Below are positions 1-46,765 of a DNA stretch of 46,765 nucleotides, piece by piece. The DNA is from an uncultured Sphingomonas sp. (GTDB taxonomy: Bacteria; Pseudomonadota; Alphaproteobacteria; Sphingomonadales; Sphingomonadaceae). The stretch spans positions 1 to 46,765 of the forward strand of contig CAJYIX010000039.1 of assembly GCA_913775315.1 (NCBI GenBank), read 5' to 3'. The position numbers and the translations under genes were made by a program. The notes beneath the pieces are model-generated. The model saw nothing but the letters and a program-made list of their open reading frames with translations, searched no databases and was not told where the DNA came from. The stretch's first letter is position 1. Each line of letters opens with the position of its first letter.

Positions 1-274
1 CGACGAGGGCCTTGGCTTCGGTCAGGCCGAGCGAGGTGATCGCGCGGACCTCCTTGATGACGTTGATCTTCTTGCCACCGTCGCCGGTGAGGATCACGTC
101 GAACTCGGTCTTCTCTTCGACCGGGGCAGCGGCGGCGCCGCCACCGGCGGGCGCAGCGGCGACGGCCGCAGCGGCCGAGACGCCCCACTTCTCTTCGAGC
201 ATCTTCGAGAGCTCGGCGGCCTCGAGGACGGTCAGTTCGCTCAGCGACTCAACGAGCGCGTTCAGGTCAGCCAT
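1..274 (-). CDS. rplL: 50S ribosomal protein L7/L12, N-terminal part (runs off the window)
   Basis: L7/L12 forms the flexible stalk of the large ribosomal subunit and recruits translation GTPases. The reverse strand from 274 begins [20 protein letters not shown], the dimerisation domain. An Ala/Gly/Pro hinge follows (about residues 34-52), then the start of the C-terminal factor-binding domain with [10 protein letters not shown] and the GLTEAKALV stretch at the window edge. The gene is cut by the window end, not broken. It follows rplJ by 57 bp on the same strand, the usual rplJL pair that feeds the L10-(L12)n stalk complex. Confidence 0.96.
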
Positions 275-331
275 GGTAAACTCCAATTCTGAATGGGTTG
301 AATGTGGTCAGTGTCCGGACCCGCCTGAAAT

Positions 332-847
332 TCAGGCGGCGTCCTTTTCCGCATAGGCGCTGAGCACGCGGGCGATCTGTGCCGCCGGTGCCTGCGTAAT
401 GGTCGCCAGCTTGGTCGCGGGCGCCTGCACCAGGCCGATGAGCTTGGCGCGCAGTTCGTCCAGCGACGGCAGCGACGCCAGCGCCTTGATGCCTTCCGCG
501 TCGAGCACCTGCTTGCCCATCGCGCCGCCGACGATCTCGAGCTTGTCGTTCGTCTTGGCGAAATCCGACACGACCTTGGCGGCCGCGACCGGATCGGTCG
601 AGGTGGCGAGTGCGACGGGACCGGTCAGCAGGTCGGAAATACCTGCGTACTCGGTGCCCTCGAGCGCGATCTTGGCAAGGCGGTTCTTGCTGACCTTGTA
701 GCTCGCACCGGCTTCGCGCATCTTGTTCCGGAGCTGCGTCGACTGGGCGACGGTAAGCCCCAGGTTGCGGGTGACGACCACCACGGCAACCTCGTTGAAG
801 GTGCGGTTCAGCTCGGCAACGGCTTCGGTCTTTTGCGAACGATCCAT
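332..847 (-). CDS. rplJ: 50S ribosomal protein L10
   Basis: L10 anchors the L7/L12 dimers to 23S rRNA and in many bacteria represses its own mRNA. The 171-residue product starts [14 protein letters not shown] and has the family's [12 protein letters not shown] block near residues 58-69. Its Ala-rich C-terminal helix for L12 binding ends in [16 protein letters not shown]. Length is normal. The ATG is preceded by a strong GAGGAGA site. rplL follows. Upstream on the same strand is a peptidase gene rather than rplKA, so rplJL probably has its own promoter in the 279-bp leader. Confidence 0.97.
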
Positions 848-1000
848 GCCGGTCTCCTCACAATGGACCCCATCGGGGTCCGGTTACGTCGAGGATCGGG
901 CGGCTGCCCGGTCCCCTCGTCCAAGGGGGCATGGTCGTCATGGCCGGACACTGCCCGGCGGCTGACCCGATCCGCGAACGGACCGGCAGAAACACATTCC
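848..1000 (-). promoter_or_regulatory. rplJ 5' leader with stem-loop next to the ribosome binding site
   Basis: The non-coding stretch before rplJ holds a perfect 7-bp stem with a 3-nt loop at 865-881 (GGACCCC/GGGGTCC). It lies only a few bases upstream of the GAGGAGA ribosome binding site, and further GC-rich inverted sequence is present at about 895-930. A structured leader before rplJ is the known place for L10 autoregulation. Assigning that role here is inference, and the right-hand limit of the leader is arbitrary. Confidence 0.45.
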
Positions 1001-1126
1001 CCGTCTCGGCAGGATATTAAGACGGGCGAACCCCATCCCCTGCTGTCTCGGACGGACGCCGTGTCCCCAAATCGGGTACCCGGCGAAGCGCGGGCCATTA
1101 GCGGATCGGCCGCGGGAGTCAACCCG

Positions 1127-2890
1127 TCAGCGAACCTCGCGGCCGACCGGGTACAGGAGGTAGCGGTCGTCATAGTACGGCGTCCGCTCGTAGAACCAGG
1201 CCAGCCGCGCCTGTCCGTCGGCGGCGAATTTCGGATCGGCGGCCAGCTTCGCCTCGAACGCCGCCTTCAGCTTCGGGTCCCGCGCCAGCATCGCGTCGGC
1301 GAGCGGAGCGATCGCGTACCCCTCGATATATTCGGTCCGCATGAGCATCGCGGGCGTCAGGTTCCAGGCCACCGCCCCATCCGCGCTCTCGGGCTCGAGC
1401 AGCGCGGCGGCGACGAGGGCGAGCGGCTGGTCGGCGGTCACGCGGACCGAGCCAGCAGGCATCATCACGCGGCGGCGCTCGTGCACGATCCGGCCCGACA
1501 GCGGCACCCGCCCCTCGTTCGCCGCCGCCAGCTTCGGGTCGAGCACGCGCGCCATGTCGAGCTCGATCTCGCGCGGGCGGTCGATCATCTCCATCTTCAG
1601 GCCCTGAAGCCCGGCAACCTTCTGGATCGCGGTCGCGCTTGCCGGGATCCACCATGCGCGGGGCAGCGTCACCCGGGCGGCGGGCGACTGGCCCATCACC
1701 GGCACCTGCATCGTCACCGGCCGCCCGGTCCAACGCACCTCGTCCCGCCCGGACGCGGGGGAGCGATAGGTCTCCTGCGCGATCCCCTTGAACGCCATTG
1801 TGAACAACGGCTTCGGATCATCCTTCCACTCGGTGACCATCGTCGTCGGCCGCGCCGACCGATCGGCGGCAATCGCCTTTCGCAGCGCCGCCGCCTCGTC
1901 GCCCGCGGTCTTCAGCGCCGTCTCGATGAAGACATAGGTGCCGAGCACGCGGCGGCGATAGTTCTTCAGGCTGTGCGTCTCGAGCAGCACCGTCGGCACG
2001 CGCGCCACGTCGCCCCAGCCGTTCGAGAAGCGCGGGGCATCGGCATTGTGCGCGATCCCCTTGGCAAGCGCGCGATTGTCTAGCGCGTCGATATAGAGCG
2101 ACGGCACATGCCCCGCCGCCGTTAGCTCGCGGTCGAACGCGGGGCGCAGCCGCGTGTCGAGCCAGCGCCCGATCGCCGGGCTCGCCGCATATTGCCCATA
2201 GAGCCCGTTGAAATCGTAAGTGATGTCATACTGGTAATCGATCCCGTCGGTGACGTGCAGGTCGAGGTAGAGCACTGGATCGAGCCGCCGGATCAGCCCG
2301 AGCATCGCCTGCATCTCCGGCGCATCGGCCTTCAGGTAATCGCGGTTGAGGTTGAGGTTCTGGGCGGTCGTGCGCCACCCCTGCACCATCGGCCCGCGCT
2401 GGTTCGGGCGGCTGTAGCGTGAGGCGCGCTCATGCCCGTCAACGTTGAAGATGGGGACGAGCACCAGATCCGCCCTGTCGAGCAGCGCCGCCTTGCCGCC
2501 GAATGCAATGTCGCGAAGCAGCATCAGGCCGGCGTCCTTGCCGTCGATCTCGCCCGCATGGATACCCGCCTGCGCCAGGACGACGGGCTTGCCTGGCCCC
2601 TTGCTCGCGCGGATGAAGAACAGGTCGCGCCCCTCCGGACTGCGCCCGAACACCTCGAGCTTCAGGAGCGGCGAGGCGGCGACCAGCTTCTCGGCAAACG
2701 CCCGCGTCGCGGCGTAATCGGGCGTGCGGTCGAAGTTCGCGGCTTCAGCCGGCGTGATCCAGCGGCTGCCGGGCCGGGCGACCAGCGCCTCGCTTGCCCC
2801 CCGCCACGGCATCTCGGGCGGGAGCGGCGCCATGTCCTGTGCGGCGGCGGGGATGGCGATCAGGGTGGCGAGGGTCAGGAGCATTCGCAT
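1127..2890 (-). CDS. secreted M14-family zinc carboxypeptidase
   Basis: This is a predicted exported metallopeptidase that removes C-terminal residues from peptides or cell-wall peptides. Residues 1-18 form a signal peptide (MRMLLTLATLIAIPAAAQ). The zinc ligands of the M14 fold are visible: His111 and Glu114 in GIHAGEIDG, and His212 in LDLHVTDG. The catalytic Glu is probably in VLLETHSLKN near residue 308. At 587 residues it is longer than classical carboxypeptidases, with an extra C-terminal domain of unknown role. It stands alone, with no operon partner; its true substrate cannot be told from sequence. Confidence 0.88.
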   Translation of the reverse strand: MRMLLTLATLIAIPAAAQDMAPLPPEMPWRGASEALVARPGSRWITPAEAANFDRTPDYAATRAFAEKLVAASPLLKLEVFGRSPEGRDLFFIRASKGPGKPVVLAQAGIHAGEIDGKDAGLMLLRDIAFGGKAALLDRADLVLVPIFNVDGHERASRYSRPNQRGPMVQGWRTTAQNLNLNRDYLKADAPEMQAMLGLIRRLDPVLYLDLHVTDGIDYQYDITYDFNGLYGQYAASPAIGRWLDTRLRPAFDRELTAAGHVPSLYIDALDNRALAKGIAHNADAPRFSNGWGDVARVPTVLLETHSLKNYRRRVLGTYVFIETALKTAGDEAAALRKAIAADRSARPTTMVTEWKDDPKPLFTMAFKGIAQETYRSPASGRDEVRWTGRPVTMQVPVMGQSPAARVTLPRAWWIPASATAIQKVAGLQGLKMEMIDRPREIELDMARVLDPKLAAANEGRVPLSGRIVHERRRVMMPAGSVRVTADQPLALVAAALLEPESADGAVAWNLTPAMLMRTEYIEGYAIAPLADAMLARDPKLKAAFEAKLAADPKFAADGQARLAWFYERTPYYDDRYLLYPVGREVR

Positions 2891-3114
2891 CCGCGGGGCA
2901 TAGCGGGCGCGACACGGCGCGCAAATGGCTCACCGCATCAGGCCCACATTTCGGCGAGCTTGCTCAATTAAGGGGATAGCGGATTGCATAAATTCGGCGG
3001 AGACTGATCCCCGCCCAGCGAGCGGGTTTAGCTCCCTTTCATCCGCTCGGTTGGGCGCAAAGCTGCGTATCGGTTAATGATCCGTTCGGATTTTCGCGAT
3101 ATAGCGGCCAAGTG

Positions 3115-3156
3115 GCGGGCGCGATCCAACGGACAGCAAACCCGGATCGCGCCCGC
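3115..3156. terminator. 13-bp hairpin downstream of the prepilin peptidase gene
   Basis: Perfect inverted arms GCGGGCGCGATCC (3115-3127) and GGATCGCGCCCGC (3144-3156) flank a 16-nt loop. The element sits 12 bp beyond the stop codon of the minus-strand peptidase gene. The T-rich tract (TTTCTT) lies on the plus-strand side, so as an intrinsic terminator for the minus-strand gene it is imperfect. It may simply protect the 3' end of the mRNA. The rest of 2891-3167 shows no gene. Confidence 0.6.
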
Positions 3157-3167
3157 TTTCTTGCGCG

Positions 3168-3899
3168 CTAGCCCAGCGCCGCCCCCACCCAGAACAACCA
3201 TGCCGCCGCCGCCAGCAGCGTGCCGAGCGGCAATCGCGAATCGCCCCGCATCCGCGCCGCAACCGCCCAGGCCAGGCCGATGACGCACGCCGCCAGCAAC
3301 ACGCCGGGCAGCGCCCGCCAGCCGAGCCATAGCCCGATCGCGCCGAAGAGTTTGGGATCGCCCCCGCCCAGCCCCATCCGCCCGCGCATCCGGCGATAGA
3401 GCGCGGCGACCAGCCACAGCACGCCGAACCCAGCGACCCCGCCGATCAGCCGCTCCATCCAAGTCGGCGGCAGGCCGGCCGCGCCGCTCGCCAGACCTCC
3501 CAGCGCCAACGCCGCGACCAGCCGGTTCGGCAGCCAGAAGGCGGCAAGGTCGATCGCCCCGAGCGCCAGCAACAGCCAGCCGAAGACGGCGCCGGCGACC
3601 CCCTCGATCCCCGGCGCGACGACCCCGGCGATGATCCCGATCACTAGCCCCAGCAGCTCGACGACGAAGTGCGACCGCCCGATCCGGGCCGCGCAATGTC
3701 GGCAGCGACCGTGGAGGATCAGGAAGCTGAGCAGCGGCACCAGTTCCCGCGCTCGCAATTCGGCCCCGCACGCGTCGCAGCGGGACCGCCCGTTCGCGCG
3801 CGCCCCCGCCGGCCAGCGGATCGCGATGACCGCGATGAAGCTGCCGAACACCGCGCCCACAACGCCGAGCAGCACGGGCCAGAGGAGCGGCGGGACCAT
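3168..3899 (-). CDS. prepilin peptidase / methyltransferase (A24 family)
   Basis: This integral membrane aspartic protease cleaves and N-methylates type IV prepilins or type II secretion pseudopilins. The N-terminal part has the cytoplasmic zinc loop with two CxxC pairs (CDACGAEL at about residues 40-47, CRHCAAR at about 66-72). The two catalytic Asp are expected in GAIDLAAFWLPN and in the GLGGGDPKLFGAIG motif. About seven hydrophobic segments follow. At 243 residues it is of usual size. It starts at the ATG at 3899; an in-frame extension upstream lacks a good start. No pilus genes are adjacent, so its substrates lie elsewhere. Confidence 0.93.
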   Translation of the reverse strand: MVPPLLWPVLLGVVGAVFGSFIAVIAIRWPAGARANGRSRCDACGAELRARELVPLLSFLILHGRCRHCAARIGRSHFVVELLGLVIGIIAGVVAPGIEGVAGAVFGWLLLALGAIDLAAFWLPNRLVAALALGGLASGAAGLPPTWMERLIGGVAGFGVLWLVAALYRRMRGRMGLGGGDPKLFGAIGLWLGWRALPGVLLAACVIGLAWAVAARMRGDSRLPLGTLLAAAAWLFWVGAALG

Positions 3900-3995
3900 C
3901 GCCCGCCCCTACCCGTCCCACCCCGCGCTCGCCAAGGTTTCAATCGTCACCAATCGCGCCTAGATCTCCGGCAAAGCAAATCCCGGAGAGCCACC

Positions 3996-5180
3996 ATGTC
4001 CGCCGATCCCGTCGTCATCGCCAGCTATGCCCGCACGCCGATGGGGAGCTTTCAGGGATGCCTGACCGGCGCGACCGCGACCGAGCTGGGCGCGGCGGCG
4101 GTCGGCGCGGCGGTCGAGCGTGCGGGGCTGAAGGGCGAGGCGATCGAGCGCATCTACATGGGCTGCGTCCTGCCCGCCGGGCTCGGTCAGGCGCCCGCGC
4201 GTCAGGCGGCGCTCGGCGCGGGCCTTCCGCAACATGTCGAGGCGACGACGGTCAACAAGATGTGCGGCTCCGGCATGCAGGCGGCGATCATGGCGGCCGA
4301 GGCGCTGGCGGCGGGCAGCGCCGACTGGATCGTCGCGGGCGGCATGGAGAGCATGACCAACGCGCCCTATTTGTCGCTGCGCCACCGCGGCGGCGCGCGG
4401 ATCGGTCACGACGTGCTCAGGGATCACATGTACCTCGACGGGCTGGAAGACGCGTACGAACCCGGCCGCCTGATGGGCAGCTTCGCCGAGGAGACCGCGG
4501 CCGAATATCAGTTCACGCGGGCCGCGCAGGACGAGTTCGCGATCACCAGCCTCGAGCGCGCGCAAAAGGCGCAGACGAGCGGCGCGTTCGACCGCGAGAT
4601 CGTGCCGGTCGAAGTGAAGGGCCGAAAGGGCGTGGACACCGTCCGCCTCGACGAACAGCCTGCGCGCGGCGACGTCGCCAAGATCCCGACGCTCAAGCCC
4701 GCCTTTTCGAAGGACGGCACGATCACCGCCGCCAACGCCTCCTCAATCAGCGACGGTGCCGCCGCACTCGTCATGACGCGCGCGTCGCTGGCCGAGAAGT
4801 TCGGCCTGACCCCGGTCGCCCGCGTCGTCTCGACCGCCGCCCACGCGCACGCGCCCGCCCGCTTCACTACCGCGCCCGTCTTCGCGATGCGAAAGGCGCT
4901 GGAAAAGGCCGGCTGGCAGACCGGCGACGTCGACTTGTTCGAGGTGAACGAGGCGTTTGCCGTCGTCGCCATGATCGCGATGCGCGACCTGTCGATCGGT
5001 CACGACGTGCTCAACGTCCATGGCGGCGCCTGTGCGCTCGGCCATCCGATCGGCGCATCGGGCGCGCGGGTCCTCGCAACCCTTCTCTCGGCGCTCCAAA
5101 CCCACGGCCAGAAGCGCGGCCTCGCCTCCCTCTGCATCGGCGGGGGCGAGGCGACGGCGATGGCAGTGGAATTGATCTGA
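3996..5180 (+). CDS. thiolase (acetyl-CoA acetyltransferase / acetyl-CoA C-acyltransferase)
   Basis: This enzyme condenses two acetyl-CoA or cleaves 3-ketoacyl-CoA, feeding beta-oxidation or polyhydroxybutyrate metabolism. The acylated Cys is Cys90 in NKMCGSGM. The second active-site elements are His350 in GGACALGHPIGASGARV and Cys380 in SLCIGGGEA, with NEAFAVV before them. The 394-residue length is typical. The ATG at 3996 follows a CGGAGAG site; an in-frame extension to 3669 is antisense to the prepilin peptidase and is rejected. It stands alone between a divergent and a convergent gene, so biosynthetic or degradative direction is open. Confidence 0.95.
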   Translation: MSADPVVIASYARTPMGSFQGCLTGATATELGAAAVGAAVERAGLKGEAIERIYMGCVLPAGLGQAPARQAALGAGLPQHVEATTVNKMCGSGMQAAIMAAEALAAGSADWIVAGGMESMTNAPYLSLRHRGGARIGHDVLRDHMYLDGLEDAYEPGRLMGSFAEETAAEYQFTRAAQDEFAITSLERAQKAQTSGAFDREIVPVEVKGRKGVDTVRLDEQPARGDVAKIPTLKPAFSKDGTITAANASSISDGAAALVMTRASLAEKFGLTPVARVVSTAAHAHAPARFTTAPVFAMRKALEKAGWQTGDVDLFEVNEAFAVVAMIAMRDLSIGHDVLNVHGGACALGHPIGASGARVLATLLSALQTHGQKRGLASLCIGGGEATAMAVELI

Positions 5181-5184
5181 GCGC

Positions 5185-6897
5185 TTAAAAAAGGCTTGGT
5201 TGTTGCCGCGCCCCCGCCTCGCGCGGGGCGCGGCGATATCCCGCCTGACGGTCGAGCAGCGGCAGTTTGGGGATTCGGCCGGCGAATACATCATCGAGCG
5301 TGAGGATTTGAATGCGCGGGTAGCTTTCGTTTGTGATCGGATCGGTCCAGATGCCCGCCGCGGCCGCTTCGCGCGCCATGTCGCGCGAGGGCGCCGCGAC
5401 GGAGACGAAAATGCCGATGTCGGCTTTTTCGCGCTCCAGAACGCCGCACAGATCGCGCACCATGGCGACCCCGACGTTCCGCCCGGTCTTGACGGAGATG
5501 ATTGCCGCCGCGGTGCCGGCTCTCCCGGCGCCGACCGCATTCCGCGTGTAGTAGATATAGCCGTCGATACCGCGATCGGCCCCCTTCCGCCCCCCGCGAT
5601 AAGGCTGGCCCCCGATCTTCTGCGTGATCCAGTATTGGAATTGATAAGGCTCGACGGCAGCAAGGTGGCGAGCGTCGTCGAGGCCGCTGGGCTCGCCGAT
5701 GATATTGAAGTTGATGTCCGGGAACGCCTCCATCAACCGACGCTGGATCAGGCCGATCGACAGATAGGTTATGTCGATACCAACCCAGTGCCGCCCGAGC
5801 TTTTGCGCGGCATGGACCGCCGTGCCGCATCCGCAGAACGGGTCGAGGACGACATCGCCCGGATTGGACGAGGCCGCGACGATGCGTTCGAGGAGGGCGA
5901 TCGGCTTTTGCGTCGGATAGCCGAGTCGCTCCCGGCCGGAGACCGATGGCAGATCGTCCCAATCATTCTGGAGCGGCACGCCAAGCTGTTCGTCGAGGTA
6001 GCGCTTGTATTCTGGCATCCCTGACGATGTGTAGACGAGCCGGCCTTCCCGGGCGAAGCGGGTCATGTTGGCGCGAGAAAAGGCCCAGAAGCGCCCTTTG
6101 TAGGGTGGTACCTGTCGATACTCCCAGCCGTCCTTCGGCGTCTCGAACTCTGCGTCGATGTCGGCTTCCCACCCGCCGCCCACCATACGTTTGACTGGCC
6201 ATCCATAGGATACATCGCCGCCCGGCTTGGCGGCGGTCAGGTCGCCCCGACGATAGCAGCGACCTTCGGGATCGATGTGGCGATAGGCGCTGTCGGCATA
6301 ACTGTGATCGTAGGCCGTATATTGCCAGTTCCACGTCCATTCGTTACCCTTGGTGTAGAACAGAATGGTGTCGCGGATATTGCCGTACTGAGCGCGACCT
6401 TGGCGCGCGTCGTTGTGCGCGAACGATCGCCGCCAACTGATTTCCGAGCGGAAGTTTCGGGGGCCAAACAGGCCGTCCAGCAAGAGCTTCAGATAGTGGC
6501 TCGCCGTGGGATCGCAGTGGAGATAGAGGCTGCCCGTCGGCTTGAGAACACGGTGAAGTTCGATCAGGCGAACCGCCATCATCGAAAGATAGGCCATCAT
6601 GTCGTTCTGGCCGACGAAGCATTGCATCGATCGCAGCAGTTCGGCGATATCCGACCGACCGCTTCGGATCACCTCATGATAGGCGTTGGCCGCTTCCGTC
6701 CCGTAGCGCCAGGTATCCTCGAACGCCTCGATCTGGCCGTCGGCGGCTGCTCCGGTCGGCGACCTGAATAAGATGTTGTAGTTGGCGTTCGAATTAAACG
6801 GGGGATCGAGATAAACCAGATCGACAGACTCGTCGGCGACATAGTCCCGCAAGATCGATAGATTGTCGCCATAGAATAGCTGGTTGAGCGACACCAT
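5185..6897 (-). CDS. DNA methyltransferase fused to an Mrr-like nuclease domain
   Basis: A 570-residue protein with two parts. The N-terminal part is a beta-class N4/N6 amino-methyltransferase: the catalytic motif DPPFNS (residues 31-36) precedes the AdoMet-binding motif DPFCGCG (352-358), as in type III Mod and related enzymes. After about residue 415 comes FQYWITQKIGG, then DRGIDG (441-446) and ISVKTG (467-472). This D...xxK pattern belongs to Mrr-like PD-(D/E)xK nucleases, here Asp445 and Lys470. The ATG at 6897 has a weak GGGGCAGG site. An upstream ATG at 6969 is possible but lies in AT-rich promoter-like DNA. No separate restriction or specificity gene is adjacent. It converges on the thiolase with 4 bp between stops. 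Confidence 0.88.
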   Translation of the reverse strand: MVSLNQLFYGDNLSILRDYVADESVDLVYLDPPFNSNANYNILFRSPTGAAADGQIEAFEDTWRYGTEAANAYHEVIRSGRSDIAELLRSMQCFVGQNDMMAYLSMMAVRLIELHRVLKPTGSLYLHCDPTASHYLKLLLDGLFGPRNFRSEISWRRSFAHNDARQGRAQYGNIRDTILFYTKGNEWTWNWQYTAYDHSYADSAYRHIDPEGRCYRRGDLTAAKPGGDVSYGWPVKRMVGGGWEADIDAEFETPKDGWEYRQVPPYKGRFWAFSRANMTRFAREGRLVYTSSGMPEYKRYLDEQLGVPLQNDWDDLPSVSGRERLGYPTQKPIALLERIVAASSNPGDVVLDPFCGCGTAVHAAQKLGRHWVGIDITYLSIGLIQRRLMEAFPDINFNIIGEPSGLDDARHLAAVEPYQFQYWITQKIGGQPYRGGRKGADRGIDGYIYYTRNAVGAGRAGTAAAIISVKTGRNVGVAMVRDLCGVLEREKADIGIFVSVAAPSRDMAREAAAAGIWTDPITNESYPRIQILTLDDVFAGRIPKLPLLDRQAGYRRAPREAGARQQPSLF

Positions 6898-7102
6898 CGA
6901 CCTGCCCCGCCTCTGATAGAGAGGCCGGAACTTTACACTTTCAAAAAGAGAACATATATCGAACTCCATCCGATTCGGCTCTGACTGTTGAACGTGTGAT
7001 TATCCTCGGACGTCCATCAGAGCGGCGCGACCTCAACTTTCACCTGATCGGTTCGATCTCCCGCCTCACGCCGAAATACCGAGGTTTCCGAGGAGCCTAG
7101 CA

Positions 7103-7435
7103 ATGTCCGAAACGGAGCACTTCCGCGACCGGCTGGGTGACCGCACTACCCTTGAAGCGCGGTGGCTCGACCTCACGCGCCGGATCCTGCCGGCCCTAGC
7201 GCCCGAACGCCGCTGGCCGGTGCGCGCCGATCACTGTTTCCAGCGCATCCTGCTCGACAACGCGTTCGGGGGCGTGTGGTACGACCATGTACCCCGGCGC
7301 CCCGCCTACGCCCATGCGGATACCGCCGCGCTCGCCCGCGCGGTCGCGCTCGGCGAGGCGGCGGTTACAGGCGACGCCGACCTTATCGACCTCAACCGCC
7401 AGTCGCTCGTCTGGCGGGGCAAGCGCCCCTCGTAA
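7103..7435 (+). CDS. conserved hypothetical protein upstream of uvrA
   Basis: The 110-residue product is soluble, with no signal or membrane segment. Notable stretches are RWPVRADHCFQRILLDNAFG and WYDHVPRRPAYAH, followed by an Ala-rich helical part. A GAGGAG site lies 8 bases before the ATG, which supports translation. I do not recognise a characterised domain. It is 65 bp upstream of uvrA on the same strand and could be co-transcribed with it, but no DNA-repair role can be read from the sequence. Confidence 0.75.
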   Translation: MSETEHFRDRLGDRTTLEARWLDLTRRILPALAPERRWPVRADHCFQRILLDNAFGGVWYDHVPRRPAYAHADTAALARAVALGEAAVTGDADLIDLNRQSLVWRGKRPS

Positions 7436-7500
7436 CGGCGTGTTGCTGATCCTATCTCTCGCTCTGGCCCTCGCCCCGGAACGAAGCTAGAACGGATCGC

Positions 7501-10425
<2,925 letters not shown>

Positions 10426-10512
10426 GGCTTTCGCTCGAAAACCTGCTATTGCGACTTGCTCTCAAAAGAGTTGCGGGTCATAAGGCGGCATGCTCAGCCG
10501 CCGCCGTCTTTC

Positions 10513-11082
10513 ATGCTGACCACAACTCTTCTCCTGCTCGCCGCGGCAGGCACGGTCGCGCTGCGCTTCGCCTGGGATGCGCGGGAACCGGCGCAGCTCC
10601 GGCTGACGTTGGCCGGGTGGGCGGCGATCGGGGCGGCGCTGGCGGTTCTTGTCGCTCGCGACGGCGCGTGGGGGCTGGCGATGGGCACCCTCCCCGTCAC
10701 GCTCGTCGCCTTCCTTTTTCTGCTGCGCGAGGCAATCGCCTCCACCGCCCCGACCCGCGCTGCCCGCATTGTCGAGACCGAGCCGAGCGTCCGTCTCCAC
10801 GCCGCCGACTGGCGCGACGTGGGCCGGCGCGTCGCGATCTTCCTGATCGCCGTGCCCATCGCCGGCGCCGTCTCGCTGCTCGTCGGCCTCGCGCTTGCCG
10901 CTGCGGCGCGAGCGTCCGGGGCTGTGGAGGCGGACACGATCACGACCGCGCTGTTCGTCACGCCGCTGGTCTGGAGCGTGCTCGGGGTCGTCCTGCTGCT
11001 CCAGCCGCGCGCCGCCCCGATGCTGAGGACGCTCGCCGCGATCGGCGCGGTTTCGGGCGCGACCTTCTGGCTGCTCGGCTGA
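10513..11082 (+). CDS. membrane protein of unknown function, paired with a PepSY protein
   Basis: About 189 residues with six hydrophobic segments, starting MLTTTLLLLAAAGTVALRF. I chose the ATG at 10513 over an in-frame TTG at 10456, because the first hydrophobic helix begins directly there. No catalytic motif is visible. The next gene, a PepSY transmembrane protein, begins 10 bp after the stop. Small membrane proteins often precede PepSY genes in iron-related loci, but no TonB receptor for iron is next to this pair, so an iron role is only a suggestion. Confidence 0.7.
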   Translation: MLTTTLLLLAAAGTVALRFAWDAREPAQLRLTLAGWAAIGAALAVLVARDGAWGLAMGTLPVTLVAFLFLLREAIASTAPTRAARIVETEPSVRLHAADWRDVGRRVAIFLIAVPIAGAVSLLVGLALAAAARASGAVEADTITTALFVTPLVWSVLGVVLLLQPRAAPMLRTLAAIGAVSGATFWLLG

Positions 11083-11092
11083 GGATCGACAG

Positions 11093-12562
11093 ATGCGCTT
11101 TCCCTCCGCCGATCTCGTCCGCCGCGCGCTGTCGGGCCATGCCGCGATCGGGCTGCTCGCGGGCGGGCTGCTCTATCTCATCTGCCTGTCGGGCACGATC
11201 GTCGTGCTGCGCGAGGAGATCCAGCGCTGGGAACAGCCCAACGTCGCCGAAGCGAGCGTGATGACGCCGGGCGCGCTCCAGAACGCCGCGCGCAACGTGC
11301 TGGCGAGCGAGGCGGGCAAGAAGCCGACCGAGCATTTCTACATCCGCCTGCCCAACGGCGCGCTGCCCCGCGCGGTCGTCACGACCGACAACCAGGCGGT
11401 CTATGTCGACGGCACCGGCGCGATCGCGGACAAGGAGGCGCATGGCTGGACCGAGTTCCTCATCAACCTTCACGTCTATCTGCACGTCCCCGGCACGCTC
11501 GGCCTGACCATCGTCGGGGCACTGGGCGTCATGATGACCGCACTGACGCTGGGCGGGGTGCTCGCGCATCCGCGCATCTTTCGCGATGCGTTCCGGCTGC
11601 GGGCGCGGGGGCAGAAACAGTTGGCACTCGCCGATTGGCACAACCGGCTGGGCGTCTGGACGCTGCCGTTCGGCCTCGCGCTCGCGCTCACCGGCGCGAT
11701 GATCGGGCTGGCGGGTGTCGGCTTCTGGGCGGTCGCGAACCAGTGGTATGGCGGCGATATGGAAAAGGCCTATGCCCCGATCTTCGGCGGCGAGCCCGCG
11801 CATGTCGAGGGCAAGGCCCCGCTCGCCCGCATCGACCGGGCGATGGCGAACCTGACCGCCGCCCACCCGGATGTCGAACCGAGCTACGTCATCCTCCACG
11901 AACCCGGCACGCGCGGCCAGTATCTGACGATCCTCGCCAAGCATCCGCGCCGGCTGATCTATGGCGAGACCTATGCCTTCGATGCCGACGGCCAACCCAC
12001 CCACAAGGTGGGCCTGAGCGACGGGCCGATCGGGCAGCAGTTCGCCGCCTCCACCTATGACCTGCATTTCGGCTCGTTCGGCGGGTGGCCGGTGCGGGTC
12101 GTCTATTTACTGCTCGGCGCGGCGGTGACGGCGATCTGCGGCACGGGCATGTCGATCTGGCTGGTGAAGCGCCGCCAGCGCGGGCGTGCCAGCCCGCGGC
12201 TAGAGGCGATGTGGGCGGCGACTTTGTGGGGATCGCCGCTCCTCCTGATGATCGCACTGGCGGCGCGCGCGGTGCTGGGACCGGAGGCACCGATGGTGGC
12301 GCTGTTCTGGATCGGCCTCGCACTGCTGATCGCCGCCGGCATCCTCGTACCACGGGCACAGGCATGGGCGCGGTCGCTGCGTCTCGCGCTCGGCCTGTCG
12401 ATGGCGGCGGCGGGGGCGATCCACCTGTCGATGATGGAAAGCGCGATCCTGCCGCTCTATCTCCTCGACCTGTCGCTGCTCGCCATGGGCGGGTGGTTCT
12501 TGTGGCCGGCGCTGCGGCAGTGGCGCCCGGACCGCGCGCCCGAAATGGCGCCCGCCGAATAA
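11093..12562 (+). CDS. PepSY-associated transmembrane protein
   Basis: The 489-residue inner membrane protein belongs to the PepSY_TM family, some members of which are ferric-siderophore reductases. The first helix lies in HAAIGLLAGGLLYLICLSG, followed by a periplasmic PepSY-like part. Further helices include TIVGALGVMMTALTLGGVLA, LPFGLALALTGAMIGLAGV and a pair near residues 335-360 ending in CGTGMSIWLVKRRQRG. Three more helices form the C-terminus. Several His next to helices (SGHAAIG, NLHVYLH, DWHNRLG) fit haem or metal binding. It follows the small membrane protein by 10 bp and probably shares its mRNA. Confidence 0.87.
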   Translation: MRFPSADLVRRALSGHAAIGLLAGGLLYLICLSGTIVVLREEIQRWEQPNVAEASVMTPGALQNAARNVLASEAGKKPTEHFYIRLPNGALPRAVVTTDNQAVYVDGTGAIADKEAHGWTEFLINLHVYLHVPGTLGLTIVGALGVMMTALTLGGVLAHPRIFRDAFRLRARGQKQLALADWHNRLGVWTLPFGLALALTGAMIGLAGVGFWAVANQWYGGDMEKAYAPIFGGEPAHVEGKAPLARIDRAMANLTAAHPDVEPSYVILHEPGTRGQYLTILAKHPRRLIYGETYAFDADGQPTHKVGLSDGPIGQQFAASTYDLHFGSFGGWPVRVVYLLLGAAVTAICGTGMSIWLVKRRQRGRASPRLEAMWAATLWGSPLLLMIALAARAVLGPEAPMVALFWIGLALLIAAGILVPRAQAWARSLRLALGLSMAAAGAIHLSMMESAILPLYLLDLSLLAMGGWFLWPALRQWRPDRAPEMAPAE

Positions 12563-12605
12563 GGGATTGCAGGGCCGGCCTGCCCCGATTAGCCCGATGC
12601 ACGCC

Positions 12606-12682
12606 GGCCCCGTAGCTCAGTTGGATAGAGCAAGTGCCTTCTAAGCACTAGGTCGCAGGTTCGAACCCTGCCGGGGTCGCCA
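12606..12682 (+). tRNA. tRNA-Arg (anticodon TCT)
   Basis: The 77-nt cloverleaf reads cleanly. The acceptor GGCCCCG pairs with CGGGGTC, with one G-T pair. The D arm is GCTCAGTTGGATAGAGC. The anticodon stem AGTGC/GCACT encloses loop CTTCTAA with anticodon TCT, and the T arm is GCAGG TTCGAAC CCTGC. Discriminator G and the CCA end are encoded. It decodes AGA, a rare codon in such GC-rich DNA. Unlike the tRNA-Thr remnant at 43990 it is intact. Confidence 0.97.
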
Positions 12683-12737
12683 GCCACTTCATCTAGGGGG
12701 TGCGTTTCGGCGCGCGGCCTGCTAGGGGGCGCGGCAT

Positions 12738-13073
12738 ATGACAGGTTTCAAACTCCCCGATTTCGACGATCGCCGCAAGGCGTCGCAGGCCGCCAAGCTC
12801 GAAGCGCTCGCCAAGCTGCGCAAGGCCAAGGCCGAAACGACCGCCCCCGCCGCCCCGGCCGATCCCGATGCCAAGTCGTCGCGAGAGATCGCCGCCGAGG
12901 AGCGCCGCGCCGCCCACCGCGCCAAGATCGAGGCGGACAAGGCCGCGCGCATCGCCGCGCGCGAAGCCGCCGCAGAGGCGAAGGCCAACCAGAAGGCGCC
13001 GCTGACCCCCGAGGAGCAGAAGGCGGCCCGCGACGCGCGCTATGCCGCGCGCAAGGCACGCAAGGGCAAGTGA
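12738..13073 (+). CDS. small highly charged Ala/Lys/Glu-rich protein (DUF6481-like)
   Basis: The 111-residue product starts MTGFKLPDFDDRRKASQAAK and is almost wholly charged helix (Ala, Lys, Arg, Glu), probably a coiled coil, ending in ARKARKGK. It resembles the DUF6481 family of sphingomonads; this is recalled, not searched. There is no signal or membrane segment. Its stop overlaps the GTG of the next gene by 4 bp (GTGA), so the two are translationally coupled. The basic C-terminus could bind nucleic acid, which is speculative. Confidence 0.8.
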   Translation: MTGFKLPDFDDRRKASQAAKLEALAKLRKAKAETTAPAAPADPDAKSSREIAAEERRAAHRAKIEADKAARIAAREAAAEAKANQKAPLTPEEQKAARDARYAARKARKGK

Positions 13074-13747
13074 CCCCGCGCGAGCTGATCGGCACCGCCG
13101 AGGTGCCGGGCGGCCCGCCGCTTCGGCTGTTCAGGCGGAACGACGATTTCATGATCGTCCTCGACCGCAACGAGCTGATGAGCACGCGCATGAGCGGGTC
13201 GGAAGTCGCGCTCGGCACGCTGACGTGCGAGCCGCTGGCCGGCCACCCGGCCCCGCGGGTGCTGATCGGCGGGTACGGTATGGGCTTCACGCTGCGCGCC
13301 GTTCTCGGCCTGCTAGGGCCGAAGGCGGCGGTCGTCGTGGCCGAGCTGGTACCCGGCATCATCGAATGGGCGCGCGGGCCGATGGCGGCGCTGACCGCTG
13401 GCTGCCTCGACGACCCGCGCGTCGAACTGCAGATGCGCGACGTCGGTGAGGTAATACGCGAGGGCGCCGGGCGGTTCGACGCGATCCTGCTCGACGTCGA
13501 CAACGGCCCTGACGGACTGACGCGCGAGGCGAACGAGGGGCTCTACGCGCCCGCCGGTCTTTCGGCTGCGCGCCGTGCGTTGCGGCCCGGCGGCGTGCTT
13601 GCCGTCTGGTCCGCCGCGCCCGATCCGGCGTTCACGCGTCGCCTGCTCAAGGCCGGCTTCACGACCGAGGAAGTGCGCGTCAAGGCGCGCGAGAACGGCA
13701 AGGGCGCGTCGCACATGATCTGGCTCGCCCGCCCGCGCACGGGCTGA
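13070..13747 (+). CDS. spermidine-synthase-like methyltransferase-fold protein
   Basis: The 225-residue protein has the Rossmann-like fold of spermidine synthases. The glycine-rich loop is VLIGGYGMGFTLRAVL (about residues 64-79), the acidic strand end is VVVAELVPGIIEWARGP and the catalytic-loop equivalent is FDAILLDVDNGPDGL. The usual polyamine-binding N-terminal domain is short, so the substrate may not be a polyamine. It starts at a GTG overlapping the upstream stop by 4 bp, and the next small gene begins 4 bp after its stop. The three form one coupled unit. Confidence 0.82.
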   Translation: MTPRELIGTAEVPGGPPLRLFRRNDDFMIVLDRNELMSTRMSGSEVALGTLTCEPLAGHPAPRVLIGGYGMGFTLRAVLGLLGPKAAVVVAELVPGIIEWARGPMAALTAGCLDDPRVELQMRDVGEVIREGAGRFDAILLDVDNGPDGLTREANEGLYAPAGLSAARRALRPGGVLAVWSAAPDPAFTRRLLKAGFTTEEVRVKARENGKGASHMIWLARPRTG

Positions 13748-13751
13748 CCCG

Positions 13752-14021
13752 GTGGCGAAGCGGCGGCGATACCTGACCGCGACAATGCCCGACGGCTACG
13801 TCAAGACGATCGGGCCGACCGCCGCGCCCTTCACCCATTACTGGCGGATCGTCGCCGATCTGGGCGGCGGCCGGACCGAGGTCTTCTGGGGCCATGCCAA
13901 GTCGCTCAGGGAAGCGACGGGCAAGCGCGCCGCGCTGGACGAGGCGGCGCGCCAGCGCGGCTGGGCCGGCCATTTGTTCGAGGTTGTCGAGCTGACCGAA
14001 TCCTTCGAGCCGCCGGCTTAA
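13752..14021 (+). CDS. conserved hypothetical protein, last gene of a three-gene unit
   Basis: The 89-residue product begins at GTG (MAKRRRYLTATMPDGYVKT). It contains an aromatic patch THYWRIVADLGGGRTEVFWGHAKS, then a short helix and a hydrophobic strand (GHLFEVVELTESFE). It looks like a small soluble alpha/beta protein without signal peptide. I do not recognise the family. It follows the spermidine-synthase-like gene by only 4 bp, which supports that it is real and co-translated. Confidence 0.7.
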   Translation: MAKRRRYLTATMPDGYVKTIGPTAAPFTHYWRIVADLGGGRTEVFWGHAKSLREATGKRAALDEAARQRGWAGHLFEVVELTESFEPPA

Positions 14022-14043
14022 GCTAACGGCACCCGCATACGTA

Positions 14044-14057
14044 TTTTACCGCTACCA
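14044..14057. promoter_or_regulatory. candidate LacI-family operator before the xylanase gene
   Basis: TTTTACCGCTACCA has the central CG and outer half-sites typical of 14-bp LacI-family operators. It resembles the xylose-responsive XylR operator of Caulobacter as I remember it (TGTTAGCGCTACCA, 12 of 14 positions). It lies 73 bp before the GH10 start. A related site, TGTTACCGCAAACA on the minus strand, lies at 21478-21491 before the receptor gene. The function is inferred. Confidence 0.5.
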
Positions 14058-14129
14058 AATGGCCGCGTTCTGGGGGAGTGTTGGCGGCAAGCCCGGCGAA
14101 CGACCGGCGCGGTTCAGGCGGGAGAGGCG

Positions 14130-15287
14130 ATGATGGCGATTAAGCACGAAGTCACGAGGCACGGTACGACCCGGCGCGAGGCGCTGATGTTTTCGGCTGG
14201 CGCCGCGATCGTCGCGGCAATGCCCGCCGCCGCCGCCCCCGCCGCCGGCCTCAATGCGATCGCCGGCAAGCGCGGGCTGCGGTTCGGCTCGGCCGTGGCC
14301 TGGTGCCCGCCGGGGGCGGATCGCGGCGGCGTCGGCAACCCGCGCTATACCGCGCTGCTGGAGCGCGACTGCGGTATCCTCGTCGCGGAAAACGAGATGA
14401 AGTGGCAGCGGCTGCGCCCCACCCCCACGACCTTCGACTTCGAGCGCGCCGACGCCATCGCCGCCTTTGCCAAGTCTAGGGGCATGGCGATGCGCGGCCA
14501 CACGCTGCTCTGGCACCAGACCAAGTGGATGCCGCGATGGGAGGCGACCCACGATTTCGGCCCGCGTCCCGCCACCGCCGGCGCAGCGATGCTGACCAAC
14601 CATATCCAGACCGTGATCGGCCGCTATGCCCCGCGCGTGACGAGCTGGGACGTCGTCAACGAAGCGGTCAATCCCGATGGCAGCGGCCTCTACGAAACCG
14701 CGCTGTCGCGCGCGATCGGCGGGGCGGAGGCGACGCTCGACCTCGCCTTTCGCACCGCGCGCGCGGCGGCGCCCGGGGCGCAACTCGTCTACAACGACTA
14801 TATGAGCTGGGAACCCGACAATGCCCGGCACCGCGCGGGCGTGCTGAAGCTGCTGGAGGAATTCCGCACCCGCGGCACGCCCGTCGACGCGCTCGGCGTC
14901 CAGTCGCACCTCGTCACCCAGCCCGGCGGTTCGGTGACGGCGCAGCAGGCGGAGTGGCGCCGCTTCCTCGATGCCGTGACGGCGATGGGCTACAAGCTGG
15001 TCGTCACCGAGTTCGACGTGCGCGACAACGGCCTGCCCGCCGACCCGGCCGCACGCGATCGCGCCGTCGCCGATTATGCGCGCGCGTATTTCGACGTGAC
15101 GCTCGCCTACCCCCAGCTTCGCGACATACTCGCCTGGGGGATGAGCGACCGCTACAGCTGGATCGAGGGGTTCGAGCCGCGCGCCGACAAGGCGCTTCGT
15201 CGCCCGACGCTGTACGACCGCGAGTTCAAGCCCAAGCCGGTTCACGCCGCGGTCGCCGCGGCGCTGGCGGCGGCACCCAGACGCTGA
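14130..15287 (+). CDS. GH10 endo-1,4-beta-xylanase, Tat-type signal
   Basis: This retaining glycoside hydrolase cuts internal beta-1,4 bonds of xylan outside the cytoplasm. The N-terminus has a twin-arginine stretch (TRREALMFSAGA, Arg15-Arg16) and an Ala-rich hydrophobic segment, so Tat export is likely. The GH10 barrel shows the substrate-binding HTLLWHQ (124-130), the acid/base Glu178 in WDVVNEA and the nucleophile Glu294 in VVTEFDV. At 385 residues it is a single-domain enzyme without a binding module. A GGGAGAGG site precedes the ATG. It is followed 28 bp later by the GH3 gene, probably in one transcript, and a LacI-type operator candidate lies upstream. Confidence 0.95.
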   Translation: MMAIKHEVTRHGTTRREALMFSAGAAIVAAMPAAAAPAAGLNAIAGKRGLRFGSAVAWCPPGADRGGVGNPRYTALLERDCGILVAENEMKWQRLRPTPTTFDFERADAIAAFAKSRGMAMRGHTLLWHQTKWMPRWEATHDFGPRPATAGAAMLTNHIQTVIGRYAPRVTSWDVVNEAVNPDGSGLYETALSRAIGGAEATLDLAFRTARAAAPGAQLVYNDYMSWEPDNARHRAGVLKLLEEFRTRGTPVDALGVQSHLVTQPGGSVTAQQAEWRRFLDAVTAMGYKLVVTEFDVRDNGLPADPAARDRAVADYARAYFDVTLAYPQLRDILAWGMSDRYSWIEGFEPRADKALRRPTLYDREFKPKPVHAAVAAALAAAPRR

Positions 15288-15315
15288 CGACCAAGACAAA
15301 GAAAAGACGGGGGAT

Positions 15316-17742
15316 ATGATGAAGAAGACTGCCGCAGCCGCGCTGTCCGCGCTGCTCGCCACCACCGCCCTTGCTCAGGATGCGGGCACGCAGGGCGTCG
15401 CACATCCGCAAGCGTGGCCGACCGCCAAGAGCCAGGGTCTGATCGACGCCGCGACCGAGGCGAAGATCACCGCGCTGATGGCGAAGATGACGCTGGAGGA
15501 AAAGGTCGGGCAGATGATCCAAGCCGATATCGGCGCGATCAAGCCCGAGGATTTGCGGCAGTATCCGCTCGGCTCGATCCTCGCGGGCGGCAGCTCGCCG
15601 CCGCTCGGCAAGCCCGATCGTTCGCCGGGCGCCGACTGGGCCGCGACCGGCCGCGCGTTCGACGCGGTGGCGATGGAGAAGCGCGCCGGCCATACCGCGA
15701 TCCCGCTGATCTTCGGGGTCGATGCCGTCCATGGCAACAACAACGTCGTCGGCGCCACCCTCTTCCCGCACAATATCGCGCTCGGCGCGGCGCACGACCC
15801 CGACCTCATCCGCCGCATCGGCGACGCGACAGCGAAGGAAACTGCCGCCGCCGGCATCACCTGGGCATTCGGCCCGACGCTGGCGGTGCCGCAGGACGAC
15901 CGCTGGGGCCGGACGTACGAGGGCTATTCGGAGGATCCGGCCCTGGTGCGCAGCTATGCCGCGCCGATGATCGAGGGGCTTCAGGGCACACCCGGCCGCG
16001 GCCGCATCCAGGACGGGCACGTGGCGGCGAGCGCCAAGCACTTCCTGGGTGACGGCGGGACCAAAGATGGCATCGATCAGGGCAATGACGAGATCGACGA
16101 GAAGACGCTGATCGGCATCCATTCGGCCGGCTACCCGCCCGCGATCGATGCCGGCACGATGACGGTCATGGCCTCGTACAGCTCGTGGCAGGGCAAGAAG
16201 ATGCACGGCAACAAGAGCCTGCTGACCGACGTGCTCAAGGGGCGGATGGGCTTTGCCGGGTTCGTCGTCGGCGACTGGAACGGCCATGGCCAGATCCCCG
16301 GTTGTACCAAGGAGGATTGCGCCGCGACCTTCAACGCCGGGCTCGACATGGCGATGGCGCCGGATAGCTGGAAGGGCCTGTTCGACAATACGGTCCGCCA
16401 GGCGCGCAGCGGCGTGATCCCGATGGCGCGCATCGACGATGCGGTCCGCCGCATCCTGCGCGTGAAGTTCAAGCTCGGCCTTTTCGACGCGGCACGCCCG
16501 TACGAGAATCGCGCCGGCGTGATCGGCAGCGCCGCCCACCGCGCGATCGCGCGCGAGGCGGTGCGCAAGTCGCTGATCCTCCTCAAGAACGACGGCGTGC
16601 TGCCGCTCAAGGCGTCGGCGCGCATCCTCGTCGCCGGTAGCCATGCCGACGACGTGGGCCTTCAGGCGGGCGGCTGGACGCTGAGCTGGCAGGGCGACGG
16701 CAACAAGCCCGCCGACTTCCCCAACGCCCAGTCGATCTATTCCGGCATTGCCGAGGCGGTGAGGAAGGGCGGCGGCACCACCGAGCTGAACCTCGATGGT
16801 CGGTTCACGACCAAGCCCGACGTGGCGGTCGTCGTGTTTGGCGAGATGCCCTATGCCGAGATGCGCGGCGACATCCGCACGCTTGAGTTCCAGGCGGGCG
16901 ACAAGCAGGCACTGGCGACGCTCAAGCGGCTAAAGGCGGCGGGTATCCCAGTCGTCTCGGTGTTCCTTTCGGGCCGCCCGCTCTGGGTGAACCCGGAGCT
17001 CAACCAGTCGGACGCGTTCGTCGCCGCGTGGCTGCCGGGGTCGGAGGGCGGCGGGATCGCCGACGTGCTGGTGGGGGATGCCGCGGGCAAGCCGCGCACA
17101 GACTTCACCGGGCGGCTGTCCTATAGCTGGCCCAAGACCGCGGGGCAGTTCACGCTCAACAAGGGGACGCCCGGCTACGACCCGCTCTTCGCGCTCGGCT
17201 ATGGCCTGTCCTATGCCAAGCCCGGCCGCGTGCCCAAGCTCGGCGAAGTCGCAGGTATCGACGCGAGCCTTGCCAACACAAGCCTGTTCTACACGCTCGG
17301 CCGCACCCCCGCGCCGTTCGCGTGGAAGCTGGACGGCGTGACGGCGCAGGCGGTGGACTCGGCGCGGACGCAGGAGGGCGCATCGCTCCTCACCTTCGCG
17401 CGCGGCAAGCCGGGAACGGCACGCATTGCCGGCCCGCAGCTCGACCTGACGCGCGAGACCAATGCCGACGTGCTGCTCCAGCTTCAGTACAAGGTCGAGA
17501 CGGCGCCTGCCGGCCCGGTCCGTCTGTCGCTGGGCAGCGGGAGCGTCAATGCCGCGAGCCTGTTCACCGGGGGCTCCGGGTGGAAGACCGCGCGCGTGCC
17601 GCTCAAATGCTTCGCGGCGGCCGGGGGCGACATGGCGAAGGTCGACGTGCCGCTGGCGCTGTCGGCGACCGGGCCGTTCGCGGTGGCGATCGCCGATGCG
17701 CGGCTTGTCACCGACCCAGAGGGCGCGGTCTGTCCGAAGTAA
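15316..17742 (+). CDS. GH3 exo-acting beta-glucosidase / beta-xylosidase with ExoP-type C-terminal domain
   Basis: This exported enzyme removes terminal sugars from beta-glucan or xylo-oligomers. Residues 1-21 form a Sec signal peptide ending ATTALAQ. The GH3 N-terminal barrel has KHF (241-243) and the nucleophile Asp320 in GFVVGDWNGHG. The second alpha/beta domain includes KSLILLKNDGVLPLK, and the Glu of GEMPYAEMRGD fits the acid/base loop. The last 150 or so residues form a beta-rich module like the ExoP C-terminal galactose-binding domain. At 808 residues it is typical of ExoP-type enzymes. A GGGGGA site lies before ATGATG. It ends at a bidirectional terminator shared with the receptor gene. 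Confidence 0.95.
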   Translation: MMKKTAAAALSALLATTALAQDAGTQGVAHPQAWPTAKSQGLIDAATEAKITALMAKMTLEEKVGQMIQADIGAIKPEDLRQYPLGSILAGGSSPPLGKPDRSPGADWAATGRAFDAVAMEKRAGHTAIPLIFGVDAVHGNNNVVGATLFPHNIALGAAHDPDLIRRIGDATAKETAAAGITWAFGPTLAVPQDDRWGRTYEGYSEDPALVRSYAAPMIEGLQGTPGRGRIQDGHVAASAKHFLGDGGTKDGIDQGNDEIDEKTLIGIHSAGYPPAIDAGTMTVMASYSSWQGKKMHGNKSLLTDVLKGRMGFAGFVVGDWNGHGQIPGCTKEDCAATFNAGLDMAMAPDSWKGLFDNTVRQARSGVIPMARIDDAVRRILRVKFKLGLFDAARPYENRAGVIGSAAHRAIAREAVRKSLILLKNDGVLPLKASARILVAGSHADDVGLQAGGWTLSWQGDGNKPADFPNAQSIYSGIAEAVRKGGGTTELNLDGRFTTKPDVAVVVFGEMPYAEMRGDIRTLEFQAGDKQALATLKRLKAAGIPVVSVFLSGRPLWVNPELNQSDAFVAAWLPGSEGGGIADVLVGDAAGKPRTDFTGRLSYSWPKTAGQFTLNKGTPGYDPLFALGYGLSYAKPGRVPKLGEVAGIDASLANTSLFYTLGRTPAPFAWKLDGVTAQAVDSARTQEGASLLTFARGKPGTARIAGPQLDLTRETNADVLLQLQYKVETAPAGPVRLSLGSGSVNAASLFTGGSGWKTARVPLKCFAAAGGDMAKVDVPLALSATGPFAVAIADARLVTDPEGAVCPK

Positions 17743-17770
17743 GCTGAGCCACCCGCCCCGCTGGCCCTCC

Positions 17771-17801
17771 CGTCACCCCTGACTTGTTCCGGGGTCCACG
17801 G
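17771..17801. repeat. short intergenic repeat-like sequence
   Basis: CGTCACCCCTGACTTG followed by TTCCGGGGTCCACGG carries imperfect inverted ACCCC/GGGGT arms. It resembles the short palindromic repeats scattered between sphingomonad genes, as I recall them. It lies between the GH3 stop and the terminator. Only one copy is seen in this window, so its repeat nature is inferred. Confidence 0.4.
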
Positions 17802-17840
17802 TTCGGCGAGGGCGGCGGCCGTAAGAATATGCGGCACAAA

Positions 17841-17878
17841 AAAAGGGGCGCATCCGGTCGGTCGGATGCGCCCCTTTT
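17841..17878. terminator. bidirectional intrinsic terminator
   Basis: A perfect 16-bp inverted repeat (AAAAGGGGCGCATCCG / CGGATGCGCCCCTTTT) with a 6-nt loop has an A run on the left and a T run on the right. It therefore works on both strands. It lies between the convergent GH3 (plus) and TonB-dependent receptor (minus) genes and should stop both transcripts. Confidence 0.93.
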
Positions 17879-17922
17879 CGCACGGCATCGGATGCGGCCC
17901 CGAAGGACCGCATCCGCCCCCT

Positions 17923-20900
17923 TTAGAAATTGCCGCGCAGGATGAACGAGAAGCGACGGTCGTTGATGAAGTAGGACCGCGGCGCCAGCTGATCGGGATT
18001 GCCCGTGTACGCCTGAAGCGTGCGGGTCGATTCGTTGGTCAGGTTCACGCCCTGGACGCCGATCTTGATGTACTTGTTGAGGTTGATGAACGCCGACGCG
18101 TCGAGCTGGCCCGTCTCGTCATTGTAGATCGACGTGTACGGGAAGATCACGTCGGCCGCCGTCAGCAGGAAGCGCGAGCGCCAATTATACGCCGCGCGCA
18201 GCGACACCGGCCCCTTCTCGTAGAATACCGTCGCGTTGACGTTATGCTTCGACAGCCCCTCCAGCGGCAGGTTACCCGGCGTGATCGGCGATGAATTCGA
18301 CGGCGTGCCCCCGTTCAGGAACGAATTGGGCAGGCCTTGGCTCTCGATATACGAATAGTTGCCGTTGAAGCCGAGGCCGCTCAGCAAGCCGGGCAGGAAG
18401 TCGAACGTCTGCTGGTACGAAACCTCGACGCCCTTGATCTTGCCGGTCCCGTCGAAGTTGGCGGGACCGCGGATCAGCACCGGGATGGTCACGCCATTGC
18501 TGGTGATGTTGCGGGTGATGAGCGACGAATAGAAGAAGTTGTCGACCGCCTTGTAGAAGCCGTTGACGGTGATCGACCCGACCCGCGCGAAATACCATTC
18601 GAGCGTCGCGTCGAACTGCCAGGCGGTCGCGGGCTTCAGGAACGGATTGCCCGCCGTCGCAGTGGCGGCACCCGAGTTGGGGTCGGTGGTCACGCCGATG
18701 AAGTTGCGGATGTTCGCAAGGTCGGGGCGCGTCAGCACCTTCGACACCGCGAACCGGGCGACGAGATCGCGTGACAGGCCGAGCTTCAGGTTGAAGCTGG
18801 GCAGGAAGTAATCATAGTCGTTGCGCGCCACGTCGCTGACCGTCTGGCCGGTCGCGAATTGCTGGAGCTGAGCATAGGCTGCAGCACCCAGATTACAGAT
18901 GCCGCCCGGCCGCGACGGCGGGGTGCCCGCCGGCGCGCCATCCGGCACGCGCGGATCGCAGCGTCCCGTGAAGATCGTCTGGCCGGTGACCGGATCGATC
19001 GCCGTCCGGGTGAAGGGATCGACGATCCCCAGCGCCTCCCGTGTCGGCACGCCGATCCGCCCCTCGGAGCGGATGTTCGTCGAGACGTAGCGGACGCCGA
19101 TATTGCCCGACAGGCGGATGTTGCCGAACAGCGGATCGTCGGACCCGAAGTTCAGCATGGCATAGGCCGCCGCATCCTGCTGGTTCACCGGCTGGATTTC
19201 ATCGGGCAGATAGGGCGAGCCGGGGATCGCGTTCGGCCGCTCGTTGGCGGGCACCCAGCGGTTGGTCGCGGTGGCGCCGTTCGTGCCGCGCCAGATGTCG
19301 TTCTGCGCCTTGAAGAACGTCGCCGACCCCTGATAATCGTTGATGAGGTCGCCGTTATAGTAATAGCCGCCGACCGGTCCCGGCGTTGCACCGCGGAAGA
19401 AGTTCGGGAACGCGAAGAAGTCCGACTTCGAGGTGTCGCCCTGGTTGAACGTCACCGGCGCGCCCGACCAGACTTCGCTGATCGCGCCCCAGTTATAGGC
19501 TGAATACTTCACCGTCTGGTTGCGCTCCGAATAGCGCGCGCCGAACTTGACGCGGTTCAGGAACGAACCGTCGTCGAACTTGTACGTGAAGTCGCCCTTG
19601 ATCTGATACTCGGACCCGCGCGAATCCTCGAGGTGATCCATCGCCGCGCGCCAGAACTGGAAATCGCGGTTCTGGAAGTACTGTGCGTCGCTGGCCGCGA
19701 CCATCGCGGGATTCGGCGTCGCCCAGCTTGCCGCCAGCGTCAGCGGCTTGTGCGGGATGACGACCGGGGTGTTGCCCGTCAGGTCGAGCTCCTGGTCGGC
19801 AAAGGTCGAGCCGAACACGCTGACGTCGAGGTTCTCACGACGCGCATAGGTATAGTCAACGTCGAGGTTCATCGACAGCTTTTCGGTCAGCTCGTGCTTC
19901 AGGTTGAAGCCGAAGTCCCGAACCTCGTTTTCCTCGAAGACCTGGCGACGCGACAGCGACTGCTGAATGCCGCCGGTGGGGACGGTCGTGGTCGCCGATC
20001 CGCTGGATGCCGAGCGCCAGCCGGTGCCCGGCAGCGTGATGTATCCCTTCTGGAACAGGCCGTCGTCACCGAACACATAGTTGCGGGTGGTGCCGGTCGG
20101 GCATTCCGCGCGCGTGCCGCCATTCGCCCCATTGGTGTTCTGCTGGCAGCCATAGGGATAGGTGTTGTATTCGGAAAGGTCGGGCGCGCTCTCGAAGGTG
20201 TGCTCGCCCCAGGCGTTGGTCGAGTGCGAGCGCAGGAACTGCGCCGCGATCTGGGTGCGCTTGTCGGTGCTTTCCCACTGGAGCGCCAGCGCTTGCCCGT
20301 CACGCTTGCGATCGAAGTCCTGGGTACGGAACTGGCCTCCGATCGGGGCATAGAGCGGACCCCGTGCCTGATCGAGCAGGCCATCGGCACCGGTGGGCGT
20401 CCCGCCGAAGCCGCACGTGCCCGCCGGGGGCAGGCCCTGCGTATCGCCGGTGCCGGGCAGCGGGTTGCGGCACTGGATGCCGCCGCCGTTGGCGCCCTGC
20501 GCGCTGCCGCCGTCACGCGTCTGGATGTTGGTGATCTGGATGCCGTCGGCGCGGCTCTTGATCCGCGAATAAGACAGGTTGGCGAGAATGCCGAACGTAC
20601 CGATTCCCGTCTCGAACGTGTCGCTGACGAGGAGCGAGGCAGTCGGCGTCCACTTCTTGCGGAAGTCGCCGTAATTGGCCTCGACGCCGCCGCCGATGTG
20701 GAAGCCGCGATTGTCGAACGGCTTGCGCGTGTTGAGGTTGACCGTGCCGGCCAGACCGCCCTCGATCAGGTCGGCGGTCGCGTTCTTGTAAATCTCGACC
20801 GATCCGAGCAGCTCGGACGGCACGTCGGCGAAATTGAGCGCCTGGCCGCCGATGCCCGCCGCGAACGCGCTGCGGCCGTTGAACTCGGAGCGGACGAAGT

Positions 20901-21390
20901 TGAGGCCGCGCACGACGACTCCCGAACCTTCGACCGAGAAGTGGTCGGGATCGTTCGATCCGGCGAAGCGGTTGATCGAGACGCCCGGCACGCGCTGAAG
21001 CGCCTCGGTCACCGAACGATCGGGCAGCGCGCCGATGTCCTGCGCGGTGATCGCGTCGACGACCGTGTCGGCGTTGCGCTTGATGCTCTGCGCGTTGGCC
21101 AGGCTCTGGCGGATGCCGGTAACGACGATGTCTTCGGGCGAACTCTGGTCAGAGGCCGACTGGCCGGCGGGATTATCGGCGGTCGGCGTCGTGGTCGCCC
21201 CGTCCTGCGGCTGGGCGGCCGGAGTCGCGCTTCCCGCGGTCCCCTGGCCGGAAGCGGCACCCGTTTGCGCGAATGCCGGGGTTGCGAGCGCAAAGGTGCA
21301 CACCGCGCCGACCGAAACGCCACACTTCAACAACTTGCCGATTTCGCGCGTCTTGTTACCGCGCAGCGTTTCAGAGCCAGTAATGGCCAT
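17923..21390 (-). CDS. TonB-dependent outer membrane receptor, carbohydrate-locus type
   Basis: This is a 1155-residue outer membrane transporter powered by TonB. A long signal region ends near ALATPAFAQ (about residue 42). A Gly/Pro/Thr-rich linker follows, then the TonB box and plug (SPEDIVVTGIRQSLANAQSI, ALPDRSVTEALQRVPGVSI, VVVRGLNFVRSEFNGR, EGGLAGTVNLNTRKPF). The C-terminal barrel ends in the usual aromatic residue (FSFILRGNF). The size exceeds siderophore receptors (about 700) and fits oligosaccharide receptors of Caulobacter and sphingomonads. A GGGGGGAGAGGA site precedes the ATG. It is divergent from the halogenase operon and convergent with GH10-GH3; oligosaccharide import is inferred from that context. 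Confidence 0.96.
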   Translation of the reverse strand: MAITGSETLRGNKTREIGKLLKCGVSVGAVCTFALATPAFAQTGAASGQGTAGSATPAAQPQDGATTTPTADNPAGQSASDQSSPEDIVVTGIRQSLANAQSIKRNADTVVDAITAQDIGALPDRSVTEALQRVPGVSINRFAGSNDPDHFSVEGSGVVVRGLNFVRSEFNGRSAFAAGIGGQALNFADVPSELLGSVEIYKNATADLIEGGLAGTVNLNTRKPFDNRGFHIGGGVEANYGDFRKKWTPTASLLVSDTFETGIGTFGILANLSYSRIKSRADGIQITNIQTRDGGSAQGANGGGIQCRNPLPGTGDTQGLPPAGTCGFGGTPTGADGLLDQARGPLYAPIGGQFRTQDFDRKRDGQALALQWESTDKRTQIAAQFLRSHSTNAWGEHTFESAPDLSEYNTYPYGCQQNTNGANGGTRAECPTGTTRNYVFGDDGLFQKGYITLPGTGWRSASSGSATTTVPTGGIQQSLSRRQVFEENEVRDFGFNLKHELTEKLSMNLDVDYTYARRENLDVSVFGSTFADQELDLTGNTPVVIPHKPLTLAASWATPNPAMVAASDAQYFQNRDFQFWRAAMDHLEDSRGSEYQIKGDFTYKFDDGSFLNRVKFGARYSERNQTVKYSAYNWGAISEVWSGAPVTFNQGDTSKSDFFAFPNFFRGATPGPVGGYYYNGDLINDYQGSATFFKAQNDIWRGTNGATATNRWVPANERPNAIPGSPYLPDEIQPVNQQDAAAYAMLNFGSDDPLFGNIRLSGNIGVRYVSTNIRSEGRIGVPTREALGIVDPFTRTAIDPVTGQTIFTGRCDPRVPDGAPAGTPPSRPGGICNLGAAAYAQLQQFATGQTVSDVARNDYDYFLPSFNLKLGLSRDLVARFAVSKVLTRPDLANIRNFIGVTTDPNSGAATATAGNPFLKPATAWQFDATLEWYFARVGSITVNGFYKAVDNFFYSSLITRNITSNGVTIPVLIRGPANFDGTGKIKGVEVSYQQTFDFLPGLLSGLGFNGNYSYIESQGLPNSFLNGGTPSNSSPITPGNLPLEGLSKHNVNATVFYEKGPVSLRAAYNWRSRFLLTAADVIFPYTSIYNDETGQLDASAFINLNKYIKIGVQGVNLTNESTRTLQAYTGNPDQLAPRSYFINDRRFSFILRGNF

Positions 21391-21477
21391 GATCCTCTCC
21401 CCCCGTTAGCACCTGACATGTTGACCATGCCTTATCGCGAACAGTAATCGCGCTTCCGGGCGTTGAGCAAGCGATTT

Positions 21478-21491
21478 TGTTTGCGGTAACA
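21478..21491. promoter_or_regulatory. candidate LacI-family operator between receptor and halogenase operon
   Basis: TGTTTGCGGTAACA has TGTT/AACA outer arms and a central CG, the shape of a LacI-family site. On the minus strand it reads TGTTACCGCAAACA, matching 11 of 14 positions of the site before the xylanase (TTTTACCGCTACCA). It is 87 bp before the receptor ATG and 132 bp before the first halogenase, so it could serve both directions. Confidence 0.5.
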
Positions 21492-21525
21492 TCGCCAAGG
21501 GTTTGCATACGAAATCATCGAATTG

Positions 21526-21545
21526 ATGTTGCAAACGTGCAACAT
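21526..21545. promoter_or_regulatory. 20-bp inverted repeat in the divergent control region
   Basis: ATGTTGCAAACGTGCAACAT has two perfect 8-bp arms around AACG. It lies 78 bp before the first halogenase start and 135 bp before the receptor start. The symmetry suggests a dimeric regulator. It is distinct from the LacI-type site 34 bp to the left, so two regulators may act here. No regulator gene is nearby. Confidence 0.45.
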
Positions 21546-21623
21546 GCAGTCATTCGCCGCGGCTTGACGCCCGCAGCATGATGGCCGAGCCAATGCACGG
21601 GAGAGGGCTTCGAGGCACCAGAA

Positions 21624-23135
21624 ATGACGGACTGGCGCGCACAGCGGGTCGTGATCGTGGGGGGCGGCACATCGGGTTGGATGGCGGCGGCGGCACTTGC
21701 ACGCCTGCTGCCGAAACGCTGCTCGATCCACCTCGTCGAATCGGAAGCGATCGGCATCGTCGGCGTGGGCGAGGCGACGCTGCCGCACATCCGCCACTTC
21801 AACGAACGGCTGGGGATCGCGGAGGCCGATTTCATGCGCTGGACCCGCGCGACGTTCAAACTCGGCATCGAGTTTCGCGACTGGGGGCGGGTCGGCGACA
21901 GCTATGTCCACCCGTTCGGCACGTTCGGCCGGGGGACGGGCGAGGTCGATTTTCACCACTATTGGACGCGCGCCCGGCTGGAGGGGCGCGACGTGCCGCC
22001 GCTCGAGCAATTCTCGGTCGCGTGCATGATGGCGCGGATGGGCAAGTTCGCGCCGCCCGGCGATCCCGCGAGCCTCGCCGGCACCTTCGGCTATGCCTAT
22101 CAGTTCGACGCCGTGCTCTTCGCCCCCTATCTGCGCGCCATCGCGGAGGGGATGGGCGCGATGCGGACCGAGGGGCGCGTGGTCGACGTCGAGCTCGACG
22201 GGACCAGCGGCGATATCCGCGCGATCCTGCTCGAAGGGGGCAAGCGGATCGAGGGCGATCTGTTCGTCGACTGCTCCGGCTTTCGCTCGCTCCTCCTGGG
22301 CGAGGCGCTCGGCGAGCCGTTCCAGGACTGGTCGCGCTGGCTGCCCGCGGACCGCGCGGCGGCGATGCCGTGCCGGACACGCACCGACGTGACGCCCTAT
22401 ACCAGCGCGATCGCGATGCCCGCGGGCTGGCGCTGGCGCATCCCGCTCCAGCACCGCACCGGCAACGGCTATGTCTATTCGAGCGCGTTCGTGTCGGACG
22501 ACGAGGCCGCATCCGCGATCGAGGCGGCGGTCGAGGGCGAGCCGATGGCCTCCCCCCGCCTCCTCCGTTTCCGCGCGGGGCGGCGCGAGCGCAGCTGGGT
22601 GTGCAACTGCGTCGCGGTCGGGCTGGCGAGCGGGTTCCTGGAGCCGCTCGAGTCGACGAGCATCTACCTCGTCCAGCAGGCGATCACCGCGCTGGTCGAG
22701 CTGTGGCCGGAGAACGATATCGCCGATGCCGACCGGGACGAGTTCAACCGGATCATCGACCTCGAATACGACCGCATCCGCGACTTTCTGATCCTCCATT
22801 ACCACGCGACCGAGCGCGACGATTCGGACTTTTGGAACTACGTCCGCACCATGCCGATCCCCGACAGCCTCGCCGAGAAGATCGAGCTGTTCCGCCGACG
22901 GGGGCGCGTCGTGAAGTATCGCGAGGGCGTGTTCCTCGATGCCAGCTGGGTCGCTGTCTATCTCGGCCAGCGCGTGGTGCCGGAGGGATTCGATCCGCGC
23001 GCCGCCCTGCCCCCGCAAGCCGATTTGCTGCGCAGCATGAGCGCGCTTCGCGACGAGGTTTCGACAACCGCCGCGGCGATGCCGGGGCATCTCGACTTCA
23101 TTCACCGCTATTGCCCGATGGCGGAAGCGGCGTGA
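21624..23135 (+). CDS. tryptophan-halogenase-family flavoprotein 1, catalytic residues intact
   Basis: Flavin-dependent halogenases use FADH2, O2 and halide to make HOX, which a Lys guides onto indoles or other aromatics. The FAD motif is GGGTSGWM (13-20) and the second FAD site GVGEAT (47-52). The catalytic Lys is Lys79 in TFKLGIEF. The family motif WRWRIP is at 269-274. Glu343-Ser344-Thr345 in EPLESTSI give the catalytic Glu and chloride site. At 503 residues it is normal. It is first of six genes; its stop overlaps gene 2 by 4 bp. The substrate is unknown: relatives in sugar loci are annotated by homology only. Confidence 0.93.
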   Translation: MTDWRAQRVVIVGGGTSGWMAAAALARLLPKRCSIHLVESEAIGIVGVGEATLPHIRHFNERLGIAEADFMRWTRATFKLGIEFRDWGRVGDSYVHPFGTFGRGTGEVDFHHYWTRARLEGRDVPPLEQFSVACMMARMGKFAPPGDPASLAGTFGYAYQFDAVLFAPYLRAIAEGMGAMRTEGRVVDVELDGTSGDIRAILLEGGKRIEGDLFVDCSGFRSLLLGEALGEPFQDWSRWLPADRAAAMPCRTRTDVTPYTSAIAMPAGWRWRIPLQHRTGNGYVYSSAFVSDDEAASAIEAAVEGEPMASPRLLRFRAGRRERSWVCNCVAVGLASGFLEPLESTSIYLVQQAITALVELWPENDIADADRDEFNRIIDLEYDRIRDFLILHYHATERDDSDFWNYVRTMPIPDSLAEKIELFRRRGRVVKYREGVFLDASWVAVYLGQRVVPEGFDPRAALPPQADLLRSMSALRDEVSTTAAAMPGHLDFIHRYCPMAEAA

Positions 23136-24556
23136 GCAGCGGGCCGATGCGGTCGGTCGTCGTCGCGGGCGGCGGCATCACCGGCTGGGCGGCGGCGGCG
23201 GCGCTCAAGCGGCGGCTGCCGCATCTCGACGTCACGATCCTGCCGCTCACGCCGCCCGAGGACGCCTTTGCCGACCGGCTGCCGGCAACGCTGCCGTCGG
23301 TGCTCGCCTTTCACGGCGACCTCGGCCTGTCGGAAGCGGACGCCATCGTCCGCACGCGCGCGGCGTTCAGGCTGGGAACTCGCTTCGTCGGCTGGGCAGA
23401 GGGGCTGCCCGACTATGTCCACAGCTATGGCGCGCACGGGCAGGCGATCGCGGGGTCGGCCTTTCACCAGCACTGGCTTCGCACCGGCGACGCGCCGTTC
23501 GATCGCTACGCCCCCGCCGCAGCGCTGGGGCGGCAGGGGCGCTTCCTGCTACCCGGCGAGCCGCCCGTTGACGGGTATGAGTACGGCCTCGTCCTCGACC
23601 TGTCCGCTCAGACCGCGATGCTGCGTGCCTTTGCCCGGCACCTCGGCGTGCGAGAGGCGGTGAGCAAACTGAGAAGCGTGCGTCACCGCGTGGACGGCTG
23701 CGTCGAGGCGATCGAGACCGAAGCCGGGCCGCTTGTCGCCGACCTGTTCGTCGATGCGACCGGCCCCGACGCGACGCTACGCTCGGCGGTCGGGGGAGAC
23801 CGCACCGACTGGCAACGCTGGCTTCCCTGCGACCGGCTGGCGATCGATGCAGCACCGACGACCGCCCCGCCCGCCTCGCTCGATATGGTCGAGGCCATCG
23901 ACGCGGGCTGGCGCTTCCGTATCGAGGGCGCCGTGCAGACCACGACCGGCACCTGCTGGTCGAGCGCGCATAACCCGCGTGGTGACGGCATCGGCTTTGC
24001 CGCGGGCAGCCATGCCGAGCCCTGGTCGAAGAACGTCGTCGCGATCGGCGACGCGGCCACCGTCGTCGAGCCGCTAGAATGGACCAACCTGCATCTGGCG
24101 CTCAGCGGCATCGACCGGCTGGTGACGATGATGCCCGATCGCGACTGCGCGCCAGTCGAGATCGCCGAGTTCAACCGGCAGGCGCGCGACGAGGCGACGC
24201 GGGTGCGCGACTTCCTCCTCCTCCACTATGTCACCGCACGCCGGCCCGATCCGTTCTGGTGCGACATGGCGGCGATCGAGCCGCCCGACACACTTGCCCA
24301 TACGCTGACCCAGTTTACCGAGCGCGGCCGCCTTCCCTTCTATGAGGAGGAGACGTTCGCGCGCGATTCGTGGCTCGCGGTGCTGATCGGTCAGGGCGTG
24401 CGCCCGCGCCGGATCGACCCGATGGTCGAGGCGATCGATCCCGCACCGATCGCGGCCGGCATGGCCCGCCACCGCGAGGCCTTGGCCGCCGCCGCCGGCC
24501 GCGCGCCCACCCATGCCGCCTTTCTCCAGGCGCTCCACCGACAGGTCCTTTCATGA
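23132..24556 (+). CDS. tryptophan-halogenase-family flavoprotein 2, degenerate active site
   Basis: The same fold as its neighbours but altered at each key site. The first FAD motif is kept (AGGGITGWA, 12-20). The GVGEAT loop is replaced by FADRLPATLP. The catalytic Lys position is Arg80 (AAFRLGTRF). The WRWRIP motif reads WRFRIE (260-265). The EST triad reads Glu316-Trp317-Thr318 (EPLEWTNL). At 474 residues it is slightly short. It should bind FAD, but halogenation by the standard route is unlikely. The GTG at 23132 overlaps the upstream stop (GTGA); an ATG at 23147 is an alternative. The reading frame is intact and coupled on both sides, so it is not a decaying pseudogene. Confidence 0.9.
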   Translation: MSSGPMRSVVVAGGGITGWAAAAALKRRLPHLDVTILPLTPPEDAFADRLPATLPSVLAFHGDLGLSEADAIVRTRAAFRLGTRFVGWAEGLPDYVHSYGAHGQAIAGSAFHQHWLRTGDAPFDRYAPAAALGRQGRFLLPGEPPVDGYEYGLVLDLSAQTAMLRAFARHLGVREAVSKLRSVRHRVDGCVEAIETEAGPLVADLFVDATGPDATLRSAVGGDRTDWQRWLPCDRLAIDAAPTTAPPASLDMVEAIDAGWRFRIEGAVQTTTGTCWSSAHNPRGDGIGFAAGSHAEPWSKNVVAIGDAATVVEPLEWTNLHLALSGIDRLVTMMPDRDCAPVEIAEFNRQARDEATRVRDFLLLHYVTARRPDPFWCDMAAIEPPDTLAHTLTQFTERGRLPFYEEETFARDSWLAVLIGQGVRPRRIDPMVEAIDPAPIAAGMARHREALAAAAGRAPTHAAFLQALHRQVLS

Positions 24557-26148
24557 ACGAGCATACCATCCGCAACGTCGTCATCGTCGGCGGCGGCACC
24601 GCCGGCTGGATGGCGGCGGCGGCGTTCTCGCGCTTTCTCGCCAACGGCGTCACGCGGATCACGCTGGTCGAATCGGACGAGATCGGCACCGTGGGCGTGG
24701 GCGAGGCGACGATCCCGCCGATCCTCACCTTCAACCGGATGCTCGGCATCGACGAGGGCGAGTTCCTTCGCGAAACCGCGGGCACGTTCAAGCTGGGCAT
24801 CGAGTTCGTGGACTGGGGTGGCCTCGGCGAGCGCTATTTCCACCCGTTCGGCTTCCACGGCCGCGACCTTCAAGGCGTGCATTTCCACCAGCTCTGGCTG
24901 CGCGAGCGGGCGCGCCGGCCGATCCCCGATATCTCCGCCTGGTCGATGAGCGCGGTCGCCGCCGCCGCGGGCAAGTTCGGCCGCCCCGCCCCCGACGCGC
25001 AGTCGGCGATCAAGGACCTGCTCTACGCCTTCCATTTCGATGCCGGCCGCTATGCCGCGTTCCTGCGCCGCTATGCCGAGCGCGGCGGTGTCACCCGGAT
25101 CGAAGGGAAGGTCGAGCACGTCGAAACCCGGCCCGCCGACGGCCATGTCGCGTCGGTGACCCTCGCGGACGGCCAGCGGATCGAGGGCGACCTGTTCGTC
25201 GACTGCTCGGGCTTTCGCGGGCTCTTGATCGAGGAGGCGCTCGGCACCGGGTACGACGACTGGACTCGCTGGCTGCCTGCCGATCGCGCCGTCGCGGTCC
25301 CCTGCGCGCTGCCGGCCGAGCCCGATCCCTTCACGCGCGCCACCGCCCGCGGGTCGGGCTGGCAATGGCGCATCCCGCTGCAGCACCGGATGGGCAACGG
25401 CCTCGTCTATTCGAGCCGGTTCATCGACGACGACGCGGCGGAGGCCGAACTGCTGGCGAACCTCGAGGGCGAGCCACTTGCCGACCCGCGCCGCATCCGC
25501 TTCACCACCGGGCGGCGGCGGCAGTGCTGGAACCGGAACGTCGTCGCATTGGGCCTGTCGAGCGGGTTCATCGAGCCGCTCGAATCCACCTCGATCCACT
25601 TCATCCAGTCCGGCATCGCGCGGCTGATCGCGCTGTTCCCCGACCTGCGTTTCGATCCGATCGAGCGCGATGAATATAACCGCCAGATGCGCGACCTCTA
25701 TGAGGACGTGCGCGATTTCGTGGTGCTGCATTACAAGGCGACGCGGCGCAGCGACACGGCCTTCTGGAACCACTGCCGCACGATGGACGTGCCCGAGAGC
25801 CTCCAACGCAAGATAGACCTGTTCCGCGCCAAGGGCCGCTTGTTCCGCGAGGGGCAGGAGCTGTTTGCGACGACCAGTTGGGTTGCCGTATGCCTCGGCC
25901 AGCATATCGTGCCCGAAACGCACGAGCCCGCCGCCGACGCCCTGGACGAGGAGAAGGTCGCCGCCGCGCTGGCGCAGATGTACGAGGAATATCAAGCCGT
26001 GGCCCAGCGCCTGCCCACCCATGCCGAGTTCATCGCGAAAAGCGGTGCCGCTTCCCCGCTCGCCGCGCCGAAGCCCGTCGAACCCGCGCTCCCGACCTTC
26101 TCGTTCGAGAACGAGACGCCGTTCGCCGACCGGAACTTCAGCCTGTGA
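24553..26148 (+). CDS. tryptophan-halogenase-family flavoprotein 3, catalytic residues intact
   Basis: At 531 residues it is the longest of the four. FAD motif GGGTAGWM (13-20), GVGEAT (48-53), catalytic Lys80 in TFKLGIEF, WQWRIPLQ and EPLESTSIHF are all present, so chemistry is probably retained. The C-terminus has an extra Pro/Ala-rich tail of about 30 residues ending FADRNFSL, not seen in the paralogues. The ATG at 24553 overlaps the upstream stop (ATGA), and its own stop overlaps the GTG of gene 4. It looks closest by eye to gene 4, which suggests local duplication. Confidence 0.93.
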   Translation: MNEHTIRNVVIVGGGTAGWMAAAAFSRFLANGVTRITLVESDEIGTVGVGEATIPPILTFNRMLGIDEGEFLRETAGTFKLGIEFVDWGGLGERYFHPFGFHGRDLQGVHFHQLWLRERARRPIPDISAWSMSAVAAAAGKFGRPAPDAQSAIKDLLYAFHFDAGRYAAFLRRYAERGGVTRIEGKVEHVETRPADGHVASVTLADGQRIEGDLFVDCSGFRGLLIEEALGTGYDDWTRWLPADRAVAVPCALPAEPDPFTRATARGSGWQWRIPLQHRMGNGLVYSSRFIDDDAAEAELLANLEGEPLADPRRIRFTTGRRRQCWNRNVVALGLSSGFIEPLESTSIHFIQSGIARLIALFPDLRFDPIERDEYNRQMRDLYEDVRDFVVLHYKATRRSDTAFWNHCRTMDVPESLQRKIDLFRAKGRLFREGQELFATTSWVAVCLGQHIVPETHEPAADALDEEKVAAALAQMYEEYQAVAQRLPTHAEFIAKSGAASPLAAPKPVEPALPTFSFENETPFADRNFSL

Positions 26149-27677
26149 GGGACGACGCGATCCGGAAGGTCGTGATCGTCGGCGGCGGCACCGCCGGGTG
26201 GATGACCGCGGCGGGCATCTCGCGTGTCGTCGGCGAACTGCCGGGCCTTCAGATCGAGCTCGTCGAATCCGAGGAGATCGGCACCGTCGGCGTCGGTGAG
26301 GCGACGATTCCGCAAATCTGCCTCTACAACGCGATGCTCGGCTTCGACGAGGCCGAGTTCGTGCGGGAAACGCACGCGACCTACAAGCTCGGCATCGAGT
26401 TCGTCGACTGGACGCGGATCGGCCACCGCTATGTCCACCCGTTCGGTTTCTACGGCATCGACATGGGCGGCATCCATTTCCACCATCACTGGCTGAAGGC
26501 GCGGATGCTGGGCGACCGCACGCCTCTGGATGCCTATTCATTGAGCTGCGTCGCGGGACAGGCGGGCAGGTTCGCGCATCCCCGCCCCGACCAGCCTAAT
26601 TCGCCGCTGTCGAAGATCGGCTACGCATTCCAGTTCGATGCCGCGCTCTATGCCCGCTATCTGCGCAAGCTCGCCGAACGCTGGGGCGTGACGCGTACCG
26701 AGGGGCGGATCGTCGACGTGCTGAAGGACGACGAGAGCGGCCACGTGACCGCCGTCGTCCTGGCCGACGGGCGGCGGGTCGAGGGCGAACTGTTCATCGA
26801 CTGCTCGGGCTTTCGCGGCCTGTTGATCGAGGGGGCGATGGGCGCGGGGTTCGAGGACTGGTCGAACTGGCTCCCCTGCGACCGCGCGCTGGCGGTGCCG
26901 TGCGAATCGAGCGGCGACCGCCTGCCGATCACGCGCGCCACCGCGCGCCCGGCGGGCTGGCAATGGCGCATCCCGCTCCAGCACCGCACCGGCAACGGAT
27001 ACGTCTATTCGAGCGCGCATGTATCGGATGACGAGGCGGCGGCGACGCTACTCGCCAATCTCGACGGCGCCCCGCTCGCCGAACCGCGCCCGCTCCGCTT
27101 CAAGGCGGGCCACCGGCGAGAGGCGTGGAAGGGCAATGTCGTGTCGCTGGGGCTGGCGGGCGGGTTCCTTGAACCGCTCGAATCGACGAGCATTCACCTC
27201 GTCCAGTCGGGCATCGCGCGGCTGATGACCTTGTGGCCGACTAGGGGGTTCGATCCGGTCGAGATTGCGCGGTTCAATGCCGAGACGGCGCAGGAATATG
27301 TCGACATCCGCGACTTCCTGATCCTCCATTACACCGCGACCGAGCGCGACGACACGCCCTTCTGGGACTATTGCCGCACGCTGACCCCGCCCGACGGCCT
27401 CGCCTACAAGCTCGACATGTTCCGGCGGAACGGCCGCATCTTTCGCGAGCATGAGGAACTGTTCACCGAAACGAGCTGGCTGTCGGTGATGGCGGGCCAG
27501 GGGATCGAGCCGCAGGGCTATCACCCCGTCGCCGACCTGTTGCCCGATACCGAGACGCTCGATCGCCTTAAGCACATCCGCGAGGTGGTGGCGCAGACCG
27601 CGGCGGCGATGCCCGACCACGAGGGGTTCCTGCGCCGCATCGGCTGCGACCTCACGCCGCTCCGGCGCGCGTCGTGA
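26145..27677 (+). CDS. tryptophan-halogenase-family flavoprotein 4, catalytic residues intact
   Basis: The 510-residue product has GGGTAGWM (13-20), GVGEAT (49-54), catalytic Lys81 in TYKLGIEF, WQWRIPLQ and EPLESTSIHL. The region RTGNGYVYSS is nearly the same as in paralogue 1. The GTG start at 26145 overlaps the upstream stop by 4 bp; the stop overlaps the GTG of the oxygenase gene in the same way. No flavin reductase, needed to supply FADH2, is encoded in the cluster, so a general cellular reductase would have to serve all copies. Confidence 0.93.
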   Translation: MRDDAIRKVVIVGGGTAGWMTAAGISRVVGELPGLQIELVESEEIGTVGVGEATIPQICLYNAMLGFDEAEFVRETHATYKLGIEFVDWTRIGHRYVHPFGFYGIDMGGIHFHHHWLKARMLGDRTPLDAYSLSCVAGQAGRFAHPRPDQPNSPLSKIGYAFQFDAALYARYLRKLAERWGVTRTEGRIVDVLKDDESGHVTAVVLADGRRVEGELFIDCSGFRGLLIEGAMGAGFEDWSNWLPCDRALAVPCESSGDRLPITRATARPAGWQWRIPLQHRTGNGYVYSSAHVSDDEAAATLLANLDGAPLAEPRPLRFKAGHRREAWKGNVVSLGLAGGFLEPLESTSIHLVQSGIARLMTLWPTRGFDPVEIARFNAETAQEYVDIRDFLILHYTATERDDTPFWDYCRTLTPPDGLAYKLDMFRRNGRIFREHEELFTETSWLSVMAGQGIEPQGYHPVADLLPDTETLDRLKHIREVVAQTAAAMPDHEGFLRRIGCDLTPLRRAS

Positions 27678-28699
27678 CCGCGCTGCCCCCGCCCGCGCCG
27701 ATCCGCGAAGTGACGGGGCTGACGCGCGCGATCTTCGATGCCGAGGTGCGTCCCGCCGGTGAGCCGGTCGTGATCCGCGGGCTGGGCGCCGACTGGCCGG
27801 TGGTGCGCGCCGCGCGCGAGGGGGACGCGGCGCTGATCGCCTATCTCAAGCGGTTCAGTCACGACCGGCCCGTCAACGCGATCGTCGGCACGCCGGAGAT
27901 CGAGGGGCGGTTCGGCTATACCGACGACCTCACCGCGCTCAATTTCAATCGCGGCCAGTCGCCGCTGGGTCCGTTCCTCGACCGCCTGCTTCGCGACCGC
28001 GAGCACCCCCGCCCTTATGCGATGGCGGTCCAGTCGATCCCCGCTTCGGAGCTAGTGCCGGGGTTCGAGCGCGAGAACGGGCACGATCTGGTCGACGCGT
28101 CGATCGTGCCGCGGCTGTGGCTGGGCAACGCGATCCGGGTGGCGACGCATTACGACTTGCAGGAAAATATCGGCGTCGTCGTCGCCGGTCGCCGGCGGTT
28201 CACGCTGTTCCCGCCCGATCAGGTCGCGAACCTCTATATGGGGCCGCTCGAACTGACGCCCGCTGGCACGCCCGTCAGCCTCGTCGATCCCGCCGCCCCC
28301 GACCTCGATCGTTTCCCGCGCTTTGCCGAGGCGGCAAAGACGGCGCGGACGGCGACCTTGGCGCCGGGCGACGCGATCTACATCCCCTTTCACTGGTGGC
28401 ACGCGGTCGATTCGCTGGGGTCGGTCAACATCCTGATGAACTGGTGGTGGAGCCCCGCCGCGAAGCCCCCCGCCGCGGCCTATGACGCACTGCTCCATTC
28501 GCTGCTCGCGCTCGGCTCGCTGCCAGACGACCAGCGCGCGGCGTGGCGGACGATGTTCGATCACCTCGTCTTCCGCCCCGATCGCGATCCGGCCGAGCAC
28601 CTGCCGGCCAATGTCCGCGGCGTACTTGGTGACATCGACGGCGAACTCGCTGCACGCATCCGATCGACGCTGGCGCACCAGCTTACCCAACCGACCTGA
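27674..28699 (+). CDS. JmjC/cupin_8-type Fe(II)/2-oxoglutarate oxygenase
   Basis: The 341-residue protein resembles FIH-type cupin-like oxygenases, which hydroxylate protein side chains or small molecules. The iron ligands are visible: His159 and Asp161 in ATHYDLQENI, and His243 in PFHWWHAVDS. The stretch AGRRRFTLFPP fits the 2-oxoglutarate-binding strand. GEPVVIRGLGADWPVV at 29-44 is the usual N-terminal signature. The GTG overlaps the stop of halogenase 4 by 4 bp. Such proteins recur beside TonB receptors and halogenase-like genes in sphingomonads (recalled). The substrate is unknown; a partner flavoprotein product or a surface protein are possibilities. Confidence 0.9.
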   Translation: MTALPPPAPIREVTGLTRAIFDAEVRPAGEPVVIRGLGADWPVVRAAREGDAALIAYLKRFSHDRPVNAIVGTPEIEGRFGYTDDLTALNFNRGQSPLGPFLDRLLRDREHPRPYAMAVQSIPASELVPGFERENGHDLVDASIVPRLWLGNAIRVATHYDLQENIGVVVAGRRRFTLFPPDQVANLYMGPLELTPAGTPVSLVDPAAPDLDRFPRFAEAAKTARTATLAPGDAIYIPFHWWHAVDSLGSVNILMNWWWSPAAKPPAAAYDALLHSLLALGSLPDDQRAAWRTMFDHLVFRPDRDPAEHLPANVRGVLGDIDGELAARIRSTLAHQLTQPT

Positions 28700-28712
28700 G
28701 GAGCGATTGCCG

Positions 28713-30503
28713 ATGAAGATGCTCGCGAGCGTCGCGCTGTTAGCGGTAGCTGCCCAAAGTCCGGCGCCCGCGATCCACCTCAGCCAGTTCGGCTTCCTGC
28801 CCGACGGGCCCAAGCGCGCGATCGTCGCCACCAACGGCGATGCCCCGCTCGATTGGCGCGTCGTCGATGCCGCGGGCAAGGTCGTCGCGAGCGGGCGCAC
28901 GCAGCCCGGCGGCGCGGACGAGGCTTCGGGCGACCGCGTCCAGATCGTCGATTTCGGCGCGCTGACGGCACCCGGCGACTACCGCCTTGCCGTTACCGGA
29001 GCCGAAAGCCGCCCCTTCGCGATCCGCCCCGGCTTGTACGGGCCGCTGGCCAAGGGCGCGCTCAACTTCTTCTATCAGCAGCGTGCCGGGGTGCCGATCG
29101 AGGCACGTTATGCCGGCGGCGAGCGGTGGGCGCGTCCCGCCGGGCATCCGCGCGAAGTGGCGACGTGCTTCAAGGGCGCGGACCCGCGCGGCACCGACTG
29201 GCCGGGCTGCGCCTATACGGTCGACGTGACCGGCGGCTGGTACGACGCGGGCGACCACGGCAAGTATGTCGTCAACGGCGGCATCGCGGTCTGGACGCTG
29301 TTGAACCTCCACGAAGTCATCGGCGCGTTCCCCGACAGGAGCGCCGCACTGCCGGAGGCGGGCAACGGCGTCTCCGACCTGCTCGACGAGGCGCGCTACG
29401 AGCTGGAGTTCCTGCTGAAGATGCAGGTGCCGGAGGGGACGCGGACGCCGCTGCCGGTTGGGCATCAGCGCGGCGGCGGGGCGATGAGCCTGACGATGGT
29501 CGATGCCGGCGGCATGGCGCATCACAAGATCGCCGACGCTAACTGGACGCCCCTGCCGATGCGGCCCGCCGACGACCGCGAGCCGCGGCTGCTTTATCCG
29601 CCGAGCACCGCGGCCACGCTCAACCTCGCCGCCGTCGCGGCGCAGGGGGCGCGGATCTGGGTGAAGATCGACCCGGCGTTCGCCGCGAAATGCCTTGACG
29701 CCGCCAAGCGCGCTTTTGCCGCGGCCGAACGCAATCCGGAGGTGTACGCGGCCACCGCCTTTACCGGCAGCGGCGGTTACGGCGACGGCGACGTCTCCGA
29801 CGAGTTCTTCTGGGCCGCAGCCGAATTGTTCGCGGTGACCGGCGACCCGGCCTATCGCGTCGCGCTCACCCGGTCCCCGCACTGGTCGGACACGCCCGAC
29901 CGCGAGCCGAGCTGGGGCGGCACCGCCACGCTCGGCACGATCACGCTGGCGACGCTGCCCGGTATCGACCCGGCGATCGGCAATCACGAGCGGGCGCGCG
30001 TCACCGCCCTCGCCGACCGTTTCCTCGCCGAGCGCGACCGGGCGGGCTATCGCCTGCCCTATGGCGGGGCGCGCTATCCGTGGGGATCGAACGGTGCGAT
30101 CCTCAACCGCGGGGTGGTGCTGGGCGCGGCGCACAAGCTCACGGGGGACGCGAAGTACCGGGCGGGGATGATCGACGCCGCCGACTATGTGCTCGGGCGC
30201 AACCCGATCGACCAGAGCTATGTCGCCGGCTTCGGGTGGAAGCCGCTGGCCAACCCGCATCACCGCTTCTGGGCGCCCAGCCTCGACCCGTCGCTGCCAG
30301 GCCCGCCGCCGGGTACGCTGTCGGGCGGCGCGAACAACACCGCCTTTGCCGACCCGGTCGCCAAGCAGAGCGAGGGCAAGTGCGCGGCGCAGCGTTGCTA
30401 TGCCGACGATGTGCGCGCCTTTGCCTGGAACGAGGTGGCGGTGAACTGGAACGCGCCGCTGGTGTGGGTGGCGGCCTATCTGGACCGCCCCGCCCCTCAG
30501 TGA
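28713..30503 (+). CDS. GH9 glycanase (endoglucanase / cellodextrinase type)
   Basis: This inverting enzyme hydrolyses beta-1,4-glucan or mixed-linkage chains. A short signal peptide (MKMLASVALLAVAAQS) is followed by an Ig-like N-terminal domain (about residues 20-105). The (alpha/alpha)6 barrel has the base Asp178 with Asp181 in GGWYDAGDHGKY, the NPHHR motif late in the protein, and the acid Glu at about 574 in WNEVAVNWN. At 596 residues it lacks a cellulose-binding module, which fits action on soluble oligomers. It starts 13 bp after the oxygenase stop with an AGGAG site, so it is the last gene of the halogenase operon and gives that operon its carbohydrate link. Confidence 0.94.
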   Translation: MKMLASVALLAVAAQSPAPAIHLSQFGFLPDGPKRAIVATNGDAPLDWRVVDAAGKVVASGRTQPGGADEASGDRVQIVDFGALTAPGDYRLAVTGAESRPFAIRPGLYGPLAKGALNFFYQQRAGVPIEARYAGGERWARPAGHPREVATCFKGADPRGTDWPGCAYTVDVTGGWYDAGDHGKYVVNGGIAVWTLLNLHEVIGAFPDRSAALPEAGNGVSDLLDEARYELEFLLKMQVPEGTRTPLPVGHQRGGGAMSLTMVDAGGMAHHKIADANWTPLPMRPADDREPRLLYPPSTAATLNLAAVAAQGARIWVKIDPAFAAKCLDAAKRAFAAAERNPEVYAATAFTGSGGYGDGDVSDEFFWAAAELFAVTGDPAYRVALTRSPHWSDTPDREPSWGGTATLGTITLATLPGIDPAIGNHERARVTALADRFLAERDRAGYRLPYGGARYPWGSNGAILNRGVVLGAAHKLTGDAKYRAGMIDAADYVLGRNPIDQSYVAGFGWKPLANPHHRFWAPSLDPSLPGPPPGTLSGGANNTAFADPVAKQSEGKCAAQRCYADDVRAFAWNEVAVNWNAPLVWVAAYLDRPAPQ

Positions 30504-30709
30504 AGCGTCGGGGCTTCCACGCCGTCGTCGCCCAGGAACGCGATCAGCCGGCCGATCTGGCGCCAGCGGCAAAAGGCGATGTGGTTGCCGATGTCGCGGC
30601 TGCGCGCGGCCCGTGCATTGGCTTCGTTTTCGGCATCCCCTCCCATGTTCGCGATCAATTGTTCGGCATCGCGAAGCGCGGCCGCGTCGGGCAGGTAAAA
30701 GCTCGTCAT
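30497..30709 (-). CDS. small hypothetical protein overlapping the GH9 stop
   Basis: A 70-residue product (MTSFYLPDAAALRDAEQLIA...) ends in WRQIGRLIAFLGDDGVEAPTLH. The composition looks protein-like: helical, acidic in the middle and with amphipathic Ile/Leu. It converges on the GH9 gene with a 7-bp overlap of the two coding ends. I chose the ATG at 30709; a longer in-frame reading to 30913 runs through low-quality Pro/Arg-rich sequence and is not supported. The ribosome binding site is weak. The function is unknown. Confidence 0.6.
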   Translation of the reverse strand: MTSFYLPDAAALRDAEQLIANMGGDAENEANARAARSRDIGNHIAFCRWRQIGRLIAFLGDDGVEAPTLH

Positions 30710-30790
30710 GCCCGCGACATACCAAGACGCGTGCCAACCACCAGCCGCGACGGTTACGCGCGCGATACGAAAGTTAACGCCGCCGGTGAC

Positions 30791-30830
30791 CCCGTCCCCC
30801 GCCGGGACCGGCGTGCCGGGGCGGGACGGG
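30791..30830. repeat. GC-rich inverted repeat between two small divergent genes
   Basis: Arms CCCGTCCC (30791-30798) and GGGACGGG (30823-30830) can form an 8-bp stem around a GC-rich loop. They lie between the minus-strand 70-residue gene and the plus-strand small membrane protein gene. It could be a leader hairpin of the latter, whose ATG is 37 bp further on. No function is assigned. Confidence 0.4.
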
Positions 30831-30866
30831 TGGCGTCCCGCGCCGGGACGTGGCAAGGCGCTCGCC

Positions 30867-31046
30867 ATGGCTGATCCCCGACGAAATCGCGGCCCCGTGG
30901 CGGGCGGTGGCATCCTTGCGCTGACGATCCTGGGCGGGTCGGCGATCGGTGTTGCGCTGCGTCAGCCATCGCTCGGCCTGATTGGCGGGATCCTCGTCGG
31001 CGCGGTCATCTCGCTCGTCATCTGGCGGCGTGACCGCCGGTCATAA
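30867..31046 (+). CDS. small two-helix membrane protein
   Basis: The 59-residue product starts MADPRRNRGPVAGGGILALT. It has two hydrophobic segments (ILALTILGGSAIGVAL and LIGGILVGAVISLVIW) with basic ends (RRDRRS). The pattern of a short inner membrane hairpin is clear; the role is unknown. Its last codons overlap the last codons of the convergent S24 repressor gene by 6 bp. Confidence 0.65.
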   Translation: MADPRRNRGPVAGGGILALTILGGSAIGVALRQPSLGLIGGILVGAVISLVIWRRDRRS

Positions 31047-31661
31047 GGTCCGGCTGACCCAGACGACGCGGCCGATAATCGCCGTGCGATCCGCCGCGAC
31101 TTCGCCCGGCGACGGTGCCTCCGGGTTATCGCTGGTGACGACCAGCCCGCCATGGCCACGCGCGACGCGCTTGACCATCAGCACGTCGTCGAGGCGCAGA
31201 ACATAGACCCCGCCCTTCCCCCGCACCGCCGTCTGGGCCGCATCGACGAGGATGTCGTCGCCCGGCCATAATGTCGGCACCATCGATTCGCCCGCGACCC
31301 GGATCATCGAGGCGTCGGCGGCGCGCACGCCCAGCCCCGCGAGGGTCTCGGGCGGCAGCATCAGCGCGGTACGCGGCGCCTCGATCTCGGCCATGCCCCC
31401 CGGCCCCGCCGATGCCGCAAGATCGAACCGCGCGACCGCCACCGTCCGGGGGGCACGACCGCTCAGCACCGCCTCGTCTATCCCCAGGAATGCTGCGATC
31501 GTCTCGCGATCCTGCTCCTCAAGCCGCCGCGGCGATCCGCGCGTCACGTGCTGTTGGATATAGGCCGGATTGCGCCCGATCAGCCGCGACAGCCGCGACA
31601 GGCTGACCCCCCGCTCCCCCGCGATCCGCGCCAGCGCTGCCCTCGGATCCTCGATAATCAT
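31041..31661 (-). CDS. HTH / S24 (LexA-CI-like) self-cleaving repressor
   Basis: The 206-residue regulator has an N-terminal helix-turn-helix (VSLSRLSRLIGRNPAYIQQH, residues 19-38) and a C-terminal S24 peptidase domain. Ser126 in AGESMVPTLWPGDDI and Lys164 in LMVKRV form the serine-lysine dyad. The Ala85-Gly86 pair in AASAGPGG is the probable self-cleavage site. RecA-stimulated cleavage would release target genes after DNA damage, as for LexA and lambda CI. The HTH is of phage-repressor rather than LexA winged type. It is divergent from two small genes, and the shared region holds an inverted repeat and a GAAC-N7-GAAC box. Confidence 0.92.
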   Translation of the reverse strand: MIIEDPRAALARIAGERGVSLSRLSRLIGRNPAYIQQHVTRGSPRRLEEQDRETIAAFLGIDEAVLSGRAPRTVAVARFDLAASAGPGGMAEIEAPRTALMLPPETLAGLGVRAADASMIRVAGESMVPTLWPGDDILVDAAQTAVRGKGGVYVLRLDDVLMVKRVARGHGGLVVTSDNPEAPSPGEVAADRTAIIGRVVWVSRTL

Positions 31662-31677
31662 GACCGACGCATAGCCA

Positions 31678-31691
31678 TAGGATTTTTCCTA
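31678..31691. promoter_or_regulatory. inverted repeat just upstream of the S24 repressor gene
   Basis: TAGGATTTTTCCTA has perfect 5-bp arms around TTTT. It lies 17 bp before the repressor start codon, in an AT-rich stretch unlike the surroundings. A self-repression operator is a plausible reading; it is also within the likely promoter. Confidence 0.45.
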
Positions 31692-31707
31692 GACAAGTTG
31701 GAAATGA

Positions 31708-31722
31708 GAACAGAAATAGAAC
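31708..31722. promoter_or_regulatory. alphaproteobacterial SOS box (GAAC-N7-GAAC)
   Basis: GAACAGAAATAGAAC is an exact direct repeat with 7-bp spacing, the reverse complement of the GTTC-N7-GTTC LexA box of alphaproteobacteria. It is 28 bp before the ATG of the small gene at 31750 and 47 bp from the divergent repressor start, so it could control either direction. Binding by LexA itself or by the neighbouring S24 repressor is not distinguished. Confidence 0.6.
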
Positions 31723-31749
31723 ATCGGAGTCGGGAACGGGAGATGCGAG

Positions 31750-31926
31750 ATGGAATTGCTGCCGCGGATCGAGGCACATCTGAAGGCGACCGGCACGCCG
31801 GTCACGTTGTTCGGACGGCGAGTCGCGCGCGATCCGCGCCTCGTCCTCGACATGCGTCGCGGGCGCGAGCCGGGACCATCGATGCGCCGGCGGATCGAGG
31901 CCTATCTGGCCGGGGGTGCCAACTGA
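31750..31926 (+). CDS. small basic protein, first gene of a two-gene unit facing the repressor
   Basis: The 58-residue product (MELLPRIEAHLKATGTPVTL...) has a helix-rich pattern: GTPVTLFGRRVARDPRLVLD and MRRRIEAYLAGGAN. This fits a minimal DNA-binding helix-turn-helix of the kind seen in regulator or phage cassettes, though it is too short to be sure. Its stop overlaps the ATG of the next gene (TGATG). It lies behind the SOS-type box, so it may be damage-inducible. Confidence 0.65.
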   Translation: MELLPRIEAHLKATGTPVTLFGRRVARDPRLVLDMRRGREPGPSMRRRIEAYLAGGAN

Positions 31927-32240
31927 TGGCGCGCGGACCCGATGCCGGCGCGCTGATCGAGCGTGCGTTGAACCTGTCCGCGGCGGGCGCGGGGGTGCCT
32001 ATGCGGATCGTCGAGGCAAGCGCGACGCGCTGGGCCAGCGCGACCTTTGCCGGGGCGCGTCATGTGCTGGATCTGGAGGTGGGGACCGATCGCGCGTCGC
32101 GCGTCTGGCTCGGCAACCTCGGCGAGATGGACCTGCCGATGCGCGGACAATTGCTCGCCGACTGCATCGTGGTGGCGACGCGGACCAACCCCGCCTCGAT
32201 CAGCGCCCGGATCGAAGCTCTGACGGTCGAAACCGCTTAG
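31926..32240 (+). CDS. conserved hypothetical protein coupled to the small basic protein
   Basis: The 104-residue soluble protein contains RIVEASATRWASATFAGARH and VWLGNLGEMDLPMRGQLLAD, a pattern of alternating strands and helices with no known motif. The ATG overlaps the preceding stop by one base, so translation is coupled. It converges on the membrane protein gene to the right with a 4-bp overlap. The function is unknown. Confidence 0.68.
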   Translation: MARGPDAGALIERALNLSAAGAGVPMRIVEASATRWASATFAGARHVLDLEVGTDRASRVWLGNLGEMDLPMRGQLLADCIVVATRTNPASISARIEALTVETA

Positions 32241-33046
32241 CGTCCGGCGAAGCGGCGGAGCGTGGCGAGCGCCTCGTCGAGGTCGTCCGAATGGGCGCGC
32301 TCGACGAGCGCGGGGCCGCCGCCGCGGCGGCGTACGCCCCGCTCCAGCCGATCGAGCAGCGCGTTGATCGACGCCTCCGTCTCCGGCGGGGTGACGGGAC
32401 GCGCGGCCGGCATCTCGGGCACGGCGGCGAGCACCGGCTGGCGATAGGCAGGCATCGGCGGCGACGTCTCGATCCGGACATGTTCGACGACGGGATCGGG
32501 TTCGGGCTCCACCTCGGGTGTCGGCTCAACGGCCGCCACGACCGGCTCGGGCCGGAACAGCGGCTTGACCGGCTCGCTCGGCGTCAGCGGCGTTTCGGGA
32601 ATCGCCCTGGGATCGAACGCCGCGAGTGGCAGGTCGAGGTCGCTCGGAATATCCTGTTCGGCCGGTGGAGCGCCCACATCGAGGAACGGCGTGCCGAGGT
32701 CGCGCATCGCCATCACCGGCTCGCGCACCGGCGCATCGGGGTGCCGATCGGCGCGGCGAGTGACGGTACGGACGACGCGGCGCGTCGGGGCGAATCGATC
32801 GACCGCAGCCCAGGTCGCCCCGCCCGCCCCCGCCATCGCCGCGAGGATCAAGCCGATGCGGAAGGTGGTGCCGAGCGGCGGCGCCGCGGCAGGGAGCAGC
32901 GCGGGCAGCCCGATCTCCGTCACCAGCGCCTCGATCCGCCAAGCCGGGAGCAGCGCGGCGACAAGGCCCGCGAACATCGCGACGACCGCTGTCGCGATTA
33001 GTTTTGGATCGGCTTTCATGCGTTGACTGGCGGTAAGCGCGACCAT
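32237..33046 (-). CDS. membrane-anchored protein with Pro-rich tail
   Basis: The 269-residue protein has two hydrophobic segments (about residues 17-35 and 60-80), then a long Pro/Glu-rich, probably disordered region and a short C-terminal helix (EASINALLDRLERGVRRR...). This is the build of a tethered scaffold rather than an enzyme. The ATG at 33046 lies inside the end of the glycosyltransferase gene (31-bp overlap), so the two are coupled. An ATG at 33019 is a shorter alternative. A link to polysaccharide export is possible from the neighbour alone. Confidence 0.72.
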   Translation of the reverse strand: MVALTASQRMKADPKLIATAVVAMFAGLVAALLPAWRIEALVTEIGLPALLPAAAPPLGTTFRIGLILAAMAGAGGATWAAVDRFAPTRRVVRTVTRRADRHPDAPVREPVMAMRDLGTPFLDVGAPPAEQDIPSDLDLPLAAFDPRAIPETPLTPSEPVKPLFRPEPVVAAVEPTPEVEPEPDPVVEHVRIETSPPMPAYRQPVLAAVPEMPAARPVTPPETEASINALLDRLERGVRRRGGGPALVERAHSDDLDEALATLRRFAGR

Positions 33047-34254
33047 GTTCCGTCCGTTGCTGCGGCCTGTGCAAGCCGTTGGTAAACAGGCTGGTAGCGG
33101 GAAATATTTGACGACCAGTTACGTTCGCGCTCGACGAACGCCCGCGCCCGCTCGCGCCGCGCGTCCCAGCCGGCGCGGTGCTCGAACAGATCGGCCAGCG
33201 CGGTCGCGATCGCGGCGGGATCGTCGGGCGTGAACAACGTGCCCGTCACCCCGTCTTCGATCAGCTCGCGATGCCCCCCGACGTTCGAGGCTGCGACCAG
33301 CTTGCCCTGCGCCATCGCCTCCAGCGGTTTCAGCGGCGTGACCAGATCGGTCAGCCGCATGTGCTTGCGCGGATAGGCGAGCACGTCGATCAGGCTGTAG
33401 TAGCGCTCGACCTCGTTATGCGGCACGCGCCCCACGAAGCGGATGCGGCTGGCGACGGGCGAGGCTTCGGCCGCGGCGCGAAGCTGCGGCTCCATCGGAC
33501 CGCCGCCGACCATCAAAAGCTGCGCCTGCGGGCGCTTGGCGACCAGCGCAGGCATCGCGGCGATCAGGTCGTCCAGCCCCTCATAGTCGTAGAAGCTGCC
33601 GACATAGCCGACGACTTCCTCGCCCATCCCCAGCTCGACAGCGAGTCGCTCGTCGCGGCCTACCGGCTCGCCGAACAGCGACAGGTCGACGCCGTTGGGG
33701 CTGACCATGATCTTGCTCCCGGGAATGCCGCGCGCGATCAGGTCGCCGCGCAGCCCCTCGCAAATGACGCCCACCGCATCGACCTGCCGGCAGGCCCAGG
33801 TTTCCAGCGCGCGGGTGACGCGGTATTTCGCCGATCCCTCGCGCCCGGTCCCGTTGCCGACCGCCGCATCCTCCCAGAAGGCGCGGATCTCGTATAGAAG
33901 CGGCAGGCCGCGCTTCTTTGCGACGCGCAGCGCCGCCAGCGCACCCATGACGGGCGAATGCGCATGGAGGATGTCCGGGCGAAAGGCATCGACCGCCCGT
34001 TCGATCGCGCGCGCGAACACGCCGATCTCCCGCCATTCGCCCAGCGGCGGCGGGCCGGCGGGGCGCATCGAGCTGCGGTGGAAGTCGAGCCCGTCGAACG
34101 TCTCGACCGGCGCATCGACGACGTTGTAGCGCGGGCCGGTGACCCCTGCGACCGCCCAGCCGCGCGCGACCTGTGCCTTCAGGATCGCGCGCGTGCGGAA
34201 ACTATAGCCGCTGTGCAGCGGCAGCCCATGGTCGAGGACGTGAAGGATACGCAT
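33016..34254 (-). CDS. exosortase-A-type glycosyltransferase (group 1, TIGR04063-like)
   Basis: The GT-B fold glycosyltransferase has 412 residues. The start MRILHVLDHGLPLHSGYSFR is the hallmark of glycosyltransferases linked to the exosortase A / exopolysaccharide system. The donor-binding half has VGYVGSFYDYEGLDDLI, RIRFVGRVPHNEVERYYSLIDVL and the EX7E-like KPLEAMAQGKLVAASNVGGHREL. It should add a sugar to a lipid-linked precursor at the inner membrane. No exosortase, PEP-CTERM or polymer genes are in view, so it is an outlying member of the set. Confidence 0.88.
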   Translation of the reverse strand: MRILHVLDHGLPLHSGYSFRTRAILKAQVARGWAVAGVTGPRYNVVDAPVETFDGLDFHRSSMRPAGPPPLGEWREIGVFARAIERAVDAFRPDILHAHSPVMGALAALRVAKKRGLPLLYEIRAFWEDAAVGNGTGREGSAKYRVTRALETWACRQVDAVGVICEGLRGDLIARGIPGSKIMVSPNGVDLSLFGEPVGRDERLAVELGMGEEVVGYVGSFYDYEGLDDLIAAMPALVAKRPQAQLLMVGGGPMEPQLRAAAEASPVASRIRFVGRVPHNEVERYYSLIDVLAYPRKHMRLTDLVTPLKPLEAMAQGKLVAASNVGGHRELIEDGVTGTLFTPDDPAAIATALADLFEHRAGWDARRERARAFVERERNWSSNISRYQPVYQRLAQAAATDGTWSRLPPVNA

Positions 34255-34349
34255 GACGCCGTTCCTGCCACGGCAGGGTTTAACGCCGCGTCAATCACGC
34301 CGGATCGTCGCTTAACGCCCCGGCAACGGCTGACGGTTATGTCTGGCGA

Positions 34350-34484
34350 ATGGTCGACGGCTTTTCGATCCTTCTTACCCACGGGCTGATGCTGTTCGCG
34401 GCATGGCGCCTGCTCTCCCGCCCCGATCTCGATCGCGAGGATGGCGACGCGCCGAGGGGCTTTGCCGCCCGCCGCAAGCCGTGA
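34350..34484 (+). CDS. very small membrane-associated protein coupled to an acyltransferase
   Basis: A 44-residue product (MVDGFSILLTHGLMLFAAWR...) has one hydrophobic helix at residues 5-20 and a charged tail ending FAARRKP. The stop overlaps the GTG of the acyltransferase by 4 bp (GTGA), the main evidence that it is translated. The ribosome binding site is weak. The function is unknown. Confidence 0.55.
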   Translation: MVDGFSILLTHGLMLFAAWRLLSRPDLDREDGDAPRGFAARRKP

Positions 34485-35545
34485 GCGCGCGGTTGGAGCT
34501 GCGTGCGCTGACCGGCGCGCGGGGGATCGCGGCGTGGCTGGTGGTCTTCTACCATCTGCGCCTGTCGCTGCCGCCGCTGCTCGATCCCGTCGCCGCGGTC
34601 ATCGAGAGGGGCTATCTCGCGGTCGATTTCTTCTTCGTTCTGTCGGGCTTCGTCATCGCATTGTCGTGGCGCGACCGGATCGAGCAGCGTGGCTGGGCGG
34701 CGGTGCCGGCGTTCCTCAAGCGCCGGTTCGCACGCGTCTGGCCGCTTCACGCGTTCGTGCTGACGGGCGGCGTGGCGCTGGCGGCGGCGCTGTGGGCCAC
34801 GGGACGGCACGTGCCCGACGACTTCCCCTTTGCCGAGCTGCCGCTCCATTATCTGCTGATCCAAAACTGGGGCCTGACACCGGCGCTCAGCTGGAACGAC
34901 CCGGCCTGGTCGATCTCCGCCGAGTTCGCTGCCTATCTCGCCTTCCCGGCGCTCGTCCTCATAGCGAGCGGCCGCCGCCTGCCACCGGCCGCATGGGTCG
35001 CGCTCATCGTCATGATCGCCGCTATGTTTGCCGCCGCCAATGAAGTGCGCGGGGCGGCAGGTCTAAACTTCGGCATCGCGCAGTTCGGCGTGATCCGGTG
35101 CCTCGCCGGCTTTTCGATCGGCATGATCGTCCATACGCTCTGGTCGAGCCGCCGCGGCTTCGGGCCGGTCGCAGGTATCGCCGTTCTCGCGTTTGTCGCC
35201 GCGGCGATCGGCTGGGCAGACGAAGCACTGGCGGTCCCGCTCATCTTCGCGGGGATCGTCTTCGCACTGGCCTACCGTGATCCTCGATGGCTCGGCGGCA
35301 CCGTGCTCCACCGGCTTGGCGAGTGGAGCTATGCAACGTACCTCTCGCATTTTCTGATGTGGAAGGCGTTCAAGCTCGCCTTCGTCCACGCGCCCGGCTC
35401 GGTCGAATGGCCGCTGATCGGGGTATATCTCGCGCTGATGCTCCCCGTGTCGGCACTGCTTTACCGCTTTGTCGAGCTTCCGGCGCAGGCGTGGATCAAC
35501 CGGACGCCAGCAAAGGCGGGAGCGCGCAAACGCGCCCCCGCCTGA
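34481..35545 (+). CDS. acyltransferase family 3 membrane protein
   Basis: This integral membrane O-acyltransferase modifies sugars of surface polysaccharide or lipids. The 354-residue product starts at GTG (MSARLELRALTGARGIAAWL). The family's catalytic His is in WLVVFYHLRL, and the signature FFFVLSGFVIALSW follows, with RRFARVWPLHAF next. About ten hydrophobic segments follow. It lies divergent from the exosortase-type glycosyltransferase, so both may serve exopolysaccharide. The donor and acceptor are unknown. Confidence 0.9.
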   Translation: MSARLELRALTGARGIAAWLVVFYHLRLSLPPLLDPVAAVIERGYLAVDFFFVLSGFVIALSWRDRIEQRGWAAVPAFLKRRFARVWPLHAFVLTGGVALAAALWATGRHVPDDFPFAELPLHYLLIQNWGLTPALSWNDPAWSISAEFAAYLAFPALVLIASGRRLPPAAWVALIVMIAAMFAAANEVRGAAGLNFGIAQFGVIRCLAGFSIGMIVHTLWSSRRGFGPVAGIAVLAFVAAAIGWADEALAVPLIFAGIVFALAYRDPRWLGGTVLHRLGEWSYATYLSHFLMWKAFKLAFVHAPGSVEWPLIGVYLALMLPVSALLYRFVELPAQAWINRTPAKAGARKRAPA

Positions 35546-35548
35546 TCG

Positions 35549-36103
35549 TCAGGCCTCTTCGCCCACCTTTTCCAGTGCGTCGATCAGCGCCTTATTGAAG
35601 GCCGGAATGTCGTCAGGCATCCGGCTGGTGATGAGGTTACCGTCGATCACGACTTCCTCGTCCACCACCTCGCCGCCGGCATTTTCGAGGTCGGTGCGCA
35701 CCGACGGCCAGCTCGTCACCCGGCGGCCGTCGACCACGTCCGCCTCGACCAGCAGCCACGGCGCGTGGCAGATGGCGGCGACGATCTTGTCGTCGTCCAT
35801 GAACGCCTCGACGATGTCGATCGCCTTGTCCTCCAGCCGCATCTTGTCGGGATTGCCGACGCCGCCGGGCAGCAGCAATGCGTGATAGTCGTCGGGATCG
35901 ACCTGATCGAGCGTCAGGTCGGGCGTGATCGTCTCGGTCGGATCGCTGTCGTTCTTCACGCCCTGGATCGGGTCGGTCTTGATCGAAGCGAGCGTCACTT
36001 CGGCGCCGGCATCGAGCAGCGCCTGACGGGGCGCGAACAGTTCGTCATGCTCGAAACCGTCGGTGGCGAGGATCAGGACGCGGCTTGCCTTGAGGTCGGC
36101 CAT
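35549..36103 (-). CDS. PfpI/DJ-1-type stress protein (class I glutamine amidotransferase-like)
   Basis: The 184-residue protein of the PfpI/YhbO group has relatives described as deglycases, chaperones or peptidases under stress. The nucleophile elbow is Cys112-His113 in AAICHAPWLL, with Glu18 in DGFEHDEL as the conserved acidic partner. The start ATG at 36103 has a GGAG 8 bases upstream, better than the in-frame GTG at 36112. A GGAAC-N16-GGTT element lies upstream, close to the EcfG general-stress consensus. It is divergent from topoisomerase IB. Confidence 0.92.
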   Translation of the reverse strand: MADLKASRVLILATDGFEHDELFAPRQALLDAGAEVTLASIKTDPIQGVKNDSDPTETITPDLTLDQVDPDDYHALLLPGGVGNPDKMRLEDKAIDIVEAFMDDDKIVAAICHAPWLLVEADVVDGRRVTSWPSVRTDLENAGGEVVDEEVVIDGNLITSRMPDDIPAFNKALIDALEKVGEEA

Positions 36104-36140
36104 TGGGGGCACTCCAGTTCACTTGGGGGTTCGTGACCTG

Positions 36141-36165
36141 AACCGGCCCCCGCCCTCGTTGTTCC
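36141..36165 (-). promoter_or_regulatory. EcfG-type general stress promoter of the PfpI gene
   Basis: On the minus strand GGAAC (36165-36161), a 16-bp spacer and GGTT (36144-36141) nearly match the alphaproteobacterial EcfG consensus GGAAC-N16-CGTT. The -10 lies 38 bp before the start codon. A stress gene behind such a promoter makes biological sense. Confidence 0.55.
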
Positions 36166-36178
36166 CGGGCCCAGCGGC

Positions 36179-36204
36179 GGAACGAAAGCCCGTAGAGGCG
36201 CATT
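36179..36204 (+). promoter_or_regulatory. possible EcfG-type promoter of the topoisomerase IB gene
   Basis: GGAAC (36179-36183), a 17-bp spacer and CATT (36201-36204) are a weaker match to the EcfG consensus. The element points toward topoisomerase IB, 46 bp before its ATG. The -35 is exact; the -10 departs at one base and the spacer is one longer. Confidence 0.35.
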
Positions 36205-36249
36205 GAATGGGCCTTCCCACCCAACGACTTGAGCCCCGCCCCGCCCGCC

Positions 36250-37266
36250 ATGGCCGACACCATCCGCTACTGCGACGATAGCAAGCCCGGCATCACCCGC
36301 CGCAAGATGCGGCACGGATGGGGCTATTGGTCGCCGAAGGGCGAGCGGATCACCGACCGTGACGAGATCGACCGGCTGAACAAGATCGGCCTTCCGCCCG
36401 CCTATCGCGACGCCTGGTTTTGCCCCCACCCCAACGGCCATATCCAAGCGGTCGGCTGGGACGAGAAGGGCCGCAAGCAGTATCGCTATCACACCGGCTT
36501 TCGCGAGGCGCAGGACGCGGCGAAATACTCACGGTGCAGCGAGTTCGGCGAGCGGCTGCCCCGCCTTCGCAAGCAGGTCGAGAAGGACCTGCGCGCCCGC
36601 AAGCTGACGCGGGAGCGTGCGGTCGCCGCGGTCGTCCGCCTGCTCGACCTCGGCCGGCTGCGCGTGGGCAACGAGAGCTATGCCAAGGCGAACAAGAGTT
36701 TCGGCGCGACGACGCTGCGCCGCCGTCACGCCAAGCTGACCGGCACGCGCCTGCGCCTGCAATACACCGCCAAGTCTGGAAAGCAGCGGGTCCTGACCAT
36801 CACCGACAATTCGCTGATCCGCTTCGTCAAGAAATGCCAGGACCTGCCCGGCCAGCACCTGTTCGGCTATCTGGACGAGGCGGGGGAGGCGCGGCCCGTC
36901 ACCTCCGGCGACGTCAACGACTATATCCGCGAGGCGATGGGCGCGCCCTTCACGGCCAAGCATTTCCGCACCTGGGGCGCGAGCGCCATCGCGTTCGAGG
37001 CGCTGGCGACCGCGCCCGAACCGATCGGGCTCAAGACGATGCTCGAGCCGGTGGTGGAGGCGCTGGGCAACACGCCCGCGATCGCGCGAAAGAGCTATGT
37101 CCACCCCGAACTGATCGAGTTGGCCAAGGACAAGGCGGCGCAGCTTGCCCTCAAGCAGCGGCTCAAGTTACCGCGATCCAAGCGTCATCTGACGCGCGCC
37201 GAGCGGGGGCTTATCGCCTTCCTCGGCGAATGTGACCAAACGAGCGCCCCCGCCCGCGCGGCGTGA
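36250..37266 (+). CDS. DNA topoisomerase IB, poxvirus type
   Basis: This enzyme relaxes supercoils by nicking one strand through a 3'-phosphotyrosine. The 338-residue protein has the N-terminal domain (GWGYWSPKGERITDRDEIDR, PPAYRDAWFCPHPNGHIQA). The catalytic set is Arg138 in RLRVGNESYA, Lys175 in QYTAKSGK, Arg240 with His238 in KHFRTWGASA, and Tyr283 in ARKSYVHPEL. I start it at the ATG at 36250; a TTG at 36229 is possible. It is followed 13 bp later by the MscS gene. The bacterial type IB enzyme is often part of the general stress regulon. Confidence 0.95.
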   Translation: MADTIRYCDDSKPGITRRKMRHGWGYWSPKGERITDRDEIDRLNKIGLPPAYRDAWFCPHPNGHIQAVGWDEKGRKQYRYHTGFREAQDAAKYSRCSEFGERLPRLRKQVEKDLRARKLTRERAVAAVVRLLDLGRLRVGNESYAKANKSFGATTLRRRHAKLTGTRLRLQYTAKSGKQRVLTITDNSLIRFVKKCQDLPGQHLFGYLDEAGEARPVTSGDVNDYIREAMGAPFTAKHFRTWGASAIAFEALATAPEPIGLKTMLEPVVEALGNTPAIARKSYVHPELIELAKDKAAQLALKQRLKLPRSKRHLTRAERGLIAFLGECDQTSAPARAA

Positions 37267-37279
37267 CGACGGAGCCGGC

Positions 37280-38464
37280 ATGAGCAACACCACAGCGGCG
37301 AACAGCAGCGCCGCGATCATCCAGTTTGACCCCGAGGGTGCCCAGCGCCAGGTCCATGGCCTGATCCGCGACGGCGTCGTCTGGATCGGCGACCACTGGA
37401 TCCAGATTGGCGTGGCGGTGGGCTTTGCCGCGCTCATCGTGCTGGCGCTCGACTGGGTGAAGCGCTGGGGCCGGCGCTATTGCGAGCGGCAGCCCGTCGT
37501 CACCGGCTGGTCTGGCATCTTCGGCCGGGCGATCTCGCGCACCAACCGCTTCTTCATGTGGATGATCGCGGCCAAGCTGGTCGTGGGCGTCGCCGATGCG
37601 CCGAGCGCGATCGTCAAGACGACCGACTTCCTGTTCACCGTCGCCGCCACCTTCCAGGCCGCGATCTGGGTGCGCGAGGTCATCCTCGGCCTGGTCGAGG
37701 CACGGACGCAGACCGACCACCGCGGCAGCGAGGCGCTGGGCACCGCGCTCGGCCTCATCCGCCTGCTCGTGACCTTCGTCGTGTTCGCGATCGCGCTGAT
37801 CGTCGTGCTCGACAACCTCAACGTCAACGTGACCGGCCTCGTCGCCGGCCTTGGCGTCGGCGGCATCGCCATCGGTCTGGCCGCGCAGGGCATCTTCGCC
37901 GACCTGTTCGCCGCGCTGTCGATCATCTTCGACAAGCCGTTCCGCAAGGGCGACAGCATCACCTACGACACCACACAAGGAAACATTGAGGCGATCGGCC
38001 TGAAATCGACGCGTATCCGCAGCTTTCAGGGCGAAGAGCGGATCATCTCGAACAAGAACCTGCTCGAAAAGGAAATCCAGAACAACACCCAGCGCGTCCA
38101 TCGTCGCGCCAAATTCGCGCTCGGCGTCACCTATCAGACCCCGCCGGAGGTCTGCGCCCGCATTCCCGGCATCCTGAAGGAGATCGTCGAGGCGCACGAC
38201 CGGATCTTCATCCGCTCGGGCTTCGTTAATTTCGGCGCGTCGAGCCTCGATTTCGAGGTCGAGTTCGACAGCCCCGGCCCCGACTATGTCGCCTTCTACG
38301 ACACGCGCACCGCGATCGGGATCGAGATCCTGCGCCGCTTCAATGCCGAGGGGATCGAGATCGCCTATCCGACGCAGACGACCTTTACCGCCGCACCCGA
38401 CGGCACGCTCGTCATGCCCTATCCGCAGGTGCAGGCCGTGCGCGCGATCGAAACCGATGTTTGA
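37280..38464 (+). CDS. MscS-family mechanosensitive ion channel
   Basis: This inner membrane channel opens on membrane tension to release solutes after osmotic downshift. The 394-residue protein has transmembrane helices near residues 35-55, 85-105, 115-135 and 160-185. The pore-lining TM3 and the start of the beta domain read GLGVGGIAIGLAAQGIFADL and then FDKPFRKGDSI. The cytoplasmic vestibule domain follows (SLDFEVEFDS, TRTAIGIEIL). The ATG at 37280 has GGAG upstream. It lies 13 bp after topoisomerase IB and is probably co-transcribed with it, which would link osmotic protection to the stress unit. Confidence 0.93.
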   Translation: MSNTTAANSSAAIIQFDPEGAQRQVHGLIRDGVVWIGDHWIQIGVAVGFAALIVLALDWVKRWGRRYCERQPVVTGWSGIFGRAISRTNRFFMWMIAAKLVVGVADAPSAIVKTTDFLFTVAATFQAAIWVREVILGLVEARTQTDHRGSEALGTALGLIRLLVTFVVFAIALIVVLDNLNVNVTGLVAGLGVGGIAIGLAAQGIFADLFAALSIIFDKPFRKGDSITYDTTQGNIEAIGLKSTRIRSFQGEERIISNKNLLEKEIQNNTQRVHRRAKFALGVTYQTPPEVCARIPGILKEIVEAHDRIFIRSGFVNFGASSLDFEVEFDSPGPDYVAFYDTRTAIGIEILRRFNAEGIEIAYPTQTTFTAAPDGTLVMPYPQVQAVRAIETDV

Positions 38465-38558
38465 AGATTTCCATTTTGCGACGAAACCTTATGCGTCGCT
38501 GCTGATTGGGATTGATGCAGGATAAGATCACCGCGATAGCGCATCAGGATCCGAGTGA

Positions 38559-40190
38559 ATGAGTCCCCAGCCCCAGCCGCATCACGCCGTCGAGCTAGAC
38601 CGCTATCGTGCTCTCTTCGAGACGATGGATGAGGGGTTCTGCGTCATCGAGTTTTTCGACGGGCCGCACGGGCCGGACAGCGACTATATCCACGTGCTCG
38701 CCAACCCGGCGTACGAGCGCAATGCCGGCATCCCCAACGTCGTGGGCCAGAAGCTGCGCGAGATGGTGCCCGACGAGGCCGATGGCTGGGTCGAGCTCTA
38801 TGGCAGCGTCCTGCGCACCGGCACGCCGATCCGCTTCCAGCGCGAACTCGTCGCGACCGGACGCCATCTGGAGGTATCGTCCTTCCGCCTCGAGCCCGTG
38901 ACACTCCGCCAAGTCGCGGTGCTGTTCAAGGACGTGAGCGACCGCGCCAGGGCCGAAGCCGAGCTGCGCCGCCTGAACGAAACGCTCGAGGCACGGATCG
39001 CCGCTGCGGTCGAGGAACGCGCGCAGATCGAAGAGGCGCTGCGCCAGAGCCAGAAGATGGAGGCAGTGGGCCAGCTGACCGGCGGGCTCGCGCACGACTT
39101 CAACAATTTGCTCGCGGGCATTTCCGGCTCGCTCGAACTTGCGCAGATGCGGATCAATCAGGGGCGGCTCGGCGATGTCGAGAAATACCTCCTGACCGCG
39201 CAGGGGGCGACGCGGCGGGCGGCGGCGCTGACTCATCGCCTGCTGGCATTCGCTCGCCGCCAGACGCTGTTGCCGCGGCCGGTCAACGTCAACCGGCTGG
39301 TCGCGGGCATGATCGAGCTCATCCAGCGCACCGTCGGCCCCGGCATCGCGATCGAGAACGTCGCCGCGAGCGGGCTCTGGACCGCGCATGTCGATGCCTC
39401 GCAGCTCGAGAACGCGCTGCTCAACCTGTGCATCAACGCGCGCGACGCGATGCCCGGCGGCGGGCGGATCACGATCGAAACGTGCAATCGCTGGATCGAC
39501 GCGGCGGGCAGCCGCCAGCTCGACATGCCCGAGGGGCAGTATCTGTCACTCTGCGTCAGCGACACCGGCACCGGCATGACGCCCGAAGTGCGCGCCCGCG
39601 CCTTCGACCCGTTCTTCACCACCAAGCCGATCGGCGAGGGCACCGGCCTGGGCCTCTCGATGATCTATGGTTTTGCCAAGCAGTCGGGCGGACAGGTTCG
39701 CATCTATTCGGAGCCCGATCAGGGCACGATGGTCTGCATCTACCTGCCCCGACATCTGGGCGAGGACGAGCCGGAACTCCCCGCGCTCGAACCCGCCGTC
39801 GCGGCACAGGCGGGCGCAGGCGAGACGGTGTTGGTCGTCGACGACGAACCCTCGGTCCGGCTGCTGATCGTCGATGTGCTGCACGAGCTCGGCTATGCCG
39901 CGATCGAGGCGGTGGACGGCGCGGGCGGCATGCGCGTGCTCGACAGCGGAGCACGGATCGACCTGCTCGTCACCGACGTCGGTTTGCCCGGCGGCATGAA
40001 CGGCCGCCAGCTTGCCGACGCCGCACGCGCAGGGCGGCCGGACCTCCACGTCCTGTTCATCACCGGCTTTGCCGAGAATGCGCTGCTCAACAACGGCCAG
40101 CTCGAACCCGGCATGGCGGTGCTGACCAAGCCCTTCGCGATCGACGCGCTGGCGACCCGCATCCGGCAACTGGTGCGCGTTGAACAATAA
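38559..40190 (+). CDS. hybrid sensor histidine kinase (PAS-HisKA-HATPase-REC), soluble
   Basis: The 543-residue signalling protein has no membrane segment. A PAS domain covers about residues 15-125 (FETMDEGFCVIEFF). A coiled coil follows, then the phospho-accepting His179 in GGLAHDFNNLLAGISG. ATP-binding boxes are NALLNLCINARDAMPGGG, SDTGTGM and EGTGLGLSMIYGF. A receiver domain (about 424-540) has Asp428-Asp429, the phosphorylated Asp473 in VTDVGLPGG and Lys524. No separate response regulator is adjacent, so its output partner is unknown. Signal sensing is by the cytoplasmic PAS. Confidence 0.94.
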   Translation: MSPQPQPHHAVELDRYRALFETMDEGFCVIEFFDGPHGPDSDYIHVLANPAYERNAGIPNVVGQKLREMVPDEADGWVELYGSVLRTGTPIRFQRELVATGRHLEVSSFRLEPVTLRQVAVLFKDVSDRARAEAELRRLNETLEARIAAAVEERAQIEEALRQSQKMEAVGQLTGGLAHDFNNLLAGISGSLELAQMRINQGRLGDVEKYLLTAQGATRRAAALTHRLLAFARRQTLLPRPVNVNRLVAGMIELIQRTVGPGIAIENVAASGLWTAHVDASQLENALLNLCINARDAMPGGGRITIETCNRWIDAAGSRQLDMPEGQYLSLCVSDTGTGMTPEVRARAFDPFFTTKPIGEGTGLGLSMIYGFAKQSGGQVRIYSEPDQGTMVCIYLPRHLGEDEPELPALEPAVAAQAGAGETVLVVDDEPSVRLLIVDVLHELGYAAIEAVDGAGGMRVLDSGARIDLLVTDVGLPGGMNGRQLADAARAGRPDLHVLFITGFAENALLNNGQLEPGMAVLTKPFAIDALATRIRQLVRVEQ

Positions 40191-40203
40191 ACCGTGCTCC
40201 AGC

Positions 40204-40261
40204 GAAAGCGGGAGCCCGGGGCCGCAGGCGGCGCCGTTCGTCGCGCAGGCCTCCCGCTTTC
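40204..40261. repeat. inverted repeat after the histidine kinase gene
   Basis: Arms GAAAGCGGGAG (40204-40214) and CTCCCGCTTTC (40251-40261) form an 11-bp stem around a 36-nt GC-rich region. It starts 13 bp after the kinase stop and could act as an mRNA 3' structure or terminator, though it lacks a clear T run. Confidence 0.5.
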
Positions 40262-40352
40262 TCGGGAGTAAGGACTGTCAATCGACTGTTACGCGCGGCT
40301 TCAGATTTGCCCTGCTCTCCGTCGTGACAGCCGGCGGGCTCCATCACCGCCG

Positions 40353-40440
40353 TACCCCGGCGGAGGCCGGGCTCCAGTTGGGTGAGGCTGGGGACTCGAT
40401 CGAAGCGTTCCGCAATCCTACCCCGGCCTTCGCCAGGATA
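40353..40440. repeat. REP-like palindromic intergenic repeat
   Basis: CCCCGGCGGAGGCCGGG (40355-40371) faces an imperfect inverse copy (40422-40438; 14 of 17 positions match). Between them is GGCTCCAGTTGGGTGAGG. The arm resembles the CCCGGCGAAGGCCGGG repeats scattered through sphingomonad genomes, as I recall them. It lies between convergent genes, the usual place for such elements. Confidence 0.55.
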
Positions 40441-40450
40441 CGATTGCGCG

Positions 40451-41458
40451 TCAGTCCCCGGTCACGCGCGGGCCGAGATCGCCCTGCCCCACGCTCGCCG
40501 ACGCCATTTCCAGCATCCGGTCGAGGCTGGCCTTGGCCTTCAGCCGCAGGTCCTCGTCCACCTCGATCCGGGGGGACAGATCGCGCAGCGCGACGTACAG
40601 CTTCTCCAGCGTGTTCATCGCCATGTACGGACAGATGTTGCAGTTGCAGTTCCCGTCCGCGCCCGGCGCGCCGATGAACAGCTTGTGCGGCACCGCCTTC
40701 TGCATCTGGTGGATGATGTGCGGCTCGGTCGCGACGATCAGCGTGTCACCGGGCATCGTCTTGGCATAGTCGAGGATGCCGCTTGTCGAGCCGACATAAT
40801 CCGCATGGTCGACGATATGCGCCGGGCATTCGGGGTGCGCGGCGACGGGCGCGCCGGGATGCTCGGCCTTCAATTTGATGAGCTCGGTCTCGCTGAACGC
40901 CTCGTGCACGATGCACACGCCCGGCCACAGCAGCATGTCGCGCCCGAACTTGCGCGACAGATAGCCGCCGAGATGCTTGTCGGGACCGAAGATGATCTTC
41001 TGGCTCTCCGGAATCTGCGCGATAATCTTTTCGGCGGAGGAGGAGGTGACGATGATGTCGCTCAGCGCCTTCACCTCCATCGAGCTGTTGATGTAGGTGA
41101 GCGCGATGTGGTCGGGATGCTGCGCCCGGAACGCGGCGAATTGGTCGGGCGGGCAGCTGTCCTCGAGGCTGCAGCCCGCATCCATGTCGGGCAGGATCAC
41201 CGTCTTTTGCGGGCTGAGGATCTTCGCCGTCTCCGCCATGAAGCGGACGCCGCAGAATGCGATGACGTCGGCGTCGGTCTCGGCGGCCTTGCGGCTCAGC
41301 TCCAGGCTGTCGCCGACGAAGTCAGCCAGGTCCTGGATCTCCGGCTTCTGATAATAGTGCGCGAGGATGACGGCGTTGCGCTCGCGCTTCAGCCGGTCGA
41401 TCTCCGCCAGAAGGTCGACGCCCGAAAGCGACCCGCCGATGCCGTTGCGCGCGTCCAT
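40451..41458 (-). CDS. nadA: quinolinate synthase A
   Basis: NadA condenses iminoaspartate with dihydroxyacetone phosphate to quinolinate in NAD biosynthesis, using a 4Fe-4S cluster. The 335-residue protein has the three cluster Cys expected of the family: Cys96 in DMDAGCSLEDSC, Cys181 in GVCIVHEAF and Cys275 in NICPYMAMN. Other signatures are AHYYQKPEIQD and the VGSTSG turn. nadB and nadC are not adjacent. The start at 41458 (MDARNGIGGS) gives a normal length. A small gap separates it from the upstream membrane protein gene on the same strand. Confidence 0.97.
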   Translation of the reverse strand: MDARNGIGGSLSGVDLLAEIDRLKRERNAVILAHYYQKPEIQDLADFVGDSLELSRKAAETDADVIAFCGVRFMAETAKILSPQKTVILPDMDAGCSLEDSCPPDQFAAFRAQHPDHIALTYINSSMEVKALSDIIVTSSSAEKIIAQIPESQKIIFGPDKHLGGYLSRKFGRDMLLWPGVCIVHEAFSETELIKLKAEHPGAPVAAHPECPAHIVDHADYVGSTSGILDYAKTMPGDTLIVATEPHIIHQMQKAVPHKLFIGAPGADGNCNCNICPYMAMNTLEKLYVALRDLSPRIEVDEDLRLKAKASLDRMLEMASASVGQGDLGPRVTGD

Positions 41459-41509
41459 ACCCAGTTCCTTACCCGTTCGCGCGCCACATGGCCCGCGGCA
41501 GCCGGCTAA

Positions 41510-42283
41510 TCAACCCATCGGCGGCGGCAGCGGGAAGGCATAGGGGTCGACGCCCGCCCCCGGAGCGCCGGCGGTCACGATCCTGTAGAGCGCGGCACCG
41601 ACCGGGCTGAACGTCACGAGGTTGATAGCCACCATCATCGCCGTGATCGCGCCGAGGCCGTAGAACCACGCGCGGTGCACCCGGCCCTGCCGGTGCCGGT
41701 CGGCGAGCATTCCGGCGATCGGGAAGAGGATCAGCACCGCGAACACCCACTCGCCCGCATGCGGGATGAGGAGCGGCATCGGCAGCAGCCGGCCGATCGC
41801 CGGCCCCAGCAGCACCGCCATTCCGCAGAAATGCAGCCGCTTGTGCCACGCCGTCCGCCGCCGGTTGACGATCGCCGCCCCGGTGAGCGCCGCGAACGCC
41901 AGGATCGAGGCGGGGTTCATGACGAGGAAATAGGCCGGCTGGAAGAAGAACGGCGCGCCGCCCCGCCGCACCATCAGCACGGTGACGAGGATGCCGAGCA
42001 CCACCATCGCGATCGCCCAGACCGAGGCCACCCAGCCCAACGTCTTGTGCCCCTCGGGATGCCCGGTCGCCGCCAGCCAGTTCTGCGCGACGTAGATCGC
42101 CACCCAGCCCATGAAGACCAAGGCATGCAGGTGGATCAGCGGCGGCGCGGCCAGGATCGACCGGCCCATCGCGAACTGAAGCCCGAAGCCCGCGACGACC
42201 ACCGCCGCCATCACGAACGCACTCGTCACGAAAAAACGATCGTCGCGCCGCGCGCGTACTTCACCTGGAAAGATCGTCGCCAT
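41510..42283 (-). CDS. multi-pass membrane protein of unknown function
   Basis: About 257 residues with seven hydrophobic segments, for example FFVTSAFVMAAVVVAGFGLQ, LHALVFMGWVAIYVAQNWL, VWAIAMVVLGILVTVLM and WVFAVLILFPIAGMLADRH. Conserved-looking His lie at helix ends (IHLHAL, RTAWHKRLHFCG), which could bind haem or metal. I chose the ATG at 42283, which has GGGGG seven bases upstream, over the ATG at 42289 and an upstream extension. It is upstream of nadA on the same strand, with 51 bp between. Confidence 0.78.
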   Translation of the reverse strand: MATIFPGEVRARRDDRFFVTSAFVMAAVVVAGFGLQFAMGRSILAAPPLIHLHALVFMGWVAIYVAQNWLAATGHPEGHKTLGWVASVWAIAMVVLGILVTVLMVRRGGAPFFFQPAYFLVMNPASILAFAALTGAAIVNRRRTAWHKRLHFCGMAVLLGPAIGRLLPMPLLIPHAGEWVFAVLILFPIAGMLADRHRQGRVHRAWFYGLGAITAMMVAINLVTFSPVGAALYRIVTAGAPGAGVDPYAFPLPPPMG

Positions 42284-42375
42284 GGTCATGCCCCCGCATC
42301 CCGTTGCGGCGGGCAGATTATCACAGGCGATAGTCAATTACGACTACGCCTTCACAACCTCGTCGGCCGGCAAAT

Positions 42376-43101
42376 CTATCGACTATTCCCCAGAACCTCG
42401 GCCGGCGTCCTCGACTGGTCCCAGCGTTCGCGGCTCCGACCGCGCTCGGCGGGGAAAGTTACGATGACGCGCGCGCCGCTCTGCCCCGCGGCCTCCAACG
42501 GTGCGCCCATCGTCCGGGCGATCGCCCCGCGGGCGAGCTCGCGCGCCTGCGCCAGCCGCTCGGGACTCGTCGCCTCACGCGTCGCGGCGCGGCGCGCGGC
42601 GCGCGAGACGCGGGTGCCCAGCGCCTCACCCGCCTCCCGCGTCACGAGGACGCCGCTGCGCTCGACCACGACGCCCTCGCCCTCGTCGATGTTGGGCGTG
42701 TCGGCGGTCACGTCAGGCGCATCGACGATCAGCGTGCGTGTATCCGGGTCCCACGCCATGTCGCGCGGCGACAGGCCCGACAGGTCGACCGTATAGTCGA
42801 CCGCATAAGGCATCTTCGCGACGCGCCCCGATTTCAGGAATCCGCCCCAGCGCGTGTCGCTCGCCGACGCCTGGACGATGCCCGACAGCCGCGCGACGCG
42901 AAGCTGGCTCATCCCCGCGATCCGCGCGGTCACGATCTGCGTCACTGCCGGTTCCTCGGGCGCCTCGGCGGGCTTCGTGACGACGTGCCGGTCGCGATAG
43001 TCGCTCCACGCGAGCAGCAGCCCGCCGACCACCGCGAGCAGCAGCGCGCCTGCGACGATCAGCCGCCACGGCTCGCCGCCGCGCCCTAGACGGCGTGCCA
43101 T
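42376..43101 (-). CDS. DUF4230 family membrane-anchored protein
   Basis: The 241-residue protein has one N-terminal membrane helix (LIVAGALLLAVVGGLLLAW, about residues 13-31) and a periplasmic part. The body has the DUF4230 pattern: ARIAGMSQLRVARLSGIVQA, then MPYAVDYTVDLSGL and DPDTRTLIVDAPDV, with a helical C-terminal part rich in Arg and Ala. The function of the family is unknown. Its start overlaps the end of the MBL-fold hydrolase gene by 16 bp, so the two are coupled. Confidence 0.85.
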   Translation of the reverse strand: MARRLGRGGEPWRLIVAGALLLAVVGGLLLAWSDYRDRHVVTKPAEAPEEPAVTQIVTARIAGMSQLRVARLSGIVQASASDTRWGGFLKSGRVAKMPYAVDYTVDLSGLSPRDMAWDPDTRTLIVDAPDVTADTPNIDEGEGVVVERSGVLVTREAGEALGTRVSRAARRAATREATSPERLAQARELARGAIARTMGAPLEAAGQSGARVIVTFPAERGRSRERWDQSRTPAEVLGNSR

Positions 43102-43952
43102 GCGCCCCCCTCTCCCGCGACCGCCATGCCGCGCTTCTGCAATTCGATCAGGTGCGCCAATACGGACCGCGCCGCCGCGGGCTTCAGCCGCGCGTCCAGG
43201 CCGACATACATCGCCTCGACCATCGCCTCGACGGCGTGCGTGCCACGGGCGAGCAGGCGAACGATCTGGCCCTCGCGCTGCTTTCTGTGGCCGAGCATCC
43301 CGCGCACCAGCCGCTGCGGATTGTCCACCGCCCCGCCGTGCCCCGGATAATAAACCGTCTCGGGACGACCGATCAGCTTCTCGAGGCTTGCCATATAGTC
43401 ACCCATGTCGCCGTCCGGGGGCGAGACGATGCTCGTCGACCAGCCCATCACATGGTCCCCGCTGAACAGCGCCCGCGCCTCCGGAAGCGCGAACGCCATG
43501 TGGTTCGACGTGTGCCCGGGCGTCGTCACCGCTTCGATCGTCCAGCCCTCGCCCTCGATCCGCTCGCCATCGGCCAGCACGCGGTCGGGAGTATATTCGG
43601 TGTCGAAAGCGGCGTCGGCGCGCGGCCCCTCGTCATCCATCGTCAGCGGGGCGCAGCCGATCACCGGTGCGCCCGTAAGATCACGCAGCCTTGCCGCCAG
43701 CGGGCTGTGATCGCGATGGGTATGCGTGACGAGGATCGCGGCGAGCGGCCGCCCGGCGATGACCCGCTGAAGCGCGTCCAGATGCGCCGGCTCGTCCGGC
43801 CCCGGATCGACTACGGCAAGCGCGCCCTGCCCGACCAGATGCGTCTGCGTACCGGTATGCGTATAGGGCGAGGCGTTCCCCGCCAGCACCCGCGTCACCA
43901 GCGGGCCAAGCGGCACGGCGACGCCGACCGGATACTTTTCCATGGCTCTCAT
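43086..43952 (-). CDS. MBL-fold metal-dependent hydrolase
   Basis: The 288-residue metallo-beta-lactamase-fold enzyme has the HxHxDH zinc motif in LVTHTHRDHSPLAARL (about residues 75-90). Later His occur in VTTPGHTSNHMAF and FSGDHVMGW, and GHGGAVDN near the end completes the dinuclear site. The C-terminal helical domain resembles LACTB2-type hydrolases, but the substrate is not determined. The start at 43952 has GGGG upstream; 43943 is an alternative. It lies 37 bp from the tRNA-Thr remnant, so its promoter side was changed by the island insertion. Confidence 0.92.
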   Translation of the reverse strand: MRAMEKYPVGVAVPLGPLVTRVLAGNASPYTHTGTQTHLVGQGALAVVDPGPDEPAHLDALQRVIAGRPLAAILVTHTHRDHSPLAARLRDLTGAPVIGCAPLTMDDEGPRADAAFDTEYTPDRVLADGERIEGEGWTIEAVTTPGHTSNHMAFALPEARALFSGDHVMGWSTSIVSPPDGDMGDYMASLEKLIGRPETVYYPGHGGAVDNPQRLVRGMLGHRKQREGQIVRLLARGTHAVEAMVEAMYVGLDARLKPAAARSVLAHLIELQKRGMAVAGEGGAWHAV

Positions 43953-43989
43953 GTGGCTGCCCCATGGCCCAGCGGCAAGGGCTGTCGAG

Positions 43990-44035
43990 TGGTGCCGCCT
44001 ACAGGACTCGAACCTGTGACCCCCGCATTACGAAG
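43990..44035 (-). tRNA. 3' fragment of tRNA-Thr(CGT), probable island attachment site
   Basis: Read on the minus strand, the 46 nt run from the anticodon loop CTTCGTAA through the T arm (ACAGG TTCGAGT CCTGT) and the acceptor strand AGGCGGC to ACCA. The 5' half is missing: the bases before the loop (GTAGC) do not pair with TGCGG, so identity stops at the anticodon loop. This is the typical mark left when a tyrosine recombinase inserts an element into a tRNA 3' end. The intact copy would be at the far end of the island, outside the window. Confidence 0.8.
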
Positions 44036-44386
44036 GCTACTTACCAGCAAGGACTTCTCGAAACAATACAATCCCTTACGCGCATCCTGACGGTGTTGAA
44101 ATGCATCCACCCAAAGACATCCCAAGCGTAGGAGCACCGCCCAAACATCAGAATCGAAGCTCGCGTGCTTTGCGCTGGCAACATTCTGCTTCGCGACCTA
44201 CCCTATACCGCAGAAGGAAGCGCACAAGCCGCGCATCAGATCGCTCGACTGACGATCGGCCCCCGCACGTGCCAGTCCTGTGGTCGAAGGGCTATAATCC
44301 GACGGCTAAAGCAGATGTCGTTTTTGCGGGCATGAAGAGTAGGGTAGGCTCAATCATACCTCACAAGCTTAGCGCCCATTCGGCAA
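44036..44386. other. AT-richer stretch without a gene at the island edge
   Basis: This 351-bp region between the tRNA fragment and the first island gene is clearly lower in GC than the chromosome to the left. I see no reading frame with a convincing start and composition. It may hold arm-binding sites of the element's integrase or a degraded gene end. Confidence 0.5.
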
Positions 44387-44662
44387 TCAGTTCAATAAAT
44401 TGCCGGTCGCCTTCGCTTGGGCGCTCATCTCCAACGGGGTCGCTCGATGAGCGTGCGCAGTGCACTCAATCAAATTGGCATAGCGATGCGCGATCCGTAA
44501 CCAGTTTGATCGGGCAGACGCGCATGACGCGCCTTCCAATTCACGAGTCAGAAACGACCCTGCTTGATTTCCATACGTCCGCAAGAGCGTGCCCACGCAT
44601 TCAGCAATTTCCTTCTCGTCCATCGGCTCGTTCGAGAAGGGGTCATCGATCATCATCGCCAT
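44387..44662 (-). CDS. small hypothetical protein of the island operon
   Basis: A 91-residue acidic, helical product (MAMMIDDPFSNEPMDEKEIA...) has ECVGTLLRTYGNQAGSFLTRE and a C-terminal Ala-rich helix. There is no signal peptide or known motif. The start could be any of four close Met. It lies 35 bp after the winged-helix gene on the same strand and ends the operon. The base composition matches the island rather than the chromosome. Confidence 0.6.
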   Translation of the reverse strand: MAMMIDDPFSNEPMDEKEIAECVGTLLRTYGNQAGSFLTRELEGASCASARSNWLRIAHRYANLIECTAHAHRATPLEMSAQAKATGNLLN

Positions 44663-44697
44663 CGCTTAGCGTATGCCGAGGCGGATAGCGATTGGTT

Positions 44698-45138
44698 TCA
44701 GGCCAACGCTGCGCGAATTAAATCCAGACCGGTTGAAGACAATTTCAAATATCGCCTACGTCGATCGTAGGGGTCGGCTGCAGTGGTTATTATCTCGTAA
44801 TCTTCGAGCTTTTTAAGATATCTCAAAGCCGTAGTTGCCGGAGCTGCTGAGGCGATACAGCTCGAGCTGACCGATACCTGTCGATCGTGCGCCTGCATCA
44901 CGAACAGGTCGAGCATCATGTCCCAAGCCGGCTCGCCGAAAAGATCGAATTCCTGAAATACACGATCCCGGCGTCGGCGAGCCAGATAGAGCTCTTCCGC
45001 CCGCCTGACGGCTTCGCTCAGATTGATCGGAGCGGGGTCGAAGTCGCGTGCGGTGGAAAGGGTGCTAACCTCAAGAGAGATTGCCCGCAATCGATCCACG
45101 ATCTGCTGAATGTCGGATTGAACGAACGGCATAGGCAT
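44698..45138 (-). CDS. MarR-like winged-helix transcriptional regulator
   Basis: The 146-residue protein has an N-terminal coil (DIQQIVDRLRAISLEVSTLS), then a winged helix. The recognition part is VSVSSSCIASAAPATTALRYLKKLEDYEII and the wing is DPYDRRRRYLKLSSTGLDLI. This is the MarR pattern without an obvious ligand pocket. It probably acts on its own operon or on island genes. It begins 4 bp after the end of the upstream membrane protein gene. Similar short regulators are common in sphingomonads (recalled). Confidence 0.85.
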   Translation of the reverse strand: MPMPFVQSDIQQIVDRLRAISLEVSTLSTARDFDPAPINLSEAVRRAEELYLARRRRDRVFQEFDLFGEPAWDMMLDLFVMQAHDRQVSVSSSCIASAAPATTALRYLKKLEDYEIITTAADPYDRRRRYLKLSSTGLDLIRAALA

Positions 45139-45142
45139 TCCT

Positions 45143-45580
45143 TCATCGGAAGACCGTCCAGTCGCGCTCAGGTATTCGTCGGGTGCGCCACCAATGGCGC
45201 AGCGTCCCGGTCAAGAGCGTGAGCAAGATGGGATAGGCGGACGCTGCGTGCGCCACCTTGTAGACCTGTTGTTTGTGCACGGGCGCCAGCCAGACCCCGA
45301 TCTGCATTTCCGCACCTACGATCAGAAACGCCGCTATCAGCATCGGCCAATACCGCTCTGCATGCAGCGCGATGATCGTGATCGTAACGGCAAGCGCGCA
45401 ATCGAGCACGAGGATGCGGATATCGCGCGTCACCATCTCACCCGCCGTCACCACGAACGCGAGATCCGCTACCGCCGTGAGGAGCAGGATCAACGCCACC
45501 CAACGCTCGGGCGCGCCGCCACGCAAAATCGCGAGCAGCGATACAAGCCCGAGCGTGGCAAAGAAGAAGGTGGGGCTCAC
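45143..45580 (-). CDS. membrane protein of the island operon
   Basis: About 145 residues with four to five hydrophobic segments: FFFATLGLVSLLAIL, WVALILLLTAVADLAFVVTAG, ILVLDCALAVTITIIALHAE, MLIAAFLIVGAEMQIGVWLA and a last weaker one. I start it at the GTG at 45580, preceded by GGGA; an upstream extension to 45655 overlaps the preceding gene and is less likely. The function is unknown. It sits between a membrane-anchored LuxR-type protein and a MarR-type regulator, which suggests a role in signal sensing. Confidence 0.7.
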   Translation of the reverse strand: MSPTFFFATLGLVSLLAILRGGAPERWVALILLLTAVADLAFVVTAGEMVTRDIRILVLDCALAVTITIIALHAERYWPMLIAAFLIVGAEMQIGVWLAPVHKQQVYKVAHAASAYPILLTLLTGTLRHWWRTRRIPERDWTVFR

Positions 45581-45596
45581 GCGATCCCGTATCGAG

Positions 45597-45938
45597 CTAT
45601 GCGACCGCGCGTAGATGTGTCTCGATCGATGCCGCCGGCGCATCGCGCTCGGCATTCGTTGTCGGTATCGTATCGCCCCATGCCTGGGGGATCAGCTCGC
45701 GTCGCGCGGCGATCTCAAGCGCCTTCGCATGGGCACGGGCAAGATGATGACGCCCGCGTAGATGCAAATTCATCGCCTCCACAATATCGGCGTAAACCGC
45801 TTGGCTCTCACCAAACTTGAGCCCTTCGACATTCTGGGCCGAGGCCATTAGCTGCGTGTAGCTTGCCAACGCCGCATCGCAGCCCGCCTCGGCACCATCA
45901 AGTTTTGTAATGAATTCAAGCACGTCCCGTTTGATCAT
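45597..45938 (-). CDS. hypothetical helical protein of the island operon
   Basis: The 113-residue protein (MIKRDVLEFITKLDGAEAGC...) is mostly helix: DAALASYTQLMASAQNV, YADIVEAMNLHLRGRHHLARAHAKALEIA. It has no signal or membrane segment. A clear GGGGAAA site precedes the ATG. The ATG overlaps the stop of the LuxR-type gene by 4 bp (ATGA), so the two products are coupled and may interact. I do not recognise a family of known function. Confidence 0.72.
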   Translation of the reverse strand: MIKRDVLEFITKLDGAEAGCDAALASYTQLMASAQNVEGLKFGESQAVYADIVEAMNLHLRGRHHLARAHAKALEIAARRELIPQAWGDTIPTTNAERDAPAASIETHLRAVA

Positions 45939-46399
45939 CGACTTTCCCCTGTTCGGGGTGGATTCGCCGCGTCGTAAATCGCGATCGATCGCACCGCCCA
46001 TGTCGCAGCCAACGCGAGGCTTGCGGTGAGGGCGAGCGAGATCAGGACGATGATCCCGAGGCGCTGCAGCTTTGACAGCCGCTCCATCCCTCGCCCCGTC
46101 GGCACTCCGACCGCTGGCTGCTGGGGTACTGTTACCGGCTGAGGACGGGGCGCCTCTACCGGGGAAAATCCCCCGGGGCATTTATCATCAAATAATTCCA
46201 GATACTTAGTGATCGCATCTGATCGATAGTTCTGGCCGAGCTTTGCTTTTGCACCATCGATGTATCCGTCGACCGTCTTCACCGATAGCCCAAGGGCGTT
46301 TGCGATCGCTTTGTTGGTTTTGTGCGAGGCGGCCAGTCGCATGCACTCATGTTCGCGTCGAGTGAGCTTCGGCACGTTTAGATCAGTGACAGGTATCAC
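45935..46399 (-). CDS. LuxR-type HTH regulator with a C-terminal membrane helix
   Basis: The 154-residue protein starts (GTG at 46399) almost directly with the LuxR-type HTH: KLTRREHECMRLAASHKTNK...LSVKTVDGYIDGAKAKLG, residues 11-55. A Pro-rich linker follows (80-105), then one membrane helix (LGIIVLISLALTASLALAATWAV, about 114-136) and a short tail. There is no receiver or ligand domain. The layout of DNA-binding head and membrane anchor is unusual. The start is uncertain because no good ribosome binding site is seen. It is the first gene of a five-gene minus-strand operon. Confidence 0.85.
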   Translation of the reverse strand: MIPVTDLNVPKLTRREHECMRLAASHKTNKAIANALGLSVKTVDGYIDGAKAKLGQNYRSDAITKYLELFDDKCPGGFSPVEAPRPQPVTVPQQPAVGVPTGRGMERLSKLQRLGIIVLISLALTASLALAATWAVRSIAIYDAANPPRTGESR

Positions 46400-46642
46400 G
46401 AGAAACGCGACCAGCGCAAAGGTCGCGGATTATTCGCCCCCGACAAGCCAGGCAGGAGATCAGCGCCGCTTTGGTCGACGTTCACAAGTCGGCCCCTCAT
46501 ATGATGCGTGAGCAAATCGCTTAGACCCACAATGCATCCATGAACAATCAGTTCGGACCTTTTTGATCCGCTTTGGCTGGAATGCGGGCTTACACATTGC
46601 GGTACCGTAACAAACGGCAGCGATGGACGACGTTTGATCTAG
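46400..46642. other. intergenic region between island operon and insertion sequence
   Basis: These 243 bp should hold the promoter of the LuxR-type operon on the minus strand. No confident -35/-10 pair or operator was found. Short open frames here read as low-quality sequence. The region ends with CTAG at 46639-46642, a typical target of IS5-type elements. Confidence 0.4.
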
Positions 46643-46765
46643 GGTCAGGACTCGTTGATCACAGCCAGAAGATGATGGTGGCAGCGAGGGCGACGGCGGA
46701 GAAGAAGGCGTTTGGGCACCGATCGTAGCGGGTGGCGACACGGCGCCAGTCCTTCAGACGGCCGA
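46643..46765 (-). mobile_element. end of an IS5-family insertion sequence (cut by the window)
   Basis: The element starts after a CTAG site with GGTCAGGACTCG as its likely terminal repeat. The rest continues past the window, so the second end and the target duplication cannot be checked. It lies in the probable island, not in the chromosome backbone. Confidence 0.65.
46659..46765 (-). CDS. IS5-family transposase, C-terminal end (partial)
   Basis: The reverse strand encodes GRLKDWRRVATRYDRCPNAF followed by a hydrophobic end (FSAVALAATIIFWL) and a stop at 46661-46659. This is the conserved C-terminus of IS5-type DDE transposases, including the YREK-like region's Arg and Tyr. Only the last 35 residues or so are in the window; whether the gene is complete cannot be told. 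Confidence 0.85.
   Translation of the reverse strand, partial: GRLKDWRRVATRYDRCPNAFFSAVALAATIIFWL

What the first reader, a model, noticed from the sequence alone, without database searches (positions are those of the whole stretch)
21624..30503. Four tandem halogenase-family flavoproteins plus a JmjC oxygenase and a GH9 glycanase in one tightly coupled operon
Five genes in a row overlap by exactly 4 bp (GTGA or ATGA), and the GH9 gene follows 13 bp later. Opposite lies a 1155-residue TonB-dependent receptor, with GH10 and GH3 enzymes beyond it. Three flavoproteins keep all halogenase catalytic residues. Such oxidative chemistry in a glycan-uptake locus has no obvious role: it may modify aromatic residues of the receptor or another surface protein, or phenolic decorations on xylan. 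The coupling suggests equal dosage, perhaps a complex. This is the best candidate for an undescribed system in the window.
Basis: partly seen in the sequence, partly recalled or inferred. Interest (0 to 1): 0.85.

Follow-up and report, generated by a model that had tools for sequence, protein, structure and literature searches.

The report
Halogenase cassette tied to sugar receptor
A Sphingomonas bacterium keeps three halogen-adding enzymes, one dead look-alike and a hydroxylase-like protein beside the outer-membrane gate for a plant sugar; similar pairings recur in its relatives, and the gate itself may be what the enzymes modify, which is not yet shown.

Summary
Observation confirmed: Hal1-Hal2-Hal3-Hal4-Cupin_8 with four 4-bp overlaps, GH9 13 bp on, a divergent 1155-aa TonB-dependent receptor (TBDR), GH3 and GH10 beyond. 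Not unique: this Sphingomonas genome has 12 PF04820 genes at seven sites, six beside a TBDR. In 15 genomes 68 of the 84 halogenase clusters my script saw have a TBDR within 4.5 kb; hand checks raise this to 74 of 85. Twice the pair has split, yet both halves persist and match the same intact loci. Hal2 is a conserved pseudohalogenase (catalytic Lys is Arg in 30/30 aligned copies; the 13 non-Lys proteins of 128 form one clade). GH9 is optional (18/31 loci). Best reading: a cytoplasmic cassette that modifies its cognate receptor before export. A candidate target, an invariant YNWGxxSExW loop, shows the largest raw enrichment of 2660 features (Trp in 70/103 linked, 20/128 unlinked receptors), seen again in new genera (18/25 vs 7/30), but fails phylogenetic correction. 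Modification is not shown. Such cassettes are already known in Xanthomonas (recalled); pseudohalogenase and loop candidate seem new.

The parts
21624..23135 (+). Hal1, BrvH-type flavin-dependent halogenase, all catalytic motifs
   Evidence: PF04820 610.9 bits; motifs
23132..24556 (+). Hal2, conserved pseudohalogenase (start GTG 23132 or ATG 23147)
   Evidence: PF04820 296.8 bits; catalytic Lys is Arg in 30/30 aligned copies, window included; AF2 pLDDT 92.5, nearest fold BrvH 6frl, TM 0.91
24553..26148 (+). Hal3, BrvH-type halogenase, all catalytic motifs
   Evidence: PF04820 664.9 bits; best solved relatives BrvH 6frl and Xcc4156 6y1w
26145..27677 (+). Hal4, BrvH-type halogenase, all catalytic motifs; optional in relatives
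   Evidence: PF04820 640.4 bits; called in 10 of 30 relative loci, L076 left out
27674..28699 (+). Cupin_8 / JmjC-like protein, probable Fe(II)/2OG oxygenase, nearest solved relatives FIH and JMJD5; optional in relatives
   Evidence: PF13621 206.9 bits; FIH E=1.8e-19; THYD and FHWWH read by eye in the translation; 15 of 31 relative loci
28713..30503 (+). GH9 glycanase with CelD_N domain; optional passenger
   Evidence: PF00759 307.2 bits; in 18 of 31 relative loci
17923..21390 (-). TonB-dependent receptor, TIGR01782 (TonB-Xanth-Caul) type, proposed client
   Evidence: 656.9 bits; divergent partner in 31 of 31 relative loci (in pieces in L076)
19462..19497 (-). codons of TBDR residues 632-643, YNWGAISEVWSG (W634, W641), candidate target loop
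   Evidence: position checked by translation; W634 and W641 invariant in 26 aligned orthologues; enriched in cassette-linked receptors
15316..17742 (+). GH3 enzyme of the same locus
   Evidence: PF00933 252.8 bits
14130..15287 (+). GH10 xylanase-family enzyme of the same locus
   Evidence: PF00331 271.2 bits
21526..21545 (.). imperfect 20-bp palindrome between the divergent genes, LacI-operator-like (likeness recalled)
   Evidence: 16 of 20 positions symmetric; a TTGC..GCAA-type pattern was found in 4 of 31 relative intergenic stretches, so not generally conserved

Best explanation
A receptor-dedicated modification cassette. Shown by sequence: Hal1, Hal3 and Hal4 are BrvH-type flavin-dependent halogenases with intact active-site motifs; Hal2 is a conserved pseudohalogenase predicted to have the same fold; the fifth protein resembles FIH/JMJD5-type oxygenases; related cassettes are kept beside, or in two genomes apart from but together with, a particular TBDR lineage. 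Inferred: the enzymes have no room for signal peptides (read by eye, no predictor run), so they act in the cytoplasm on the receptor's precursor, or another protein made with it, before export, halogenating (probably brominating, as BrvH and Xcc4156 do) one or two Trp residues of a surface loop; the oxygenase hydroxylates a nearby residue; Hal2 helps dock or pair the active enzymes. The modified loop would tune ligand capture or protect the receptor. Target and product are unproven.
For: Receptor linkage: 68 of 84 clusters by script; with five more added by hand and the one cluster the script missed, 74 of 85 (L116 by likeness only); 31 of 31 Hal2-selected loci. Split pairs: in G017 the lone receptor L206 and the lone Hal-Hal2-Hal set L115 are both sister to the intact locus L085 (support 100, and 0.98-1.0 for the three halogenases); in G022 the lone receptor L177 and the lone Hal-Cupin_8-SapC set L133 both group with L104/L142 (98 and 0.99). 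BrvH/Xcc4156: native substrates unknown, a peptide suggested (PMC7336383, passages). Loop Trp: largest raw enrichment of 2660 features, 70/103 vs 20/128; new genera and a second family 18/25 vs 7/30, Fisher p=0.0004, phylogeny ignored; 29/29 linked receptors with a Cupin_8 gene in the fetched region carry it vs 22/40 without; 12/12 pseudohalogenase loci have two or more vs 10/57. Cassettes occur with receptors of unlike glycan contexts (GH13, GH9/GH10, GH3), which argues against one shared small-molecule substrate.
Against: Tree-aware contrasts do not support the loop with all 231 receptors: 3.8 same vs 2.1 opposite of 13 pairs, sign test not significant. In smaller sets they lean its way without significance (4.1 vs 0.1 of 9 pairs; 3.9 vs 0.1), and it ranked seventh of 255 features, six others being higher. 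18 of 69 linked receptors, largely the GH13/maltose type, lack loop Trp. Of six unlinked receptors beside an identified GH gene two carry a loop Trp (L159, L164) and four do not (L156, L158, L187, L190), so a sugar-stacking role stays possible. 11 of 85 halogenase clusters have no TBDR within 4.5 kb. The receptor fold model is poor. No modification has been observed.
Confidence: 0.38

Rival explanations
1. The cassette modifies a small aromatic molecule tied to glycan uptake (imported phenolic decoration, signal or toxin); the receptor only brings it in. The loop Trp is an ordinary sugar-stacking residue.
For: Characterised FDHs act on free indoles and phenols; BrvH and Xcc4156 brominate indole derivatives (PMC5945002, PMC7336383, passages). 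Two of six GH-linked receptors without halogenase also have a loop Trp, and the loop signal fails phylogenetic correction.
Against: Cassettes serve receptors with unlike glycan contexts, GH13 loci included. No NRPS/PKS-type gene appeared among the 30 neighbour proteins run through Pfam; many neighbours were not annotated. A receptor lineage and its cassette stay together in the genome even when unlinked, though a ligand-processing role could also explain that.
Confidence: 0.3
2. The flavoproteins serve mainly as chaperones or maturation factors for the receptor (binding its Trp-containing loop), with Hal2 the extreme case.
For: Hal2 keeps the predicted fold but lacks the catalytic Lys in 30 of 30 aligned copies.
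Against: Hal1, Hal3 and Hal4 keep Lys, WxWxIP and EPLE in all 31, 31 and 11 aligned copies.
Confidence: 0.15
3. Hypohalous acid made by uncoupled halogenases is used for defence or competition near the feeding site, with no specific client.
For: Several active FDH copies in one genome and operons shared with feeding genes.
Against: A likely cytoplasmic place of action and pairing with particular receptor lineages fit poorly.
Confidence: 0.06
4. The neighbourhood is accidental.
For: 11 of 85 clusters have no TBDR within 4.5 kb, among them one lineage (C20 type) seen five times.
Against: 31 of 31 relative loci, 74 of 85 clusters, and two split pairs with matching phylogeny.
Confidence: 0.02

Closest known systems
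BrvH (Brevundimonas) and Xcc4156 (Xanthomonas) flavin-dependent halogenases
   Same: Best solved relatives of Hal3 by sequence (3.4e-167, 2.4e-161) and of Hal2 by fold; native substrate unknown, peptide suggested; brvH has a second halogenase gene beside it.
   Different: Here three intact copies, a pseudoenzyme and a Cupin_8 protein are coupled, with an identified receptor partner.
CUT loci (carbohydrate utilization loci containing TBDRs) of Xanthomonas, PMC1790865
   Same: TBDR plus glycoside hydrolases; reported conserved in Caulobacter, and some in Sphingomonas (passages).
   Different: The main text does not mention halogenases (0 hits); no inner-membrane sugar transporter or LacI regulator was recognised in the window, so at most a partial CUT locus.
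Xanthomonas GlcNAc (nix) cluster with Trp-halogenase, SapC and cupin genes
   Same: The own-genome locus L015 has TBDR-Hal-SapC-Cupin_8-Hal-LacI, much like the nix arrangement as I recall it.
   Different: Recalled only; the paper was not held. The window operon lacks SapC and LacI and has four PF04820 genes.
MibH-type peptide Trp halogenases
   Same: Halogenate a peptide (cited in PMC7336383, passage).
   Different: Xcc4156 is stated to be only 26% identical to MibH; here the proposed client is an outer-membrane protein.
FIH and JMJD5 (JmjC protein hydroxylases)
   Same: Nearest solved relatives of the Cupin_8 protein.
   Different: The FIH match covers residues 157-280 only; substrate untested.

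Membership tests
Flavin-dependent halogenase (Hal1, Hal3, Hal4) | PF04820 domain over curated cut-off | tested here: met
   611, 665 and 640 bits vs cut-off 21
Flavin-dependent halogenase (Hal1, Hal3, Hal4) | GxGxxG, catalytic Lys, WxWxIP, catalytic Glu motif | tested here: met
   present in the window copies; Lys, WxWxIP and EPLE in all aligned copies, GxGxxG wherever the gene call reaches it
Flavin-dependent halogenase (Hal1, Hal3, Hal4) | halide incorporation by the enzyme | not testable with these tools
   needs an assay
Active halogenase (Hal2) | catalytic Lys | tested here: not met
   Arg in 30 of 30 aligned copies, window included; Arg, Ser, Cys, Ala or Trp in the 13-member clade, some poorly aligned there
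Active halogenase (Hal2) | FDH fold | tested here: met
   AF2 pLDDT 92.5; 6frl TM 0.91; a prediction
Protein hydroxylase of the FIH/JMJD5 kind (Cupin_8 gene) | sequence homology to the catalytic domain with HxD...H iron ligands | tested here: met
   FIH 1.8e-19, JMJD5 3.3e-14; THYD and FHWWH read by eye in the translation
Protein hydroxylase of the FIH/JMJD5 kind (Cupin_8 gene) | hydroxylates a protein side chain | not testable with these tools
   needs an assay
CUT locus | TBDR beside glycan-degrading enzymes | tested here: met
   TBDR, GH9, GH10, GH3
CUT locus | inner-membrane sugar transporter and regulator in the locus | tested here: inconclusive
   none recognised, but only nine window proteins were run through Pfam
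Halogenase-SapC-cupin (nix-like) cassette | SapC gene in the cassette | tested here: not met
   not among the six operon genes; present in L015 of the same genome

The most novel reading that the evidence does not exclude
A widespread protein-modification system of Gram-negative bacteria in which BrvH-type halogenases, helped by a dedicated pseudohalogenase subunit and a FIH-like hydroxylase, brominate or chlorinate Trp residues in a surface loop of the outer-membrane sugar receptor encoded next to them: the missing native client of this halogenase class, and enzymatic halogenation of an outer-membrane protein before its export.
Probability: 0.27. Interest if true: 0.92.

Novelty: new variant of a known kind. 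Interest (0 to 1): 0.62.

Why it matters
BrvH-type halogenases have solved structures and biocatalytic interest, yet their native substrate is stated as unknown (PMC7336383, passage). Conserved and, in two cases, unlinked pairing with a specific receptor turns this into a direct question: purify the receptor and weigh its loop peptide. If the receptor is the client, bacteria chemically tune nutrient gates with halogens; if not, the data narrow the search to molecules handled with that receptor. A conserved pseudohalogenase is a testable new component either way.

Tried and rejected
GH9 as core member: rejected, present in 18 of 31 loci; only L049-L051 have both GH9 and Cupin_8 in the operon.

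Loop Trp as proof of modification: rejected as proof. Raw contrast is strong, but tree-aware pairs are few and with all 231 receptors give 3.8 same vs 2.1 opposite. In one search only the 60 features with the largest raw contrast were given the tree-aware test in the comparison; the ten shown at its head are not Trp. A column-wise link of Cupin_8 presence to receptor residues gave many hits that lineage may explain and was not pursued. Trp count did not strictly follow the number of active halogenases.

Shared operator: the window's palindrome is not generally conserved. Receptor structure: poor model (mean pLDDT 60.5, plug not folded), used only to note that residues 630-655 lie between long strands 611-629 and 732-749.

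Row handling: three receptor rows dropped (L106_11005 fragment, L089_1846, L141_14133) and seven relabelled as linked after I had seen the tree and read their gene order, before the residue scan; three Cupin_8/SapC-only receptors left out of the linked/unlinked comparison and counted as linked. The 80 further stretches were picked by hand from the truncated, score-ordered listing, not at random. Identical sequences were merged. L076 was left out of the Hal alignments. Halogenase fragments in G016 (C3) and G017 (C28, C32) were not fetched. Six own-genome or G010 repeats among the 30 phylum loci were dropped. Labels rest on about 1.5 kb of flank, so linked receptors may be miscalled as unlinked; these loci are best-scoring ones, not random. 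L116 was counted as linked by likeness to L108.

Papers: nine searches listed no title or abstract start on halogenation of a TBDR; only this open-licence library was searched. Passages were read in PMC1790865, PMC5945002, PMC7336383, PMC8269204, PMC12645471 and PMC7142613; the last three had no hit for TonB, TonB and halogenase respectively. No paper was read whole.
Full report
What is there. The window is from a Sphingomonas genome near S. yantingensis (locus L049, proteins 92-97% identical). Six genes run on the plus strand: Hal1, Hal2, Hal3, Hal4, a Cupin_8 protein and a GH9 enzyme. The first five share four 4-bp overlaps and GH9 starts 13 bp later; Hal2 may instead start 15 bp downstream, which would undo the first overlap. 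A TIGR01782 receptor of 1155 residues is divergent from Hal1, with GH3 and GH10 beyond it.

Not a lone oddity. The same genome has 12 PF04820 genes at seven sites. Six sites lie beside a TBDR, one (C20) does not. L015 has the order TBDR-Hal-SapC-Cupin_8-Hal-LacI; L013 has TBDR, Hal, a 2OG-FeII_Oxy_5 protein and LacI. In 14 further genus genomes (13 of 14 have PF04820) plus this one, my script saw 84 halogenase clusters and found a TBDR within 4.5 kb of 68. Pfam added L107, L108 and L093, likeness to L108 added L116, and listed coordinates added the second cluster of L099 and L127, an 85th cluster whose halogenase my gene caller missed. That makes 74 of 85, one of them untested. Of the other 11, three have a receptor 6.8-8.5 kb away and two (L115, L133) are the split sets below.

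The operon in relatives. A scan with Hal2 returned 31 loci: 29 records titled Sphingomonas, one labelled Arthrobacter and one alphaproteobacterial MAG. All 31 have the receptor divergent from Hal1, and Hal3 after Hal2 (in L052 my caller missed Hal2, which tblastn shows; L076 is in pieces). Hal4 is called in 10 of 30 (L076 left out), Cupin_8 downstream on the same strand in 15 of 31, GH9 in 18 of 31; only L049-L051 have both of these, and L064, with neither, is cut off by its contig end. The core is receptor plus Hal1-Hal2-Hal3; the rest varies. Neighbouring enzymes tested in relatives include GH31, GH1, GH43 and an acetylesterase, which suggests plant hemicellulose or beta-glucan as the nutrient (inference).

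A pseudohalogenase. Hal2 has Arg for the catalytic Lys in 30 of 30 aligned copies, ADR in place of VGV in nearly all, and a conserved EPLEW.NLH of its own. Of 128 distinct halogenases in 15 genomes 13 lack the Lys, and these 13 form one clade with local support 1.0. Each lies in a cluster with an active copy. The predicted fold is a confident FDH fold nearest BrvH. Retention without the catalytic Lys suggests a structural or docking role; that is inference.

Split pairs. Two receptors labelled unlinked sit inside linked receptor clades. In G017 receptor L206 is sister to the receptor of L085 (support 100), and each of the three genes of the receptor-less Hal-Hal2-Hal set L115 is sister to its counterpart in L085 (0.98-1.0). 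In G022 receptor L177 groups with L169, L104 and L142 (98), and the halogenase of the receptor-less Hal-Cupin_8-SapC set L133 groups with L104 and L142 (0.99). Keeping both halves after separation supports a functional tie beyond proximity.

What might be modified. The halogenases begin directly with the FAD fold, so they probably act in the cytoplasm, whereas the receptor is exported (read from the sequences; no predictor run). Comparing 69 linked and 80 unlinked receptors, the residue most enriched in linked ones, of 20 x 2393, was Trp at window residue 641 (36/69 vs 2/80), with W634 also enriched (22 vs 1). Both are invariant in 26 orthologues within YNWGxxSExWxG. The stretch lies between two long predicted strands, in such barrels usually the outer face (weak model; inference). 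Other linked clades carry other Trp motifs at the same place (NETWGG, LGDWG, VKWKAFDV). In 55 further receptors from other genera of the same family and from a second family, 18 of 25 cassette-linked and 7 of 30 unlinked ones have Trp there (Fisher p=0.0004, ignoring phylogeny). Against this, tree-aware pairing gives 4.1 same and 0.1 opposite of 9 pairs in the first set, 3.9 and 0.1 with 24 phylum receptors added, but 3.8 and 2.1 of 13 with all 231; none is significant, and several other features do as well or better. The association may reflect a few receptor lineages. A sugar-stacking role is open: of six unlinked receptors whose neighbour Pfam identified as a glycoside hydrolase, four lack and two have the Trp. 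The GH13 (maltose-type) linked receptors lack it.

Mechanism. I judge receptor-directed protein modification most likely (0.38), small-molecule modification next (0.30) and a chaperone-like role third (0.15). Passages on BrvH and Xcc4156 state that native substrates are unknown and that a peptide is conceivable (PMC5945002, PMC7336383). The Cupin_8 protein resembles protein hydroxylases, which fits a protein client.

Known or new. The halogenases are members of a known class, and halogenase-SapC-cupin cassettes beside TBDRs in Xanthomonas are, as I recall, described; I could not open those papers. In the listings of nine searches I saw nothing on the pseudohalogenase clade, the split pairs or the loop candidate.

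Noticed in passing
L018:8531-10051, L097:5275-6807, L122:8418-9959, L139:8753-10285, L147:8527-10050: A halogenase lineage without a TBDR within 4.5 kb, in five genomes, each with a gene of 454-456 aa close by (in L018 a Na/H-exchanger family protein); substrate unknown.
   Followed up: partly
L120 and L121 (G017 contig C16, 25704-27074 and 40505-41875): Mirror-image, equal-scoring copies of a TBDR-gene-halogenase set: recent inverted duplication or an assembly artefact.
   Followed up: no
L076 (Sphingomonas daechungensis NZ_CP060780.1): Receptor, Hal1 and Hal3 each appear as two pieces, suggesting decay or sequencing errors.
   Followed up: no
L068 (QDFQ01000001.1): Record named Arthrobacter sp. 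TPD3018 carries the Sphingomonas operon with the same gene order as L071 (S. aquatilis): probably mislabelled or contaminated.
   Followed up: no
L169, L213, L226: Receptors with adjacent SapC-Cupin_8 but no halogenase beside them; they still carry the loop Trp.
   Followed up: partly
L013:6396-7703: Halogenase beside a TBDR paired with a different oxygenase family (2OG-FeII_Oxy_5) and a LacI regulator.
   Followed up: no
L076 and L077, intergenic before Hal1: Palindromes TGTTAGCGCTAACA and GGTAGCGCTAACA, resembling the Caulobacter xylose-regulon box (likeness recalled).
   Followed up: no
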